Positions 1 to 64,000 of a stretch of 64,000 bases of DNA are shown in pieces. Made by a program: the position numbers and the translations under genes. Position 1 is the first letter of the stretch. Each line of letters begins with the position of its first letter. The notes beneath the pieces are model-generated. The model was not told where the DNA came from and searched no databases. It worked only from the letters and a program-made list of their open reading frames with translations. The stretch spans positions 511,001-575,000 of the forward strand of contig NZ_AP023367.1 in the NCBI RefSeq assembly GCF_014218335.1, written 5' to 3'. The DNA is from Anaerocolumna cellulosilytica. Lineage in GTDB: Bacteria; Bacillota; Clostridia; Lachnospirales; Lachnospiraceae.

Positions 1-2
1 GA

Positions 3-989
3 AGAGAGGCATTAGAGTGGGAGCAGCATTTTCGCATGAAGGAAGAGGCTAATTTGGAAATGACTTTTGATGACTTTGTCGAAGCCTATACAAGAGACAT
101 GAAACCCAAATTAAAAGAAAATACTTGGAACACGAAAGAAGCGGTTATTAACAGCAAGATACTCCCTTATTTTAAGGATAAGAAAATGAAGGATATCAAG
201 CCGACAGATATTATTCAGTGGCAGAACCAAATGATTAAGCTTAAGAATCCGCAAGGAGCATTATTTAAGCCTACTTACCTGAAAACAATTCAATCGGAGA
301 TAAGCGCATTATTTAATCATGCGGTACGTTTTTATGAATTGAAAGAGAATCCGGTAGTGAAGGCAGGACCATTGGGAAAAGGGAAAGCAGACGAAATGCT
401 CTTTTGGACAAAAGAAGAGTATTTGAAATTTATCGAGCAGGTAAAGGACAAGCCAGTTTCCTATTACGCATTTCAGATTCTATATTGGTGTGGTCTTCGT
501 ATGGGGGAACTATTAGCACTAACACCAGCAGATATTGATGTCCCAAAGAGTATGATTCATATCACAAAATCTTATCAGCGAATCAGGGGTAAGGATGTTA
601 TTACAGATCCAAAGACTCCAAAGAGTAAACGAGATGTAGTGATTCCTGATTTCTTGCGTGATGAACTACAGGACTATATGAGTCGGTTATATGGAATTAC
701 CAAGAAAGATAGGTTATTTCATATTACAAAAACATATTTGCACCATGAAATGGATCGTGGGGCTAAGAAAGCAGGAGTGCAGAGAATCAGAATCCATGAC
801 CTGCGCCACAGCCACGTATCCCTTTTAATCAGCATGGGATTTACAGCCGTAGCCATTGGTTCAAGAGTAGGTCATGAAAGTTCAGATATAACTTTTCGCT
901 ATGCCCATATGTTTCCAAGTGAGCAAAAACAGATGGCAACCATGTTAAATGATGCATTTGTGATTACAGATAAGGAAGGTGATGAATAA
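3..989 (+). CDS. int: Tyrosine recombinase / integrase (5' end outside window)
   Basis: Site-specific recombinase of the Tn916/phage integrase family, which would excise and integrate the surrounding element. The frame is open to the left edge of the window and the residues before the first ATG (position 36) still read like an integrase N-terminus, so the gene starts upstream and this is a partial copy. An N-terminal SAM-like core-binding domain (MTFDDFVEAY...) is followed by the catalytic domain with the expected R...H-x-x-R...H...Y set: GLRMGELL, IHDLRHSH, GHESSDITFRYAHM. The stop codon overlaps the next gene's ATG (TAATG), so int is cotranscribed with the mobilization genes. Any excisionase and the left attachment site would lie just outside the window. 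Family assignment is secure; the integration target is unknown. Confidence 0.95.
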   Translation, partial: REALEWEQHFRMKEEANLEMTFDDFVEAYTRDMKPKLKENTWNTKEAVINSKILPYFKDKKMKDIKPTDIIQWQNQMIKLKNPQGALFKPTYLKTIQSEISALFNHAVRFYELKENPVVKAGPLGKGKADEMLFWTKEEYLKFIEQVKDKPVSYYAFQILYWCGLRMGELLALTPADIDVPKSMIHITKSYQRIRGKDVITDPKTPKSKRDVVIPDFLRDELQDYMSRLYGITKKDRLFHITKTYLHHEMDRGAKKAGVQRIRIHDLRHSHVSLLISMGFTAVAIGSRVGHESSDITFRYAHMFPSEQKQMATMLNDAFVITDKEGDE

Positions 990-1384
990 TGCCGGGAGTT
1001 CATAAGAATCCAACGATTAGTTTTCGTATTTCCGATTATGAAAGAAGAGAAATTGAAGCGAAGATTAAGGCAAGTGGAATGCAGAAAAAAGATTATTTTG
1101 TTCGTTCCTGTATTTATAACCATGTGTGTGTTGTTGGTAAGAAAGAGACGGTATATGTGTTGGTGGAGGAGTTGCAGAAAATGCAACAAAATCTTTATCA
1201 GTTGAATGAACAGATTTTATCAGAAGATATTCAGATAACCAGTGAAGAAATGCAGGAATTACAGCTTGATTACGAATATATGCTAAAAGCTATTTTGTGG
1301 ATGCTTGAAGGTGCACGATATTTGTGGGAAGGAAAAAGTACAGCAGGGAAGGAGAGTGATAATTGTGGAGGAAGCAAAAGTTGA
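989..1384 (+). CDS. MobC-like relaxosome protein
   Basis: 131-residue protein beginning with a ribbon-helix-helix-like segment (TISFRISDYERREIEAKIKA) followed by a helical, probably coiled-coil C-terminus. This layout is typical of MobC/relaxosome accessory proteins of clostridial mobilizable elements. It overlaps the integrase stop by one base and its own last codons overlap the GTG start of the next gene, so translation is probably coupled. A second, more typical MobC is encoded at 4743, next to the relaxase. This copy could instead act in DNA binding for excision or replication. The family call is by pattern and context only. Confidence 0.6.
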   Translation: MPGVHKNPTISFRISDYERREIEAKIKASGMQKKDYFVRSCIYNHVCVVGKKETVYVLVEELQKMQQNLYQLNEQILSEDIQITSEEMQELQLDYEYMLKAILWMLEGARYLWEGKSTAGKESDNCGGSKS

Positions 1385-2351
1385 ACTAAAGATGATTAAT
1401 ATGGCAGATGTTCAGGCGAGTTCCATCGATTGGCTTTGGTATCCGTTTATTCCATATGGAAAACTTACCATCATTCAGGGTGATCCTGGAGATGGTAAAA
1501 GTACTTTGGTATTGAATATAGCAGCTAGACTATCAATGGGAGAAGGCCTTGATGATGAAATGAAACCTACGGAACCAATAAATGTAATTTACCAAACGGC
1601 AGAAGACGGTTTGGCTGACACTGTGAAGCCTAGGCTAGAACTTGCAGGAGCCGATTGTAGTCGGATTTCTATTATAGATGAAAGTGAAAAATCAGTATCT
1701 ATGGTAGATGAGCGATTAGAGGAGGCGATAATGAAACAACAAGCAAAACTCCTTATCCTAGATCCGATTCAGGCATATCTTGGTGGTGGTACGGATATGA
1801 ATCGTGCCAATGAAGCTCGTGATATGACCAAAAAGCTTGGAGCATTAGCTGAGAAAACGGGGTGCGCCATTGTTCTTATCGGTCACATGAATAAAGGTGG
1901 TGGTGCAAAAGCAGCATATCGTGGTATGGGTTCTATAGATTTCTTTGCAGTTGCAAGAAGCATGATTCTAGTTGGGCGAATCGAAGGGCAGGAACAAATG
2001 ATGGCGGTGATTCAGATTAAGAATAACTTAGCTGCCTTTGGACATGCCAAAGCATTTGCCCTTGAAGAAGATGGTTTTTGCTGGATAGGTGATTATGATA
2101 TTACTGCGGATGAAGTACTTGGTGGGGTTGTTCCAAAAGCAAATAAATTGGAACAGGCAAAGCAGTTATTGAAAGATTTGTGTGCAGACAAGACCATGAT
2201 GCCGAGTAGCGAAATTATGGATATTGCCTTGGGTGAAGGAATTTCCAAGAGGACCTTGGAAAGTGCCAAGAAGGAATTAGGAATTAAAGCAAAGCGGGTC
2301 AACAATATCTGGTACTGGGATTTGAAACAAGATGATATGAATGAGATTTGA
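1365..2351 (+). CDS. RepA-like AAA-family ATPase
   Basis: Hexameric-helicase-type ATPase of the RepA/RecA fold (AAA_25), about 328 residues. Walker A is GDPGDGKST near residue 37, Walker B is LLILDPIQAY, and a C-terminal segment (SSEIMDIALGEGISKRTLES) looks like a winged helix. I place the start at GTG 1365, because GGAGAG lies 8 bases upstream and the N-terminus VEEAKVELKMINMADVQ fits the family; the upstream ATG at 1305 would only add residues read inside the neighbour. The repeat cluster just downstream suggests replication of the excised circle, with this protein as helicase or initiator. That role is inference. Confidence 0.8.
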   Translation: MEEAKVELKMINMADVQASSIDWLWYPFIPYGKLTIIQGDPGDGKSTLVLNIAARLSMGEGLDDEMKPTEPINVIYQTAEDGLADTVKPRLELAGADCSRISIIDESEKSVSMVDERLEEAIMKQQAKLLILDPIQAYLGGGTDMNRANEARDMTKKLGALAEKTGCAIVLIGHMNKGGGAKAAYRGMGSIDFFAVARSMILVGRIEGQEQMMAVIQIKNNLAAFGHAKAFALEEDGFCWIGDYDITADEVLGGVVPKANKLEQAKQLLKDLCADKTMMPSSEIMDIALGEGISKRTLESAKKELGIKAKRVNNIWYWDLKQDDMNEI

Positions 2352-2355
2352 TAGT

Positions 2356-2460
2356 AAGACCGCAACATTGCAAAGTATCAGATTTTACGGTCTTAAAATT
2401 GCGGTGTTACACATGATTGCAAGGTTGCAAACACAATAGGCTTTGCGGTGTTGCGGTCTT
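2356..2460. repeat. Iteron-like / inverted repeat cluster, possible replication origin
   Basis: The 20-mer at 2356-2375 and the reverse complement of 2441-2460 agree at 18 of 20 positions. The core TTGCGGT (or ACCGCAA) recurs at 2359, 2399, 2443 and 2451, with a close TTACGGT at 2385, and TTGCAA recurs between them. The cluster sits between the RepA-like ATPase and tnpV. It could be an origin with iterons, an operator for the tnpV-parM transcript, or a long-range hairpin. Confidence 0.5.
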
Positions 2461-2490
2461 GCAGATTATAAAAGAAAGGACGTATGTGTC

Positions 2491-2871
2491 ATGAAGGAAG
2501 AAACAATATTTGAGAAGATGGGGATAGAGTATCAGGAGGTTGCTGGAATTTTTTATCCGATTTTATCTGTTCCATCGGAGGATAACCAGTGTCACAATGT
2601 TGGGAAATATGGTCGTATGTGGATTGAACATATTAAGTTAACTTACCCACAGCGATATCGTAGTCTATTGCGCTTTGGAGAATTAAAGGAGCGAGCAGAA
2701 ATGGTTAATGAAACAGCATACGAACTGTTAGAAGACATTGAAGTCAGATGGCTGAGTAAACATAGACCAAAGAATTCTAATTCCTTTATAGAACAGTTAC
2801 ACCTTCGTAACCAGGCGCGAATGATGGCAGAGGAAGTTGTGCTTCATGACGTAGTCAGACAGTTTCACTAA
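2491..2871 (+). CDS. tnpV: TnpV family protein
   Basis: 126-residue protein matching the pattern of TnpV proteins from Tn4451-type and related clostridial mobile elements: an N-terminal FEKMGIEYQEVAG segment and a C-terminal helical region ending RNQARMMAEEVVLHDVV. ATG 2491 is chosen because AGAAAGGA lies 10 bases upstream; an earlier in-frame codon at 2443 would run through the repeat region and has no ribosome site. The molecular function of TnpV is not established. It marks the region as a mobile-element backbone. Confidence 0.75.
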   Translation: MKEETIFEKMGIEYQEVAGIFYPILSVPSEDNQCHNVGKYGRMWIEHIKLTYPQRYRSLLRFGELKERAEMVNETAYELLEDIEVRWLSKHRPKNSNSFIEQLHLRNQARMMAEEVVLHDVVRQFH

Positions 2872-2903
2872 AATTAGCAAACACAAGAAAGAGAGGATTT
2901 TTT

Positions 2904-3833
2904 ATGAATCAATATAGAGTAGATGGGAGCCTGATTATTGCTGTAGATCACGGTTTCGGAAATATGAAAACAGCAAATATAGTATTTAGCAATGGAATGG
3001 CGGTATATGACACAGAGCCAATTATGAGCAGAGATTATCTGTTCTTTGCGGGAAAGTATTATGTGCTGAATCAGGGACATAAGCCATATGCTTCTGAAAA
3101 AATTAACGATGATGATTTTTATATTCTTACCATTGCAGCGATTGCAAAGGAACTTCGATTAAGAGGCATTACAAGAGAGCAAGTTCACCTTGCGGTAGGA
3201 TTACCACTAAAATGGAGGGACGTACAGCAGGAGGAATTCAAGAAGTATTTGCTACGAAATAAGCATGTGGAATTTACCTATTGTGGAAGTAAATATTTCG
3301 TAGAAATTACTGGGTGTAGTGTAATGCCACAATGTTATGCTGCTGTGGCAGAAAAGTTAGGTTCTTATCAGGGGCTTAATATGCTAGCTGACATTGGAAA
3401 TGGAACTATGAATGTTATGTATCTTCAGGATGGTAGAACCATTGAGAAAAAGATGTGGACGGAAATTCTTGGGGTGAAGCAATGCGCTTTGCTAATTCAC
3501 GATGCAGTGCTCAATAAGTTTCAGGTGGAACTGGACGAAAGCCTGTTGAATTCCTATCTCATGAAAGGAAGGGCTGATGTAGACGAAGAATATTTGAAGT
3601 TTATGGAAGAGACAGCGAAGACCTATGTGCAAAGTATTTTCCTGAAATTAAAGGAACTTGGTTATAATTCCAAACTGATGAAACTGCACTTCATGGGTGG
3701 TGGAGCAAAACTGGTAGAGCTATTTGGAGAGTATGAACCGGCAAGAGTATCTTTTAATCATGACATTTGTGCCAATGCCAAAGGCTTCGAGTATTTCTGT
3801 TATCTCGCAATGCGTAAACGTAGACGTGCTTAA
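2904..3833 (+). CDS. parM: ParM/StbA-like actin-family partition ATPase
   Basis: 309-residue actin-like ATPase of the ParM/Alp type. The phosphate-1 motif is VDHGFGNMKTA near residue 15, the phosphate-2 motif is LADIGNGTMNV near residue 160, and the adenosine-type glycine segment is HFMGGGAKL near residue 265. Such proteins polymerise into filaments that push DNA copies apart. A GAAAGAGAGGA ribosome site precedes ATG 2904. The next gene is a small DNA-binding-type protein 8 bases on, as in parMR operons. A partition pair in an integrative element implies a replicating extrachromosomal stage. Confidence 0.85.
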   Translation: MNQYRVDGSLIIAVDHGFGNMKTANIVFSNGMAVYDTEPIMSRDYLFFAGKYYVLNQGHKPYASEKINDDDFYILTIAAIAKELRLRGITREQVHLAVGLPLKWRDVQQEEFKKYLLRNKHVEFTYCGSKYFVEITGCSVMPQCYAAVAEKLGSYQGLNMLADIGNGTMNVMYLQDGRTIEKKMWTEILGVKQCALLIHDAVLNKFQVELDESLLNSYLMKGRADVDEEYLKFMEETAKTYVQSIFLKLKELGYNSKLMKLHFMGGGAKLVELFGEYEPARVSFNHDICANAKGFEYFCYLAMRKRRRA

Positions 3834-3841
3834 GAAGGGAG

Positions 3842-4330
3842 ATGGGGCAAATGAAGGATACAGAACAAAAGACAGTTCGCTTCTATGCCAATAATCCGAA
3901 GCATAAGGAGGCGTGGGAGTATCTTCACCAACTGGATAAGGAGATTTGTTCGTCACAGCAGGATTTTATAGTCGATGCAATTAACAGCTATTATCACAAG
4001 ATGGCAGAGATGAAAGATGATCCTTATCTGGAGACACGAGAGCGTGAAGAAGAATTTATTAAGCGGATTACACATGGAGTGATGGAACAATTAACAGCAG
4101 ACCTTCCCAAGGTGGTTGGTGGATTTTTGATTGGTTTGTTGGCAGGAGAAACAGATGGTGCGTCATCCATTGGGAGAATACTTGCAGAGAAGTTTAGAGG
4201 TGTTGCGGCTAATGAGTGTAATGTTGGTACTTCGTCAAATGTTGAGGTAAAGGAAGCTGAAATCAAAGCTGATATCAGTGAAGCGGAAGTGGCTGACAAT
4301 GAGTACTTGGATTTAGACAACATTTTCTAA
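3842..4330 (+). CDS. parR: ParR-like centromere-binding protein
   Basis: About 160 residues. The N-terminal half (VRFYANNPKHKEAWEYLHQL... SSQQDFIVDAINSYY) fits the ribbon-helix-helix fold of ParR-type adaptors that couple a centromere to ParM filaments. The C-terminus is acidic and probably disordered. ATG 3842 and ATG 3851 are both possible; AAGAAGGGAG sits directly before the first. It follows the ParM gene by 8 bases and precedes the noncoding repeat region 4331-4684, which could hold its centromere sites. The assignment rests on size, fold pattern and position. Confidence 0.6.
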   Translation: MGQMKDTEQKTVRFYANNPKHKEAWEYLHQLDKEICSSQQDFIVDAINSYYHKMAEMKDDPYLETREREEEFIKRITHGVMEQLTADLPKVVGGFLIGLLAGETDGASSIGRILAEKFRGVAANECNVGTSSNVEVKEAEIKADISEAEVADNEYLDLDNIF

Positions 4331-4684
4331 AAGAAATCAGAAATGTAATCACTTGTGAAAAGATGACATCATGAAAAAGCCATTCTGGTATCAGAAATCG
4401 CTGATGAAATGACTGGTGCCAGATGTCTTGCTTTTTGCAATCAGAAGAGGCTGATAGATTTCATTTCTGATATTTTTATGCTTTTGGTAAATATCATAAG
4501 TGTAATTTTATTGTATATTATATCGCCCACTGCGGTGGGCTAAATATCGGGTGCAGGTGCTCCTGCCAAGACGTCCGCTATTGCGGATGGGAAAAGTGCT
4601 ACCTTTTCCGTATCTTGCAAACCCTGTGAACCGTACTAAGAGAATTACTTTGGCATTAGCCAGGGAAGAAAGGAGATAAAGACA
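4331..4684. other. Noncoding region with hairpin cluster, probable oriT
   Basis: 354 bases without a convincing gene. A 10-bp inverted repeat (ATCAGAAATG at 4336-4345, its complement at 4462-4471) and several scattered ATCAGAA copies come first. Four short perfect hairpins are then packed into 85 bases: 4525-4540 (GCCCAC/GTGGGC), 4553-4566 (GCAGG/CCTGC), 4574-4587 (TCCGC/GCGGA) and 4590-4609 (GGAAAA/TTTTCC). The position directly upstream of mobC and the relaxase gene is where oriT usually lies in such elements. The nic site is not identified. The first part could also hold the parR-proximal centromere or a terminator. Confidence 0.5.
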
Positions 4685-4777
4685 ATGGCACAGATAAGAG
4701 AAAGTTGTACCAAAACACAGAGGAAGATTGGAGGATTTTTATATGACAAATGGAAAACGAAAATACCTATCCTGTAA
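4685..4777 (+). CDS. Possible 30-codon leader ORF upstream of mobC
   Basis: ATG 4685 follows a strong AAGGAGAT ribosome site and opens a 30-codon frame (MAQIRESCTKTQRK...) that ends at 4777, inside the start of mobC in another frame. Its stop lies 32 bases after the mobC ATG, so translation of one could couple to the other. It may be a leader peptide or simply a relic of an older mobC start. No family is recognised. Confidence 0.3.
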   Translation: MAQIRESCTKTQRKIGGFLYDKWKTKIPIL

Positions 4778-5111
4778 GAAGGATTGTCATGTTTCTCTAA
4801 AATTATCGGAGGAAGATTTTATAAAGCTGGAATCAGATGCGAAATCAGCAGGAATGGATCGAAGCAAATATTTGCGAGCTTTGATTCAGAATGCAAAAGG
4901 GATTGATCAAACGTATGTGGCAGATAGGGCACAGTTAATCAGAAAGGTTTCGGGAGTATCAAACAATGTGAACCAGATGGCACATTTAGCAAATGCGCAA
5001 GGACAGATATATTTTTCTGCAATAGAAGAGGCTCGTCAGGAAGTGGTCAAGCTTCAGGACATTTTGAAGGAGGTACTAGACGTATGGCAATTACGAAAAT
5101 CATGCACATGA
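4743..5111 (+). CDS. mobC: MobC mobilization / relaxosome protein
   Basis: 122-residue MobC-type accessory protein. An RHH-like N-terminus (HVSLKLSEEDFIKLESDAKSAGMDRSKYLRALI) is followed by the helical region typical of the family (RKVSGVSNNVNQMAHLAN). These proteins bind oriT and help the relaxase nick it. ATG 4743 is preceded by GGAGG at an 8-base spacing; a TTG at 4728 in the same frame is less likely. Its end overlaps the relaxase start by 28 bases, the usual mobC-relaxase arrangement. Confidence 0.85.
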   Translation: MTNGKRKYLSCKKDCHVSLKLSEEDFIKLESDAKSAGMDRSKYLRALIQNAKGIDQTYVADRAQLIRKVSGVSNNVNQMAHLANAQGQIYFSAIEEARQEVVKLQDILKEVLDVWQLRKSCT

Positions 5112-7134
5112 ATTCAGAGAAAAACCGTAATCCGGCACAACATCTTCAAAATGCACTGGAGTATATTCAAAATCCAGACAAGACTGAGAAATTATTTTTG
5201 GTGGGCAGTGTAAACTGCCTGCCAGAAACAGCCTTTGAACAGATGATGGATACAAAGAAGCTGTTTCAGAAGACGAATAAGAGGCAAGGTTATCATATTG
5301 TATTGTCCTTGAAACCGGGAGAGGGAACACCAGAAATTGCATTTGATATGGCACGAAGGTTCACGGAGGAATTTCTTGGTGACAGATATGAAGCTGTTTA
5401 TGCCGTTCATATTGATAAAGATCATATTCATAGTCACATCGTTTGGAATAGTGTGAGTCTTCTTGATGGTAGAAAGTACGATTATAAGAGGGTGACTGGA
5501 AGCATGTGATTCAGCCAATTACCAACAAGCTTTGCAAGGAATATGGATTATCCGTTATCGAAGCAGAGTATGTGAAGAATTCGCAGAATCTTTCCAGAAA
5601 AGAATGGCAATATGAACAGACATTTAAGGAAATGATTCATCGAGACGCAATGTTTTGTGCTTCCTACGCTGGTAGCATGGAACATTTTTTGTTTTTAATG
5701 CAGCGATTAGGCTATGAATTCAAGTCGAAGGAATATCTTACTGTGAAGATGCCAGGACGTAAGCTGTATCATCGTTTGGATAAAATGGATGAATACTTTG
5801 CAGAGGACAGATTCAAATATTGTTTTGAATACACGAGTATGAATATACCCTACTTTCACGCTACAAATCCAACTTGGATAAAGCGCAGTAATATGTCACC
5901 CTATCAAAAAAAGTTTTATGGAAAGATGTATCGTCTGCGTATGATTGAGCAGAAACGTTTTTATGTGAAATCAGCCAAGTATGCAAAAGATTTGATGTTG
6001 TTCCATAAGTTGCAGGAAGAGTACCTTTTTCTTGCAAATAATAATATTCGTACCATAGAGGATCTACTTGATATTAGAGAAAGTAAGCTGGAGCGTATTG
6101 ATGAAATTACAAAGATTCAGGACTCTATTTACAAGCAAAATTCCAGTAAGAAACGAGCTTGTAATTCTGATGGGGATTGGAGGGCGTATCAGAATTGGCG
6201 AATTGACGAGTACAGTAAACTGGATCAGCTAAAGGTAGAGAAAAAAGAAGCCAAGAATATGGTTGCAATGGCTGAGCGATGTTTGGCTGAAAAGTTAGAT
6301 ACAGCAATGGATGTGATATCAGAGTTTGAAGAAATTAATGCTACGAATAAGATTGAAATTCCTGAGTTTGTTGAGGAGCGAGCATTGGAGTCGAAAGCTG
6401 AAATTGTAAGGGAAATTTCTTATTTGGAGGATAAGAAAATATCTATGCATCAGAAACCAATAGCGAAGCCGATGGTATTTTATGAGGAGAAGCCTAAAAG
6501 GGATGAAACGATGCAAGATCATCAGGAGTTGGAGGAGCATATAGAGCAGTCGCAATATCAGAATATCTCGTTACAAGTGGAGCCACTGGCAAGTGAGCAA
6601 GATTTAAAAAGCATTGTACTAGATCAGTCAGAAATAAAACCTGAATTAGTGGCTTATACAGAGTCACTTCCTGATAGGTTTTCGGAGTATTCTCTTTTAT
6701 CTGTAGAAGAAAAAGTGAAGCGTTATCAGATGACAGGTAAGGAGGATACATATGCTATGGTGGAAGCTTATTTTAAGCGCATTGGTCATCCAATTTATTT
6801 TGGAGAAATCTATGATGAAGCGAAAGAACTAGAAACTGCTTATAAATCCAGCTTGATAGAGGAACAATCGGAATTAATAGCTGTAGAAATGCTGGTGGAT
6901 GGAATTACACCTGAATCATATTTTCTTTTATCCGTGGCTTCTAAGGCAAAGTATTTCGAATTTGATATGGCTGATAATAATTATAATTTAAGCTTGTATA
7001 AAGAAGTTATGCGGAAGATGAATCAAAAGATATCCAGTGCTGAATTGTTTGAGGGGTATCAGGAGATTTACGAGGCAAAGATGATGAATCGGATGGTCGG
7101 AATGCAGGAAAAGAAATGGGATAGAAGTAGGTAG
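5084..7134 (+). pseudogene. MobP/VirD2-type relaxase, split by a one-base frameshift
   Basis: Relaxase that would nick oriT and lead the strand into the recipient. The N-terminal part (5084-5509, 141 residues) has the family start MAITKIMHMNSEKNRNPAQH and the metal-binding HIDKDHIHSHIVWNS motif. Its frame then ends in TGA 5507-5509. The next frame carries the expected continuation: reading the other phase from about 5488 gives GDWKHVIQPITNKLCKEYGL, followed by a long helical C-terminus to 7134. The family consensus needs one more base around 5486-5491 (AAG AG GGT). The simplest explanation is a one-base deletion, so full-length protein (about 680 residues) is not made unless this is a sequencing error. 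No slippery heptamer is present. The catalytic half could still be translated alone. Confidence 0.85.
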
Positions 7135-7144
7135 TGTAGTGATG

Positions 7145-7281
7145 TGTTGCTATTTGGTATGTATTACCGGTAGCAACATATTTTGGTGTAAAATAATTAT
7201 TATCATAAAATGGCATAAAACTTCAAAAATCGTTTGTTTTGCAAAAGTGGTTATGGTAAAATGGTTTTAAAATAAAACCAT
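7145..7281. promoter_or_regulatory. Hairpin after relaxase and palindromic operator before the cargo operon
   Basis: After the relaxase stop, TGTTGCTA and TAGCAACA (about 7145-7180) can pair, a possible weak terminator. At 7261-7281 there is a perfect inverted repeat with 9-base arms (ATGGTTTTA/TAAAACCAT) and a 3-base centre, 34 bases upstream of the winged-helix gene start. AT-rich copies resembling half of it (AAAATGG) repeat just upstream at 7208 and 7258. This is a good candidate for an autoregulatory operator at the cargo promoter. No clear -35/-10 pair can be assigned. Confidence 0.5.
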
Positions 7282-7315
7282 AAAAAAATGATTTTTAGAT
7301 AATGAGGATTAGAAT

Positions 7316-7579
7316 ATGAATGAAATACTGGGCTTTGTAAATGAAAAAACAAAGGTATTGGTAATTCTAAAGGAGAATCAATTACAAATCGATGGAAAGA
7401 GCATTTGCCCATTGAATCAGCAAGAAATAGCCAATTTGGTACCCTGTGGAAAACTTAAGGTAAATCAGATATTGAAAGAATTGATTGACGATGGATATGT
7501 TGAAATGCTTCATACAAAAGGTCGGTATATTGTTACGGCTAAGGCATATGAAGTGTTGAAAAAATTGTCGTTTAAGTAG
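7316..7579 (+). CDS. Small winged-helix transcriptional regulator
   Basis: 87-residue protein with a central helix-turn-helix (LNQQEIANLVPCGKLKVNQI) and a following wing (GYVEMLHTKGRYIVTAKAYEVL), like MarR/GntR-type winged helices without an effector domain. It lies directly downstream of the 7261-7281 palindrome and about 100 bases upstream of the helicase-PRTase gene on the same strand. It most likely controls that operon. Small single-domain regulators ahead of defence operons are common, which fits the cargo interpretation, but the partner operator is only inferred. Confidence 0.7.
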   Translation: MNEILGFVNEKTKVLVILKENQLQIDGKSICPLNQQEIANLVPCGKLKVNQILKELIDDGYVEMLHTKGRYIVTAKAYEVLKKLSFK

Positions 7580-7683
7580 TGTAAGTCCTGAAAAATGGAC
7601 AGGGATTATTATACAATTTGTAGAAAAATCGAAAGAACTTTTAGTTGAGTTTGAAAAGAAATCGAATTATGGAGGGGGAAAAA

Positions 7684-9744
7684 ATGGAAGAATTACTTAT
7701 TGAACTAAAAAATACCTATGGAAAAGAAGCAGAATTTAGAGATGGACAACAAGAAGCTATTCAAGGTGTTCTTGACGGAAAGAGATTGTTGGTGGTTCAA
7801 AAAACAGGATGGGGTAAGAGTCTTGTGTACTTTCTTGCAACAAAAGTGTTGAGAAAACGGGGTAAAGGGATAACACTTATTATAAGTCCGTTATTAGCAT
7901 TAATGAATAATCAGATTGAATCAGCTAATAAACTTGGGTTAAATGTTGAAACAATAAACTCTGAAAATGCTGAGGATTGGGACTCTATAACGGAGCAATT
8001 GAGCAAAGGTAATATCGATGCCTTAATAATCTCACCAGAACGATTATCTAATCCAGAGTTTAAAAAGTTACTTATGGATAGGCTCGCAGCACAGATATCT
8101 CTATTTGTTGTTGATGAAGCTCACTGTATTTCAGATTGGGGACATGATTTTAGACCAGATTATAGAAGAATTGTAGATATTATTAATAGATTACCGTCAA
8201 ATATTCCGGTACTTGCAACTACAGCAACGGCAAATGATCGAGTAGTTAATGATATCAAAAAGCAATTAGGGGATAAATTGCTCATAAGTAGAGGTAGCCT
8301 TATGAGAGAATCATTATCATTGCAAGTTATTGAATTACATTCAAAAGAAGCACGAATGGCGTGGATTTTACAAAATATAAATAAAATACCAGGAACAGGT
8401 ATTATTTATTGTTTGACGGTGAATGATTGTAAGTTATTGAATAAATGGTTAAATGAGAATGGAATTAGTAGCGAAAGTTACTTTGCGGGACTAGATGCAG
8501 AAAAGAAAAATGAAGTAGTTAATTCTTTTATGAATAATTCCATAAAAGTTCTTGTTGCTACAGTTGCATTTGGTATGGGGTTCGATAAGCCAGATATAGG
8601 ATTTGTAATTCACTTTCAGAGACCGGGGAATATAGTTGCATATTATCAACAAATCGGTCGTGCAGGCAGAGGAATAGATAAAGCATATGCGATATTATTA
8701 TGTGGTGGTGAAGATGATGATATTAATAATTATTTTATAGATTCAGCGTTTCCAACGGAAGAACTGATGGAGACTATTGTTAATACGGTTATGCAACATC
8801 CTGGAATCAGAATTACTCAGTTAGAAAAGTATATTAATATGAAACCTTCAAAAATTAAGTCATGTGTAAAATATTTGTTAGTAAATGGGGACATTTATGT
8901 TGAAGATAAACAATATTATAAGACAACACGCATATGGAAACCAGATTTAGAGAAGAGTAGAGAAATAACAAATATCAGAAAAAAAGAACTTTTGGAAATA
9001 GAAGAGTTTTCAAAACAAGTTAACTGTTATATGGAGTATATCGCTAATATTTTGGATGACACGGACGCAAAAGCATGTGGATCATGTGAAAATTGTGTTG
9101 GACATCCATTGATAAAAGTTGAAGTACCAGAGATCTTAGTGTTAAAGGCGCAACAATTCATTCGAGAAGATTTTAATATTATTGAAGCAAGAAAACAATG
9201 GCCATCTGGAGAAAGAATTGATGGAGGAAATCGTATTTCTGCTGAATTAATATGCGAGACAGGAAGAGTATTAAGTAATTATGGAGATGCTGGTTGGGGA
9301 AAACTTGTATCAGCAGGCAAGTATAAGGATAATTTTTTTGATGATAAATTAGTGGAGGCATCGGGATTGTTACTTGAAAATTTTATTAGAGATAATAATA
9401 TTAAATGGGTAACAAGTGTGCCATCCATTAGAAGACCAGAATTGGTAAAATCTTTTGCGGAGAGACTGGCTTCAAGATTGGGATTAAAGTATTACGATGC
9501 AATTGAAAAAGTAAATAATAATAGATGCCAAAAAGAATTAAATACAAGTTATTTGCAGTATGAAAATGCATATAATTCTTTTGAGGTGAGCCATGTATAT
9601 GATGAAAATGTTTTATTGGTAGACGATATGGTAGATTCTAGATGGACATTTACAGTATGTGGATATAAACTAAGAAAGAATGGGAGTGGGAGGGTTTTTC
9701 CTTTTGCATTAGCAAACAGTGCAGGTAGAAATGGAGATGAATAA
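7684..9744 (+). CDS. RecQ-type helicase fused to a C-terminal phosphoribosyltransferase domain
   Basis: 686 residues. Residues 1-350 are a RecQ-family superfamily 2 helicase core: Walker A QKTGWGKS, motif Ia ISPLLALMNNQ, DEAH box VVDEAHCISDWGHDF with the RecQ aromatic loop, motif III ATTATAN, and motifs V-VI ATVAFGMGFDKPD and YYQQIGRAGRG. A RecQ-like zinc/winged-helix part ends with CGSCENCVG near residue 470. The HRDC domain is absent. In its place about 190 residues form a type I PRTase fold ending in the PRPP-binding loop VLLVDDMVDSRWT near residue 655. ATG 7684 is chosen for GGAGGGGG six bases upstream; the earlier TTG 7645 lacks a site. The stop abuts the ATG of the DprA-like gene. Substrate and reaction are unknown. 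By analogy with ComFA/ComFC a DNA-handling role is likely. Confidence 0.85.
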   Translation: MEELLIELKNTYGKEAEFRDGQQEAIQGVLDGKRLLVVQKTGWGKSLVYFLATKVLRKRGKGITLIISPLLALMNNQIESANKLGLNVETINSENAEDWDSITEQLSKGNIDALIISPERLSNPEFKKLLMDRLAAQISLFVVDEAHCISDWGHDFRPDYRRIVDIINRLPSNIPVLATTATANDRVVNDIKKQLGDKLLISRGSLMRESLSLQVIELHSKEARMAWILQNINKIPGTGIIYCLTVNDCKLLNKWLNENGISSESYFAGLDAEKKNEVVNSFMNNSIKVLVATVAFGMGFDKPDIGFVIHFQRPGNIVAYYQQIGRAGRGIDKAYAILLCGGEDDDINNYFIDSAFPTEELMETIVNTVMQHPGIRITQLEKYINMKPSKIKSCVKYLLVNGDIYVEDKQYYKTTRIWKPDLEKSREITNIRKKELLEIEEFSKQVNCYMEYIANILDDTDAKACGSCENCVGHPLIKVEVPEILVLKAQQFIREDFNIIEARKQWPSGERIDGGNRISAELICETGRVLSNYGDAGWGKLVSAGKYKDNFFDDKLVEASGLLLENFIRDNNIKWVTSVPSIRRPELVKSFAERLASRLGLKYYDAIEKVNNNRCQKELNTSYLQYENAYNSFEVSHVYDENVLLVDDMVDSRWTFTVCGYKLRKNGSGRVFPFALANSAGRNGDE

Positions 9745-10953
9745 ATGAAATTTTCAGATAATGCAATGAGCGCAATTTTATTGTGCAGCTACATTGGAAT
9801 TAATAAAGACGATACAGCGAAGCCGTTCTCACTTGGTGAGTGGAATCAGTTTTTGGACAAAGTTATTGATATGAAACTCGACCCAAGTGTTGTATTAAGC
9901 AATGATATGGGAATGTTAACTCGATTAAAATATAGTAGTAATGAAATTGAACGAATAAAAAAATTGGTATCGCGTGGTGGGGCTGTTGCGTTTGAAATTG
10001 ATGATTTGTCAAACAAAGGAATAGAAGTAATAACGTTATTTGATGCGGACTATCCGGTGCTATTAAAAAGAAAATTAAAAAGAAAAACACCTCCAATTTT
10101 ATTTTATGCGGGTGATATTAATTTGGCAAAGAAAATAGGAATTGCTGTTGTTGGGTCAAGAGATGTGGATCAAGCTGGAATGGAGTTTACAAGAAAACTT
10201 GTGTCTAGAGCTTCTGAAGAAAGATTGGTTGTATATTCAGGAGGAGCAAAAGGTGTTGATTCAATATCGGAAATAACCGCAATCGAAAACGGTAGTGCTG
10301 TTGTATCATTCATTGCAGATTCACTAAGTGCTAAAATAAAGAAGAAAGAAGTACTTAAAAATATATTACAGCAGAAATTATTACTAATTTCAGATGTAAA
10401 ACCAGAAGCAGGATTTAGTGCGGCTAGAGCTATGAATAGAAATAAATATATATATGCAGCTGCTTATGGAGCGTTTGTTATTTCTTCAGACTATAACAAA
10501 GGTGGAACATGGGCTGGTGCAATTGAAAATATAAAAAATGATTGGACAAAAGAGTTTGTTTGGAATCATAAAGAATATAATGGAAATATAAAGCTTATTG
10601 AAAAAGGAGCTATTCCATATGAGTTAAGCGATGAAAAAATATATGATTCGATAACAAAAAAAGAAAGCAGTTACAATCAATTAGATATATTTAATCTAAC
10701 CACTACGATAGTTAATGAAACTTCAAATGAGTATAAAAAAATAGAAAATCAAAACATCGTGATTTCGCAAGATATTTATGAAGTTGTTAAAGATTATATT
10801 GTAGGAAATATAGGAAGTGGGTTGAGTCTGGAACAAGCGTCAGAACAGTTTAAGGTTGCGAAAGGTCAGATGAAAATATGGTTAAAAAGATTATGTGATG
10901 ACGAAAAGATTATACTTGAAAATGCTATCTATTCAAAAAAATCTACAAACTAA
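9745..10953 (+). CDS. DprA/Smf-like DNA-processing protein
   Basis: 402 residues. The centre holds the DprA Rossmann-like core: LFDADYPVLLKRKLKRKTPP, ILFYAGDINL, IAVVGSRDVDQAG, VVYSGGAKGVDS and SDYNKGGTW. In the family this fold binds single-stranded DNA and loads RecA. The N-terminus is helical and the C-terminus (about 330-395) looks like a winged helix. It starts on the base after the upstream stop, so the two proteins are made together. It differs from housekeeping DprA in its diverged start and long C-terminal extension, and it sits in a mobile element. I call it DprA-like rather than dprA. A conflict-system role is inference. Confidence 0.85.
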   Translation: MKFSDNAMSAILLCSYIGINKDDTAKPFSLGEWNQFLDKVIDMKLDPSVVLSNDMGMLTRLKYSSNEIERIKKLVSRGGAVAFEIDDLSNKGIEVITLFDADYPVLLKRKLKRKTPPILFYAGDINLAKKIGIAVVGSRDVDQAGMEFTRKLVSRASEERLVVYSGGAKGVDSISEITAIENGSAVVSFIADSLSAKIKKKEVLKNILQQKLLLISDVKPEAGFSAARAMNRNKYIYAAAYGAFVISSDYNKGGTWAGAIENIKNDWTKEFVWNHKEYNGNIKLIEKGAIPYELSDEKIYDSITKKESSYNQLDIFNLTTTIVNETSNEYKKIENQNIVISQDIYEVVKDYIVGNIGSGLSLEQASEQFKVAKGQMKIWLKRLCDDEKIILENAIYSKKSTN

Positions 10954-10964
10954 TTATAACAACT

Positions 10965-13900
10965 ATGAAAAAGATTCAGGAGGTTGAAGTATTGGAATTT
11001 ATTGAAGAAGAAATAATAAAAATATTAACACTAAAACCTTCTGAATGTGCATATTTGGATTATAAAGAAGTGCCGTATATGACAAATAAAAAGCATGATT
11101 TTATCAAAGATGTAATTGCAATGCTAAATTCTGAAGAAGCATATGCAAAGGATAAAGTAATTGTCATCGGTGTTGTAGATCAGAATAAATACTTAAAAGG
11201 AATTGATATTCAGCAGTGGACAGATGACAATATTTTTCAAAATTGGATTGATAATATTGACCCGAGACCAAGTATTCAAACTGGTACTGTGGAATACGAA
11301 GAGAAGACTTTTGGATATATTTTTATAAGTAAAGAAAACATAAAAAGAATATATGAAGTAAATAAAACGGTTATCGGTGAAAAAAGTGACCAAGCTTCAG
11401 TAAAAGCGGGAGTTTATCAAGGACAAGCTTTTACACGGCAAGGTAGTAGAAATAGTATTTTGATGCAGAATGAACGTGAAGAGATTACTAAAAAGAAAAT
11501 AAGACCTGATGATAAAGAATATATTGCATATAGAAGTGTTAATACATATAATCCGATGACTAAGATAAAACCTATAGTTGTTGCTGCATTAGTAGGCGAG
11601 TGGAACGAAAATAATACTGGTGATTTATCTGTTATAGAAGAAATATATGGAGGAACATATAATCTTTTTATTAGAGATATAAGGATTTTTTATGAGAGCA
11701 ACAAGGATAACATAGAGCTTGTTGACAATAGATGGAAAATAAATAATCGCTTATCTTTATTGCAAGAAATTGCAAATGAGATTTACGATGAACATATAGA
11801 TGGTCTTTTTTTCAATATTCAAAAAATATGGGGAGAAGTAGACCCCAAATACGGCTTACCATCAGAGCAAAGATATGCAAGTAGCGTATATTTAAAGAAT
11901 GAAAAGAAGGTTTATTCAAACAATATACGCAGAGGATTAATTGAGTTTATGGCAATTGCAGGAAATAATACTGAGTTGTTTGTTTCATGTTCTAGATATA
12001 AGATAGAAAACTGTATAGCTAAGGAAATAACAAAAATATTTACCTGTAATGACTGGAAAGTTTATGCTAGTTTATCCGAAGAGTTAGATCTTTTGGCGGA
12101 ATCAAATCCAGAAACATTTTTGAGTGAACTTGAAAAAGCATTAAGAAATAAAAAAAGTTCATTTATTGACTATCTTAATCAAAAGGAAACGGGAATATCA
12201 GAAACAAAATATGGATATCAATTAGGGTGGACACTAGCAAAATTGGCATCATATTCAGAATATTTTGCAAAATCATGTAGTGTATTGTTTCTGTTGTCTG
12301 AGTTTAGATTAGATTTTCTTCCTACGTTAGTTGGAATTGTTCTGCCGTGGTATCCTCAAACTACTGCTAAGCCAAATGTTAGAATTGGCATGATTAAAGG
12401 TTTGTTAGCTGAGAATATAGAAGTGGGCTGGAATTTATTGATGATGTTAATGCCTAAAAAGACTACAATAGGAAATCCGGTGCAACAAGCTAAGTATATG
12501 AAAAACAATATTTTGCCAGAAAGTGTAACGAATAAAGAATTTTGGGAGCTAACCATAGCATATATAAGAATTGCATGTACCTATGCCATAGGAGATTGTT
12601 CTAAATTACTTCAGTTTGTTGATATAATTGATGATGTGCCTGTAGAAATTTTTATGGAAGTTATCGAAACATTCAAAAAAAGTACTCCAATACTTAATAA
12701 TAGTGAAAAAGAAATTATTTGGAACAAAATTGAGGATTTGATAACAAAACATCGAAAATATAGTTCTTCAAATTGGGCACTGCCAGAGGAAGCAATTAAA
12801 GTGTTGGAAGATTTATTAATAGACTATTTTCCAAACGATGAATATATTCAAAACAAAAGAATGTTTCGTAAAGAACAATATGAACTGGTTGATAGAAAAG
12901 ATAATTGGGAAGAAGCTGAAAAAGGTATTTTTGAAAGGCAAAAAGAGATTATAAAAATTATTTATAAGGAAGGGGGAGTTGAAGCAGTATATCAATTTAA
13001 TGAAAATATAGAGAGAGTAGATATTGCAGGAAGGTGCTTGGCATATATTCGGTTAACTGCTAAAGAAAGTAAATCTGTAATAGAAAAGTTGGAAAGCAAT
13101 ATTTTAAAGAAAACAGAATTTGTTCGTGGATTTATTTTGGAAATATACTATAAAAATAGAGTTAATTTAGATAAAATACTTAATAAAATTAATAGCGAAA
13201 TGGTAAAAATAAAAGTTTTTGCTATTCTCCCGATTTCAGAAGAGAATATTAATGAAGTGAAGAATTTTTCGGGTGAAGTTCAAAACTTTTATTGGGAAAA
13301 TATAGACATATGGGGAGCTGATAAATTATCTATTGAATACTTTGAGTTTGCAGTAAAAAAACTTAATGAAGTAAAAAGAATTAGTAAATCGATTGAGTTG
13401 ATATATTATATAGGTATTCATAACAAATTGAAATTTGATGTTTTATTGATTTATAATACATTAAACTTATATGTAGGTCACCAAAATACAGATCCAGTAG
13501 ATGCTTACAAATTGGGCGAATTAATTGGTAGGTTGCAAAATGAATGTGACGATGAAGAAACAATAGTGGAGATAGAGTGGAAATACCTTAATATATTGGA
13601 TGGAGATGGTGAACATACACCAAAATATTTATATCGAAAATTGTCAACTAAACCAGAATTTTTTATGGAAATACTATCAGTAGCATTTAAAGCTAGAAAT
13701 GAAGAAAAGAGAAATCTAACTGAACAAGAAAAAATATTAGCTAGTCACTGTCATAAATTATTGTTTTCTTGGAAATTAGTTCCAGGTTTATTGGAGGATG
13801 GAAGTATGGATTATACCTTGCTCAGTTATTGGTTTGATACTGTGAGTGGTGTAAGTAAAGACAAGGATAGATACGGAGTTGCTATGACTTATTTTGGACA

Positions 13901-14219
13901 TACTTTGTTCCATGCACCTGCTGACAAGGATAGGTTCTTCATTGATAGAAAAATTGCAGAGATATTACAAAATGATATTGAGGGGAATATTCGAAGTGGA
14001 TATTCTACAGAAGCTTATAATTCAAGAGGAGTGCATTGGGTTGATCCAACTGGTTCGGCAGAATTTATGCTGGAAGAAGCTTATAATAAAAAAGCTGAAG
14101 AATCAGAAGTAAATGGATATTTTAGATTAGGAGAGATGTTACGAAAAATATCAAAATCCTATCATTATGAAGCTATTCATAATATTGAAGAAGAAAAACA
14201 ATGGAGTAAGGAATCCTAA
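10965..14219 (+). CDS. Large AlbA_2 (Schlafen-type) domain protein
   Basis: 1084 residues. Roughly residues 15-170 match the AlbA_2/Slfn divergent AAA-linked domain: CAYLDYKEVPY, DFIKDVIAMLNSE, KVIVIGVVD and YLKGID. This is the segment that serves as a nucleic-acid-binding or nuclease-like module in other proteins. The remaining 900 residues are predominantly helical and charged, with no motif I can name. ATG 10965 has no ribosome site, whereas an in-frame TTG at 10992 has CAGGAGG eight bases upstream and may be the true start. The gene follows the DprA-like gene by 11 bases and ends the operon. It may be the effector or sensor of the cargo system; that is inference. Confidence 0.75.
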   Translation: MKKIQEVEVLEFIEEEIIKILTLKPSECAYLDYKEVPYMTNKKHDFIKDVIAMLNSEEAYAKDKVIVIGVVDQNKYLKGIDIQQWTDDNIFQNWIDNIDPRPSIQTGTVEYEEKTFGYIFISKENIKRIYEVNKTVIGEKSDQASVKAGVYQGQAFTRQGSRNSILMQNEREEITKKKIRPDDKEYIAYRSVNTYNPMTKIKPIVVAALVGEWNENNTGDLSVIEEIYGGTYNLFIRDIRIFYESNKDNIELVDNRWKINNRLSLLQEIANEIYDEHIDGLFFNIQKIWGEVDPKYGLPSEQRYASSVYLKNEKKVYSNNIRRGLIEFMAIAGNNTELFVSCSRYKIENCIAKEITKIFTCNDWKVYASLSEELDLLAESNPETFLSELEKALRNKKSSFIDYLNQKETGISETKYGYQLGWTLAKLASYSEYFAKSCSVLFLLSEFRLDFLPTLVGIVLPWYPQTTAKPNVRIGMIKGLLAENIEVGWNLLMMLMPKKTTIGNPVQQAKYMKNNILPESVTNKEFWELTIAYIRIACTYAIGDCSKLLQFVDIIDDVPVEIFMEVIETFKKSTPILNNSEKEIIWNKIEDLITKHRKYSSSNWALPEEAIKVLEDLLIDYFPNDEYIQNKRMFRKEQYELVDRKDNWEEAEKGIFERQKEIIKIIYKEGGVEAVYQFNENIERVDIAGRCLAYIRLTAKESKSVIEKLESNILKKTEFVRGFILEIYYKNRVNLDKILNKINSEMVKIKVFAILPISEENINEVKNFSGEVQNFYWENIDIWGADKLSIEYFEFAVKKLNEVKRISKSIELIYYIGIHNKLKFDVLLIYNTLNLYVGHQNTDPVDAYKLGELIGRLQNECDDEETIVEIEWKYLNILDGDGEHTPKYLYRKLSTKPEFFMEILSVAFKARNEEKRNLTEQEKILASHCHKLLFSWKLVPGLLEDGSMDYTLLSYWFDTVSGVSKDKDRYGVAMTYFGHTLFHAPADKDRFFIDRKIAEILQNDIEGNIRSGYSTEAYNSRGVHWVDPTGSAEFMLEEAYNKKAEESEVNGYFRLGEMLRKISKSYHYEAIHNIEEEKQWSKES

Positions 14220-14683
14220 TATTTCAATTAATTAGCAAGAACACGCCATGATACCGTTATGATACCCGAAGCTTATTATACTCAAAATAATACATAGAAT
14301 TGGCGGACAAAAAGCAATCAAATGACAGTAAAAATATCAAATAGATTCGCCTTAAAGCGAATGGTCAGGGAGTTTGAATGACCTGAAGACACTGGGAAGC
14401 CGCTAAATAAGCGACTTCCCAGTGTTTGTGTCAGTAAAATGTCAGCAGAATTTAGAATCACGATAGGATAATAATGTTGAATCGCAGGGGTGAACATTTA
14501 AAAATATTTAGAAAAAGAGATTCGTTTTTTAAGAATAGTAATATATAATTGTTTATGTAGAAAAATAGTCCTTATTCTGCAGACTCTAATTTCATTGTGG
14601 AATAGGGCAGTATTTATAAACTATGAGAATGACAAATTAGAATTTCTCGCAGAGTGGGTTCACTATCCTTTTTTCTTTAGCTA
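14220..14683. other. Right end region of the mobile element, with terminator-like hairpin
   Basis: 464 bases without a gene, between the cargo operon and the first chromosomal-looking gene. Near the start ATGATACC occurs twice with an 11-base period (14249, 14260). At 14345-14362 there is ATTCGC/GCGAAT, and at 14363-14383 GGTCA/TGACC. At 14390-14424 there is a strong hairpin with 10-base outer arms (CACTGGGAAG/CTTCCCAGTG) and inner CGCT/AGCG pairs, followed by TTTGTG. TGTCAGTAAAA and TGACAGTAAAA copies flank it. The hairpin could end the cargo transcript. The short direct repeats resemble integrase arm sites. The att core cannot be fixed because the left junction is outside the window. Confidence 0.45.
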
Positions 14684-16048
14684 TTATTTTCCTAGTTTCT
14701 TGTACTCGGATCCTACGATGAATAATGCTATTACAAAGCAAATTACATCTGAAATCGCTCCTGCATAAAGAACTCCATAGATTCCCCTTTGTAACCCGAT
14801 ACATAAAAATAAAGAGATTGGAATCAGCAAGATAATCTGTCTCAAAAATGCCATTATAGTCGCCTTCTTTATATGACCAAGAGATTGAATTGCCGTACTT
14901 CCTGTCATCTCAAGAGCATTCAATGCAATAACCAAAAGAAATGAGTGACACATCAACTCTACGAATTCCATAAATAAGTCATAACTAGGATCGCTCGGTG
15001 AAATAAACATGCCACCAAGCTGTCTTGGAAACAAGAAAAAGATAATATTAAATACAACACCAATTAAGAAATTTACAATGATTACTTTCTTTAAAGTTTC
15101 TCTAACTCTTTCATTCTGTCCTGCCCCATAATTAAATCCAATAATAGGCTGTGCACCTATCGTAATTCCAATTACAGTAGAAATAAACAATGTATTGATT
15201 TTACTCATTAAACCATATGCTGATAATGGTATATCAGCACCAAACTTAGATAATGAACCATATTTAGTCAACATATTATTCATAAATACAAATAATACCA
15301 GCACCGTTCCTTGTGTAATAAAAGATGAAATTCCCAAACTAAGTGTCTTGAATACTCCAAGATCTAATTTAAAACTATCCTTATCCAAGTCAACAGATTT
15401 AATCTTCTTAATATATACAACTGCAATAACAAATGTAATAATCTGACCAATGATAGTTGCTAATGCTCCGCCTCTCACTCCCATATGAAATCCAAAGATA
15501 AAGATAGGATCTAATATAATATTAATGATTGCACCAATAATTAACATGATCATAGAATACTGAGGTGCTCCATCAGACCTTATGATATTAGAGAGTCCAG
15601 AATACACAATCATAAAAGGAGCTCCTATAATAATGATTCTTCCATAATCTACAGCGTACTGATATACATTTTCTGTACAACCAAACATATAAACTAATTT
15701 TGGTAAAAAAATGAAGGAAACCACTGATAAGAGAACAGATACAATAAACATGACAGTGATAGCCTGTCCTACACTTTTCCCTGCTTCTTCTTTCTTCCCT
15801 TCACCCAATCTAAGTGACATACTTGCCGCAGCACCAATACCAATTAAGCTTGCTACTGCATTAAATAAAATAATTAAAGGAAACAGTACATTTGTAGCAG
15901 CGTTAGCAAATGTTCCTACTCCCTTTCCAATAAATATTTGATCCACAATATTATATATTGAATTAATTAACATACTAATTACACACGGAATACAGAATGC
16001 AACTAATAATTTATTAATTTTCTCTTTTCCAAGATCTAAATTACCCAT
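14684..16048 (-). CDS. MATE family efflux transporter
   Basis: 454-residue multidrug and toxin extrusion family protein (NorM/MepA-like): twelve predicted membrane helices in two repeats, starting MGNLDLGKEKINKLL, with the family segments VDQIFIGKGVGTFANAA and GAQPIIGFNYGAGQNERV. It would exchange Na+ or H+ for drugs or metabolites in the cytoplasmic membrane. ATG at 16048 follows GGAGAAATTCG; the longer frame upstream has no ribosome site. It is divergent from the Crp/Fnr-type regulator at 16166, with a shared 117-base promoter region, so it is probably that regulator's target. The substrate cannot be read from sequence. Confidence 0.9.
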   Translation of the reverse strand: MGNLDLGKEKINKLLVAFCIPCVISMLINSIYNIVDQIFIGKGVGTFANAATNVLFPLIILFNAVASLIGIGAAASMSLRLGEGKKEEAGKSVGQAITVMFIVSVLLSVVSFIFLPKLVYMFGCTENVYQYAVDYGRIIIIGAPFMIVYSGLSNIIRSDGAPQYSMIMLIIGAIINIILDPIFIFGFHMGVRGGALATIIGQIITFVIAVVYIKKIKSVDLDKDSFKLDLGVFKTLSLGISSFITQGTVLVLFVFMNNMLTKYGSLSKFGADIPLSAYGLMSKINTLFISTVIGITIGAQPIIGFNYGAGQNERVRETLKKVIIVNFLIGVVFNIIFFLFPRQLGGMFISPSDPSYDLFMEFVELMCHSFLLVIALNALEMTGSTAIQSLGHIKKATIMAFLRQIILLIPISLFLCIGLQRGIYGVLYAGAISDVICFVIALFIVGSEYKKLGK

Positions 16049-16079
16049 TCGAATTTCTCCTCTTTTTATTCTATTTTTT

Positions 16080-16139
16080 TTGCAACGTATTGTATTATAG
16101 CGTATAATAAATTTAAAATAACAAGACATGTGTCTTGTT
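16080..16139 (+). promoter_or_regulatory. Divergent promoter region with palindromic operator
   Basis: For the plus-strand regulator gene, TTGCAA (16080-16085), a 17-base spacer and a perfect TATAAT (16103-16108) form a sigma-A promoter. AACAAGAC/GTCTTGTT with a 4-base centre (16120-16139) covers the expected start point and the first transcribed bases, so it is a likely operator for the encoded Crp/Fnr-type protein. It also lies upstream of the divergent MATE gene. Confidence 0.55.
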
Positions 16140-16165
16140 GTAAAAAATTTAGGAGTTTATATTTT

Positions 16166-16786
16166 ATGAAACAACTATTCGATCAAGCAGTAATCTCTTC
16201 CTATACAAAATTACACCATATAGATTCCTATTTTGAGAATCTTCATATCCCCAAATACATTATAGAATACGAAAAGGGAGAATTTTTAAGTTCTCCCCTT
16301 TTATCAAACCATTATATTCAATTCATCATTGAGGGTGAAGTAAATATTCATTATATTCGTGAAGATGGTACCCTCTATTCTTTGGCAAACTGTGGTGAAA
16401 ACTATATGATAGGTGAACAACAGCTTTTCTTCAACACAGATGATGCTGTCTATGCGGTAGCCATAACTCCTACCAAAAGCATTGCAATCTCCATCGATCA
16501 GTGCCGTGAATTACTACTAAATGACAACGTATTCTTAAGAAAAATTGCTGAAAAACTATGTACCACGCTCTCTACAATTACCAAAAGTGATGCTTCTTCC
16601 AGTGACTTGCAAAGCCGTACATTTAATTATATGAAATATAGGTGTAAAGATGGTTCCTTTACTGGTCTTGAAAAAACAGCCTTTCATCTTCACTGCAGCA
16701 CTCGTCAGCTTCAGAGGGTCCTTAATCAACTAGAATCTTTAGGGATTGTTAAGAAAACTGGAAAAGGAGCTTATCAATTATTATGA
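16166..16786 (+). CDS. Crp/Fnr family transcriptional regulator
   Basis: 206 residues: a cyclic-nucleotide-binding-type beta barrel (about 30-115, LSNHYIQFIIEGEVNIHYI, GENYMIGEQQLF) and a C-terminal winged helix (about 165-205, KTAFHLHCSTRQLQRVLNQL), the layout of YeiL-like Crp/Fnr regulators. No cysteine cluster for an iron-sulphur centre is visible, so this is not a classical Fnr oxygen sensor. ATG 16166 follows AGGAG at 9 bases; upstream in-frame codons run through the palindrome. It is divergent from the MATE exporter and probably controls both. The effector is unknown. Confidence 0.85.
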   Translation: MKQLFDQAVISSYTKLHHIDSYFENLHIPKYIIEYEKGEFLSSPLLSNHYIQFIIEGEVNIHYIREDGTLYSLANCGENYMIGEQQLFFNTDDAVYAVAITPTKSIAISIDQCRELLLNDNVFLRKIAEKLCTTLSTITKSDASSSDLQSRTFNYMKYRCKDGSFTGLEKTAFHLHCSTRQLQRVLNQLESLGIVKKTGKGAYQLL

Positions 16787-16953
16787 GAGTATCGAGATCA
16801 TACTACTTATACCACGATTAGTATATTATACCAGTTACAACCCCTTCATCTCTGCGAGAAATGCGCGATTTCACTTTGAACAACCTACCCGACAAATTTC
16901 AGCTTGTCGAGTTAATGAAGAAATGCAACATATGAATTTTGAAGGGAGGAATT
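16787..16953. other. Short noncoding stretch before a decayed gene
   Basis: No gene and no known RNA is recognised here. There is one small hairpin (GACAA/TTGTC near 16890-16907) and a GGGAGGA ribosome-like site at 16944-16950 that served the decayed membrane-protein gene starting at 16954. Confidence 0.4.
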
Positions 16954-17403
16954 ATGTTAAGAAAATACAAAATAGGATTTGATTTCAGAGGACTAATACT
17001 GTTTCTAATTATTATGATTCCGAATTTTATATAGTTTATCATACCAGCACCTAATGATATTTTAAGAGCTGATTCAGTGACTTCGCACATTGATATGATT
17101 GCGTGGGTCTGTCAGGTGTTGATGATTATGATCTTATGTATTTTTATTAGCAAAAGAGAACAATGAAGTGAAAGCGGCAAGATGGATTGGTATTGTAATA
17201 TTGTGCTGTATCTTATATTTTTCGAGCTGGATTTGTTATTATATAGGCATAACCAATTTACTTGTTGTCATAGGACTAACGATTCCATCATGTCTAGCAT
17301 TTCTCTTTTTTGCTATTTACAGAAAAATACAATTGCGGTTTTGCTTGTAACAATCTTTACAATATGTCACTTGATATATCCAATTATGAATTCTGTGAAT
17401 TAG
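16954..17403 (+). pseudogene. Decayed multi-pass membrane protein gene
   Basis: Joining three phases restores one continuous membrane protein of about 150 residues. It starts MLRKYKIGFDFRGLILFLI at 16954, continues in the frame of 17168 (GIVILCCILYFSSWICYYIG, VIGLTIPSCLAFLFFAIY) and ends in the frame of 17182 (IAVLLVTIFTICHLIYPIMN) at 17403. Damage seen: an in-frame TAG at about 17032 where the family is likely to have Trp, a frameshift near 17160 and another near 17325. The original is a small four-helix hydrophobic protein common in Firmicutes, of unknown function. The ribosome site is intact, so the decay looks recent. Confidence 0.7.
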
Positions 17404-17622
17404 TTAAATTACAGTTTATAAATTATTGGTTAGATAATAGAAAAAGACAGGTGGAGGTGGTTGTAGAAAAAATTAATAAGGCAGAATACGGCAACAAAAA
17501 AGCTGAAGCGGAACTGCCATGCGTGGAGCATGTTGTGTATAGAAGTGTAGAAGAGCAGTCGGATTTATCCAGGCGAACATAAGATTAGAACTATAGAATT
17601 ACTAGTTCCTGATAAATTAAAA
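17404..17622. other. Possible gene fragment between pseudogene and glycosyltransferase
   Basis: An open stretch to 17582 encodes about 60 charged residues (RKRQVEVVVEKINKAEYGNK and onward) with no ribosome site and no family I recognise. It may be the C-terminal remnant of another lost gene. No reliable start can be assigned. Confidence 0.25.
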
Positions 17623-17672
17623 TTGACAAATATATCACTCTGATATATTATTGTATATATCAGAGTGATATA
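17623..17672 (+). promoter_or_regulatory. Promoter with doubled palindromic PadR-type operator
   Basis: TTGACA at 17623-17628, a 17-base spacer and TATTAT at 17646-17651 give the promoter. TATATCA-CTC-TGATATA (17631-17647) and TATATCA-GAG-TGATATA (17656-17672) are each palindromes. Together they also form one large inverted repeat with 18-base arms. The first copy covers the spacer and -10, the second the transcription start and approach to the AAGGAG ribosome site. The PadR-family gene downstream is the obvious binder. Confidence 0.75.
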
Positions 17673-17685
17673 AGGAGCGAAAACT

Positions 17686-18876
17686 ATGGATATATTGTTT
17701 ATCAATGCAAATCTATACGGACATATTAATCCGACACTTGGATTAGTTAAAAAATTGGTTAAAAGGGGACATCAAGTAAGCTATTTTTGCTCAGAACCAT
17801 TTTCAGAGCAGGTAACAAATATGGGTGCAAAATGGATTGGATATAGTAATAATTTGGAGGCCTTTTTAAAAGGGTATCAGCCGACGGATAGACACCCGTT
17901 TTATATGTTGATGGAATATATGCTTTCATATGATGAAGTGGTGCTTCCAGAGATACAGGATATAATTAACAAAAATCAATTTGATATGATTATTTGCGAT
18001 TCCTATTTCGGGGGTGGCTGTTTTTTGAAGCATCTTACGAAGATACCGGTAGTATGTTCACATTCTTCTTTTGCAATGAGTAAAACTCCATTACCAGAAC
18101 GAATGCTTGTACCGGGATTTCATCCTCAGCTTGATAATTGTAATCAGATATTAAGACGTATTTGTAAAAAATATACTATAGAAGAGCTTACATTAGAAGA
18201 AGTTTTTACGAGCAAAGGTGATTTGAACATTGTATATACTACCCGTAATTTTAATGGAGATGCTAACATTCAAGAGCCAACCTATTTATTTAACGGACCA
18301 TCAATTGAAAGTAGACAGGAAGAAAGTTGTTTGGACCTTTCTGTGATAGGAAGTAGAAAGCTTATTTATATTTCACTTGGAAGCTTAAATACTGATTTTA
18401 CTGATTTTTATAAAATGTGTATTGCGGCATTCTCTGATTTAAATTATTATGTATATATGTCAATTGGAAAAAGATGTGATGTTTCTCAATTAGGTGAAAT
18501 TCCTCAAAATTTTACCATAAAGAGTTATCTTCCACAAATAGAGATTTTAAAGAGGGCAGATGTGTTTATTACTCATGCTGGATTTAACAGTGTGAATGAG
18601 GCATTGTATTTTGGAGTTCCGATGTTTGCGCTGCCATTGGTCAATGATCAATACATGGTGGCTAAGCGCCTTACTTCGATGAAACTGGGAATATGTGAGG
18701 ATATGAAAGAGATGTCCGCAGGAATATTAAGAGATAAAACGGAAAATCTCCTAGCAGATGTGGAAATTAAGGAAAGGTGTATGCAGAGTTCGCTGGATAT
18801 GAAAAATACTGCCAATCTTGAACAAACTGTTTTAAGACTTGAAGATTATGTTAATGGATTGAAAGAAGGAAACTAA
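17686..18876 (+). CDS. MGT/YjiC-type UDP-glycosyltransferase
   Basis: 396-residue GT1-family glycosyltransferase with GT-B fold. The N-terminal acceptor half begins LFINANLYGHINPTLGLVKK. The C-terminal nucleotide-sugar half has YISLGSLNTDF and the donor-site segment ITHAGFNSVNEALYFGVPM followed by PLVNDQYMVAKR. Close relatives inactivate macrolides or glycosylate flavonoids and other small molecules. It is expressed from the TTGACA/TATTAT promoter under the double palindrome and followed 2 bases later by a PadR regulator. A substrate-inducible detoxification pair is the most likely role; the acceptor is unknown. Confidence 0.9.
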   Translation: MDILFINANLYGHINPTLGLVKKLVKRGHQVSYFCSEPFSEQVTNMGAKWIGYSNNLEAFLKGYQPTDRHPFYMLMEYMLSYDEVVLPEIQDIINKNQFDMIICDSYFGGGCFLKHLTKIPVVCSHSSFAMSKTPLPERMLVPGFHPQLDNCNQILRRICKKYTIEELTLEEVFTSKGDLNIVYTTRNFNGDANIQEPTYLFNGPSIESRQEESCLDLSVIGSRKLIYISLGSLNTDFTDFYKMCIAAFSDLNYYVYMSIGKRCDVSQLGEIPQNFTIKSYLPQIEILKRADVFITHAGFNSVNEALYFGVPMFALPLVNDQYMVAKRLTSMKLGICEDMKEMSAGILRDKTENLLADVEIKERCMQSSLDMKNTANLEQTVLRLEDYVNGLKEGN

Positions 18877-18878
18877 CA

Positions 18879-19424
18879 ATGGCATTAAAAAATAAATCGA
18901 TGTATGCAATTCTGGGTATATTGAATCTATCACCTAGTACAGGATATGATATTAAGAAATACAGTGACAAGGTACTGTCAGGATTTTGGAATGAAAACTT
19001 CGGACATATCTATCCTACATTGAAAATGTTGCTGAGAGATGAGATGATTGAAATTGTGGATAAGGAAAAGGATGAAAAGAAAATCCGATATGACATAACT
19101 GGGAAGGGAAAGCAGGAGCTTAACGCATGGCTCCTGGAAGAAACTATTCAACAGCCGGTACGTTCTGAATTTATGCTTAAATTATTATTTTCAAGTGATG
19201 CACCAAGGGAAAATGTAATTCGAATGCTGGAAGATTATAAAAAAATACATCAAAAGAATATTGATAAATATCTAATATTACAAAAGAATTTGGAGCAAGG
19301 CATCAAAGAAATATCAAAGGAAAGAGCCTGTTTTATGAAGGCAATTATTAGAAAAGGAATTATATCCAGTGAAGCAGCGGTTCAATGGTGTGATGAGACA
19401 ATGGAAGTGTTTCAATCGTCCTAA
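18879..19424 (+). CDS. PadR family transcriptional regulator
   Basis: 181 residues. The N-terminal PadR winged helix runs YAILGILNLSPSTGYDIKKY through HIYPTLKMLLRDEMIEI. A C-terminal helical dimerisation domain (Vir_act_alpha_C type, about 95-180) follows. The subfamily usually represses a neighbouring transporter or enzyme gene until a phenolic or drug ligand binds. It starts 2 bases after the glycosyltransferase stop, so it is in the same transcript and probably autoregulated through 17631-17672. Confidence 0.9.
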   Translation: MALKNKSMYAILGILNLSPSTGYDIKKYSDKVLSGFWNENFGHIYPTLKMLLRDEMIEIVDKEKDEKKIRYDITGKGKQELNAWLLEETIQQPVRSEFMLKLLFSSDAPRENVIRMLEDYKKIHQKNIDKYLILQKNLEQGIKEISKERACFMKAIIRKGIISSEAAVQWCDETMEVFQSS

Positions 19425-19694
19425 GTATGTAGCAATTGTGATTTTCTATACGGAATGATGTTACAAACACGCTTTTGTATCGTGACAACACATTAGCAAC
19501 ACAAAATGGTTATTTGTACACGCAGACTTTCCGGCACATGGAAGGCTTATAAGCTTCGGATGATATACCGGATGAATTTGTATCATATGATTCGACGACC
19601 CGACAGTATTACTACATGATTATACAGCAATTCAAGTATCTGGAAAAAGGACTTGTTAGTATTGCACATAAAATAAAGACTAAATTGATTTAAA
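19425..19694 (+). pseudogene. Intergenic region holding a gene fragment
   Basis: No intact gene. The phase 19520-19693 reads as coding apart from one TAA at 19550: TQTFRHMEGL, stop, then SDDIPDEFVSYDSTTRQYYY and about 25 more residues to a TAA at 19691. It has no start codon or ribosome site. I do not recognise the family. It looks like the tail of a gene lost when the glycosyltransferase/PadR pair was inserted or rearranged. Confidence 0.3.
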
Positions 19695-19800
19695 TTGACA
19701 CGTTGACATAAGCAGTATTATCGATTACACTTAATCTAGAAGTAAGGATTGTTACTCTTTGAGGCATTACCTGTTTATTTTGGTATGTGTTCAAGGAGTT
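19695..19800 (+). promoter_or_regulatory. Promoter and first RAT antiterminator site (before licT)
   Basis: Two overlapping TTGACA boxes (19695, 19703) with TATTAT at 19716 or TACACT at 19726 precede a ribonucleic antiterminator element at 19744-19772. The element begins AAGGATTGTTACTC and ends GAGGCATTACC, matching the LicT/BglG-binding consensus. A run of seven T follows near 19799, so the RAT/terminator switch sits between promoter and gene. LicT therefore controls its own transcription. Confidence 0.75.
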
Positions 19801-19834
19801 TTTTTGTTATCTAGAAAGGACTGGAGGGATAATC

Positions 19835-20668
19835 ATGAAGGCAATTAAAAAAATCAATAATAATGTTGCTATATGTGAAGACGATAATAAAAAAGAATTG
19901 ATTGCCTTTGGTAAAGGAATTGGATTCCCGGCAATGCCATATCAGATAACAGACCTTAGTTCTATTTCAATGACCTTTTATAGAATGGACAAAAGCTATT
20001 ATAAGCTATTAGAAGAAATACCGGAAGAAGTTTTTGAGGTAGCGGCCATGATTGTGAAGAAGGCGCAGATTACTTTGAACTGTAATCTCAATCCGAACCT
20101 TTTGCCGGGACTTGCTGACCATATTAATTTTGCATTGACGAGACTAAAGAAATTCAAGAAGATGAAGATGTTATTCTCTTATGACGTGGAGCAGTTGTAT
20201 CCCACAGAGACATCACTGGGTAGATATGCAGTGAAGCTAATTCAAAAAAAGCTTTTAGTAAAATTGCCGGAAAGCGAGATAACGAACATTGCAATGCACT
20301 TTGTGAATGCAGAAGAAGAGAATATCAATCAACCATCAAAATTTGATGTCGAGTCATTAATTGAAGTTATAACAAAAGAAATTGAACAAAGGTTTGAGGT
20401 GTCAATTGACCGAAAGGGGTTTAACTACAACCGTTTTATAATGCACTTAAGATATTATTTAAAACGACTTGAAGAGAAACGGCAGTTTGTAGATGATAAT
20501 GGCGTGCTTTTTGAAGCTATGAAAGAAGAGAATCCCCTGATTTATGAATGTGCAATCGGTGTGAGTTCGATTATTGAAGAAAAGCTCCATGCCCAAACTA
20601 CACAGGATGAAACTTTATATCTGATGATACACATCAGTCGAATTATAAAGAATAATACAATAACATAA
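19835..20668 (+). CDS. licT: BglG/LicT family transcriptional antiterminator
   Basis: 277 residues: an RNA-binding CAT domain (1-57, MKAIKKINNNVAICEDDN, ELIAFGKGIGF) and two PTS regulation domains (about 70-165 and 175-275) with conserved histidines in GLADHINFAL and MHFVN and in the MHLRYYLKRL and MIHISRI segments. Phosphorylated by HPr and the cognate enzyme II, the protein binds RAT RNA and prevents termination when beta-glucosides are available. ATG 19835 follows GGAGGGA at 8 bases. RAT sites occur before this gene and before the PTS genes. Confidence 0.92.
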   Translation: MKAIKKINNNVAICEDDNKKELIAFGKGIGFPAMPYQITDLSSISMTFYRMDKSYYKLLEEIPEEVFEVAAMIVKKAQITLNCNLNPNLLPGLADHINFALTRLKKFKKMKMLFSYDVEQLYPTETSLGRYAVKLIQKKLLVKLPESEITNIAMHFVNAEEENINQPSKFDVESLIEVITKEIEQRFEVSIDRKGFNYNRFIMHLRYYLKRLEEKRQFVDDNGVLFEAMKEENPLIYECAIGVSSIIEEKLHAQTTQDETLYLMIHISRIIKNNTIT

Positions 20669-20673
20669 TAACG

Positions 20674-20748
20674 TAAGGATTGTAACTCCCATTGGAGGCA
20701 TTACCGAAGTTAACGCAAGAGGATAACTGCGTTTCTTCGGTTTTTTTT
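20674..20748 (+). terminator. Second RAT site overlapping an intrinsic terminator (before PTS genes)
   Basis: RAT element at 20674-20705, from TAAGGATTGTAACTCC to GGAGGCATTACC. It overlaps the left arm of a hairpin at 20704-20740 (CCGAAG/CTTCGG outer, ACGCA/TGCGT inner) followed by eight T (20741-20748). The two structures cannot form together, which is the standard LicT switch. Without LicT, transcription of the PTS operon should stop here. Confidence 0.88.
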
Positions 20749-20943
20749 ATTTAGTAAATAACTTAAAATTAGACAATTGCGAAACGGTTGTTTTATGTAT
20801 CGGAATCAGTCAAAGTAACTAATGACAGGTTCTGACGCAGTGGCAAGTCACTTTTATTTTAGTGATTTTACCTACTTTTAACCCCTAGAATTATTGCTTC
20901 GCAGTTGACTGAATATATAAAATAATGAAAAGGAGAAATAGAT
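20749..20943. other. Leader between RAT/terminator and PTS gene
   Basis: 195 bases. An AGTCACT/AGTGAT stem-like repeat near 20846-20868 is the only structure I see. AAAAGGAG just before 20944 is the ribosome site of the PTS gene. No coding sequence is visible. Confidence 0.4.
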
Positions 20944-23789
<2,846 letters not shown>

Positions 23790-23819
23790 GCAATTACACT
23801 AGATTGAATAGGAGATATG

Positions 23820-24308
23820 ATGGGATTATTAGATAAATTAAAAAGAAGGATAAATAATAGTGAATGTATATATGTGCCGATTACCGGTGAAGTGATTGCA
23901 TTAAAGAACATTGCGGATGGTGTATTTTCAGAGGGCATCCTTGGACAAGGGGTGGGAATTATTCCGGCAGAGGGTGTTGTATATGCTCCATTTGACGGAA
24001 CCATTGTTCAGATAGCAGACACAAAGCATGCCATTGGATTAAAAAGTAATCATGGTGCAGAGGTGCTCATACACGTAGGTTTAGATACGGTAGAAATGAA
24101 AGGAAGAGGATTTGAGCAACAAGTAAAAGTTGGTGATACTGTAAAAAATGGACAGCAAATCATGACTTTCTCCATAAGTGAAATTCAAGAAGCTGGTTTT
24201 CCAATTACTACGGCTATTGTTATTACGAATTCAGATGATTTTAGTTCTGTAGAAGTTATGGGAGAAGGAACTAAGCAAAAGTTAGAGAAATTGATTCAAA
24301 TTTCATAA
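23820..24308 (+). CDS. PTS glucose-type IIA component
   Basis: 162 residues, a complete Crr-like IIA domain: PITGEVIALKNIADGVFSEG, GQGVGIIPAEGVVYAPFDG and the phosphohistidine segment EVLIHVGLDTVEMKGRGF. It passes phosphate to the IIBC protein and fills in the domain that protein lacks. Two ATG codons are adjacent (23817, 23820); the second is better spaced from AGGAG. Last gene of the operon, followed by a terminator-like repeat at 24366. Confidence 0.9.
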   Translation: MGLLDKLKRRINNSECIYVPITGEVIALKNIADGVFSEGILGQGVGIIPAEGVVYAPFDGTIVQIADTKHAIGLKSNHGAEVLIHVGLDTVEMKGRGFEQQVKVGDTVKNGQQIMTFSISEIQEAGFPITTAIVITNSDDFSSVEVMGEGTKQKLEKLIQIS

Positions 24309-24365
24309 AGGTGAGGCTGATTAAAGGAAGTGTGGAATCATATAGCCGATAAAAAATGCAGTTAA

Positions 24366-24481
24366 AAAGGGTGTCCCAATAATTAAATTCAATTTCATTC
24401 AACACAAAATAATTTTTTAGCTGTTACAGATATTATGTATTGTCTAGAATTGAGATAAAATTTATTTTTGGGATACCCTCT
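24366..24481. terminator. Long-loop inverted repeat between convergent genes
   Basis: AAAGGGTGTCCCAA (24366-24379) and TTGGGATACCCTCT (24468-24481) are near-perfect complements with about 88 bases between them. CTTTATAT follows on the plus strand. It lies between the IIA gene and the convergent permease gene and could terminate both, although the loop is unusually long; it may be a small palindromic repeat element. Confidence 0.4.
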
Positions 24482-24495
24482 TTATATGGCCTAGT

Positions 24496-25164
24496 TTACT
24501 TTTTCACACGGCTGTTTCGTTTCATGCTGTACATTAATAGAATACCGGAAACCGCGCCCAGAAATAAAAAGGACTGTATAACTGGTGCAAAATTATAGCT
24601 TCCTCCTTGCCAAAAATCAATATAATCCCTGCTAACGTAGGTCATGGGAAGGGTATAGGCGATGGACTGCATTACCTTTGGAAGATTTTCGAGCTGTACG
24701 CCCATAAGACCGCTTAACATCATAAAGCCGAAATAGAGAGTCATGGTTAGGGCATAGGTAGGACCAAATTTCTTAAAAATTCCTGCAATGCTATGGGACA
24801 GAATAAAGAAAATAATACCTAACAGATATAGAGTTATTATGTAGCATATGACAGCAAATAAGGTAGGCATCTTAATATCCAGTACCATACAATCAATAAT
24901 TGTATACACTAGAAAAGCACCGGTCAAAAATATAAAATACGCAATTAACTTTGCAGCTAGCATAGTGCTTTGCTTAAAGCCGAATAACTGCATACGCAGG
25001 GGGATATCCTTTTCTAGCTCCTGGGCATAGGTTACGCTGTAGCCGATTAGGAGAATTGACATAGGAAGGATTAAACTAATGCTGATGTATAAACCGGTCA
25101 TAGCGGTTGTCCGAATTTCTCCGGTTAAGTCTTTCATAACGGTACGGGAGAAGATAAGGGACAT
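24496..25164 (-). CDS. ABC-2 type transporter permease (orphan)
   Basis: 222 residues with about six hydrophobic helices (GLYISISLILPMSILLIGYS, LIAYFIFLTGAFLVYTIID, VICYIITLYLLGIIFFIL, LTMTLYFGFMMLSGLMGV, SFLFLGAVSGILLMYS) and the PMTYVSRDYIDFWQGG segment typical of ABC-2 permeases. ATG 25164 follows AAGGAG at 10 bases; a frame extension to 25206 has no ribosome site. No ABC ATPase gene is nearby, so it lacks its engine here. It carries the same 21-bp upstream box as the damaged two-component operon next door and probably belonged to that module. Confidence 0.75.
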   Translation of the reverse strand: MSLIFSRTVMKDLTGEIRTTAMTGLYISISLILPMSILLIGYSVTYAQELEKDIPLRMQLFGFKQSTMLAAKLIAYFIFLTGAFLVYTIIDCMVLDIKMPTLFAVICYIITLYLLGIIFFILSHSIAGIFKKFGPTYALTMTLYFGFMMLSGLMGVQLENLPKVMQSIAYTLPMTYVSRDYIDFWQGGSYNFAPVIQSFLFLGAVSGILLMYSMKRNSRVKK

Positions 25165-25231
25165 CAGGATAGGTCTCCTTTGCTGGATTTTATTATAGCC
25201 TTGCATTTATGATATGATAATAACAACTTCA

Positions 25232-25252
25232 TATGAATTTGGAATGAAGATT
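25232..25252 (-). promoter_or_regulatory. Response-regulator-type box, copy 1
   Basis: This 21-base sequence recurs exactly at 26713-26733. On the minus strand it contains TTCAT-N6-TTCAT, an 11-bp direct repeat as bound by OmpR-type regulators. It lies 68 bases upstream of the permease start. Confidence 0.5.
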
Positions 25253-25358
25253 CCATGTGTATGCTGTGCAAGTTTTAGTTGGAAGCTTTTCTTGTCTGCC
25301 ACAAATAGAGGCAATCAGTCTGGAAAAATATTTTAAACACATACCTTAAGTAATAAAA

Positions 25359-25394
25359 AATGCCTTAAAAATGGTATACAGACCACATCAAGGC
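25359..25394. terminator. Possible hairpin after the histidine kinase remnant
   Basis: TGCCTT (25359) and AAGGCA (about 25389) can pair across a 24-base loop, 45 bases beyond the end of the minus-strand kinase gene. A-rich flanks on both sides would read as T-rich on the other strand. Weak candidate. Confidence 0.25.
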
Positions 25395-25437
25395 ACATTT
25401 ATTATTATATATTTTGTAAACACCCGGATATTTTTTG

Positions 25438-26577
25438 TTACTTCCAGACCACTACAGCCTCCACGCCATGGTTTATGTTATGAACGGAAACCTCACATTT
25501 TAAGCATTGAGCATAATACCTTACAATATACAGTCCCAGCCCATGCCCCTTCTGTCTGTTATTACTTGTGACAAAAGGTTCGAAGATGTGGGGCAGGAGC
25601 TTCTCAGGAATGGATGTCCCATAGTTTATAATTTGAAGCTTTTTAACGGATTGGATGATATGAATATGACCGTTATCCGGTGTATGGAATACAGCATTGT
25701 TCAGCAGATTATCTATAATCATTTTCATCATCTCAGCATCAGTCGTTATAGTTCCGGTAATTCCTTCTATATCCAGATAGAGAGATTTTTCTGTTATGGG
25801 AATATCTAATTCTTTTAGGCTTGTCGTTACTATATCATCCAGATTTTGTTCTTCCATACGTGTATTTTCCGAACGGTGACTTAGATAGATAATATCTTCC
25901 ACTATTTTCTGCATTGATATTAGCTGGTCTTTTACCTTTGGCAGATAGAACTTTGTATCTTTATATTTTCCGACTTCCTCATACATGCTCTGAACCAGCA
26001 AAAGAGCAGCAGAGATGGGGGGCTTTAGCTGGTGGGAAAAGGCTCGTAAAAATACCTCCTGCCTTTCATTTTCCAGAGACAGGGTAACATTATTATCTTC
26101 TAAGTCTTTATAATTTTTTCGTAATTTCTCATACAATTCATTTAGATTTCTACTAAGGCTTGTAATTTCATCATTACCTCCTAAGTTAATTGGTACGATA
26201 TTCATATTCACACTTAGTTTTGCACTTTCTGTATGCCTTGAAAGTCTGATGATGGGTGTAATAATCCATTTGGAAAAAATTTGAGAGAGCAGGAGAACGA
26301 AGAGTGCTACAACTGCCGCAATCATTGGAAGGCTCTGTAAGACAACAGGCATAATATCCTTCATATCCGGTGTGGTTACGGACATAATGGTAGCTACAAT
26401 ACTGTTGTCAGTTATGGTTAAGGCGAAATAAGTAGTATATCTGCTTTCCCCTTGTACGATTCTTGCTTCCGAGATGTAGAAGGTATCTGATATCATATGG
26501 TTTTTTGAAAAAGATTCCCATTCATACTCAGGAGCATGATTCGTATCCAAGGTAACGCTAAATGGAAGATTCTTCAC
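25438..26577 (-). pseudogene. Sensor histidine kinase, N-terminus deleted
   Basis: 379 residues from a GTG at 26577. Part of an extracellular sensor domain is followed by one membrane helix (PMIAAVVALFVLLLSQIF), HAMP, HisKA with AFSHQLKPPISA and HATPase_c with NLLNNAVFHTPD and KGHGLGLYIVRYY. The catalytic end is intact. The first transmembrane helix and half the sensor are missing. The bases just upstream read as the start of a response regulator in another phase, so a deletion of roughly 1 kb has fused the two genes. The GTG has no proper ribosome site; signalling is probably lost. Confidence 0.75.
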
Positions 26578-26629
26578 TTAAAACTTCCTGAATGGTAGGT
26601 TCATCCTCCAAGAACAAAACACGTATCAT
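26558..26629 (-). pseudogene. First 19 codons of a response regulator gene (deletion remnant)
   Basis: ATG 26629, preceded by GAGGAA, encodes MIRVLFLEDEPTIQEVLSE, the beta1/alpha1 start of an OmpR-family receiver with its acidic pair (EDE). The phase then crosses into kinase sequence and stops at 26558. The receiver's phosphorylation site and the DNA-binding domain are gone. This fixes the left side of the deletion described for the kinase. Confidence 0.75.
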
Positions 26630-27110
26630 GCCTATTATTCCTCACAATTTATTATTTATTTTATACTAATAGCAACATTGGTACACTAAGTAAGAATACT
26701 ATATCACATTCGTATGAATTTGGAATGAAGATTTATAGAATTCCTGAGCCATAGTACTATAAATTATTTAATCCTTGTAAGAAGACAAAAGCATTTACAA
26801 ATATATACAATTCTGCTATCATGTATTTATAAGTATAATTATATTAATATATTCTTCTTTTTTCATCTACAGCGATTATCGTAAAGTGTTTCTGGTTTTA
26901 TATACTTGGAATCATGCAGTTAAACCGTAATCAGCTAATCTCAGTTACAGATATAAACACATCCCATTGTATCATAATGAATATAAATTTATAGGAAAGT
27001 AAACTGGTTCAATCTGTGCATTGTAATTTGTATATAACACATGTGTTTTTAACATTTTTTCTTTATCTATTTTAATGATTGATTACCTTTTAGAGGAGGG
27101 GAGGTTAAGG
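26630..27110. promoter_or_regulatory. Intergenic region with response-regulator box copy 2 and palindrome
   Basis: The exact 21-base repeat of 25232-25252 lies at 26713-26733, 84 bases upstream of the response-regulator start and in the same orientation to it. Further right AACACATGTGTT (27036-27047) is a perfect 12-bp palindrome beside TATATAAC, possibly an operator of the xylanase promoter. No gene is visible in the other 350 bases. Confidence 0.45.
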
Positions 27111-27142
27111 GTAATATTCGTATAGTATGTAGGTAAGTAGTA
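27111..27142 (+). repeat. 32-bp inverted repeat, left copy (flanks xylanase gene)
   Basis: Matches the reverse complement of 27876-27907 at 28 of 32 positions, including an uninterrupted 18-base core ATAGTATGTAGGTAAGTA. It ends 32 bases before the xylanase ATG. Could be a promoter-linked site or the end of a small inserted cassette. Confidence 0.7.
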
Positions 27143-27174
27143 TCTAGCAAAACTATAATTTAGGAGGGTTTATT

Positions 27175-27813
27175 ATGAGGAAGTTAAATAAGAAGGTATT
27201 GGCGTTATTTTTAGCAATGGCAATGAGTTTTACCGGTATGTTTGCAGGAACTGCATATGCGGCTACGGATTATTGGCAGAATTGGACGGATGGCGGTGGC
27301 ACAGTAAATGCTACCAATGGTTCTGGCGGCAATTACAGCGTTAGTTGGACAAACTGTGGTAACTTCGTTACGGGGAAAGGGTGGAATGCCGGTACTGCTT
27401 CTAGAGTCGTTAACTATAATGCAGGTGCATTTTCGCCGTCTGGAAATGGATATTTGACGTTCTATGGATGGACAAGAAATTCTCTAATAGAATACTACGT
27501 GGTTGACAGCTGGGGTACTTATAGACCGACCGGAACACACAAAGGTACAGTGTATAGTGATGGAGCTAACTATGACATTTATACAACAATGCGCTACAAT
27601 GCACCGTCAATAGATGGTACTCAGACATTTCAGCAGTTTTGGAGTGTGAGACAGTCCAAAAGGGCTACTGGAAGCAATGTCCAAATTAATTTTAGCAATC
27701 ATGTTAATGCATGGAGAAGCAAAGGCATGAATTTGGGGAGCAGCTGGTCCTATCAAGCATTGTGTGTAGAAGGCTATCAGAGCAGTGGTTATGCCAATGT
27801 AACGGTTTGGTAA
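27175..27813 (+). CDS. xynA: Secreted endo-1,4-beta-xylanase, GH11
   Basis: 212 residues. A Sec signal peptide ([20 protein letters not shown], cleavage after AYA at about 29) precedes a complete GH11 beta-jelly roll that cuts xylan backbones outside the cell. Family marks: [16 protein letters not shown], the nucleophile glutamate in [11 protein letters not shown], the thumb-like [20 protein letters not shown] and the acid/base glutamate in [16 protein letters not shown]. No carbohydrate-binding module or sortase/dockerin signal is attached. TAGGAGGG precedes the ATG. It stands alone, flanked by 32-bp inverted repeats, hinting at acquisition as a cassette. Confidence 0.95.
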
Positions 27814-27875
27814 TCAACTCCTAGTAAAAGGAGTGATGGTAGTCTGTTCATAGCAGACAAATAAATATATTAATG

Positions 27876-27907
27876 TATTACTTACCTACATACTATTTGA
27901 ATATTAT
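27876..27907 (-). repeat. 32-bp inverted repeat, right copy
   Basis: Partner of 27111-27142 in opposite orientation, 62 bases after the xylanase stop and 51 bases before the lipoprotein gene. Four mismatches to the left copy. Confidence 0.7.
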
Positions 27908-27957
27908 CATACAACACTGTTAAATCAGTTAACCATTAGCAGTGATAGGAGGTTATC

Positions 27958-28794
27958 ATGGAAAAACGAATAATTGTACTGTTAGTTTTAATGATTGTAA
28001 TGGTGACTGCTTGGGGATGTGATGGAGAAAAGCAGGAGAGCTTTGTACTGATTAAAGGCGGCACTTTTGTAAATACCAACTCAAACTATTTTAATGAGAC
28101 AGTAACAATATCTGACTTTTATATGGGTAAATATGAAGTTAGCCAGAAGGAGTGGGCCGAAGTAATGGATAACAATCCTTCAGGATTTAAAGGAGACAAT
28201 CTGCCGGTCGAAATGGTGAGCTGGTATGACAGCATCGCATATTGCAATAAAAGAAGTGTAAAGGAAGGATTATCTCCCTATTATACTATAGATACAGAGA
28301 AGGAAGATACAGATAATAAAAGTGAGTATGATACATTAAAATGGATAATAACTATCAATGAGGGGGCCAATGGTTACCGCTTGCCGACAGAAGAAGAGTG
28401 GGAATATGCTGCCGGTGGTGGACAGATGAGTAAAAGTTATACATATAGTGGAAGTAATAATGGAGAGACGGTAGCGTGGTATTTTAGGAACGCCGGTAAG
28501 GAATACTTATCAGGCGACTGGAACTGGTCTCTCCTTGAGGGAAACAAGAATAAAACCAATCCCGTTGGGACGAAAAAGCCAAATGAGCTGGGAATTTATG
28601 ATATGTCGGGAAATGTAAGGGAGTGGTGTTTTAACTGGTATGAAGATAGTGAAATTGAGAAAGGATTTTTCCGGGTATGGAAGGGTGGCGGTTGGATTGG
28701 AGATATTGTAAGTTGTGAAGTGTCTTATCGGGGTAAGTTCGAAGCCAGTGGAACAGGACCTGATCAGGGATTTCGTGTGTGCCGTAATAAATAA
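27958..28794 (+). CDS. SUMF1/FGE-type domain lipoprotein
   Basis: 278 residues. A lipoprotein signal with lipobox TAWGC (Cys21) is followed by a formylglycine-generating-enzyme-like fold: MGKYEVSQKEWAEVM, LPVEMVSWYDSIAYCNKRS, NGYRLPTEEEWEYAAGGG, NELGIYDMSGNVREWCFNWY and GPDQGFRVCRN. Many bacterial members of the family are not sulfatase activators but binding or unassigned surface proteins; no sulfatase is nearby. Placement after the xylanase, on the cell surface, suggests a role at the substrate interface, which is only a guess. AGGAGG precedes the ATG. Confidence 0.8.
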   Translation: MEKRIIVLLVLMIVMVTAWGCDGEKQESFVLIKGGTFVNTNSNYFNETVTISDFYMGKYEVSQKEWAEVMDNNPSGFKGDNLPVEMVSWYDSIAYCNKRSVKEGLSPYYTIDTEKEDTDNKSEYDTLKWIITINEGANGYRLPTEEEWEYAAGGGQMSKSYTYSGSNNGETVAWYFRNAGKEYLSGDWNWSLLEGNKNKTNPVGTKKPNELGIYDMSGNVREWCFNWYEDSEIEKGFFRVWKGGGWIGDIVSCEVSYRGKFEASGTGPDQGFRVCRNK

Positions 28795-28804
28795 GGGGAA
28801 GCTA

Positions 28805-29827
28805 TTATAAATTTTCCGGTATTTTAATTTCACTGTTAATAATATAATATTCTTGTTTTGGAATAGCTCCGTGAATTAAAAATTCTACAGCAAGGGTTAG
28901 AGACTGGTAACCTTGTACATAAGGCTGCTGGCAGATGGTAGCTTTAATAAGCCCTTGTTGTATCAATTCTTTGACTGCGGGCGTGGTATCACAAGCAACT
29001 ATATCTATAGCCATCTCCTTTCCCAGCTCGGTGACTGCCTTGCAGACACCTACAGCACCTGCTGCAACAATATATAACGCATTAATCTCCGGATGATTTT
29101 CTAACATTTTTAAAGTTTGGGTATAACCTTGCTGGTCATCATCATTTGTTTCGATAATATCAGCTACATAAAAATCCATATATTTTCTTTCCAGAATGCT
29201 GTTAAAACCAAGTATTCTTTGGTTGTGCCCAAGTATTTTAACAGAACCCGTAACAATGCCTATATTGGCTTTACCTCTGGTTAGTAACCCCAGGCAGCCA
29301 CAGGCAGTCTCACCACTTTTAAAGTAATCACTGCCTACATAACAGAGGCGGCGGCTGTTATGAATATCGTTATTTAGAGTAATAACGGGTATATCCTGCT
29401 CTGATAAAGAATTTATTTCCTGTACAACACTTTCGTCATTAATAGGCTGTAGAATTAGAGTATGAATGTTGGCTTTTAGTTCTCGTATTAAGGAAAGCTG
29501 AACGGATGCATCATAGCCCTTCATAGTTTTAAGAACTACTTGAATCCCATAACTTGCAGCTTCTTTTTCGGCCTGTCTTATTCCTGCTATGACATCATCA
29601 AAGAATGCATTTCCTTCAGAGGATAGTATGATACCAATAATAAAGTTTTTCTTAATGGCGGCCAGAGCTTTTCCTGCCACATTGGGTTGGTAACCAAGTT
29701 CGTCAGCAACCTTACGAACTAATTTTTCTGTTGCAGGGTTTACCCGTCCCCGGTTATTTAGTACTCTGTCTACGGTACCTCTGGAAACACCACTTATTTC
29801 TGCAATTTGCCGAATTGTCACAGCCAT
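28805..29827 (-). CDS. LacI family transcriptional regulator
   Basis: 340 residues: an N-terminal LacI helix-turn-helix (TIRQIAEISGVSRGTVDRVL, NNRGRVNPATEKLVRKVADE) and a periplasmic-binding-protein-like sensor (60-340) of the RbsB-like subtype (IGIILSSEGNAFFDDVIAGI). Such subtypes bind free sugars. It is transcribed in the same direction as the isomerase-like gene upstream (29977-31446), separated by a large hairpin, and probably controls it through the palindrome at 31519-31534. The ligand is unknown, likely a pentose or deoxyhexose. Confidence 0.9.
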   Translation of the reverse strand: MAVTIRQIAEISGVSRGTVDRVLNNRGRVNPATEKLVRKVADELGYQPNVAGKALAAIKKNFIIGIILSSEGNAFFDDVIAGIRQAEKEAASYGIQVVLKTMKGYDASVQLSLIRELKANIHTLILQPINDESVVQEINSLSEQDIPVITLNNDIHNSRRLCYVGSDYFKSGETACGCLGLLTRGKANIGIVTGSVKILGHNQRILGFNSILERKYMDFYVADIIETNDDDQQGYTQTLKMLENHPEINALYIVAAGAVGVCKAVTELGKEMAIDIVACDTTPAVKELIQQGLIKATICQQPYVQGYQSLTLAVEFLIHGAIPKQEYYIINSEIKIPENL

Positions 29828-29852
29828 ACTTACTCCTACAATATTTTTATTA

Positions 29853-29903
29853 GCAGAGAATACTACATCAAGAAACTAATTCATGCATGTAGTAATTCTC
29901 TGC
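29853..29903 (-). terminator. Long hairpin between isomerase-like gene and lacI
   Basis: GCAGAGAATACTACAT (29853-29868) pairs with 29887-29903 over 16 bases with a single bulge. No T run follows on either strand, so it may be an mRNA processing or stability element rather than a true terminator. Confidence 0.5.
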
Positions 29904-29976
29904 CTCATTACTTATACTATTAGATGCCAACAGCTTTATAAGTTTATAAATCAATGCTTACAATTACCTATTACGA

Positions 29977-31446
29977 TTATGCGTAAGGGTTTTCATTTTT
30001 ATAAAGCATTCCTTTAGGTTGATTGAAACCGATATCCTCTACCCCAAGATATTTGAGTACTTCGAATATCAACTTGCCGTAGTGACCAAAGGCTACTGCA
30101 CCATGGTGAGGATAATTTTTCTCAATCAGTACATGACGGTAGAATCTGCCCATCTCGTTAATAGCAAAGATACCAATCGCACCAAAGGATTTGGTTTTAA
30201 CCGGCAGTACTTCACCCTCAGCTACATAAGCACGTAGTTTTGCATCTGCTGTGCTTTGAAGACGGAAGAAGGTGATATCCCCAGGAATAATGTCTCCTTC
30301 CAGGGTTCCCTGGGTTACTTCTTCGGGAAGGTTTCTTGCCATAATCATCTGGTATTTCATTTCACAGAAGGAAAGTTTATCTACAGCAGTATTACCACAG
30401 TGGAAGCCCATAAAGGTATCGGTAAAGTTATAATTGAATTTTCCCTTAATATCTTCTTCATACATATCCTTTGGAACAGTGTTATTAATATCTAATAAGG
30501 TTACCGTATCAAGGCTTACGCAAGTACCGATAAATTCACTTAAGGCTCCGTATATATCCACTTCACAGGATACCGGAATTCCCATGGCAGTTAATCGGCT
30601 GTTTACGTAACAGGGAACAAATCCAAACTGAGTTTGGAAAGCAGGCCAGCATTTTCCCGCGATAGCAACGTATTCTCTGGAACCTTTATGAGCTTCTACC
30701 CAGTCTAATAAGGTGAGTTCATATTGTGCAAGCTTAGCTAGGATTTCAGGTTTTTTATTACCCTTTCCAAGTTCTTCTTCCATGCTTTTTACAACCTCAG
30801 GAATTCTGGGGTCGCCGTCATGTTTTTTGTATGCTTCGAATAAATCCAGCTCTGAGTTCTCCTCAATTTCTACACCGAGGCTGTAAAGGGGCTTAATAGG
30901 TGCGTTACAAGCAAGGAAATCCTGGGGTCTTGGTCCAAAGCCGATAATCTTTAAGTTCTGTAATCCTATGATAGTTCTCGCCATTGGAACAAAATCATAA
31001 ATCATGGCAGCACAATCGCTGGCATCCCCAACGGGATATTCTGGTATGTAAGCCTTGATTTCCCTAAGCTTTAAATTATAGCTGGCATTTAACATTCCAC
31101 AGTAAGCATCGCCACGGCCTCCCACTAAGTTATCACCAGTTTCCTCCGCAGCAGCTACATACATAACCGGACCATTAAATTCCTTAGCTAACAAGGTTTC
31201 TGCTGTTTCAGGACCAAAATTTCCAAGATATACTACCAGTGCATTACAACCGGCTTCTTTTAGTTCTGCTAAAGCCTTTCTCATATCCACCTCACTTTCG
31301 ATGCAGGTTGGACATTCATAGATTTCTCCGTATTTCTCCTGATATTCTTTTACAACGGCTTTTCTTCTTGATTCTGATAATGTCATTGGAAAACAGTCTC
31401 TGGATACAGCTGCGATTCCTAATTTGACTACAGGTATATTAACCAT
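29977..31446 (-). CDS. L-fucose/L-arabinose isomerase family protein
   Basis: 489 residues, related along its length to FucI/AraA-type ketol isomerases. It has an N-terminal alpha/beta domain (VVKLGIAAVSRDCFPMT, CNALVVYLGNFGPETAETLL), a central FGPRPQDFLACNAP region, conserved SCEVDIYGALSEFIG and a C-terminal GHYGKLIFEVLKYLGVE. In the family a Mn2+ held by Glu/Asp/His interconverts aldose and ketose. The exact sugar is not evident; no kinase or aldolase for fucose or arabinose is next to it. AGGAGG precedes the ATG at 31446. Expression is probably controlled by the LacI protein downstream. Confidence 0.8.
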   Translation of the reverse strand: MVNIPVVKLGIAAVSRDCFPMTLSESRRKAVVKEYQEKYGEIYECPTCIESEVDMRKALAELKEAGCNALVVYLGNFGPETAETLLAKEFNGPVMYVAAAEETGDNLVGGRGDAYCGMLNASYNLKLREIKAYIPEYPVGDASDCAAMIYDFVPMARTIIGLQNLKIIGFGPRPQDFLACNAPIKPLYSLGVEIEENSELDLFEAYKKHDGDPRIPEVVKSMEEELGKGNKKPEILAKLAQYELTLLDWVEAHKGSREYVAIAGKCWPAFQTQFGFVPCYVNSRLTAMGIPVSCEVDIYGALSEFIGTCVSLDTVTLLDINNTVPKDMYEEDIKGKFNYNFTDTFMGFHCGNTAVDKLSFCEMKYQMIMARNLPEEVTQGTLEGDIIPGDITFFRLQSTADAKLRAYVAEGEVLPVKTKSFGAIGIFAINEMGRFYRHVLIEKNYPHHGAVAFGHYGKLIFEVLKYLGVEDIGFNQPKGMLYKNENPYA

Positions 31447-31490
31447 CTGTAATTCCTCCTTATATTCTACGTGAATCAGTATAAAGTGTT

Positions 31491-31570
31491 TGACCTTTGG
31501 TCAGTTTGATTTTCGAATGTGTGCTCGTGCACACTAAGTATAACATACTGTATATATGGAGTTTTGTCAA
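31491..31570 (-). promoter_or_regulatory. Promoter/operator region of the isomerase-like gene
   Basis: On the minus strand TTGACA (about 31566-31571) precedes TATGTT at a 17-base spacing or TATACT slightly further. GTGTGC-TCGT-GCACAC (31519-31534) is a palindrome just downstream, near the expected transcription start. TGACC-TTT-GGTCA (31491-31503) is a second one. Either suits the adjacent LacI-type regulator. Confidence 0.55.
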
Positions 31571-31663
31571 TTGAACTTTACTAGTAATTATTAAATTTTG
31601 CGGCCATGTTGAAGATGTTTAAACCTACTGCTTTCTGTACGAGTACAACAGGTGCGGGTCAAC

Positions 31664-32443
31664 TTAATCAACCAGATATAATTTTATTTCGGCATTCTCA
31701 ATTTGTTTCCGCCAGTCGGCAGGAAGGGAATTATCTGTTATTATCACATCAAAGTCCTCCAAGTTAGCAAAATAGGCAGGCTTTACCTGATTGAATTTGC
31801 TAGAATCAAGAAGCAGTATTTTTTCAACAGAAGATTGTAAGATGGCTTTTTTTGTGGCAATTTCATAGTGATATACGCAAGTTACCCCCAGGTTATGATG
31901 GATGCCTGCGGCGGAGATAAAAGCTTTGTTAAACCGCATGCTCTGAATTAATTCAATACCTTCGGCACTTTCAACCATTTGGGTTTTAGGATGGTATCTG
32001 CCGCCGGAGAAGATAAGAGAGAGATGTTCTTTATGTCTTAAGGAATTAAGAATATTTGCATTAAAGCACAAGACGGTGGCATTTAGCGTATCATCAATAT
32101 TCTCAGCCAGCATTTCTGTTGTGGAGCCGGTATCGATTACTACGATATCACCGGGTTGAATCAAAGAAGCAGCAAAAGCACCAATTTTATTTTTTTCCAT
32201 ATCCTGAGAAGATTTAGCATTGCTTAGTTCATAGCAGGAGTCTGCTGTTTCCTTATGAGCTGGATTATAAATAGCGGCACCATAGACATTATTTACGATA
32301 TTATTCTGTTCTAAGACAATTAAATCCCGGCGGATGGTCATTTCCGATACACCTAATAAGGAGGCTAGTTCTTTTACAGAGGCTCCATTTCTTAATTTGA
32401 TTATATCGATTAGTTGGTTTATACGGTCTGTCTTTTTGCTCAT
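31664..32443 (-). CDS. DeoR family transcriptional regulator
   Basis: 259 residues with an N-terminal DeoR helix-turn-helix (INQLIDIIKLRNGASVKELA, LLGVSEMTIRRDLIVLEQ) and a C-terminal DeoRC sugar-phosphate sensor (DTGSTTEMLAENI, LIFSGGRYHPKTQMVESAEG, LLLDSSKFNQVKPAYF). Members sense phosphorylated sugars and repress catabolic operons. It is upstream of and codirectional with the isomerase-like gene, but also faces the deoC/deoD salvage genes across 1 kb. Both are plausible targets. A TGTAC-GA-GTACA palindrome lies near its 3' side at about 31636. Confidence 0.88.
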   Translation of the reverse strand: MSKKTDRINQLIDIIKLRNGASVKELASLLGVSEMTIRRDLIVLEQNNIVNNVYGAAIYNPAHKETADSCYELSNAKSSQDMEKNKIGAFAASLIQPGDIVVIDTGSTTEMLAENIDDTLNATVLCFNANILNSLRHKEHLSLIFSGGRYHPKTQMVESAEGIELIQSMRFNKAFISAAGIHHNLGVTCVYHYEIATKKAILQSSVEKILLLDSSKFNQVKPAYFANLEDFDVIITDNSLPADWRKQIENAEIKLYLVD

Positions 32444-33138
32444 TAATTACACCCATCGCAGTACCGTAAATTGGTATATTGACACAATTGTTTCTACCAA
32501 ATAACTTGCCGAAGTTTCATCTGCTGCATTGTTGTCATTCAGCATAGCCACCACTAAGCTTCATACAGTTGTCTTGCAGAATAAAAATTAATTCAGGTTA
32601 TTTCTAAGCACCAACATGTCAGTATACTAGCCTACGGTATTCCTTTCCTATGTTAATTCAAGTTCAACCATAAAATCGTATCTTGGTTTCCCACAATGTG
32701 GAATGTTTCTTCTGAAATAAGTAGTTCTCAGACATACTTTGGAGATTGATATATGAAATGTACTACAAAGATAGGATATTTATCCGAAAAATAATCACTG
32801 GAAATATAAGTAAATACAACTTAACCAGTGATTCCAACAATCATCTCCACTGTTTTGCTGTTACATATCCGAACCGGTGTTATTATTAGCAAATCAGTAT
32901 ACAGTTATCTGATGATTGTTATACTATTGGCAGAAAGTAAAACAAATTGTAAAACATATGTTAGTATTATAACATTTTGTGGATATATATTCAACATTTA
33001 TGAAATAAATATATATTATAATTTTAAAGTCAAACATAATTCACTTAAAAAACTTATGTAAGCAGGAGAAAAAGCTAAAAAATGTGAGAAGTAAAACAAA
33101 AAAAAGTTGACGTAGCATATTGGATAGTGGTAGTATAT
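32444..33138. other. Long intergenic region, no gene recognised
   Basis: About 700 AT-rich bases. AATCACTGG (32793-32801) and CCAGTGATT (32825-32833) form a 9-bp stem. No reading frame has a ribosome site or recognisable product. TTGACG with TATATAA 17-20 bases later (about 33108-33140) looks like a promoter pointing at the gene remnant that follows. Confidence 0.4.
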
Positions 33139-33331
33139 AAATAATGAAAAAATACATAATAAAACTGTAAAATCTTTTGAAGAGCCTGTTCCAAATGATA
33201 ATACGATTTATAAAGTGAGACAGAAGGCAGGACTATATTACCAGGTAACTGGGATGGCAGCATGGCTTTGTGTAGTGTTGTTAAAACAGGTAAAAGATTA
33301 TAAAAAAAGAAACAGTCCGATAACAATATAA
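33139..33331 (+). pseudogene. Possible gene remnant without start codon
   Basis: The phase ending at TAA 33329-33331 stays open for about 60 codons with coding-like composition (SFEEPVPNDNTIYKVRQK, AGLYYQVTGMAAWLCVVLLK) but begins after a TAG with no ATG, GTG or ribosome site. No family recognised. It may be the tail of a lost gene or chance. Confidence 0.25.
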
Positions 33332-33438
33332 CCATAATAAAATGACCAGTAATCATTGAAACTTTATATTTATATTATGTCTATCGACTGTTTTTCATTG
33401 TGCATAATTATAAGAAACGGTTTTATGAAAGGACAGCT

Positions 33439-34104
33439 ATGAGCGAATTAGATTTGTTACAATATGTTGACCACACCTTATTAAAAGCCGTGGCAGCTTG
33501 GGATGATATTAAAATTCTTTGTGATGAAGCAGTTGAGTACAAGACAGCTTCTGTTTGTATACCTGCCTCCTATGTAAAGCGCATTCATGAGGAATATGGG
33601 GACAAGCTGGCAATTTGTACCGTTATTGGATTTCCTTTAGGGTATAGTACGAAAGAGGTAAAGGTCTTTGAATGCCGTCAGGCGTTAGAAGACGGTGCCT
33701 CTGAAATCGATATGGTAATTAATATAACCGATGTGAAAAACGGTGATTATAAAAAAGTAGAAGAAGAGATTGCTGCACTGAAAAAAATCACCGGAGATAA
33801 GGTTTTAAAGGTTATTATTGAAACCTGTTATCTTACAGAAGAAGAAAAAGTGGCAATGTGCAAGGCTGTAACAAATGCAGGCGCAGACTTTATAAAAACG
33901 TCTACCGGTTTTGGCACGGCAGGAGCAACCTTAGAGGACGTTCGTTTATTTAAAGCAAATATCGGACCGGACGTTAAAATTAAGGCAGCCGGCGGAGTTA
34001 AGAGTGTAGAAGATTTAGAGGCTTTTATTAAGGAGGGCTGTGCAAGAATCGGTACTAGCTCTGCTGTTAATTTAATAAAAGGCAAGTTGGCAAAAGAGTA
34101 TTAA
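33439..34104 (+). CDS. deoC: Deoxyribose-phosphate aldolase
   Basis: 221-residue DeoC TIM barrel that splits 2-deoxyribose-5-phosphate into glyceraldehyde-3-phosphate and acetaldehyde. Conserved segments: DHTLLKAVAAWDDI at the N-terminus, CTVIGFPLGYSTKEVK, EIDMVINI, the Schiff-base lysine region VLKVIIETCYL and DFIKTSTGFGTAGAT. ATG 33439 follows GAAAGGA at 6 bases; the frame upstream to 33400 has no site. First gene of the nucleoside-salvage block, presumably induced with deoD and the importer. Confidence 0.95.
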   Translation: MSELDLLQYVDHTLLKAVAAWDDIKILCDEAVEYKTASVCIPASYVKRIHEEYGDKLAICTVIGFPLGYSTKEVKVFECRQALEDGASEIDMVINITDVKNGDYKKVEEEIAALKKITGDKVLKVIIETCYLTEEEKVAMCKAVTNAGADFIKTSTGFGTAGATLEDVRLFKANIGPDVKIKAAGGVKSVEDLEAFIKEGCARIGTSSAVNLIKGKLAKEY

Positions 34105-34287
34105 GAAAAAGAATCTCAGCATAATCAGTGTGATTAAAAATATTGTTTTAATGCTTGATTTACTTATATTAATTATTATTAGAAACTTCGTAAGGTTATT
34201 TTATATTATAAATTATAATTGACATTTATAGAGAGTAACCATTACGATAAAACATTGCATAACAAAAGTTTTCAGGAGGAAGTCAAA

Positions 34288-34992
34288 ATGAGTACACCAA
34301 CACCACATATAGCAGCTAAAGTCGGGGATTTCGCCAAGACAGTATTAATGCCTGGGGATCCTTTAAGAGCAAAATTTGTAGCAGAAACCTATTTAGAGAA
34401 TGCAGTTTTAATAAATCCTGTTCGTGGAATAAACGGTTATACAGGAACTTATAAGGGAAAACCGGTGTCTGTAATGGCGAGCGGTATGGGTATGCCATCT
34501 ATCGGTATCTATTCCTATGAATTATTTCATTTTTATGAGGTTGATAATATCATTCGTATCGGAACGGCTGGTTCCATGCATCCGGATTTAAAAATCAGAG
34601 ATGTGGCCTTTGGTATGGGAGCCTGCACAAATTCCAGTTATGTAAATCAGTTTGAATTACCGGGAACTTATGCTCCCGTGGCCTCCTATGAATTATTGAA
34701 AAAAGCAGTGGAAGTTACAGAGGGCATGGGGGTTAATTACAAAGTAGGTAATTTCTTATCATCAGATAACTTTTACGATGATTCACAAGGCACCATGAAG
34801 TGGGCTAAAATGGGTGTTCTTTGTGTAGAAATGGAAGCAGCTGCGCTTTATATGAATGCAGCAAGAGCAGGCAAGAATGCATTAGCTATTTGTACCATCT
34901 CTGATTCTCTTGTAACAGGAGAAGCTACGACAGCAGAGGAAAGACAGAATAGTTTCCACAACATGATGAAGATAGCATTGGAGATTGCCTAA
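34288..34992 (+). CDS. deoD: Purine nucleoside phosphorylase, DeoD type
   Basis: 234-residue hexameric PNP: phosphorolysis of purine (deoxy)nucleosides to base and (deoxy)ribose-1-phosphate. Family marks: TVLMPGDPLRAKFVAE, VRGINGYTGTYKG, GMGMPSIGIYSYELF, RIGTAGSM, VEMEAAALYMNAA and ICTISDSLVTGE. ATG 34288 follows CAGGAGGAAG. It supplies deoxyribose phosphate to DeoC, and the downstream importer probably supplies its nucleosides. AACAAA/TTTGTT with a short loop near 35042-35057 may end its transcript. Confidence 0.96.
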   Translation: MSTPTPHIAAKVGDFAKTVLMPGDPLRAKFVAETYLENAVLINPVRGINGYTGTYKGKPVSVMASGMGMPSIGIYSYELFHFYEVDNIIRIGTAGSMHPDLKIRDVAFGMGACTNSSYVNQFELPGTYAPVASYELLKKAVEVTEGMGVNYKVGNFLSSDNFYDDSQGTMKWAKMGVLCVEMEAAALYMNAARAGKNALAICTISDSLVTGEATTAEERQNSFHNMMKIALEIA

Positions 34993-35214
34993 GTTTTTGT
35001 TCATGCAGAAAGATCATAACGTTATGTGTAGTTAACATTCAAACAAAGGCGTTTGTTATGTATAGTTATTTCTATTAACGGAGATGTCGCCGGTCAATTT
35101 GCGATATACCCAAAGTATCATTAAATAAGAAAGGGGATTTTCGGACAAACTAACCATAGTTTCTCATGGAAAATACGTTTGAAAATATCACCTAAATTTA
35201 TGGGAGGAATGAAA

Positions 35215-36408
35215 ATGAAATTATTTAAGAAAGCTTTAAGTGCAGCATTAACACTGACATTGGTATTCTCATTAGCTGCATGTGGAACCAAAAACAATAC
35301 CGGTAGTGATGGAACCACCGGAACACCGACAGAAGGAACACCAACAGAAGCGGCAGGTGAACCAACAGAAGCAGCAGGCTCCACAGAAGGCCAGTTTGAA
35401 ATTGCTTTAATCACAGATGTAGGAACGATTGATGACAAATCCTTTAACCAAGGCTCCTGGGAAGGTGTTGAAGCCTATGCGAAAGAAAACGGAAAAACTT
35501 ACAAATACTACAAGCCAACTGAAAAATCCGATGATGCTTACTTAGTATCCATTGATTTAGCAGTAAAGGCTGGTGCTAAAGTGATTGTTTGCCCTGGTTA
35601 TTTATTTGAAGTACCTATTTTCCAGGCACAGACCAAATATCCTGATGTAAACTTTGTTATTTTAGATGGTGCACCTCATAGTGGTGACTATAATGTTCAA
35701 ATTGAGAAAAATACTTACTCTATTTTCTACGCAGAAGAAGAAGCAGGTTTCCTAGCGGGTTATGCGTCAGTAAAAGAGGGTTATACCAAATTAGGTTTTA
35801 TGGGTGGTATCGCAGTTCCTGCGGTTATCCGTTTTGGATACGGTTTTGTACAAGGCGTTGATTATGCTGCAAAAGAATTAGGTTTAGCAAAAGATGCGGT
35901 AGAAGTAAAATACACATATGTAGGAAACTTTGATGCAACTCCCGATAATCAGGCAAAGGCAGCAGCTTGGTACAATGAAGGCACAGAAGTAATCTTTGCT
36001 TGCGGTGGTGCAGTTGGTAACTCTGTAATGAAAGCTGCAGAGACTGCTGATAAAAAAGTTATCGGTGTTGACGTAGACCAGTCTTCCGAATCTGCAACAG
36101 TGATCACTTCTTCTATGAAGAACTTAAAGAAATCTGTGTATGATGCACTTGTAGCTTACTATGCAGGTTCATTCCCTGGCGGCACTTCTGTATCCTTAAA
36201 TGCAAGTGCTGAAGGTGTACAGCTTCCTATGGAAACTTCTAAATTTATTAAGTTTACACAAGCTGATTATGATGCAATCTATGCGAAAGTTCTGAACAAA
36301 GAAGTTACAATCTATAATGATACGACTGCTGTAGATGCAAGCGGTACAGCTATAAAAGATGCAAGCGGTTTAGCTACGGATGAAGTTAAAGTAGAAGTTG
36401 TTAAATAA
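35215..36408 (+). CDS. bmpA: BmpA/Med-type nucleoside-binding lipoprotein
   Basis: 397 residues. A lipoprotein signal (lipobox LAAC, Cys23) and a low-complexity Thr/Glu/Ala/Gly linker (about 28-60, PTEGTPTEAAGEPTEAAG) precede a periplasmic-binding-like BMP domain: FEIALITDVGTIDDKSFNQG, VNFVILDGAPHSG and IFACGGAVGNSVMKAA. It captures nucleosides at the membrane for the ABC importer encoded next. Of two ATG codons, 35215 is 8 bases after GGGAGG and is preferred to 35209. An attenuator-type hairpin follows, which would make it more abundant than the transporter. Confidence 0.93.
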   Translation: MKLFKKALSAALTLTLVFSLAACGTKNNTGSDGTTGTPTEGTPTEAAGEPTEAAGSTEGQFEIALITDVGTIDDKSFNQGSWEGVEAYAKENGKTYKYYKPTEKSDDAYLVSIDLAVKAGAKVIVCPGYLFEVPIFQAQTKYPDVNFVILDGAPHSGDYNVQIEKNTYSIFYAEEEAGFLAGYASVKEGYTKLGFMGGIAVPAVIRFGYGFVQGVDYAAKELGLAKDAVEVKYTYVGNFDATPDNQAKAAAWYNEGTEVIFACGGAVGNSVMKAAETADKKVIGVDVDQSSESATVITSSMKNLKKSVYDALVAYYAGSFPGGTSVSLNASAEGVQLPMETSKFIKFTQADYDAIYAKVLNKEVTIYNDTTAVDASGTAIKDASGLATDEVKVEVVK

Positions 36409-36450
36409 TCGTAGTGAGCTTATATAGATAGAAAAGCATAAGGAAATACA

Positions 36451-36481
36451 ATGAGGGTGCCCCAAAAGTACCCTCATTTTT
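36451..36481 (+). terminator. Hairpin attenuator between bmpA and the ABC ATPase gene
   Basis: ATGAGGGT (36451-36458) pairs with ACCCTCAT (36470-36477), followed by TTTTT. The downstream gene follows after only 24 bases with no obvious promoter, so partial read-through is likely, a common way to raise binding protein over permease. Confidence 0.8.
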
Positions 36482-36505
36482 AAAAGGATGCTTAGGAGGA
36501 CTGTA

Positions 36506-38035
36506 ATGGAATATGTTATTGAAATGAATCATATCACTAAGGTATTTGGTAATTTTAAAGCCCTGGATGATGTCACCTTATGTGTGAAAAAAGGAGAAAT
36601 ACATGCACTACTAGGCGAGAACGGTGCTGGAAAATCTACCTTAATGAGTGTGTTATTTGGTTTATATCAAGCAGAGGCAGGCGAAATCAAAATCAATGGA
36701 AAACCTGTTAAAATTAATAACCCCAACGATGCCAACAACCTAAGTATCGGAATGGTGCATCAGCATTTTAAACTGGTGCATAATTTTACAGTCTTAGAAA
36801 GTATTGTCCTAGGTAGGGAAACAGTAAGAGGTGGTTTCCTGAAGATGGATGAAGCTAGAAAGAAAGTCATTGAACTCAGTGAACGTTATAAATTAAAAAT
36901 TAATCCGGATGCGTATATCTCGGATATTACGGTAGGTATGCAGCAAAGGGTTGAAATTCTTAAAATGCTTTATTGCGATAATGATATTTTGATTTTTGAC
37001 GAACCAACCGCAGTATTGACACCTCAGGAAATTGACGAATTGATGAAAATAATGAAAAATCTAGTAGATGAAGGTAAATCTATTATTTTTATTTCCCATA
37101 AATTAAATGAAATAAAGGCCGTAGCAAATCGTTGTACTGTATTACGAAAGGGAAAATATATAGGAACAATTGATGTTGATACAGCTACAAAAGAAACTAT
37201 GTCTGAAATGATGGTAGGACGTAAAGTTAACTTCCACTTGGATAAAGCAGATTTAAAGACTGGTGATACTGTACTGGAAGTAAAGGATTTAACGGTCATT
37301 TCGAAGGCAAGTCATAAAAATGTAGTTAATGATGTATCATTTCAGGTGAAAAAAGGTGAGATTGTTTGTATAGCCGGTATTGATGGAAATGGTCAATCAG
37401 AGCTTGTTTATGGAATAACCGGACTTATACCGATTCAAAGAGGGCAGGTAGTACTAAACGGAAAAGATATTACAAAAGAGTCCATACGTAAAAAATGCCT
37501 GGATGGTTTGGCTCATATTCCGGAGGACAGGCACAAACATGGTTTGGTGTTAGATTATACATTACAGCAGAATGCTGTACTGCAAACGTACTATAAGACC
37601 AGGTTTCAAAAAAATGGTTTTATACGGTTTGGAGCAATAAAAGAATATGCAAAAAAATTAATAGCCCAATATGACATTCGAAGCGGACAGGGTGAGGAGT
37701 CAATCGTAAGAGACATGTCCGGTGGTAACCAGCAAAAAGTTATTATTGCCAGAGAACTTGATAGGAATCCGGATATGGTAATTGCAGTTCAGCCTACAAG
37801 AGGTCTGGATGTCGGTGCTGCTGAATATATCCATAGCCAGTTAATTAAGCAAAGAGATGAGGGAAAAGCAGTATTATTAGTCTCTTTGGAGTTGGATGAA
37901 GTTATGGAGGTCAGTGATAGGATTCTTGTTATGTATGAGGGAGAAATTGTAGCGGATTTAGCTCCCAAATCAGTAACGGCACAAGAACTAGGACTTTACA
38001 TGTCAGGCTCTAAACGTAATATAAAAACCAAATAA
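36506..38035 (+). CDS. nupO: Nucleoside ABC transporter ATP-binding protein (two ABC domains)
   Basis: 509 residues with two tandem ABC cassettes. The first has Walker A GENGAGKSTL, signature region SDITVGMQQRVEIL and Walker B LIFDEPTAVL. The second has the degenerate Walker A IDGNGQSEL, signature MSGGNQQKVIIARELDRNP and VQPTRGLDVG. That one-good/one-degenerate layout is typical of the sugar/nucleoside (NupO/YufO, RbsA-like) group. ATG 36506 follows TAGGAGGA. It powers the importer made of the next two membrane proteins with BmpA. Confidence 0.94.
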   Translation: MEYVIEMNHITKVFGNFKALDDVTLCVKKGEIHALLGENGAGKSTLMSVLFGLYQAEAGEIKINGKPVKINNPNDANNLSIGMVHQHFKLVHNFTVLESIVLGRETVRGGFLKMDEARKKVIELSERYKLKINPDAYISDITVGMQQRVEILKMLYCDNDILIFDEPTAVLTPQEIDELMKIMKNLVDEGKSIIFISHKLNEIKAVANRCTVLRKGKYIGTIDVDTATKETMSEMMVGRKVNFHLDKADLKTGDTVLEVKDLTVISKASHKNVVNDVSFQVKKGEIVCIAGIDGNGQSELVYGITGLIPIQRGQVVLNGKDITKESIRKKCLDGLAHIPEDRHKHGLVLDYTLQQNAVLQTYYKTRFQKNGFIRFGAIKEYAKKLIAQYDIRSGQGEESIVRDMSGGNQQKVIIARELDRNPDMVIAVQPTRGLDVGAAEYIHSQLIKQRDEGKAVLLVSLELDEVMEVSDRILVMYEGEIVADLAPKSVTAQELGLYMSGSKRNIKTK

Positions 38036-38158
38036 AGTAAGCTATATAAATTGAGCTAAGTTTTATACGTAGCCAAATAAAATACAAAAACAATATACGC
38101 AGTGTTTTGATTTTGGAGGGAAAAATAAAATTCAATTTATATTAGAAAGAGGAAATGA

Positions 38159-39259
38159 ATGAAAAAGAAGGTAAATTTTTTTAGCAGTAAAGGCAGTAAC
38201 AGTTTTTTGTCTGCCATTATGGCAATTGCTGCCGGTCTTCTTTTTGGGCTGGTAATTTTATTGATTAGTAATGCAAAAGAAGCATTCCCTGCATTTGTGA
38301 TGATTTTAAAAGGTGGTTTTGCAAGTGGTCTGGCTGGTCTTGGACAGGTACTGTATCTCGCTACACCAATTATATTAACAGGTCTTTCTGTAGGCTTTGC
38401 TTTTAAGACCGGTTTGTTTAACATAGGTTCCTCCGGACAATTTACCTGTGGTGCTTTTGCAGCAGTCTACATTGGTGTTAAATGGACTTTTCTACCAGGG
38501 GGAATTCACTGGATTGTGGCTCTTTTGGGTGCAGCTTTAGTAGGTGCTCTGTGGGGGATTGTACCCGGTGTTTTAAAAGCGATTGCTAATGTGAATGAGG
38601 TTATTACCTCTATTATGATGAACTATATCGGTATGTATTTGATTAACATATTAATTGTCAAATTCGTTCATGACCCTATTAAAAACCAGTCCGTTCCGGT
38701 AGCACCGACCGCAATTATACCAAAAGCCGGACTTGATAAATTATTTGGTACTAACAATATGAATATCAGTGTTTTTATAGCGATACTCATGGTTGTCCTA
38801 ATCTATATTGTATTAAATAAAACGACCTTTGGCTATGAATTAAAAGCCTGTGGACTTAGTCCGGATGCCAGTAAGTATGCAGGTATTAATGCGAAGAGAA
38901 ATATTGTTCTTTCAATGGTTATTGCAGGAGCCCTGTCCGGATTTGGCGGAGGATTATTATATTTAGCCGGTTCCGGTAAATACCTTCAGGTACTGGATGT
39001 ATTGGCACCTCAGGGATTTAACGGTATCTCTGTTGCATTACTTGGGATGTCAAATCCTATCGGCATACTATTTTCAGGTCTGTTTATTGCTCATATTACA
39101 GTTGGGGGAAGCAATACCCAGTTGTATAACTTTGTACCTGAAGTAATTGATATTATTATAGCAGCAATTATTTATTGCGGTGCGTTTGCATTATTATTTA
39201 AAAATCTTATTGCAAGATTTGGTAAGAAATCTTCTGGTGCCACAAAGGAGGAAGGCTGA
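38159..39259 (+). CDS. nupP: Nucleoside ABC transporter permease 1
   Basis: 366 residues, about nine membrane helices, BPD_transp_2 family. Characteristic parts are FKTGLFNIGSSGQFTCGAF, NVNEVITSIMMNYIG and LKACGLSPDASKYAGINAKR (the cytoplasmic coupling loop). It pairs with the following permease to form the channel. AAGAGGAAATGA precedes the ATG. It ends overlapping the next start (TGATG), giving coupled translation. Confidence 0.93.
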   Translation: MKKKVNFFSSKGSNSFLSAIMAIAAGLLFGLVILLISNAKEAFPAFVMILKGGFASGLAGLGQVLYLATPIILTGLSVGFAFKTGLFNIGSSGQFTCGAFAAVYIGVKWTFLPGGIHWIVALLGAALVGALWGIVPGVLKAIANVNEVITSIMMNYIGMYLINILIVKFVHDPIKNQSVPVAPTAIIPKAGLDKLFGTNNMNISVFIAILMVVLIYIVLNKTTFGYELKACGLSPDASKYAGINAKRNIVLSMVIAGALSGFGGGLLYLAGSGKYLQVLDVLAPQGFNGISVALLGMSNPIGILFSGLFIAHITVGGSNTQLYNFVPEVIDIIIAAIIYCGAFALLFKNLIARFGKKSSGATKEEG

Positions 39260-40212
39260 TGGATATTTTATATTTTATTGTACAGCAGACAATGTTTTTT
39301 GCTATTCCACTTTTGATTGTAGCATTGGGAGGAATGTTTTCCGAACGAAGCGGTATTGTAAACATAGCCCTTGAGGGTATTATGGTTATGGGTGGATTTT
39401 TTAGTATAGCTGTAATTCATCTATTAGAAAACCGCATGAGTGGACAACCGCTGTTATTAATAGCAGTATTGGTAGCAGGTGTTTCCGGTGCTGTGTTTTC
39501 TCTGCTTCATGCATTTGCTGCAATCAATTTAAAGGCTGACCAGACAATTAGCGGTACAGCACTTAATTTATTTGCACCTGCATTTGCTGTATTCGTAGCC
39601 AGAATGGTTCAGGGCGTTCAGCAGATTCAGTTTAAAGATACCTTCTTTATTAGAAAGGTTCCTGTTTTAGGAGATATTCCGGTACTTGGACCGTTATTAT
39701 TTCAAAATGCATATGTAACAACTTATATTGGACTTGCTGTAGCGATTATGTCAGGTGTTGTAATAAACCGTACAAAATTTGGTTTAAGACTGCGTGCTTG
39801 CGGTGAACATCCACAGGCGGCAGATTCAGTAGGTATTAATGTATACAAAATTCGATATGCCGGAGTCATCATATCCGGTGCGCTTGCCGGTATCGGTGGA
39901 CTAGTATTTATCGTACCTACTTCTACAAATTTTAATGCAAGTGTGGCTGGTTACGGCTTCCTGGCACTAGCGGTACTCATATTCGGACAATGGAGAACGA
40001 AGAGAATTATAGTAGCAGCTTTTTTCTTTGGTATAATGAAGACTTTTGCTTCTGCTTATTCCGGAATTCCTTTTTTAAAGACCTTACCTATATCCAATGA
40101 GGTATATAAGATGATACCTTATATTGCCACATTAGTTATTCTTGCCTTTTCTTCTAAGAATTCACAAGCTCCCAGGGCAGAAGGAATTCCTTATGATAAA
40201 GGAAGCAGATAA
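39259..40212 (+). CDS. nupQ: Nucleoside ABC transporter permease 2
   Basis: 317 residues, second BPD_transp_2 permease of the importer: SERSGIVNIALEGIMVMGGF, NLKADQTISGTALNLFAPAF and the coupling loop LRACGEHPQAADSVGINVYK. About eight to nine helices. The AGGAGGA ribosome site lies inside the end of the preceding gene. Last gene of the operon, followed by two hairpins. Confidence 0.93.
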   Translation: MDILYFIVQQTMFFAIPLLIVALGGMFSERSGIVNIALEGIMVMGGFFSIAVIHLLENRMSGQPLLLIAVLVAGVSGAVFSLLHAFAAINLKADQTISGTALNLFAPAFAVFVARMVQGVQQIQFKDTFFIRKVPVLGDIPVLGPLLFQNAYVTTYIGLAVAIMSGVVINRTKFGLRLRACGEHPQAADSVGINVYKIRYAGVIISGALAGIGGLVFIVPTSTNFNASVAGYGFLALAVLIFGQWRTKRIIVAAFFFGIMKTFASAYSGIPFLKTLPISNEVYKMIPYIATLVILAFSSKNSQAPRAEGIPYDKGSR

Positions 40213-40246
40213 ATAGTAGATTGATGTTAAAAATTGTAATTTTATG

Positions 40247-40361
40247 AAATAGGCGATTCCGACACAAAAACAGCAGTTTCGCAATTGCCTATTTTAAATT
40301 TATAAGTTGTGTTATACCAGAAAACAGATTTGTCAGAGTGAAACGAGTTATCTGTTTTCTG
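40247..40361. terminator. Two successive hairpins between convergent operons
   Basis: First: AAATAGGCGATT (40247-40258) with AATTGCCTATTT (40283-40294), one mismatch, followed by T/A-rich DNA. Second: CAGAAAACAGAT (40318-40329) with its perfect 12-base complement at 40350-40361. They lie between the nucleoside importer and the convergent topoisomerase genes and probably end both transcripts. Confidence 0.7.
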
Positions 40362-40444
40362 ATATCTTTGACACCGTTTAGGAAAAACTAAATATCTTAC
40401 ACATTGAAATTAAAGCAGGAGTCTTTTGACTTTGTGCAAATTGC

Positions 40445-42706
40445 TTATTCTAACTGAGCCTTTTGTCCTTTTGCCCCTCGTTTTCTGTTGCGGACTTTTT
40501 TGGCACTTAAGACTTTTCCGTTATAAACGAAAGCTTCCTCTGTATTCTTAACAATACCGGTATATACAACCGTATCCCCTTTATCCAGTTCAATCGATTT
40601 TACTCCGCGACCGGTCTTTTTCATTTCGCTGACTTCACTAAGAGCATATCCTAAGGATAACCCTTTTTCTGTTAATACAATTACTTTCTGGTCACCAGAT
40701 AAAATTTCGCCGGCAGACAAAAGTAGTATATCAACAACAGCATCACCACTTTCTAACTTAGTGGCAGATATCATGGAACGATTTGTTTCGAACTCAACAC
40801 CGGATACTTGTTTAATATATCCTAGCTTTGTAGAAAAGACTAGCTGAGTCTCAAATAGTTGCTCAAAGGATGTATATATTAATATATTTTCTTTATCTAC
40901 TTTACAAAGGTTATGGATAAGAATTCCCTTATCCTTAATTTTACATTTTGGTATGGCGGACGCTTTTATCTGGTACATATTTCCTTCTGCTGTGAATAGA
41001 CATAGTTTGTCCGTATTTTTCATTAGAATAATATGAGCGTATTCTTTTAAGGTATCCTCCCCGGCACGGGTATAGCTTGATGTATCCAGAGATTTAGTAT
41101 AGCCAAACCGGTCAATGAGTACATAGATATCCTCTATCTTAACTTCTTCTACATAGTCTGTATTGGAAGCATCACATAGAATAGTTCGCCTTGGGAAGCT
41201 AAATGCCTTTTTGTACTCTTTTAGGCGATTTTTAATAACTTTATGTAATTCCTTCTGGTCGCCAAGGATTGTTTTGTATTCATCTATACTTTTTAATAAA
41301 GAATCATTCTCTTCGTGTAGTTTTAATATTTCAAGTCCAATTAACTTGCTTAAAGGCATAGCAAGGATAGCATCAGCCTGACGTTCAGTAAAATTTAGAC
41401 TAGCAGCCTGTTTTTTTGAAGCTTCACTCTTAAAGTTAATATCGGTAATAGTTCCATCTGTCAGACAGCCTTTTGCCTGTTTAACGGAAGAGCTGCCTCG
41501 TAAGATTTCAATAATTAAATCAATAACATCAGTAGCTTGGATTAAACCGTCTACGATTTCAAGGCGGTTTTCTGCTTTTTCTAATAAATGTTTAAATTCC
41601 CTAGTATAAAGTTCTTCCTGAAAATGTATGAACTCTTGTAATAAACTCTTTAATTGGAAAACAGTAGGCTGTTTATCTTTAACAGCAAGTAGGTTTACAC
41701 CGTAGGTATCTTCCATAGGGGTCTTTTTATATAAACCGTTTAAGAGATTATCAATATCACGGTCTTTTTTGACCTCAACTACAATACGAATCCCTTCTTT
41801 GGAAGATTCATCTCTGACATCAAAGATTTCATCAAAAACTTTGTCTTTCATTAAAGTGGCCAGGCTTTCCACTAATTTCATTTTATTACCGGCTACGGTA
41901 TAGGGAATCTCAGTGATAACAATATTTTTTCTTCCGTTTTCCCCGTTTTCTATTTCAACTTTAGAGCGGATTCGAACCTTTCCTTCTCCAGTGGAGTATA
42001 TGCCGGCTAAATCACTTTGATTTATAATAGTGCCCCCGGTAGGAAAATCAGGGCCCGGAATATATTTCATCAGTTTTTCTGTGGTTATATCCGGATTGTC
42101 CAGGCAGGCAATAGCGCCGTCGATGACTTCTACAGGATTGTGAGGCGGTATATTTGTAGCCATACCAACTGCAATACCGGTGGTGCCGTTAATTAATAGA
42201 TTTGGTATCATTGCAGGTAGAACCGTAGGCTCTTTTTCGCTGTCATCAAAATTAGGAATAAACTCCACTAACCCTTTGTCCAGATGTTCTAGCAGGGTCA
42301 TAGCACCCTGCGATAGACGGGCCTCAGTATAACGCATAGCCGCAGCACCGTCACCGTCGATGGAACCAAAATTACCATGGCCATCCACCAAAGGAATGGA
42401 GAGAGAATAGTCTTCTGTCATACGCACTAATGCGTCATAGATAGAGCTGTCACCGTGTGGGTGATATTTACCCATGGTATCACCCACAATACGGGCACTT
42501 TTTCTATGGGGCTTCTTTGGATCAAGTCCTAATTCATTCATGGCATATAAGATACGTCTTTGTACGGGTTTTAAACCGTCTCTGACGTCTGGCAGAGCTC
42601 TGGCGATGATTACGCTTAAGGCATAATCACGATAGGAATTTCTCATTTCTTCTGAGAAATCCAGTTGGACGATAGTATCAGTAGTATTATCTGTATTTTT
42701 ATTCAT
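40445..42706 (-). CDS. parC: Type II DNA topoisomerase subunit A (ParC/GyrA-like)
   Basis: 753 residues: breakage-reunion domain with the active-site tyrosine in [12 protein letters not shown] (Tyr126), the quinolone region [17 protein letters not shown] with sensitive-type Ser87 and Asp91, and a shortened C-terminal beta-pinwheel ([53 protein letters not shown]). I see no GyrA-box of the wrapping type, which favours a topo IV-like decatenase over gyrase. AGGAGG precedes the ATG. It follows the ATPase-subunit gene by 118 bases containing a hairpin, on the minus strand. Confidence 0.9.
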
Positions 42707-42756
42707 GTAAACCTCCTGTATAGGCAGAGTTATAGTTTATTTTGGTTTGATTAGAT

Positions 42757-42792
42757 TTACCCAGGCTTGTCCTACGTGGTAAACCTGGGTAA
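42757..42792 (-). terminator. Hairpin between parE-like and parC-like genes
   Basis: TTACCCAGG (42757-42765) and CCTGGGTAA (42784-42792) form a perfect stem of 9 pairs. No T run follows in the direction of transcription, so it may be a processing or partial attenuation site. Confidence 0.5.
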
Positions 42793-42824
42793 CCTTTAAA
42801 AAGTTGATTCAGTTCTATGGTTGA

Positions 42825-44756
42825 TTAAACATCTAATTTGGCATATCTGGCTTCTTCCATAATAAAGCTTCTTCGTGGCGGCACATTACTGCTCATTAAT
42901 ACATTGGTTATTTCATCAGCTTCCACGGTATCATTAATTGTGACCTGAGCAAGTATTCGTGTCTCCGGATTCAGTGTAGTTTCCCAAAGCTGATCCGCAT
43001 CCATCTCACCAAGTCCTTTATAACGCTGTAAGCTTAGAATTTTATGATCTTCTTTTTTACGGAATTTTTCCAGCGCAAAGTCATCAAAAAGATACTCGGA
43101 TTGTTTTTTCTTCTTGCCTTTTACGGTAGTTTCATAATCTACTTTATACAAAGGGGGAAGTCCGCGAAAGATTTTTCCTTCGTAGATTAGCTCCGGCATA
43201 AAACGGTAGAAAAAGGTTAGTAAAAGGGTACTGATATGGGCACCGTCTACATCCGCATCCGTAAGTATAATGATTTTACCGTATTTTAATTTATTAATAT
43301 CAAAATCTTCACCGATACCACAGCCAAAGGAGGCAATCATAGATTTTATCTCGTTGTTTACTAATATTTTTTCAAGGGTTGATTTCTCTACATTTAATAT
43401 TTTGCCTCGGAGTGGAAGAACCGCCTGTGTTCTGCGGTTTCTGGCAGTTTTTACGGTTCCGCCTGCGGAATCACCTTCGACAATATAGACTTCACATTCT
43501 TCGGCTTTTTTAGAAGAACAGGAAGCGAGCTTGCTTCTGGTGTCTACATCGGATAACTGTTTTAGTACTGCTGTACGCGCTTTATCCCCAGCTTTTCTTG
43601 CGGCATAAGATTTTAGAGAGTTATCTAAAATACCTTTTAAAACTTCTACATTTTTATCAAAATATCTCTGCACCTCTGCGGCAAATACTTCATCCACTGC
43701 ACTTTTGGCATCTGTGTTACCAAGCTTTGTCTTGGTTTGTCCTTCGAATTGAGGGTCGGGATGCTTAATGGATATAATGGCAACCAGACCATTCCGGATA
43801 TCCTTGCCATCGAAGTTTTCATCTTTTTCCTTTAAGATACCAAGTTCTCTGGCGTATTGGTTCATAACCCTGGTTAAGGCCGTTTTAAAGCCGGTGACCA
43901 GAGTTCCGCCGTCCACTACATTGATTCGGTTACAGTAAGCATTAATCTGTTCGGAGTAGGTATCTATGTATTGAAAAGCAACCTCAACCTCAATATCACC
44001 ACTTTGACCCTCCAGATAAATTGGTTCACTGTGCAGAGGAGTGGCATCTCTGTTTAAATAAGAAACAAAGCTTTTTATACCAAATTCCTCAAGATAAGTA
44101 ACCTCCTCTTTTGTAATTTGATCCTGAAAAATAATTTTAAGGTTTTTATTTAAAAACGCAATTTCCTTTAGCTTCTTCTTAATCGTATCCGCTTTGAATT
44201 CAACAGTTTCAAATATAGTATCATCGGGATAGAAGGTGACCTTTGTACCCGTATCATTTTTATTGCATTTTCCCACTACCGGCAAATGTCCATCCACTAG
44301 CTCGGTAACAGGATGTCCGCCGCTTGCATATTCATCTCGGTAAATTTTTCCTTCACGTTTTATTTCTACAATCATCCGCTTTGAGAGGGCATTGACAACA
44401 GAAGCACCTACTCCATGAAGCCCTCCGGATACTTTATAGACAGAACCACCGAATTTACCACCGGCATGGAGTATGGTATAAACAACACGTGCTGTGGGAA
44501 TTCCTTTAGTCGGATGTATGTCCACCGGTACACCGCGCCCGTTATCCTGTAGAGTAATACCCCCATCTTTTTGAAGGATAATGTTAATTTGTGTACAGAA
44601 ACCTGCCAGATGTTCGTCAATACCGTTATCAAGTATTTCCCAAATCAAATGGTGCAAGCCCCTAGAGCCTGTACTTCCGATATACATACCCGGACGCTTT
44701 CTAACAGCCTCCAAACCTTCTAGTACAACTATTTGACTTCCTGTATACTGTTCCAT
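42825..44756 (-). CDS. parE: Type II DNA topoisomerase subunit B (ParE/GyrB-like)
   Basis: 643 residues: GHKL ATPase (LEAVRKRPGMYIGSTGSRGL, EILDNGIDEH, DNGRGVPVDIHPTKG, GGLHGVGASVVNALS), transducer, and Toprim domain (VEGDSAGGTVKTARNRRTQA, PLRGKILNVEKS, DADVDGAHISTLLLTFFYR, YKGLGEMDADQL). The length without insertion is normal for Gram-positive GyrB/ParE. ATG 44756 follows GGAAAGGAAACAG; an in-frame codon at 44783 is less well placed. Together with the downstream subunit it forms an A2B2 enzyme. As it is not beside recF/dnaN/dnaA, it is probably the second (topo IV-type) pair. Confidence 0.92.
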   Translation of the reverse strand: MEQYTGSQIVVLEGLEAVRKRPGMYIGSTGSRGLHHLIWEILDNGIDEHLAGFCTQINIILQKDGGITLQDNGRGVPVDIHPTKGIPTARVVYTILHAGGKFGGSVYKVSGGLHGVGASVVNALSKRMIVEIKREGKIYRDEYASGGHPVTELVDGHLPVVGKCNKNDTGTKVTFYPDDTIFETVEFKADTIKKKLKEIAFLNKNLKIIFQDQITKEEVTYLEEFGIKSFVSYLNRDATPLHSEPIYLEGQSGDIEVEVAFQYIDTYSEQINAYCNRINVVDGGTLVTGFKTALTRVMNQYARELGILKEKDENFDGKDIRNGLVAIISIKHPDPQFEGQTKTKLGNTDAKSAVDEVFAAEVQRYFDKNVEVLKGILDNSLKSYAARKAGDKARTAVLKQLSDVDTRSKLASCSSKKAEECEVYIVEGDSAGGTVKTARNRRTQAVLPLRGKILNVEKSTLEKILVNNEIKSMIASFGCGIGEDFDINKLKYGKIIILTDADVDGAHISTLLLTFFYRFMPELIYEGKIFRGLPPLYKVDYETTVKGKKKKQSEYLFDDFALEKFRKKEDHKILSLQRYKGLGEMDADQLWETTLNPETRILAQVTINDTVEADEITNVLMSSNVPPRRSFIMEEARYAKLDV

Positions 44757-44963
44757 TATCTGTTTCCTTTCCTGTAAAATCAATTAGAGTCATTGTATCA
44801 CAATTTTTTTTAGAAATCTAGTTTTTTACACAATCATATGTTCGCTAAGAGCTGAGGATATATGACAAATTGCAGCGACAAAATTCTGCCTTTCATTGAA
44901 TTCAAAAGAAAAGTATGTTAAACTGTAACTGGTGAAGGAAATAGAACAGAAAGAAGATGCTGC

Positions 44964-45650
44964 ATGAATTTATATAAATACGACACCCATGTTCATACAA
45001 AAGAAGGCAGTGCCTGCGCTTTTGTAACCGGAAAAGAACAAGTAAGGATATACAAAAAACTTGGTTATAGCGGCATTATCATAACAGATCACTTTTTTAA
45101 CGGTAATAGCAACGTTCCTCGTAAGCTGCCTTGGAAGGAAAGAGTTGACGGGCTGGCAAAGGGCTATGAAAATGCTCTAGCCGAAGGAAAAAGACTTGGA
45201 TTATCAGTTTTTTTTGGATGGGAAGAAACCTATTACGGAAGAGATTTTTTAGTATACGGCTTGGATAAGCATTGGCTTTATCAGCATCCGGAGAAACTCT
45301 ACTGGGATATTAAAACTCTTTACAAAGAGATTAAAAGAGCAGGAGGTTTTATGGTACATGCCCATCCGTACCGGTCTTTGGAGGCGATTAGCGGAGAGTT
45401 ACCAATGTGCCCGGAATATATTGATGGGGTAGAAGTACTAAATGCAAGCAACAAGCGAACGGAATCGAATCAAATGGCATTCCGATATGCAGAGGAGTTG
45501 AAAAAGATAGTAACGGCAGGTTCCGATGCTCATCATAAAGTAACACCAAGAAGCGGTCTTATCAGCAAAATACCGATAGCGGATATTCAAGATTTTATAA
45601 AGCAGCTGACTCTAGGGAAGTTTGAAATTATACAGCCTGAGAAGAAATGA
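44964..45650 (+). CDS. PHP domain phosphoesterase
   Basis: 228 residues of the polymerase-and-histidinol-phosphatase fold. The metal-binding motifs are in order: YDTHVHTKEGS (1), IIITDHFFNG (2), a glutamate in FFGWEETYYG, MVHAHPYRS (3) and AGSDAHHKV (4). Such proteins hydrolyse phosphomonoesters or nucleotides; HisK-type and YciV-type members look alike and the substrate cannot be read. It is divergent from the parE-like gene and stands alone. Confidence 0.85.
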   Translation: MNLYKYDTHVHTKEGSACAFVTGKEQVRIYKKLGYSGIIITDHFFNGNSNVPRKLPWKERVDGLAKGYENALAEGKRLGLSVFFGWEETYYGRDFLVYGLDKHWLYQHPEKLYWDIKTLYKEIKRAGGFMVHAHPYRSLEAISGELPMCPEYIDGVEVLNASNKRTESNQMAFRYAEELKKIVTAGSDAHHKVTPRSGLISKIPIADIQDFIKQLTLGKFEIIQPEKK

Positions 45651-45724
45651 TTTTCCGAAAAAGGTTAGGGATTCTTCCTATACTGCAAAATATTATCAAT
45701 AAGACAAAATTCTCGGAAAAGGAA

Positions 45725-45822
45725 TTGACATGTGTAATAAATTATATTATAGTATTTTTTATAATAAAAATGTATAAATATACGAAACCAATGAAGGTTG
45801 CTAAAGCCTTCATTCTTTTTTA
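45725..45822 (+). ncRNA. Possible small RNA: promoter followed directly by terminator
   Basis: A consensus TTGACA (45725-45730), 17-base spacer and TATAGT (45748-45753) lie just upstream of a clean intrinsic terminator, AATGAAGG/CCTTCATT (45790-45814) with a run of six T. Transcript length would be about 60 nucleotides with no start codon of note. The terminator could instead simply belong to the PHP gene 140 bases upstream. Confidence 0.35.
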
Positions 45823-46085
45823 ATCTGAATTAGAGCGTGTCTGAAAATGCGAAAGATAGGGCAAAATTTTATATAGATTGGTATTAAAAATCCATCTTTA
45901 CTTTATCGTAGTAATGTGTGATAATAAATTTGCTGTATTTGCAGACCACTATAATAAAAATTGGGATTAAAAAGAATGGCTGGAGGGAAATAACAAACAG
46001 AAAGGAAGCCACAAAGGAGTTCTTTCAGCCTGTTTTAAAGTGGCATATTCCAAAAGGAATGAATGGAATATAGTGTGGTATTACG
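45823..46085. other. Leader region of lysA, no known riboswitch
   Basis: 263 bases. ATTCC/GGAAT makes a small stem near 46047-46060. The lysine-riboswitch core and T-box sequences were looked for and not seen. A long leader before lysA is nevertheless compatible with an unrecognised control element. Confidence 0.35.
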
Positions 46086-47354
46086 ATGAAAAAACCATTT
46101 GTGACGTTAGAACAACTTAAAGAAATAATAAAGGAACATAAAACCCCATTTCATATATATGATGAAAAAGGTATTCGTGAAAATGCCAGAAGATTAAAAG
46201 AGGCTTTTAGCTGGAACAAAGGCTTTAGAGAATATTTTGCAGTAAAGGCAACTCCGAACCCATACCTATTAAAAATATTAAAAGAAGAAGGCTGTGGAGT
46301 AGACTGTTCTTCCTTAACAGAACTTATGCTGTCAGAGGCGCTTGATTTTAAAGGGGAAGATATTATGTTCTCCTCCAATGCGACTCCGCCGGAAGAATTT
46401 AAAAAAGCGGCAGAATTAAATGCGATTATTAATCTTGATGATTATACTCATATAGACTTTTTAAATGGTATTACCGGTATTCCGGAAACCATATGCTGCA
46501 GATATAACCCTGGTGGTGTATTTACCATCAGCAACGGTATTATGGACAATCCAGGGGATGCAAAGTATGGATTTACAAAGGCACAGATGGTTGAAGGCTA
46601 TAAAAAACTTATGAACCTGGGTGCGAAACAGTTTGGAATACATTCTTTCTTAGCCAGTAATACCGTAACCAATGAGTATTATCCGATATTAGCTAAGATC
46701 CTATTTGAGCTTGCGGTAGAATTAAAAGAAACAACAGGGGCTAAGATTAAATTCATTAATCTGTCCGGCGGTGTAGGCGTTCCTTATAAACCGGACCAAC
46801 AGGGAAATGATATATTAGCAATCGGTGAAGGCGTACGCAAAGCTTATGAAGAAGTTTTAGTACCAGCAGGTATGGGAGATGTGGAAATATACACAGAACT
46901 TGGGCGTTTCATGCTAGCGCCTTACGGACATCTGGTTGCTACAGCAATACATGAAAAGCACATCTATAAGGAATACATTGGTTTGGATGCCTGTGCAGTA
47001 GATTTAATGAGGCCTGCTATGTACGGATCATACCATCATATTACTGTTATGGGTAAGGAGAACGAACCCTGTGACCATAAATATGATGTAACAGGTTCTT
47101 TGTGTGAAAACAATGATAAATTTGCAATTGACCGTATGCTACCAAAAGTTGATATCGGAGATTTATTTGTAATACATGATACGGGAGCGCATGGATATGC
47201 AATGGGCTACAATTATAATGGAAAGTTAAAATCTGCTGAACTTTTATTACAAGAGGATGGTTCTGTTCAGTTAATCCGCAGGAAGGAAGAGCCAAAGGAT
47301 TATTTTGCGACCTTTGATTTTAGCGACATCTTAAAGGACATGAAATACGAATAA
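46086..47354 (+). CDS. lysA: Diaminopimelate decarboxylase (LysA-like)
   Basis: 422-residue PLP enzyme of fold III: the PLP lysine in YFAVKATPNPYLL, glycine loop LSGGVGVPY, YTELGRFMLAPYG and the cysteine/glutamate segment VTGSLCENNDKFA supplied across the dimer, with GAHGYAMGYNYN near the C-terminus. It makes lysine from meso-diaminopimelate. The ELGRF sequence replaces the commoner EPGR, and the protein belongs to a slightly divergent branch, so a related amino-acid decarboxylase cannot be wholly excluded. Single gene with a very strong terminator. Confidence 0.85.
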   Translation: MKKPFVTLEQLKEIIKEHKTPFHIYDEKGIRENARRLKEAFSWNKGFREYFAVKATPNPYLLKILKEEGCGVDCSSLTELMLSEALDFKGEDIMFSSNATPPEEFKKAAELNAIINLDDYTHIDFLNGITGIPETICCRYNPGGVFTISNGIMDNPGDAKYGFTKAQMVEGYKKLMNLGAKQFGIHSFLASNTVTNEYYPILAKILFELAVELKETTGAKIKFINLSGGVGVPYKPDQQGNDILAIGEGVRKAYEEVLVPAGMGDVEIYTELGRFMLAPYGHLVATAIHEKHIYKEYIGLDACAVDLMRPAMYGSYHHITVMGKENEPCDHKYDVTGSLCENNDKFAIDRMLPKVDIGDLFVIHDTGAHGYAMGYNYNGKLKSAELLLQEDGSVQLIRRKEEPKDYFATFDFSDILKDMKYE

Positions 47355-47431
47355 TGGAAAAAGTTGTACACTAAAAACACACATGATAAAGTATACAACA
47401 GAGTATGAGAAGTTTATGACTATAACAATAC

Positions 47432-47477
47432 AAAAACCGGCGAGCAGCTTCAATAGAAACTGCTCGCCGGTTTTTGT
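47432..47477 (+). terminator. Strong intrinsic terminator after lysA
   Basis: AAAAACCGGCGAGCAG (47432-47447) and its perfect 16-base complement (47460-47475), ending in TTTTT. Confidence 0.93.
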
Positions 47478-47558
47478 CGCATATTTGCATATTATGTCTT
47501 ATATAGGAAGGAATATAGTAAATTGCCAAGAAAAAGAAAAAAATAATAATGGAAGCTA

Positions 47559-47585
47559 TAATATAAACCTTAAAATGTCCGATAA
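47559..47585 (+). promoter_or_regulatory. Sigma-D (sigma-28) type promoter before flgM
   Basis: TAAT (47559-47562), 15-base spacer, TCCGATAA (47578-47585), close to the TAAA-N15-GCCGATAA flagellar sigma consensus. It sits 41 bases upstream of the flgM ATG. Confidence 0.6.
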
Positions 47586-47626
47586 ATAAAATAGGAATAA
47601 CGAATTATAGACAGGTGGTGAATCAC

Positions 47627-47905
47627 ATGCGTATTGATGCATATAATAAAATTTCACAGGTATATCAGACCAATACAATACAAAAGACAACTAAAACAAC
47701 GAATATAAAATCGACAGATCAGGTTGAAATATCTCGTACAGCTAAAGATTACCAGATAGCAAAACAAGCGGTAGCGGCGGCAGCAGATATCAGAGAAGAT
47801 AAAATAAAGGATATTAAGAGCCGATTCGAATCCGGTACTTATAATGTAAGTATGAAAGAGGTCGCTAACACCGTCGTTGAAAAGTATTTTGAAAAAACCA
47901 TATAA
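47627..47905 (+). CDS. flgM: Anti-sigma-28 factor FlgM
   Basis: 92 residues in the FlgM pattern: a disordered Thr/Lys-rich N-terminal half, the conserved STDQVEISRTAKDYQIAKQA and the C-terminal helices IKSRFESGTYNVSMKEVANT. It holds the flagellar sigma factor until the hook is finished, then is exported. ATG 47627 follows AGGTGG at 10 bases. First gene of the late flagellar cluster, under the promoter at 47559. Confidence 0.88.
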   Translation: MRIDAYNKISQVYQTNTIQKTTKTTNIKSTDQVEISRTAKDYQIAKQAVAAAADIREDKIKDIKSRFESGTYNVSMKEVANTVVEKYFEKTI

Positions 47906-47955
47906 GGCTGTTGCCTTATATGGCAACAATTTAATAGGAAAAGAGGGTTGATTTC

Positions 47956-48471
47956 GTGGCAAGTTTAATTGAAGATTTAATTCAGACCCTGGAGCAGCAG
48001 TGTGAGTTATATAAACTAATGATTCCGGCTGCTGAAGAAAAAACAAAGGTAATTGTAAGTAATAATCTGAAAGAACTTCAGGAGCTGACAGAAAAAGAGC
48101 AGCTAATGGTAGAACAGATTTATGTTCTGGAAAAGAAAAGAGAAGAAATTATTAAAAATATAGGAACGGTAGTCAGTAAAGCACCTGAAACCATTCACAT
48201 ATCAACTGTAATACAAATGATGGAAAAGCAGCCAAAAGAACAAAATCAACTTTCAGAAATTCATGATAATCTAAAAAGAACCATTCAAAAACTGGTTGAA
48301 GTCAATAATCGTAACAAGTCGTTAATACAACAATCCCTAGAGATGATAGAATTCAATATGAATTTTATTCAGAGTACAAGGATGTCACCGGGGAATTTAA
48401 GCTATACGAAGGGCGCCTCGCAGTTAGATACGCCTGCTTTGCAAACAGGGATGTTTGATGCAAAGCAATAG
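47956..48471 (+). CDS. flgN: Flagellar export chaperone FlgN
   Basis: 171-residue helical protein with a GTG start (GAGG 9-10 bases before it). Heptad-rich helices (LIEDLIQTLEQQCELYKLMI, ELQELTEKEQLMVEQIYVLE) match the FlgN family, which holds FlgK and FlgL before secretion; both are encoded directly downstream. Long polar C-terminus. Confidence 0.85.
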   Translation: MASLIEDLIQTLEQQCELYKLMIPAAEEKTKVIVSNNLKELQELTEKEQLMVEQIYVLEKKREEIIKNIGTVVSKAPETIHISTVIQMMEKQPKEQNQLSEIHDNLKRTIQKLVEVNNRNKSLIQQSLEMIEFNMNFIQSTRMSPGNLSYTKGASQLDTPALQTGMFDAKQ

Positions 48472-48538
48472 CAGAACCTTCAAGGAAAATGATGCAGACA
48501 ATATACAATATCATTAGAAAAAGGGCAGGTGAAATTCT

Positions 48539-50269
48539 TTGAGTTTAATGAGTAGTTTATATACAGGAGTTTCTGGCTTAACTACAAGTCAGAATGCTTT
48601 AAACACAACAGCACATAATTTAACTAATATAAACACCAAAGGTTATGTAAGGCAGCAGGTAGTGCAAGCCGATAGTACCTATTTTAACTGGGGAGTAAAC
48701 CATCTAACTACTTTTCAGACGGGAATCGGTGTAGATATACAAACTGTACGTCAGGTAAGGGATACGTTCTTAGACAAATCATACCGCAAAGAAATCGGAA
48801 GGCAAGGCTTTTATGAGGTACAATATGAAGCAGTATCAGAAGTAGAAAGCATGCTGGGAGAACTAGAAGGGGTTGCATTTCAAAATGCTTTGGAAGAACT
48901 TTGGGAGTCTCTTCAGGAAGTCGGCAAGCAGCCGGGAGCAATTGAAAGTCGTGCCGATTTCATTAAAAACGCTCAAAGTTTTATAGAACGGGCAGATATA
49001 GTATATAACCAATTAAATGAATACCAGGTTAATTTAAATACCCAAATTACTGGTAAGGTAAACCGGATTAACAAAATTGCAGAAGAAATAGAAAAATTAA
49101 ATAATGATATAAGACACTATGAGAGTACGGGTATAGAGAATGCCAATGACTTAAGAGATACCCGCAACTCTTTAATAGATGAACTTGGAAAGATAATTAA
49201 TATAACATATAAAGAACATATGGATGGTGTTGTAACTGTTAATGCAGAAGGTATGCCTCTGGTAACAGAAAGTAACGTGTACAAAATGGGCACTGCAAAA
49301 ATAAGTGCAACTTCTAATTTGTTAAAGCCTGTATGGACAGGCTATGACAATATCGATGTATATGAACTTGAAAAGCCGTCTACTACGAAGGATGATACCG
49401 ATGTTGGTTCCTTGAAGGGGCTTTTGGTTGCAAGAGGTGATAAACAGGCTCGTTACACGGATATTCCGGTTCGCGGGAACTATGCAACAGATAAGGCATA
49501 CGACGATGCAGTAAAAAATTACAATGATACATTAAATACCTCGGTAATTATGACAGTACAGGCACAATTTGATCAACTCATACATGGTGTTGTGACAGCT
49601 ATCAACGATATCCTTTCACCCAATGTGAAAGTAACCTTGGATGATGGTTCTGAAATCTGGATATTAGATGAAGAAAATGCACCTATAGGAATGGATGAGC
49701 CGGATTACACTATGGGCGAAGCACTATTTAATCGCAAATCAGTAGACAGATACAGTGCGCCCACTACTGTGAACATTCTAAATGCAGATGGAACCACCAC
49801 ATCAAAGTCTGTACGTATATATAACGAAGAGGATTCATCAGATGTGTACACTATGTTTACCATTGGTGAAATTGAGATAAATTCGAAGATATCCAGTAAC
49901 CATTCTGTTCTGCCGCTAAGTTCAAACAATGGCTCCAATGAAGTGGACTATAGAGCGGCAGAAGCACTGCTTGGATTGTGGGATAATCCTTTTGCCAGTG
50001 TATCACCAGATACTCCGGTAAGCAACTTTAAAGACTATTACGTGGCTTTCATAGGCGACTTGTCTATCAGGGGGCAGCAATTAGAGTCTATAAGTGTAAA
50101 TCAGGCAACAATGGTAGACAGAATAGATAGCCAACGCCAACAGGTAATAGGTGTATCTTCTGATGAAGAGTTAACCAATCTGATAAAATTCCAGCACGCA
50201 TATAATGCTTCTTCCCGGTTTATAACTGTGGTAGACCAGATGTTAGAACATATACTTACCAGATTATAA
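48539..50269 (+). CDS. flgK: Flagellar hook-associated protein FlgK (copy 1)
   Basis: 576 residues. FlgK N-terminus SLYTGVSGLTTSQNALNTTA with the rod/hook motif NLTNINTKGYVRQQ, a central variable domain, and a C-terminal coiled-coil ending ELTNLIKFQHAYNASSRFIT. It joins hook and filament. TTG 48539 is the likely start (AGGTG 9 bases before); the in-frame ATG 48548 is too far from that site. A second FlgK gene follows 46 bases on. Confidence 0.9.
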   Translation: MSLMSSLYTGVSGLTTSQNALNTTAHNLTNINTKGYVRQQVVQADSTYFNWGVNHLTTFQTGIGVDIQTVRQVRDTFLDKSYRKEIGRQGFYEVQYEAVSEVESMLGELEGVAFQNALEELWESLQEVGKQPGAIESRADFIKNAQSFIERADIVYNQLNEYQVNLNTQITGKVNRINKIAEEIEKLNNDIRHYESTGIENANDLRDTRNSLIDELGKIINITYKEHMDGVVTVNAEGMPLVTESNVYKMGTAKISATSNLLKPVWTGYDNIDVYELEKPSTTKDDTDVGSLKGLLVARGDKQARYTDIPVRGNYATDKAYDDAVKNYNDTLNTSVIMTVQAQFDQLIHGVVTAINDILSPNVKVTLDDGSEIWILDEENAPIGMDEPDYTMGEALFNRKSVDRYSAPTTVNILNADGTTTSKSVRIYNEEDSSDVYTMFTIGEIEINSKISSNHSVLPLSSNNGSNEVDYRAAEALLGLWDNPFASVSPDTPVSNFKDYYVAFIGDLSIRGQQLESISVNQATMVDRIDSQRQQVIGVSSDEELTNLIKFQHAYNASSRFITVVDQMLEHILTRL

Positions 50270-50315
50270 AATAAAATCTCAACTATTAAATTATATAAAA
50301 ACAGAGGTGAAGAAG

Positions 50316-52103
50316 ATGCCATCAACATTTTTCGGTTTGAATATTGGTTTAAGCGGCTTATATACATACCAGGCGGGATTAAATACAACCGCACATAATG
50401 TAGCGAATACGGAAACAAATGGATATACAAGACAAATTGTCAACCAGTCAGCGGACACCCCACTTAGGGTTAACAGTTCCTATGGTATGGCAGGAACCGG
50501 TGTTGTAGTAACTGGTATTGAACAGGCAAGAAACAAATACTATGATTTAAAATATAGAGCTAATAACACTATGTATGGTGAATATGACGCTAAGTATTAC
50601 TATATGAAGGAAATAGAAAACAATTTTAATGATGTAGCAATGGAAGGATTTACAACTTCATTTAATTCGTTATACACAAGTTTACAGGGATTATCTACGG
50701 ATTCCGGAAGTCTTACAAAACGTACAGAAGTTGTTAATTATGCAAAAAGTTTGACAGAGTATTTTAACAATCGGTCAAATAGTCTCAAAACGATTCAGGA
50801 AGAATGTAATTTTGAAATAAAAAATCAGGTAGACTCCATCAATTCCTTGGCACAGCAGATTTCAGCAGTCACAAAGCAGATTAACACTTTGGAGGCCGGT
50901 GGCGGAATTGCTAATGATTTAAGGGATAAAAGAGAACTACTTTTAGATGATTTGTCAAAAATAGTGAATGTATCTGTGTCAGAACATGTAGTTGGAAATG
51001 ATGTAGGCGTAACCAGCTATGTGGTAAAAATAGATGGGCAGACTTTGGTTAATACGGATTCCTATAATACATTAAAGGTAGTCCAAAGAGATGTGAAACA
51101 AAATCAGAGTGATATTGACGGATTATACGATATACAGTGGGGTAACGGACAAAATTTTAATCCTCAGACAACGACAATCGGCGGATATCTCCAGTCTTTG
51201 TTTCAGGTAAGAGATGGAAATAATAAAGAAAACTTTAATGGAAAAGTGGTAGATACAACGGTTGGTGATAATGTATTATCCATAGTAAACTCTAACGTAA
51301 ACGCTATGGAAAAATTAAACATACCATCTGAAGGCATTCTTACAATTGACAACAGAGAATACAAATACACAAGCTTTGAAGCAGTGTATGATTCTGCAAC
51401 AAAAACCTATCAATACAACTTTACTATGGAGAATGCTATCACTGCTAATATGAGCGGAAAATCTGCTTCCATAGGAGATAGTGTAGATTATAAAGGGATC
51501 CCTTATTATATGAGCCAGGTAAATGAGCTGGTAAGAACCTTTGCCAAAGAATTCAACAACTTACATAAACAAGGTGAGGATTTAAACGGAGAGAAAGGAA
51601 TAGATTTCTTCAATGGAACGCATCCGGTAACCGGTGAGAACTATACGCTTGATACGATTGCCAATGGTTATTATAATATTACAGCAGGTAATTTTACAAT
51701 TACAGAAGCTATCTATAAGGATCCGAATAAAATCGTTACTTCCTCTAAAACAGTAACAAGCGGTACGCCTGTAGAAGAAGGTGTGGAAAAAAATGATATA
51801 TTAAATAAATTGCTTGCATTAAAAGGGAATACCTCTATGTTTAAGCAAGGAACACCGGCTTCCTTCTTTCAAACAATAGTAGCTGAGGTTGGTGTTGATT
51901 CAAAGAAATCAGAAGATTTTGCTACGAATCAGGCAAATATCTTATCTATGGTAAAGAATCAAAGATTATCCGTATCAGGAGTAGACGGTGAAGAAGAAGG
52001 TATGAATATGGTAATGTATCAAAGAGCTTATAATTTATCTTCAAAAGTTATCTCTATAATGAACGAAATCTACGATAAGCTAATCAATGGAACCGCCGTA
52101 TAA
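50316..52103 (+). CDS. flgK: Flagellar hook-associated protein FlgK (copy 2)
   Basis: 595 residues with a complete FlgK layout: FFGLNIGLSGLYTYQAGLNT, NVANTETNGYTRQIV, variable middle, and C-terminal GMNMVMYQRAYNLSSKVISI. It clearly diverged from copy 1, so this is an old tandem duplication rather than a recent one. ATG 50316 follows AGAGGTG at 8 bases. The two could form a mixed junction or serve different filament types. Confidence 0.88.
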   Translation: MPSTFFGLNIGLSGLYTYQAGLNTTAHNVANTETNGYTRQIVNQSADTPLRVNSSYGMAGTGVVVTGIEQARNKYYDLKYRANNTMYGEYDAKYYYMKEIENNFNDVAMEGFTTSFNSLYTSLQGLSTDSGSLTKRTEVVNYAKSLTEYFNNRSNSLKTIQEECNFEIKNQVDSINSLAQQISAVTKQINTLEAGGGIANDLRDKRELLLDDLSKIVNVSVSEHVVGNDVGVTSYVVKIDGQTLVNTDSYNTLKVVQRDVKQNQSDIDGLYDIQWGNGQNFNPQTTTIGGYLQSLFQVRDGNNKENFNGKVVDTTVGDNVLSIVNSNVNAMEKLNIPSEGILTIDNREYKYTSFEAVYDSATKTYQYNFTMENAITANMSGKSASIGDSVDYKGIPYYMSQVNELVRTFAKEFNNLHKQGEDLNGEKGIDFFNGTHPVTGENYTLDTIANGYYNITAGNFTITEAIYKDPNKIVTSSKTVTSGTPVEEGVEKNDILNKLLALKGNTSMFKQGTPASFFQTIVAEVGVDSKKSEDFATNQANILSMVKNQRLSVSGVDGEEEGMNMVMYQRAYNLSSKVISIMNEIYDKLINGTAV

Positions 52104-52158
52104 ATGCTAACTTAACAGGCTTAAATATCGGATATGTCCAGAAAGAAGGAATGAAGGT

Positions 52159-53613
52159 ATGCGAATTACAAACAAAATGATGACTAATAATATGATGTCT
52201 AACATCAATAACAATAAGAATAATTTATCTATATTAGACTCACAATATGCAACAGGTAAGAAAATCCAACGACCCTCTCAAGATCCGATTGTAGCTGTCA
52301 GAGCACTTAAGTTACGTACAAATTTGAGGGAATTAAATCAGTATCTGGAGAAGAATATACCGGATGCCATGTCCTGGATGGAAGTAACAGAAAGTGCATT
52401 AAAAAATGTGAATGAAATGTTTACTAAAATCAATACCCTATGTAACCAGGGGGCCAATGATCATCTTGAGGCTCCAGACCGCGCCAGTATAGCAGAAACA
52501 TTGACAGAATTAAAAAAACAGATATATCAGGAGGGAAATTCAAATTACGCTGGAAGATATGTACTAACTGGCTATAAAACGGATACCAGTCTGATTTTTA
52601 ACGAAAAGACGACTAACCTCACCTACAAAATAACTGAACAGTTTTCTGGCAAAAATATAGAATCACTCTCCAAGGTATCTGGAGCTTATGATGTTGACAG
52701 CACAGTTGCGGTAACCGACCCATCACCCCAGTTAGATAATATGCATAGAATTCGTTTGTCATATGATAATCTGGTAACACCAACTGGTGCAATAAATGTT
52801 ACCTACGGAACTGGCCCAACAACAGTTGCAGTAAACACTATTTCGGCAACTAACCCCAATGCATATAAACCGGCACCAGGAGCTATTAATTTTATTCCTG
52901 AAACAGGCGAACTAATCTTAGGTGATACGGTATATGGCAACATGAAAAATGCTGACAACATATCTATTACTTATGATAAAAAAGAGTTTAAAGAAGGCGA
53001 GTTGCGTCCTGAGCATTATTTCAAATGTGAAACAGTGGATTCGGATACTGGTAAGACTACCGTATATGAACCAACAGATCAGCAAATTCAGTATGAGGTT
53101 AATTTTAATCAGAAGCTTACTGTAAATACCCAGGGAAAAGACGCCTTACAACATGGGGTGGGCAGAGATATCGATGAAATTCTTTCAGCAGTAAAGGATG
53201 TAGAAGCAGTTGAGGCAAAAATTACTGAGATAGAAAAACAGCTGAAAGACCCAACGAAAACAGAAGCTGAAATTCAGAATTTGAACCGCTTGCTAGAGCA
53301 TTGCAAAACAGAGTTGACATTAAAAAGCAGTATCATGCAAAAGAAATTTGAAGGTGGGATAGCTTCCAGTAAAAAATATCAGGAAACCTTGAATGTATCA
53401 ATTGCTGACTTAGGCAGCCGTTATGTTAGACTGGAGCTTACAGAAAGCCGTCTATCTGACCAACAGGTAGAATTTGAAGATTTATTATCGGCTAATGAAG
53501 ATGTTGATATGGTAGAAACATATATAAAATTAACCTCACAAGAGGCAATCTATACGGCATCTTTAAATGCAGCATCTAAAGTCGTTAGAAGTAGCTTGTT
53601 AGATTTTTTATAG
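52159..53613 (+). CDS. flgL: Flagellar hook-associated protein FlgL
   Basis: 484 residues, longer than many FlgL proteins because of a variable central region. Flagellin-like N-terminus MRITNKMMTNNMMSNINNNK, IQRPSQDPIVAVRALKLRT, and C-terminal LDVNEDVDMVETYIKLTS-type ending (here SANEDVDMVETYIKLTSQ). Second junction protein between hook and filament. AGAAAGGAATGAAGG precedes the ATG. Confidence 0.92.
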   Translation: MRITNKMMTNNMMSNINNNKNNLSILDSQYATGKKIQRPSQDPIVAVRALKLRTNLRELNQYLEKNIPDAMSWMEVTESALKNVNEMFTKINTLCNQGANDHLEAPDRASIAETLTELKKQIYQEGNSNYAGRYVLTGYKTDTSLIFNEKTTNLTYKITEQFSGKNIESLSKVSGAYDVDSTVAVTDPSPQLDNMHRIRLSYDNLVTPTGAINVTYGTGPTTVAVNTISATNPNAYKPAPGAINFIPETGELILGDTVYGNMKNADNISITYDKKEFKEGELRPEHYFKCETVDSDTGKTTVYEPTDQQIQYEVNFNQKLTVNTQGKDALQHGVGRDIDEILSAVKDVEAVEAKITEIEKQLKDPTKTEAEIQNLNRLLEHCKTELTLKSSIMQKKFEGGIASSKKYQETLNVSIADLGSRYVRLELTESRLSDQQVEFEDLLSANEDVDMVETYIKLTSQEAIYTASLNAASKVVRSSLLDFL

Positions 53614-53653
53614 AATAAGATAGAGCCTGTCCCAGGCAGGAAAAGGAGAAGGC

Positions 53654-54121
53654 ATGTTAGTAAAAACAAAGTACTTTGGAGAAATAGATTTAGAGGAAGC
53701 TAAGATTATAACCTTTGAGCGTGGCATCATGGGCTTTGAGCAATATAAGCAGTTTACGATACTTTATGATATTGATAGTGAAGATAAAGTAGGTATCTCC
53801 TGGCTTCAAAGTCTTGAGGAACCTAGCTTAGCACTTCCTGTTATTAATCCTTTTCATATTAGAGCGGATTATAATCCGATTGTAGAAGATGAAGTACTAA
53901 AACCTTTGGGAAATATTAAAGAAGATAATCTGGTTATTTTACTTTCTTTAACCGTGCCATCTGATTTAACAAAAATGACTGCTAACCTAAAAGCACCTTT
54001 TATAATTAATTCGGATTCAAGGAAAGGCAGTCAGATTATTGTAGAGAATGCAGATTATGAAATAAAATATAATATATATGATGTTGTGCAGGCACTGAAA
54101 AAAGAGAAGGGAGAGAAATAA
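53654..54121 (+). CDS. fliW: Flagellar assembly factor FliW
   Basis: 155 residues, full FliW: TKYFGEIDLEEAKIITFERG, IMGFEQYKQFTILYD, GISWLQSLEEPSLALPVINP and LVILLSLTVP. It binds CsrA and, alternatively, flagellin, forming the switch that releases CsrA repression when flagellin is secreted. Its stop directly abuts the csrA ATG. Confidence 0.95.
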   Translation: MLVKTKYFGEIDLEEAKIITFERGIMGFEQYKQFTILYDIDSEDKVGISWLQSLEEPSLALPVINPFHIRADYNPIVEDEVLKPLGNIKEDNLVILLSLTVPSDLTKMTANLKAPFIINSDSRKGSQIIVENADYEIKYNIYDVVQALKKEKGEK

Positions 54122-54340
54122 ATGCTAGCCCTTACCCGTAAAATAAATGAATCCATTATAATTGGAAACGATATAGAGATTTCTATCTTAGAGATTAAAG
54201 GTGATCAGGTCAAGATTGGAATTAATGCACCTAAATCTATACCGATATATAGGAAGGAAATCTATGTGCAGATACAGGAGGCCAATAAGGAAGCAGTGGA
54301 AAGCCAGATATCTGTGGAAGATTTAAAGAAATTATTTTAA
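54122..54340 (+). CDS. csrA: Carbon storage regulator CsrA
   Basis: 72 residues: [39 protein letters not shown], with the RNA-binding arginine pair (Arg6, Arg44). It binds GGA loops near ribosome sites and represses translation, chiefly of flagellin here: the hag leader at 58260-58297 has two such loops. Cotranscribed with fliW. Confidence 0.95.
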
Positions 54341-54583
54341 GAGAAAAGTAGATAAGCTTACAGTAACAGGAATATTCATTATCTGAAAATAGGGAAACTA
54401 TTTTTGTAGTAAAGGTTTTTAATATCATATCGGCGGACCGGGTGTTTGAGGATTGCATAGTGGCATGAAATTGAACTCTTTTATAATTTAAGCGATAATT
54501 ATAAATTATTTCTGGAAAATGCCGATATATTACCTAAATATTAAGGAATGGGTAAAAGACCCAACCACACGGAGGTGGACATT

Positions 54584-54973
54584 ATGGCAGTAAATTCAGT
54601 TTCAAACACCGGAGCAGCCTATATCGACAGCAAAACAGAGCAAAAGGTACAGAGTGCGGTAAAAGCCGCAGCAATAAGTGGTGTTGCTTATCATGGTGTA
54701 AAGGTACAAGGAGGTACAGGGAAAGAGGATAGGGAAGACACCCAGGTTGATGCAAAGAGAGTAAAAAATATTGTTGATGAAACCAATCATAAGATAAAGG
54801 ATTCCAGAAGGAGATTAGAATTCTCTTATAATGAAGAAATCAAAAGGGTCTCCATCAAAGTTATGGATGAAGTCACAAATGAAGTAATTAAAGAAATTCC
54901 ACCGGAAAAGACTCTGGAAATGATTCAAAAGATGTGGGAGGTAGCAGGTCTGCTAATAGATGAAAGATTATAA
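54584..54973 (+). CDS. flaG: FlaG family flagellar protein
   Basis: 129 residues. The C-terminal half is FlaG-like: RRRLEFSYNEEIKRVSIKVM followed by DEVTNEVIKEIPPEKTLEMI. The N-terminus is variable. FlaG affects filament length in other bacteria. ATG 54584 follows CGGAGGTGG. It precedes fliD, the usual order. Confidence 0.9.
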   Translation: MAVNSVSNTGAAYIDSKTEQKVQSAVKAAAISGVAYHGVKVQGGTGKEDREDTQVDAKRVKNIVDETNHKIKDSRRRLEFSYNEEIKRVSIKVMDEVTNEVIKEIPPEKTLEMIQKMWEVAGLLIDERL

Positions 54974-55064
54974 AGAGCAGCTAGATTAAATAGCCAGTTT
55001 AACTAGTTAGATAAAACCAATAAAAAATGTTTTATTAGGCTAGCAAAAGAAGAGGAGGATATAT

Positions 55065-57188
55065 ATGGCAGTTAGAATGACAGGATTAATTTCGGGAATG
55101 GATACAGAATCACTCATTAAAGAACTTGTAAATGCTCAGAAACTAAAAAATAAAAAGGTATCTGATAAACTTGTGAAGTCTGAGTGGAAAGAAGAAAAAT
55201 GGAAAGAACTTAATACGAAACTGTTTAAGTTATATAATGAAAGTTTAAGTAAGATGAGATTACAAGGTAGTTATTTAACAAAAAAAGTATCATCTTCCAA
55301 TGAGAATGTCTTAGAAGCTACCGGCAATGCTAATTCAGCAGAAGGATCACATGTTATATCGGATATTAAGCTTGCTAGTGCTCAATATGTTACAAGTGGA
55401 GTTATAAAACATAACGGAGAAAATGCAACAGGTACTACAAAACTAAAAGATATAGGAATAGGTGTGGAAACCTTAGTTCGATTTACGAACGGGAATAAAG
55501 TAAAGACGCTTGAAGTTACAAAAGATACAACGATAGATGATTTAGTTAAAGTAGCACAATCAGCAGGGCTGACTGCTAATTTTGATAAAAGCCAAGGAAG
55601 ACTTTTCATTAGCTCAAAATATAGCGGTGAAGATAACACCTTTGGAATTACAGCTTCAACTTCTACAGCTACATCGGTTAAAAACAATATATTAGATTCA
55701 GTTGGATATAGTACACTTTCAACAAAGGACAAAGGAAAAGTTGACTCGGCACTTATAGTTTTAACAAATGATACAAGTGTTCAGGCTGATATTGATGTTG
55801 CAACTAAGATATTAGCAGACTATGCAGAGGCAAAAACAAAAAGAAGTATAGAGAATACTGTAGATCAAGCCATAAGAGCAGAAATAACACCGGTTGCCAC
55901 AACGGCTGAAGAAGAGAATATAAGAACAGAAGTTTTAGAACAACAAATTGTATTAATTAAAGAAGAGGCAAGAAAGAATGGTGCTACAGAAGAAGAAATA
56001 AATGCCATCACGAAGGATACACTTACAGAAGAGCAGTTGGCAGCTATTCAGACAAAACAGGACGAAAAAATAACTGCTTCCTCTAAAAGAATAAAAGCGG
56101 CTGTAGAAACCAAGGTAGCAGAGGCGATTGCAGCAGAAAAAGAAATTACACCTGATAACCGTTATACAAAAGCCATAGAAGATAATCAGACTGCCATAGA
56201 TACCGCTGTTAATGAAATGGAAAATCTAGCATCCACATTTGTTACGAATAGTAAAATACCCGAAAGTGATGCGAATGCGCTGCTGCAAAATCTCCAATTA
56301 GATGCCCTTGATAAGGATGGTAAGAGGATATCAACAGGAACTTCCTTATCCACAATAGTTGCAGCAGAAAATAGCCAGGTAAAGTATAATGGTGTAGTTA
56401 TTACTGGTACTTCTAATACAATAAGCGTAAATGGTTTAACCCTTAACCTTAAAGGTGATTTGCCTGCCGGACAAAGTATTAATCTTACTGTTTCAAATAA
56501 CGTAGATGCCAACTATGATATGGTTAAGAATTTTATAAAATCATATAATGAATTATTGGCTGAGATGAATAAGCTTTATTATGCTGATTCCTCCAGAGGT
56601 TATGACCCTCTGAGTGATGAAGAAAAAGAAGCAATGTCGGATGACCAGATAGAAAAGTGGGAATCTAAAATTAAGGATTCTGGACTACGAAGAGATTCAA
56701 GCTTGGGTTCTTTGCTAGATGCTATGAAAACAGCAATGATGTCATCGGTTGAGGTAAATGGCAAAAAGTTTTCATTGGCCTCCTTTGGCGTGGAAACATC
56801 TACTGATTACACGGAAAAAGGATTATTACATATATACGGAAATTCAGAGGATAGTGTTTACTCACAAAAAACTGATAAATTAAAAAAAGCACTCACAGAA
56901 AATCCGGAAGATGCAATAGCGGCTCTGTCAGGTATATTCCAAAATCTATATGATACGGTTTATGATAAGACAAAAGCAATTCCAAACGTAAGAAGTGTAT
57001 TTACAGCTTATAATGATAAGCTTATAGACAAAGAGCAGACAGATTATAAAAAGAAAATAAAAGTGTTAGAAAAAAAGCTAACTGAAATGGAGAATAGATA
57101 CTATAAACAGTTTTCAGCAATGGAAACGGCTCTTGCAAAGCTCCAGTCACAGAGTAACTCTTTAGCCGGGCTTTTTGGGTCCCAATAG
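55065..57188 (+). CDS. fliD: Flagellar filament cap protein FliD, with enlarged variable domain
   Basis: 707 residues. FliD_N (MAVRMTGLISGMDTESLIKE, KSEWKEEKWKELNTKLFKLY) and FliD_C (MVKNFIKSYNELLAEMNKLY, LSKLQSQ-type coiled coil at the end) are normal. Between them residues about 225-395 form an extra Glu/Lys/Ala/Thr-rich helical, probably coiled-coil, insert that makes the protein longer than the usual 450-550. The cap promotes flagellin polymerisation and the insert is likely surface exposed. AAGAGGAGG precedes the ATG. Confidence 0.93.
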   Translation: MAVRMTGLISGMDTESLIKELVNAQKLKNKKVSDKLVKSEWKEEKWKELNTKLFKLYNESLSKMRLQGSYLTKKVSSSNENVLEATGNANSAEGSHVISDIKLASAQYVTSGVIKHNGENATGTTKLKDIGIGVETLVRFTNGNKVKTLEVTKDTTIDDLVKVAQSAGLTANFDKSQGRLFISSKYSGEDNTFGITASTSTATSVKNNILDSVGYSTLSTKDKGKVDSALIVLTNDTSVQADIDVATKILADYAEAKTKRSIENTVDQAIRAEITPVATTAEEENIRTEVLEQQIVLIKEEARKNGATEEEINAITKDTLTEEQLAAIQTKQDEKITASSKRIKAAVETKVAEAIAAEKEITPDNRYTKAIEDNQTAIDTAVNEMENLASTFVTNSKIPESDANALLQNLQLDALDKDGKRISTGTSLSTIVAAENSQVKYNGVVITGTSNTISVNGLTLNLKGDLPAGQSINLTVSNNVDANYDMVKNFIKSYNELLAEMNKLYYADSSRGYDPLSDEEKEAMSDDQIEKWESKIKDSGLRRDSSLGSLLDAMKTAMMSSVEVNGKKFSLASFGVETSTDYTEKGLLHIYGNSEDSVYSQKTDKLKKALTENPEDAIAALSGIFQNLYDTVYDKTKAIPNVRSVFTAYNDKLIDKEQTDYKKKIKVLEKKLTEMENRYYKQFSAMETALAKLQSQSNSLAGLFGSQ

Positions 57189-57251
57189 GGATAGGAAATG
57201 TATACTTTTGTCTTATATTATGATATAATGGGTACGAGGAGGTGGTAAAGC

Positions 57252-57620
57252 ATGCCTGTTAACGCAGCAGCAGCATACCAAAATAATAAAATCAATACGG
57301 CTTCACCATCAGAGCTAACATTAATGTTGTATGATGGTGCCATAAAATTTTGTAATATTGCTATGCTCGGAATACAAGAAAAAGACATCAATAAGGCAAA
57401 TGAGAATATAATCAAAGCGGAGAAGATTATTACTTACCTTAAGACGACATTGGATTCAAAATATCCTGTCGCGGAAGACTTTGACAGAGTGTATGACTAC
57501 ATATATGAAACCTTAATAAATGCTAATATTAAGAAAGATAAAGCAGTACTTAATGAAGCTTTGGGTTATATTCGTGAAATGAGAGATACCTGGAAAGAGG
57601 TTATGAAATCGGCTAAATAA
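57252..57620 (+). CDS. fliS: Flagellin export chaperone FliS
   Basis: 122 residues with the FliS four-helix pattern: AAYQNNKINTASPSELTLML, YDGAIKFCNIAMLGIQEKDI, and C-terminal LGYIREMRDTWKEVMKSAK. It binds flagellin in the cytoplasm. GAGGAGGTGG precedes the ATG. Confidence 0.95.
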   Translation: MPVNAAAAYQNNKINTASPSELTLMLYDGAIKFCNIAMLGIQEKDINKANENIIKAEKIITYLKTTLDSKYPVAEDFDRVYDYIYETLINANIKKDKAVLNEALGYIREMRDTWKEVMKSAK

Positions 57621-57640
57621 GTCTGTTATAAGGAGAATAT

Positions 57641-58120
57641 GTGGATAATAAAACTTATATAAACATTTTAACAGATACATTGAGCAAAAAAATAGTGGTT
57701 TTGAATGAATTAATACAAATAACACAATTGCAAGAGGGGTATTTTGATGATTTTGAAGCCAATATGGAATTTGTAGATGAGAGCTTTTCAAGTAAAGAAA
57801 AGTTAATTCATCAATTGAATCAATTAGATACCGGATTTGACATGGTCTATGAGCATGTCAAGGAAATCTTACAAAAAAACAAACAAGATTTTAAAGCAGA
57901 AATAAATGTAATGCAAAACTATATTGGCGATATTACCGTTAAGAGTGCTCAACTTCAAGCCATAGAATTAAAAAATAAAAATAAGCTAGATTTGTACTTC
58001 ATGGAACAGAAAAAAAATATAAAGAGCTTTCATGTAAATAATAGAACGGCAGCTAACTACTACAAAAACATGTCAAACATAAACCAAGAACAATCGTTTT
58101 TTTTAGACAAAAAAAAATAA
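57641..58120 (+). CDS. FliT/FlgN-like helical flagellar chaperone
   Basis: 159 residues, GTG start with AAGGAG 7 bases before. All-helical, charged, with no clear motif (LTDTLSKKIVVLNELIQITQ, KEKLIHQLNQLDTGFDMVYE). Position directly after fliS, and size, suggest the FliT-type chaperone of the cap protein, but the family is poorly conserved and I infer the role from context. Confidence 0.55.
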   Translation: MDNKTYINILTDTLSKKIVVLNELIQITQLQEGYFDDFEANMEFVDESFSSKEKLIHQLNQLDTGFDMVYEHVKEILQKNKQDFKAEINVMQNYIGDITVKSAQLQAIELKNKNKLDLYFMEQKKNIKSFHVNNRTAANYYKNMSNINQEQSFFLDKKK

Positions 58121-58139
58121 AAAATTTTAAAATATGCTA

Positions 58140-58166
58140 TAAAGTATTATTCACACAAGCCGATAT
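58140..58166 (+). promoter_or_regulatory. Sigma-D promoter of hag
   Basis: TAAA (58140-58143), 15-base spacer, GCCGATAT (58159-58166): a perfect match to the flagellar sigma consensus. The leader to the hag ATG would be about 125 bases long. Confidence 0.88.
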
Positions 58167-58259
58167 ATATATCAAGTAAAGCAAATACCAATCTGTGATG
58201 ATTTTAGGTACGTACGGCCGAAGAATTTAGCAGAGGTATTGGTTACTATAAAAAACGTG

Positions 58260-58297
58260 GCAGCATGGACGCTGCTATATATTCAAGGAGGAATATA
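58260..58297 (+). promoter_or_regulatory. Two CsrA-type GGA hairpins in the hag leader
   Basis: Stem GCAGC/GCTGC (58260-58264, 58271-58275) has the hexaloop ATGGAC with GGA at 58267-58269. Immediately after it, TATATTC/GAATATA (58278-58284, 58291-58297) has the hexaloop AAGGAG, which contains GGA and is the ribosome site. This matches the two-site arrangement of CsrA repression at Bacillus hag. CsrA and FliW are encoded at 53654-54340. Confidence 0.8.
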
Positions 58298-58300
58298 CTT

Positions 58301-59131
58301 ATGATTATTCAACATAATATGCAGTCTGCTAATACTAACAGACAATTAGGAATCACTACCGGAAATCTTTCCAAATCTACAGAAAAATTATCTTCTGGTT
58401 ACAGAATTAATCGTGCTGGTGATGATGCAGCTGGTCTTTCAATCTCTGAAAAAATGAGAGGACAGATTAGAGGTCTTGAACAGGCTTCTACAAATGCTCA
58501 GGATGGTATTTCTTTAATCCAGACAGCAGAAGGTGCATTAAATGAAACTCACTCTATTCTTCAGAGAATGAGAGAATTAACAGTACAGGCAGCTAATGAT
58601 ACTAACGTTTCTGTTGACCGTGCATCTATCCAAAAAGAACTTCAGGCATTAACTTCAGAAATTACAAGAATTGGTAGCCAGACTGAATTCAATACAATGA
58701 AGTTATTAGGCGGTTCTTTCTCAGCTACTGCACTTAACTTGCAAGTAGGAGCAAACAGTGGACAGAACATTTCTTTCAACATTCAAGATATGCGTGCAAG
58801 TGCATTAGAACTTACTCAGACTGCAATTGGAAGTGCTGTTTCAACTTATACAAAAGCAACTGCTTTCATTAGTGTTGTAAATGCAGCTATTACAAAAGTA
58901 TCTGATCAGAGATCAAAACTTGGTGCAGTTCAGAACAGACTTGAGCATACAATAGCAAATGCTGACAATACTGCTGAAAACTTACAGGCTGCTGAATCTC
59001 GTATCCGTGACGTTAACATGGCTAACGAAATGGTTACTTACTCTAAGAACAACATTTTACAGCAGGCTGCTCAGTCTATGCTTGCACAGGCTAATCAGTC
59101 ATCTCAGGGTGTATTATCTTTATTAAGATAA
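58301..59131 (+). CDS. hag: Flagellin
   Basis: 276-residue flagellin of the short type: conserved D0/D1 ends (MIIQHNMQSANTNRQLGITT, SSGYRINRAGDDAAGLSISE, TNAQDGISLIQTAEGALNET and C-terminal IRDVNMANEMVTYSKNNILQ, QAAQSMLAQANQSSQGVLSL) joined by a brief central region (about 150-190) rich in Ser/Thr that could be glycosylated by the Maf system downstream. ATG 58301 follows AAGGAGGA at 8 bases; an in-frame ATG at 58265 lies in a hairpin loop and is not used. Strong codon regularity marks high expression. Confidence 0.97.
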   Translation: MIIQHNMQSANTNRQLGITTGNLSKSTEKLSSGYRINRAGDDAAGLSISEKMRGQIRGLEQASTNAQDGISLIQTAEGALNETHSILQRMRELTVQAANDTNVSVDRASIQKELQALTSEITRIGSQTEFNTMKLLGGSFSATALNLQVGANSGQNISFNIQDMRASALELTQTAIGSAVSTYTKATAFISVVNAAITKVSDQRSKLGAVQNRLEHTIANADNTAENLQAAESRIRDVNMANEMVTYSKNNILQQAAQSMLAQANQSSQGVLSLLR

Positions 59132-59156
59132 TTTAAAAAAGTATTCATATTTATTT

Positions 59157-59182
59157 AAGGTTGGCTTTGGCCAACCTTATTT
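59157..59182 (+). terminator. Intrinsic terminator after hag
   Basis: AAGGTTGG (59157-59164), 6-base loop, CCAACCTT (59171-59178), then ATTT. The next gene's ribosome site begins within 10 bases, so read-through into the glycosylation genes is possible. Confidence 0.75.
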
Positions 59183-59196
59183 AGATAGGAGGATAA

Positions 59197-59502
59197 ATGG
59201 GTCAGCTTAATGAGACGTATCAAATGTTAAATGATTTAATTGATGAAAATACGAAATGTTTTTATAGGCAGGAGTTTCCTAAAGGATATGAACAATTGAA
59301 TAATATTATTAATCAATTGTTTTTACTTACAGAACAATTTAGAACGGTGAATACAGAAGCTTTTAAAAATTATGAATTGCTTTTAAATAGCAAACTAATT
59401 GATATAATGACAGCTATATCAAAAAAAGATGTTATTTTGCTAACGGATTTATTGAAGTATGAGTTGATGGATATTTTAAAGGAGTGTCTGGAACAACTAT
59501 AA
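59197..59502 (+). CDS. 101-residue orphan protein before Maf
   Basis: Helical acidic protein (MGQLNETYQMLNDLIDENTK, KCFYRQEFPKGYEQLNNIIN) of unknown family. AGGAGGA precedes the ATG. It sits between flagellin and the Maf glycosyltransferase and ends 20 bases before it, so it is probably a partner or chaperone for flagellin modification. That is inference from position. Confidence 0.6.
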   Translation: MGQLNETYQMLNDLIDENTKCFYRQEFPKGYEQLNNIINQLFLLTEQFRTVNTEAFKNYELLLNSKLIDIMTAISKKDVILLTDLLKYELMDILKECLEQL

Positions 59503-59522
59503 ATGTGTCATTGGGAGATTAT

Positions 59523-61346
59523 ATGAGTTACTTAAAAAGAAATTTAGAGACACTGCAAGCGTGTAAAGAAAAATTACACACCGCAATAAAAGATAAGCTT
59601 CAATTGATTGATGAAGATATTAATTTTAATTTGTTAGAAACAAAAGAAGATTATAAAACCATAGTAGTTGAAAAAGATGGTTATGAATATAGATTGAACA
59701 GTTTATATAAGCCAGTGGAAGAGGCAAATATTTGGGCGGAGTCATTAGATTTAAAAGACATCAGAAAAGTATTTCTCATGTTTGGATTTGGGCATGGTTT
59801 ATATATACAAAAATTGCTAAAAAAGCTTAATAAAGATGATAAATTAGTGGTTTATGAACCATCTTGTGCTATTTTTCAGTATGTATTAACAAATTTTAAC
59901 CTAGAGAAAATTTTATCTGATGAAAGAGTTCGCGTAGTTGTTAAAGATATAAATGATATTGATTTAAAGATAAATTTAGAATCTAATGTAAATTGGGAAA
60001 ATGTGTTCTCACAAAGAATAAACTGCTTACCTCAGTATAATATTATGTATTTTAATGATTATACAGCTTTTTTGACCAAAATTAAACATAATAATGATCG
60101 TGTTATCATGATGCGAAATACAGAAGCGCGCTTTGGAAAAATTGTAGTAGAAAATACTTTCACAAATTTAAAATATATAAAACAATGTAATATATTAGAT
60201 GACTACATTGATGTTTTTGATTCAAATCTTCCTGCTATTATAGTTGCGGCGGGGCCATCACTTAAAAAGAATGTTGAATTTTTAAAGGATGCGAAGAATA
60301 AGGCGGTAATATTTGCTGTAGACCGGGCTTTGGAATATTTGTACGATCAAAATATTATTCCTGACTATGCTGTAACAGTAGATCCTTTAAAGCTTGAGAG
60401 TTGCTTCGCCCCAAGCTATGAAGTAGATATACCACTGTTTGCAGAGCTACATTCGAATGCCAAAATATTAGCGCAGCATAAAGGTAAAAAGATATTTTAT
60501 AATGCGTTTGATTATATAAATTATTATATGAAGGATTTGAATAAATGTATACTGAATAAATTAAATATCGGAACATCTGTCGCGACAGCTGCATTTTCAA
60601 TATGCGTGAACATGAAATTTAAAAGGATTATATTAGTAGGACAAGATTTGTCTTATGGTGAAGACGGTACGGCATCTCACATAGATGCCAATATAGACAT
60701 GGGTATTCAATATAATCTAATATCTGTTGAAGGTTATAATGGTAATATGGTTATGACTAGAAATGACTGGTTTGATTTTTTAAAGTGGTTTGAAGCTATG
60801 ATAGAAGTTACCCCAAACATAGAAGTAATTAATGCTACTGAAGGTGGCGCTATGATTAAAGGGGCAAGGAATATGCTTCTTAAGGATGTGATACAGAAAT
60901 ATTGTTTGAAAGAAGTAGATTGTAAGCAAATATCGGAGAATATGAGACCAGCATATTCAGAGGAAGAAATGGGATTATTTATAGAGTATTTAAAAAATAG
61001 TCAATTAGATTTAGTGATGATTAAGCAGATGGCTCAAGAAGCTTGTGACATCTGTGATACACTACTAACCACGCCGGATTACGAGGATGCGGATAAAAAT
61101 GATTTATGTAAAAGGTTAACGCAAATAAATGAGGACGTCACTAGCAGTCCGGTGTACGGATTGCTTGACTCCTATATCACAGAAGCCACAAGTGATGTTA
61201 TGGGGGAAATAAATACAGTAAAAGAAGATGAGCCAGATGATATTAAATCCATATTTGAAAAAAGCAAACTTATCTATGGACAAATAGTCATCGCAACGGA
61301 TGAGATTGCAAATATATCTAAAAATAATAATTTATTGTATAATTAA
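59523..61346 (+). CDS. Maf-type flagellin glycosyltransferase (DUF115 / MptE-like)
   Basis: About 607 residues. The central DUF115 domain has LPAIIVAAGPSLKKNVEFLK, VIFAVDRALEYLYDQNIIPD, YAVTVDPLK and IILVGQDLSYGEDGTASHID, the marks of motility-associated factor proteins that attach nonulosonic acids (pseudaminic, legionaminic and relatives) to flagellin. ATG 59523 follows GGGAG; an in-frame GTG at 59484 would overlap the upstream gene. It sits right after hag and before the sugar-synthesis genes. Confidence 0.9.
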   Translation: MSYLKRNLETLQACKEKLHTAIKDKLQLIDEDINFNLLETKEDYKTIVVEKDGYEYRLNSLYKPVEEANIWAESLDLKDIRKVFLMFGFGHGLYIQKLLKKLNKDDKLVVYEPSCAIFQYVLTNFNLEKILSDERVRVVVKDINDIDLKINLESNVNWENVFSQRINCLPQYNIMYFNDYTAFLTKIKHNNDRVIMMRNTEARFGKIVVENTFTNLKYIKQCNILDDYIDVFDSNLPAIIVAAGPSLKKNVEFLKDAKNKAVIFAVDRALEYLYDQNIIPDYAVTVDPLKLESCFAPSYEVDIPLFAELHSNAKILAQHKGKKIFYNAFDYINYYMKDLNKCILNKLNIGTSVATAAFSICVNMKFKRIILVGQDLSYGEDGTASHIDANIDMGIQYNLISVEGYNGNMVMTRNDWFDFLKWFEAMIEVTPNIEVINATEGGAMIKGARNMLLKDVIQKYCLKEVDCKQISENMRPAYSEEEMGLFIEYLKNSQLDLVMIKQMAQEACDICDTLLTTPDYEDADKNDLCKRLTQINEDVTSSPVYGLLDSYITEATSDVMGEINTVKEDEPDDIKSIFEKSKLIYGQIVIATDEIANISKNNNLLYN

Positions 61347-61369
61347 ATTTTGCTGGAGGTATAAATTTT

Positions 61370-62230
61370 ATGAAACCATTTGTAATAGCTGAAATTGGTT
61401 GTAACCATATGGGAGACTTGGAAATAGCAAAGGAAATGATTAAAACTGCTGCAGTATTTTCTAATGTTAATGCAGTGAAATTTCAGAAACGTAATAACAA
61501 GGAAGTGCTATCAGAAGAACAGTATAATGCTCCTCATCCTAATCCATATAATTCCTATGGAAACACATATGGTGAGCATAGAGAATTTTTAGAGTTTACA
61601 GTTGAACAACATAAAGAATTAAAAAAATATTGTGAAGAGTGGGGTTTGGTTTATAGTACTTCTGTCTGGGATTTAACCTCAGCAAAAGAGATTGCAAGCT
61701 TACAACCTGAATTCATAAAAATTCCGTCTGCCCAAAACAATAATTATAAGATGCTGGAATGGTTGTGTGATAATTATGCAGGAGAGTTACAAATATCAGT
61801 TGGTATGACTTCTAAGGCGGAAGTAAAGGAACTGGTAGAATTTTTAGTAGAGAAAAACAGAGCAAAAGACACAGTTATATACAGTTGTACTTCGGGTTAC
61901 CCTGTACCGGATGAAGATGTGTGTCTTCTTGAAATAACATATCTTAGAGAAAACTTTGGGAATATAGTGAAGTCGATTGGTTTTTCAGGACATCATAATG
62001 GGATATCATTAGATATTGCAGCCTATACTCTGGGAGCAGAATATTTTGAAAGACATTTTACACTAAACCGCACCTGGAAAGGAACTGACCATGCGGCATC
62101 TTTAGAACCAGATGGTATGAGAAGATTAGTTCGTAATCTAATTTCTGTCTCCAAGGCATTAACTTATAAAAAAGAAGATATTCTTGATATTGAAAAAGTA
62201 CAACGTAACAAACTTAAATATGACAAATAA
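61370..62230 (+). CDS. neuB: NeuB-family nonulosonic acid synthase, without SAF domain
   Basis: 286 residues. A NeuB TIM barrel condensing phosphoenolpyruvate with a six-carbon sugar: FVIAEIGCNHMGDLEIAKEM, VNAVKFQKRN, EFIKIPSAQNNN, LQISVGMTS, YSCTSGYPVP, GFSGHHNGISLDIAA and EYFERHFTLNRTWKGTDHAA. Usual family length is about 340-350; the C-terminal antifreeze-like SAF domain is absent. Short forms of this kind occur in KDN- or sialate-9-phosphate-type pathways. AGGAGG-like GGAGG precedes the ATG. Confidence 0.85.
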   Translation: MKPFVIAEIGCNHMGDLEIAKEMIKTAAVFSNVNAVKFQKRNNKEVLSEEQYNAPHPNPYNSYGNTYGEHREFLEFTVEQHKELKKYCEEWGLVYSTSVWDLTSAKEIASLQPEFIKIPSAQNNNYKMLEWLCDNYAGELQISVGMTSKAEVKELVEFLVEKNRAKDTVIYSCTSGYPVPDEDVCLLEITYLRENFGNIVKSIGFSGHHNGISLDIAAYTLGAEYFERHFTLNRTWKGTDHAASLEPDGMRRLVRNLISVSKALTYKKEDILDIEKVQRNKLKYDK

Positions 62231-62288
62231 TTTTTTTAGACACACGTAATATAGAAGTCATTAAAAATTTTGCATAGAGGATGTTTAA

Positions 62289-63437
62289 ATGAGAAAAACA
62301 GTCGCTTTAATACCTGCAAGGGGAGGAAGTAAATCAATACCTCTAAAAAATATTAAAACTATAAATGGTAAGCCACTTATTTATTGGACACTTATAGCTG
62401 CTGAAAAATGCAGCTATATTGACGAAATTTATGTATCTACAGATAGTAATGAGATTAGGAATATCGTAGAGCATTTTAACTTGTCTAAGGTGCGAGTCGT
62501 TAGTCGAAGTGAGGAAAGTTCTACTGATACTGCCTCCACAGAAGCGGTAATGATTGAATTTGCTGAAAATACTGAATTTGATAATATTGTATTAATTCAA
62601 GCTACTTCGCCCTTACTTACTTATGAAGATCTCAATAACGGATTTAATCTGTATCTAAGTGACAATACGGATAGTGTTTTATCAGCAGTTCGGCAGAAAA
62701 GATTTCTTTGGGAAACTAATAATCACTACGGGACTCCAATTAATTATGATATTTATAATAGACCAAGAAGGCAAGATTTTGACGGTTATTTGGTGGAGAA
62801 CGGAGCTTTTTATATAACTTCGAAAGAATTGCTTTTAAAGAGTAAGAATAGAATATCTGGAAACATTAAAGTGGTTGAAATGCCAGAGGATACCTATCAT
62901 GAGATTGATGAACCTGTAGATTGGAAGATTACAGAACAATTGTTATACTATAAAAGTAAGAATAGGAATAAAATAAATACATCCGAAATTAAAATGGTAA
63001 TATCTGATTGTGACGGTGTTTTGACTGATGGTGGTATGTATTATACAGAACATGGTGATGAAATAAAAAAATTTAATACCAAAGACGGTATGGCATTTCA
63101 AATTTTAAGAGATAAAGGTATCGTGACTTGTATAATCACAGGAGAAGACCGAGAAATGGTTCGGAATCGAGCTAAAAAGCTTAATATAAATGAACTATAC
63201 ATGGGTATTAACAATAAGATGGATATTGTAGACAGTCTCTGCAAAAAGTATAATATAGAGTTAGAGGAAATTGTTTACATAGGCGATGATATAAATGATT
63301 TGGAGTGCATTAAAAAATGTGGTTATACGATATGTCCTTCCGATGCAGTTGACATGGTGAAAAGAGAAGCGGATTATATATGCAACGCCAAGGGCGGAGA
63401 GGGCGTTGTAAGAGAAGCAATATATCATCTGTTTTGA
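62289..63437 (+). CDS. neuA: CMP-nonulosonate cytidylyltransferase fused to KdsC-like HAD phosphatase
   Basis: 382 residues. Residues 1-225 are a NeuA-type cytidylyltransferase (VALIPARGGSKSIPLKNIKT, IYVSTDSNEI, VLIQATSPLLTYED, YLVENGAFYIT). Residues 235-382 are a HAD phosphatase of the KdsC group (MVISDCDGVLTDGGMYYTEH, CIITGEDREMVRNRA, IVYIGDDINDLECIKKCGYT). The fusion suggests that the synthase yields a 9-phosphate sugar which this protein dephosphorylates and then activates with CTP for Maf. GAGG precedes the ATG. Confidence 0.92.
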   Translation: MRKTVALIPARGGSKSIPLKNIKTINGKPLIYWTLIAAEKCSYIDEIYVSTDSNEIRNIVEHFNLSKVRVVSRSEESSTDTASTEAVMIEFAENTEFDNIVLIQATSPLLTYEDLNNGFNLYLSDNTDSVLSAVRQKRFLWETNNHYGTPINYDIYNRPRRQDFDGYLVENGAFYITSKELLLKSKNRISGNIKVVEMPEDTYHEIDEPVDWKITEQLLYYKSKNRNKINTSEIKMVISDCDGVLTDGGMYYTEHGDEIKKFNTKDGMAFQILRDKGIVTCIITGEDREMVRNRAKKLNINELYMGINNKMDIVDSLCKKYNIELEEIVYIGDDINDLECIKKCGYTICPSDAVDMVKREADYICNAKGGEGVVREAIYHLF

Positions 63438-63478
63438 TTAATCGAAATTTGTCTTTATTTAGATAGGAGGGGTAAGTA

Positions 63479-64000
63479 ATGGAACAGCGGAAGTGTCACT
63501 TATGCAGTAGTGAGGATATTCGGTTGATACATAAAGGAACACGTGATAATAGTCATATAGACGTATTAAAGTGTGCAAATTGTGAATTGGTATTTTTATC
63601 TTCCTTTGACCATATTCGTGAGGGCTATTATGAAGAATCAGGAATGCATGTTGATAAAGAGTTAGACATTGTTAAATGGAGAAAAAGTACTTATGAGGAC
63701 GATATTAGGAGGAAAGAATTCCTAAAAAATATTATCAATAAAAAAGATGTATTGGATTTTGGCTGTGGTAATGGCGGATTTATAGAATATGCACAGCCTT
63801 TGGTTAATAGTATATGTGGAATTGAATTAGAAGAGGCTGCCCGTAAATATTTACTCTCAGATGGTAAGACGATTTGGGCTGATATAGAGTATTGTGATAA
63901 AAAGTTCGATGTAATCACTTTGTTTCATGTCTTGGAACACCTAGAGCATCCAATAGAATATTTGATGAAACTAGGAAATTTGCTAAAGCCAGAATCAGAA
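63479..64000 (+). CDS. Class I SAM-dependent methyltransferase (cut by window end)
   Basis: 174 codons visible, open at the right edge. It starts with a CxxC...CxxC zinc-ribbon-like part (CHLCSSEDIRLIHKGT, CANCELVFLSS) followed by a Methyltransf_23-type domain: VLDFGCGNGGFIEYAQ (SAM site) and FDVITLFHVLEHLEHPIEYL. AGGAGGGG precedes ATG 63479. Codirectional with the nonulosonic acid genes, so probably modifies the flagellin sugar. The substrate is inferred from context only. Confidence 0.85.
   Translation, partial: MEQRKCHLCSSEDIRLIHKGTRDNSHIDVLKCANCELVFLSSFDHIREGYYEESGMHVDKELDIVKWRKSTYEDDIRRKEFLKNIINKKDVLDFGCGNGGFIEYAQPLVNSICGIELEEAARKYLLSDGKTIWADIEYCDKKFDVITLFHVLEHLEHPIEYLMKLGNLLKPESE

Follow-up and report, generated by a model that had tools for sequence, protein, structure and literature searches.

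The window analysed here is a 64 kb stretch of Anaerocolumna cellulosilytica contig NZ_AP023367.1, in which a slot behind the relaxase gene of a mobilizable element holds four codirectional genes. The features of the element and of the slot are listed below with their window coordinates and strand.

1..989 (+): tyrosine integrase (Phage_integrase 1.7e-16); its ORF begins ahead of the window, at -108
4728..5111 (+): MobC/NikA-like mobilization protein (NikA-like 1.3e-10, MobC 1.9e-10)
5084..7134 (+): relaxase of the mobilizable element, in two overlapping frames (5084-5509 and 5506-7134)
7254..7281 (+): extended -10-like element TGG-TAAAAT (7254-7262) next to a dyad (7261-7281), predicted to be the operator through which the wHTH regulates its own gene
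7316..7579 (+): winged HTH (wHTH) of 87 aa, predicted to regulate the cargo slot; various defence operons follow immediately behind its homologues
7684..9744 (+): PsyrT, the PsyrTA toxin, a RecQ-type helicase with a PRTase at its C-terminus (PDLC03928, E 1.2e-273)
9745..10953 (+): PsyrA, DprA-like antitoxin of PsyrTA (PDLC03927, E 1.9e-103)
10965..14219 (+): AlbA_2-winged helix-alpha-solenoid protein of 1084 aa (the giant), an independent candidate defence gene
10965..11498 (+): AlbA_2 domain of the giant, Schlafen/SAMD9 tRNase-type, aa 1-178 (SLFN_AlbA_2 1.7e-11, aa 29-163)
11043..11066 (+): ExxxxDxK motif of the giant (E27, D32, K34), corresponding to the ExxxxExK active site of Schlafens
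11565..14204 (+): winged-helix-like unit (about aa 201-262) of the giant, followed by its alpha-solenoid (aa 262-1080), from a structure model
14249..14266 (+): TGATACC-N4-TGATACC, the probable right boundary of the element; an identical paired heptamer lies at -5312, just after guaA

The first relaxase frame matched Pfam Relaxase at 4.4e-34 and the second had no Pfam match at 0.001. The relaxase of L101 and L102 is a single ORF (601 and 589 aa), and no wHTH match was present in the stretch read at these two loci.

Four codirectional ORFs behind the relaxase, with gaps of 0 and 11 bases among the last three, had been described in an earlier note, and all were present on the + strand with exactly these gaps. 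Its expectation that such a slot bears defence genes was borne out. The domain calls (wHTH, RecQ with PRTase, DprA-like, AlbA_2) were likewise right; for the PRTase the support comes from the PsyrT profile together with the PRPP motif, because Pfam Pribosyltran reached just E 0.14, below the cut-off. The note could not match the combination to a named system; a PADLOC run with existing models names the middle two genes (PsyrT and PsyrA), which in part refutes its reading.

By their profile matches, the RecQ-PRTase and DprA-like genes are full-length PsyrT and PsyrA, an already known toxin-antitoxin and defence pair. PsyrT aligned with positions 6-686 of 689 in PDLC03928 (907.6 bits) and PsyrA with positions 1-387 of 398 in PDLC03927 (344.6 bits). 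PsyrT displayed DEAH at aa 144 and the PRPP motif LLVDDMVDS at aa 644; its ATG at 7684 is preceded by GGAGGGGG, and an alternative TTG lies upstream at 7645. PsyrA matched Pfam DNA_processg_A at 2.1e-35. PsyrTA is RqlH/RqlI in E. coli, according to passages of a published account that treats it as a toxin-antitoxin and defence pair (PMC4670107). The present pair resembles it in the order of a RecQ helicase with C-terminal PRTase and a DprA-like partner 0 bases behind, and in the retained PRPP-loop motif, but differs by the small wHTH ahead and the AlbA_2-solenoid gene behind. Cloned in E. coli K-12, PsyrTA gave no detectable protection against 15 phages and caused a growth defect, as stated in part of another report (PMC12409345).

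The AlbA_2-solenoid protein and its relatives

According to its structure model the giant is composed of an AlbA_2 domain, a winged helix and an alpha-solenoid, and the AlbA_2 part is a probable RNA-cutting domain. In a fold search with the AlbA_2 model, the SAMD9 tRNase domain was the best match (E 1.9e-5), followed by SLFN14 and SLFN13. Query-normalised TM-scores against the SAMD9/Schlafen structures were modest (about 0.3-0.49), and the top TM-score among the matches listed (0.52) belonged to an uncharacterised bacterial protein, 3lmm. The giant shares with the Schlafens (SLFN11/13/14) and SAMD9/SAMD9L the AlbA_2 fold and a large C-terminal helical part, but its motif is ExxxxDxK where theirs is ExxxxExK, and its solenoid is related to bacterial proteins bearing other N-termini. 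In SLFN14 the E and K of the motif are both essential, according to part of the published work (PMC12215978). Members of the SAMD9 family carry a STAND NTPase after AlbA_2, where the giant has the winged-helix-like unit and solenoid instead. No Walker A/P-loop pattern was found in the protein, and Pfam detected neither an NTPase above cut-off nor Sir2 or SAM domains; without the P-loop, the giant was rejected as a SAMD9 homologue.

The AlbA_2 domain might instead bind nucleic acids without nuclease activity. The second acidic residue is D rather than the Schlafen E in every aligned member, and certain bacterial AlbA_2 proteins are regulators, both of which would suit a binding module. Against this, E27, D32 and K34 were invariant in 13/13 aligned sequences, the other 12 of which are 27-50% identical to the giant, and the top fold match is a tRNase. 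A binding-only role appears rather unlikely, and a probable RNA-cutting domain is the preferred assignment.

The solenoid, as judged from alignments, is a module common to proteins with other N-termini. It aligned without the AlbA_2 part in plasmids, where 9 of 11 records with at least 80% query coverage started at residue 144 or later, a count made among the matches listed (30 of 35 records). G033 and G318 contained the solenoid half only; the matches in G394 and G225 were partial, with stop codons. Phage records yielded zero matches to the giant, and none of 59 pattern matches in viral contigs was confirmed. The full-length fold search returned generic HEAT/ARM solenoids, with query TM-scores of 0.06-0.24 among the matches listed (50), which were left out of functional inference. 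PADLOC, run on six solenoid-family proteins and the L049 giant, found matches in two and none in five. The matches in these two were to HTH regions and to fragments of PD-Lambda-4_A (E 1.7e-4 and 0.0023), and a link of the solenoid family to PD-Lambda-4_A was set aside because the matches were too weak.

AlbA_2 hits were found at 14 loci, nine of which are counted as full-length relatives of the giant, with L045 and L053 counted once each against G112 and G009; the short ORFs of L054 and L055 and the other AlbA_2 proteins of L056-L058 were left out. A distant ORF at L056 matched PsyrT at 2.2e-6.

Three of the nine full-length relatives sit tightly behind type I R-M genes (28 bases at L045, 28 at L050 and 20 at L053), and another, at L048, follows a type I R-M operon at a distance of 1.9 kb. 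The L051 giant follows a pair of N6-MTase and GmrSD genes at 0.9 kb, with a 215-aa ORF intervening, and at L073 a solenoid protein with another N-terminus is found 121 bases behind HsdR. PrrC-type anticodon nucleases are embedded in type I R-M loci. The likeness is an RNase-type gene placed close behind type I R-M genes in three of nine relatives, whereas the domain architecture differs and the giant here follows PsyrTA. All these positions favour a PrrC-like logic, by which the giant would guard the adjacent DNA-directed system and phage interference there would free the RNase. We nevertheless consider this doubtful, given the copies without R-M neighbours (L046, L049 and L052) and the neighbour at the present locus, PsyrTA, which is no restriction system.

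The predicted winged-helix regulator and operator

The wHTH survey covered nine loci including the present one, with L097, L098 and L099 as the three closest homologues; eight of the nine fall in one family, probably Lachnospiraceae. At seven of the eight other loci the gene directly precedes differing defence cargo, and the remaining one is ambiguous. With this locus included, defence or restriction cargo lies directly behind the wHTH in 8/9, as a raw count without a base rate. The cargo varied from genome to genome and comprised type I R-M, DruA with SspFGH-like genes, MTase-GHKL-HNH and a type IIG cluster. The wHTH had no match on plasmids, and of 35 pattern matches in viral contigs 0 were confirmed. 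PADLOC gave weak matches only (WH_III-A 0.0022, PDC-M13A 0.03). The Pfam matches up to E 1 were HTH types, a DUF and a weak SAM_PNT; neither WYL nor STAS was detected at that level in the 87 aa.

The palindrome previously noted ahead of the regulator is present at 7261-7281 as ATGGTTTTA-AAA-TAAAACCAT, with 9-nt arms that are 100% complementary, and it exceeds chance. When the 130 bases ahead of the wHTH gene were compared with those ahead of its three homologues, the best shared 27-mer covered the dyad site with a score of 59, which was reached in 0/150 first-order Markov shuffles (maximum 54). An operator-like site, TGN-TAWAAT-RGTT-N9-AACY, was common to the four loci; its TAWAAT-RGTT-N9-AACY part lies 47-59 bases ahead of the wHTH start in each and occurs a single time in the 64 kb window. 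The gapped pattern arose in 0, 2 and 0 of 20000 shuffles per homologue for these three, and was absent upstream of L100; L105-L107 were left out of this search. Both the joint 27-mer test and the gapped pattern were devised after the alignment had been seen. Tested homologue by homologue, L097 was clear (22 of 27, 0/2000 shuffles; 0.0025 for the operator part alone), L098 (0.04) and L100 (0.03, with the match out of register) were weak, and L099, L105, L106 and L107 were not above chance. The proposed promoter at 7254-7262 was not among the hits of a simple sigma-70 scan, in which promoter-like sites were not in excess (38 vs 41.0 expected). The palindrome fits the operator-like site of an autoregulating wHTH, a prediction from sequence.

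The wHTH could instead belong to the backbone and regulate element transfer, the cargo being downstream merely since the slot adjoins. Its position directly behind the relaxase, both here and in L097, agrees with this; the backbone comparison used three relaxase matches (L076-L078), and the G019 one is L097. At L100, L105 and L107, however, the wHTH stands before R-M genes, with integrase, MobC and relaxase unmatched by phmmer in the stretch read, and a single copy of the operator-like pattern, upstream of the wHTH, was present in each of the window, L097, L098 and L099, with none in L074. A backbone role is unlikely, and the wHTH is better taken as a predicted regulator of the slot.

In heading diverse defence operons as a small regulator gene, the wHTH resembles BrxR/CapW, CapK-CapS, CapH-CapP and RptR as portrayed in parts of the literature (PMC9122601, PMC13373217, PMC12255303). 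It further resembles BrxR, as described there, in an inverted repeat beside its own -10 box, the promoter here being predicted. It differs from these regulators as an 87-aa wHTH without detected WYL or STAS, by the site RGTT-N9-AACY and by the concentration of its loci in one family. The phylum of that family, Firmicutes, is one where BrxR is rare, with 6 homologues in 607 genomes according to one passage of its description (PMC9122601). RptR is a 79-aa HTH protein that binds repeated TAGCTA-type sites; positions 7135-7316, read by eye for such sites, contained TAGCTA 0 times and a TAGATA variant once. The wHTH and the giant each represent a candidate new family, though of a known kind.

Probable modules in one cargo slot

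The earlier note took the four genes for a candidate undescribed system and proposed that their neighbours be tabulated. Neither the giant nor the wHTH was found at any of eight other PsyrTA loci, a count that includes L066 (37 bases read behind psyrA) and L070 (600 bases). The four of these that lie in genomes of the family had no giant match anywhere in the genome. PsyrT and PsyrA were in turn found near 0/9 other full-length giants in the flanking DNA read, the L047 contig being too short to judge. The four-gene arrangement did not recur in either set, no co-occurrence was found beyond the present locus, and the four-gene unit was rejected. The missing recurrence weighs heavily against a true four-gene system, in which the giant and wHTH would be subunits particular to this lineage and would function only jointly with a variant PsyrTA; despite the tight spacing, the single direction and the absence of terminator-like sites between the genes, we hold it very unlikely, the more so as the wHTH heads different cargo in other genomes. 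The 11-base gap between psyrA and the giant, free of a terminator-like site, nevertheless means that the two are probably co-transcribed here and could cooperate.

Rather than one undescribed system, the four genes probably make up three modules that differ in origin. We regard it as likely that they occupy the defence-cargo slot of a guaA-adjacent mobilizable element, where a single regulator leads the independent modules. The 87-aa wHTH would bind the dyad next to its extended -10 promoter and keep the cargo transcript low. PsyrA would restrain the PRTase-bearing helicase PsyrT, as in the published RqlHI work, until infection or a DNA disturbance released it. The giant would act apart from PsyrTA, its alpha-solenoid sensing some trigger and its Schlafen/SAMD9-type domain cutting RNA, probably tRNA, so that translation halts, as fold and motif suggest. 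Since the protein is found behind restriction systems in several other genomes, it may serve as a second-layer RNase to whichever DNA-directed system it follows.

More tentatively, and at somewhat short of an even chance, the wHTH may be the founding member of a family of controllers, indifferent to their cargo, that mobile elements of Lachnospiraceae and related bacteria carry, placing captured defence operons under a self-repressing extended -10/RGTT-N9-AACY switch, with the giant as a bacterial SAMD9-like second-layer RNase behind restriction or toxin systems. Toxic or restricting cargo might then pass silently into a new host and be freely exchanged. The claimed new operon is replaced by two better-defined objects, an AlbA_2-solenoid family and a regulator whose position stays constant while the defence cargo changes, as does its operator-like site among the closest homologues. 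Both yield direct predictions, at one DNA site and at three residues. If correct, these readings are relevant to how mobile elements import harmful defence genes without killing new hosts and to whether bacteria use Schlafen/SAMD9-type tRNases as a second layer behind restriction systems.

The element extends past the window, as seen from the integrase ORF and the left heptamer pair. The paired TGATACC heptamer was first spotted by eye and the search came afterwards; direct repeats between the element ends were just a 14-mer and a 12-mer, which are chance-like. The congener G024 carries a different insertion after guaA, flanked by single and paired TGATACC heptamers.

The PsyrTA pair and its neighbours

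An earlier note had proposed one undescribed four-gene defence system in Anaerocolumna cellulosilytica. The four codirectional ORFs, with 0 and 11 bases between the last three, and the palindrome ahead of them were recovered as follows:

7261-7281, palindrome of nine pairs, all perfect, ahead of the wHTH gene
7316-7579, codirectional, wHTH gene (87 aa), by ORF reading
7684 (ATG) to 9744, codirectional, RecQ-like gene (PsyrT) with a good ribosome-binding sequence before the ATG
9745-10953, codirectional, DprA-like gene (PsyrA), by ORF reading
10965-14219, codirectional, giant AlbA_2-winged helix-alpha-solenoid protein (1084 aa), by ORF reading; no clear Shine-Dalgarno sequence was read before its ATG

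The earlier note could not match the combination to a named system. PADLOC names the second gene PsyrT (PDLC03928, E 1.2e-273, profile positions 6-686 of 689) and the third PsyrA (PDLC03927, E 1.9e-103). Both a DEAH box and a PRPP motif were found in PsyrT. The core pair is already known. Its E. coli homologues RqlH and RqlI are reported to be encoded in one operon and to bind each other, the toxicity of RqlH residing in its PRTase domain and being curbed by RqlI (PMC4670107). syrTA, rqlHI and shosTA have been grouped as systems with DprA-type antitoxins, and a DprA-PRTase pair was reported active against T7 and lambda (PMC9122126). Against this stands the report that PsyrTA cloned into E. coli K-12 gave a growth defect and no detectable protection against 15 phages (PMC12409345).

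Of 397 family genomes, five have a PsyrA match with E no higher than 2.2e-93; the next-best match (2.6e-37) falls in the range of housekeeping DprA. For PsyrT, five of 398 phylum genomes match with E no higher than 1e-150. Pooling both searches and leaving out the own locus, present in both, gave eight other PsyrTA loci, at each of which 14-20 kb was read. psyrT and psyrA adjoin at all eight, with psyrT in two ORFs at one (L066) and psyrA disrupted at another (L067). No ORF in these stretches matched the wHTH or the giant (phmmer, 1e-5), the DNA visible behind psyrA being short at L066 (37 bases) and at L070 (600 bases). In the four family genomes among the eight, that of L066 included, the giant had no match anywhere.

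Matches to the giant were found in 7 of 397 family genomes, in three of them including the AlbA_2 part. Genome contigs scanned with an alignment of three sequences yielded 14 loci, nine of which (L045-L053) matched over nearly full length; two of these coincide with family hits, and L050 and L052 are in two ORFs. Neither PsyrT nor PsyrA was present in the 3.8-23 kb read around each of the nine, the stretch at L047 being too short for a judgement. No plasmid accession was common to the 13 PsyrT records (E limit 1e-80) and the 30 listed of 35 records with giant relatives. Among the genomes, contigs and plasmids searched, the four-gene combination was found only at the own locus; with no wHTH or giant at the other PsyrTA loci, and no PsyrT or PsyrA beside the other giants, the proposal of one four-gene unit is not supported. 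The arrangement is a new mixture. In the literature searched, which left subscription papers and preprints mostly outside, the wHTH regulator and the AlbA_2-solenoid family look, tentatively, undescribed.

A mobilizable element beside guaA

The genome is a single contig of 5.43 Mb. Upstream of the wHTH gene lies a relaxase gene in two overlapping frames (5084-7134), the first of which holds the nuclease domain. The same region has a MobC/NikA-like gene as well as an integrase gene whose ORF starts 108 bases left of the window; the further backbone names ParM and Rep were assigned by eye. At two comparison loci (L101, L102) a single ORF encodes the relaxase (601 aa and 589 aa, respectively), and the own relaxase may be either broken or translationally coupled.

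guaA ends at about -5371, left of the window, and is followed at -5312 by TGATACC-N4-TGATACC, an identical pair of which recurs at 14249. In the congener G345, DNA matching the window from 31733 onward begins about 6 kb after guaA. The congener G024 has a single TGATACC heptamer right after guaA and a pair 5.3 kb further on; the insertion there (L088) is a different one flanked by the same heptamers, so the guaA site appears to be used repeatedly for integration. At this guaA-linked site the own element would span about 19.6 kb. Its left end, from about -5289 to -1403, is occupied by reverse-strand ORFs of 294, 370 and 383 aa, which matched nothing in PADLOC at 1e-5 and are possibly a second cargo set.

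The wHTH, a predicted regulator, and its cargo

The wHTH was found at 1e-4 in 8 of 250 family genomes, the own one counted, and at 1e-8 in 2 of 291 class genomes, one being the own. Pfam gave HTH-type matches, all below cut-off, and no WYL. Genes directly downstream in the same direction were scored as cargo at the nine wHTH loci, one of which (L108, genome G040) carries stop codons in the wHTH.

Cargo behind the wHTH at nine loci
Own locus: PsyrTA
L097 (4606-14961): DruA (PADLOC 7.8e-134) and SspF-, SspG- and SspH-like genes, one cargo set
L098 (5476-10421, genome G059): type II MTase, GHKL ATPase, 213-aa ORF, HNH
L108 (4260-9487), decayed wHTH: same four-gene set as L098 by ORF layout, MTase confirmed
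L100: HsdR-HsdM
L105: HSDR_N/N6-MTase/specificity fusion
L106: type IIG enzyme, MTase, PDC-M46A/B, LmuA-like, type IV enzyme
L107: HsdR-HsdM-HsdS
L099, ambiguous: 296-aa ORF without hits, DUF1848, AlbA_2-HATPase protein

Defence or restriction cargo thus follows the wHTH at eight of nine loci (raw count, own included). The L097 cargo stands behind the same mobilization backbone as the own element. Against PADLOC the set shared by L098 and L108 gave generic MTase matches, the others tested being weak or without match. The L105 fusion (5506-8427) is a single protein of 974 aa in which an HSDR_N region is joined to an N6-MTase and a pair of specificity domains.

The motif TAWAAT-RGTT-N9-AACY lies 47-59 bases before the start codon at the own locus and at the three closest homologues (L097-L099); in all four a TGN stands ahead of it, the arrangement of an extended -10 promoter. 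The 64 kb window has a single copy, and none was found in the stretch left of the window (L074) or upstream of the L100 wHTH; upstream DNA of L105-L107 gave no match above chance to the own site. Ahead of a variety of defence systems, BrxR is reported to bind inverted repeats that adjoin the -10 box from which its own gene is transcribed (PMC9122601). The wHTH, with a predicted operator at its own predicted -10 box and defence genes downstream, would be comparable, and RptR and CapK-CapS are further regulators of this kind (PMC12255303, PMC13373217).

The AlbA_2-solenoid protein and its relatives

The sole Pfam match of the giant above cut-off was SLFN_AlbA_2 (E 1.7e-11, aa 29-163), and PADLOC gave nothing up to E 1. 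An AlphaFold2 model from 8 sequences (mean pLDDT 80.9, pTM 0.51) places the AlbA_2 domain first, then a low-confidence linker (179-200), a winged-helix-like unit and helices to the C-terminus. Modelled alone (pLDDT 87.0, pTM 0.83), the N-terminal domain had the SAMD9 tRNase domain as top PDB match (E 1.9e-5), followed by a human SAMD9 domain with DNA, SLFN14, SLFN13 and the uncharacterised bacterial protein 3lmm; TM-scores were modest throughout. Schlafens have an ExxxxExK active site, of which SLFN14 is reported to require the two glutamates as well as the lysine (PMC12215978). The giant has ExxxxDxK, a motif kept unchanged in all 13 sequences aligned.

The remaining 880 residues were found elsewhere with other N-termini. 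Relatives occurred in 35 of 72,556 plasmid records; 11 of the 35 had a place covering at least 80%, and nine of these 11 start at giant residue 144 or later. Solenoid-family proteins include HTH-led ones (L005, L007, L008), one of 924 aa that starts near the solenoid (L002) and others that had no Pfam hits (L003, L004, L011); some N-termini resemble nucleases, as judged by eye. The giant is read as a sensor joined to an effector that can be swapped, and judging from fold and motif the effector here is probably an RNase.

AlbA_2 giants lie 28 bases behind HsdR (L045, L050) and 20 bases behind HsdS (L053). In L048 HsdS is 1.9 kb upstream of the giant, and a 164-aa ORF intervenes; the giant of L051 lies 16 bases behind a 215-aa ORF, itself after an N6-MTase and GmrSD pair. 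A solenoid protein with another N-terminus (L073) stands 121 bases behind HsdR. No restriction-modification neighbour was seen in L046, L049 or L052. Schlafen-family RNases are reported to be widely linked to BREX loci in PMC12839542, which also refers to a preprint of 2025 about Schlafens in bacteria.

A DUF4238 gene is convergent to the AlbA_2 giant of L046 (4427-5338), and L004 and L006 also have annotated DUF4238 genes close to solenoid-family genes. On the Rhizobium plasmid of L005, a P-loop-bearing protein of 1281 aa (10911-14756) is encoded right behind the HTH-led solenoid-family protein.
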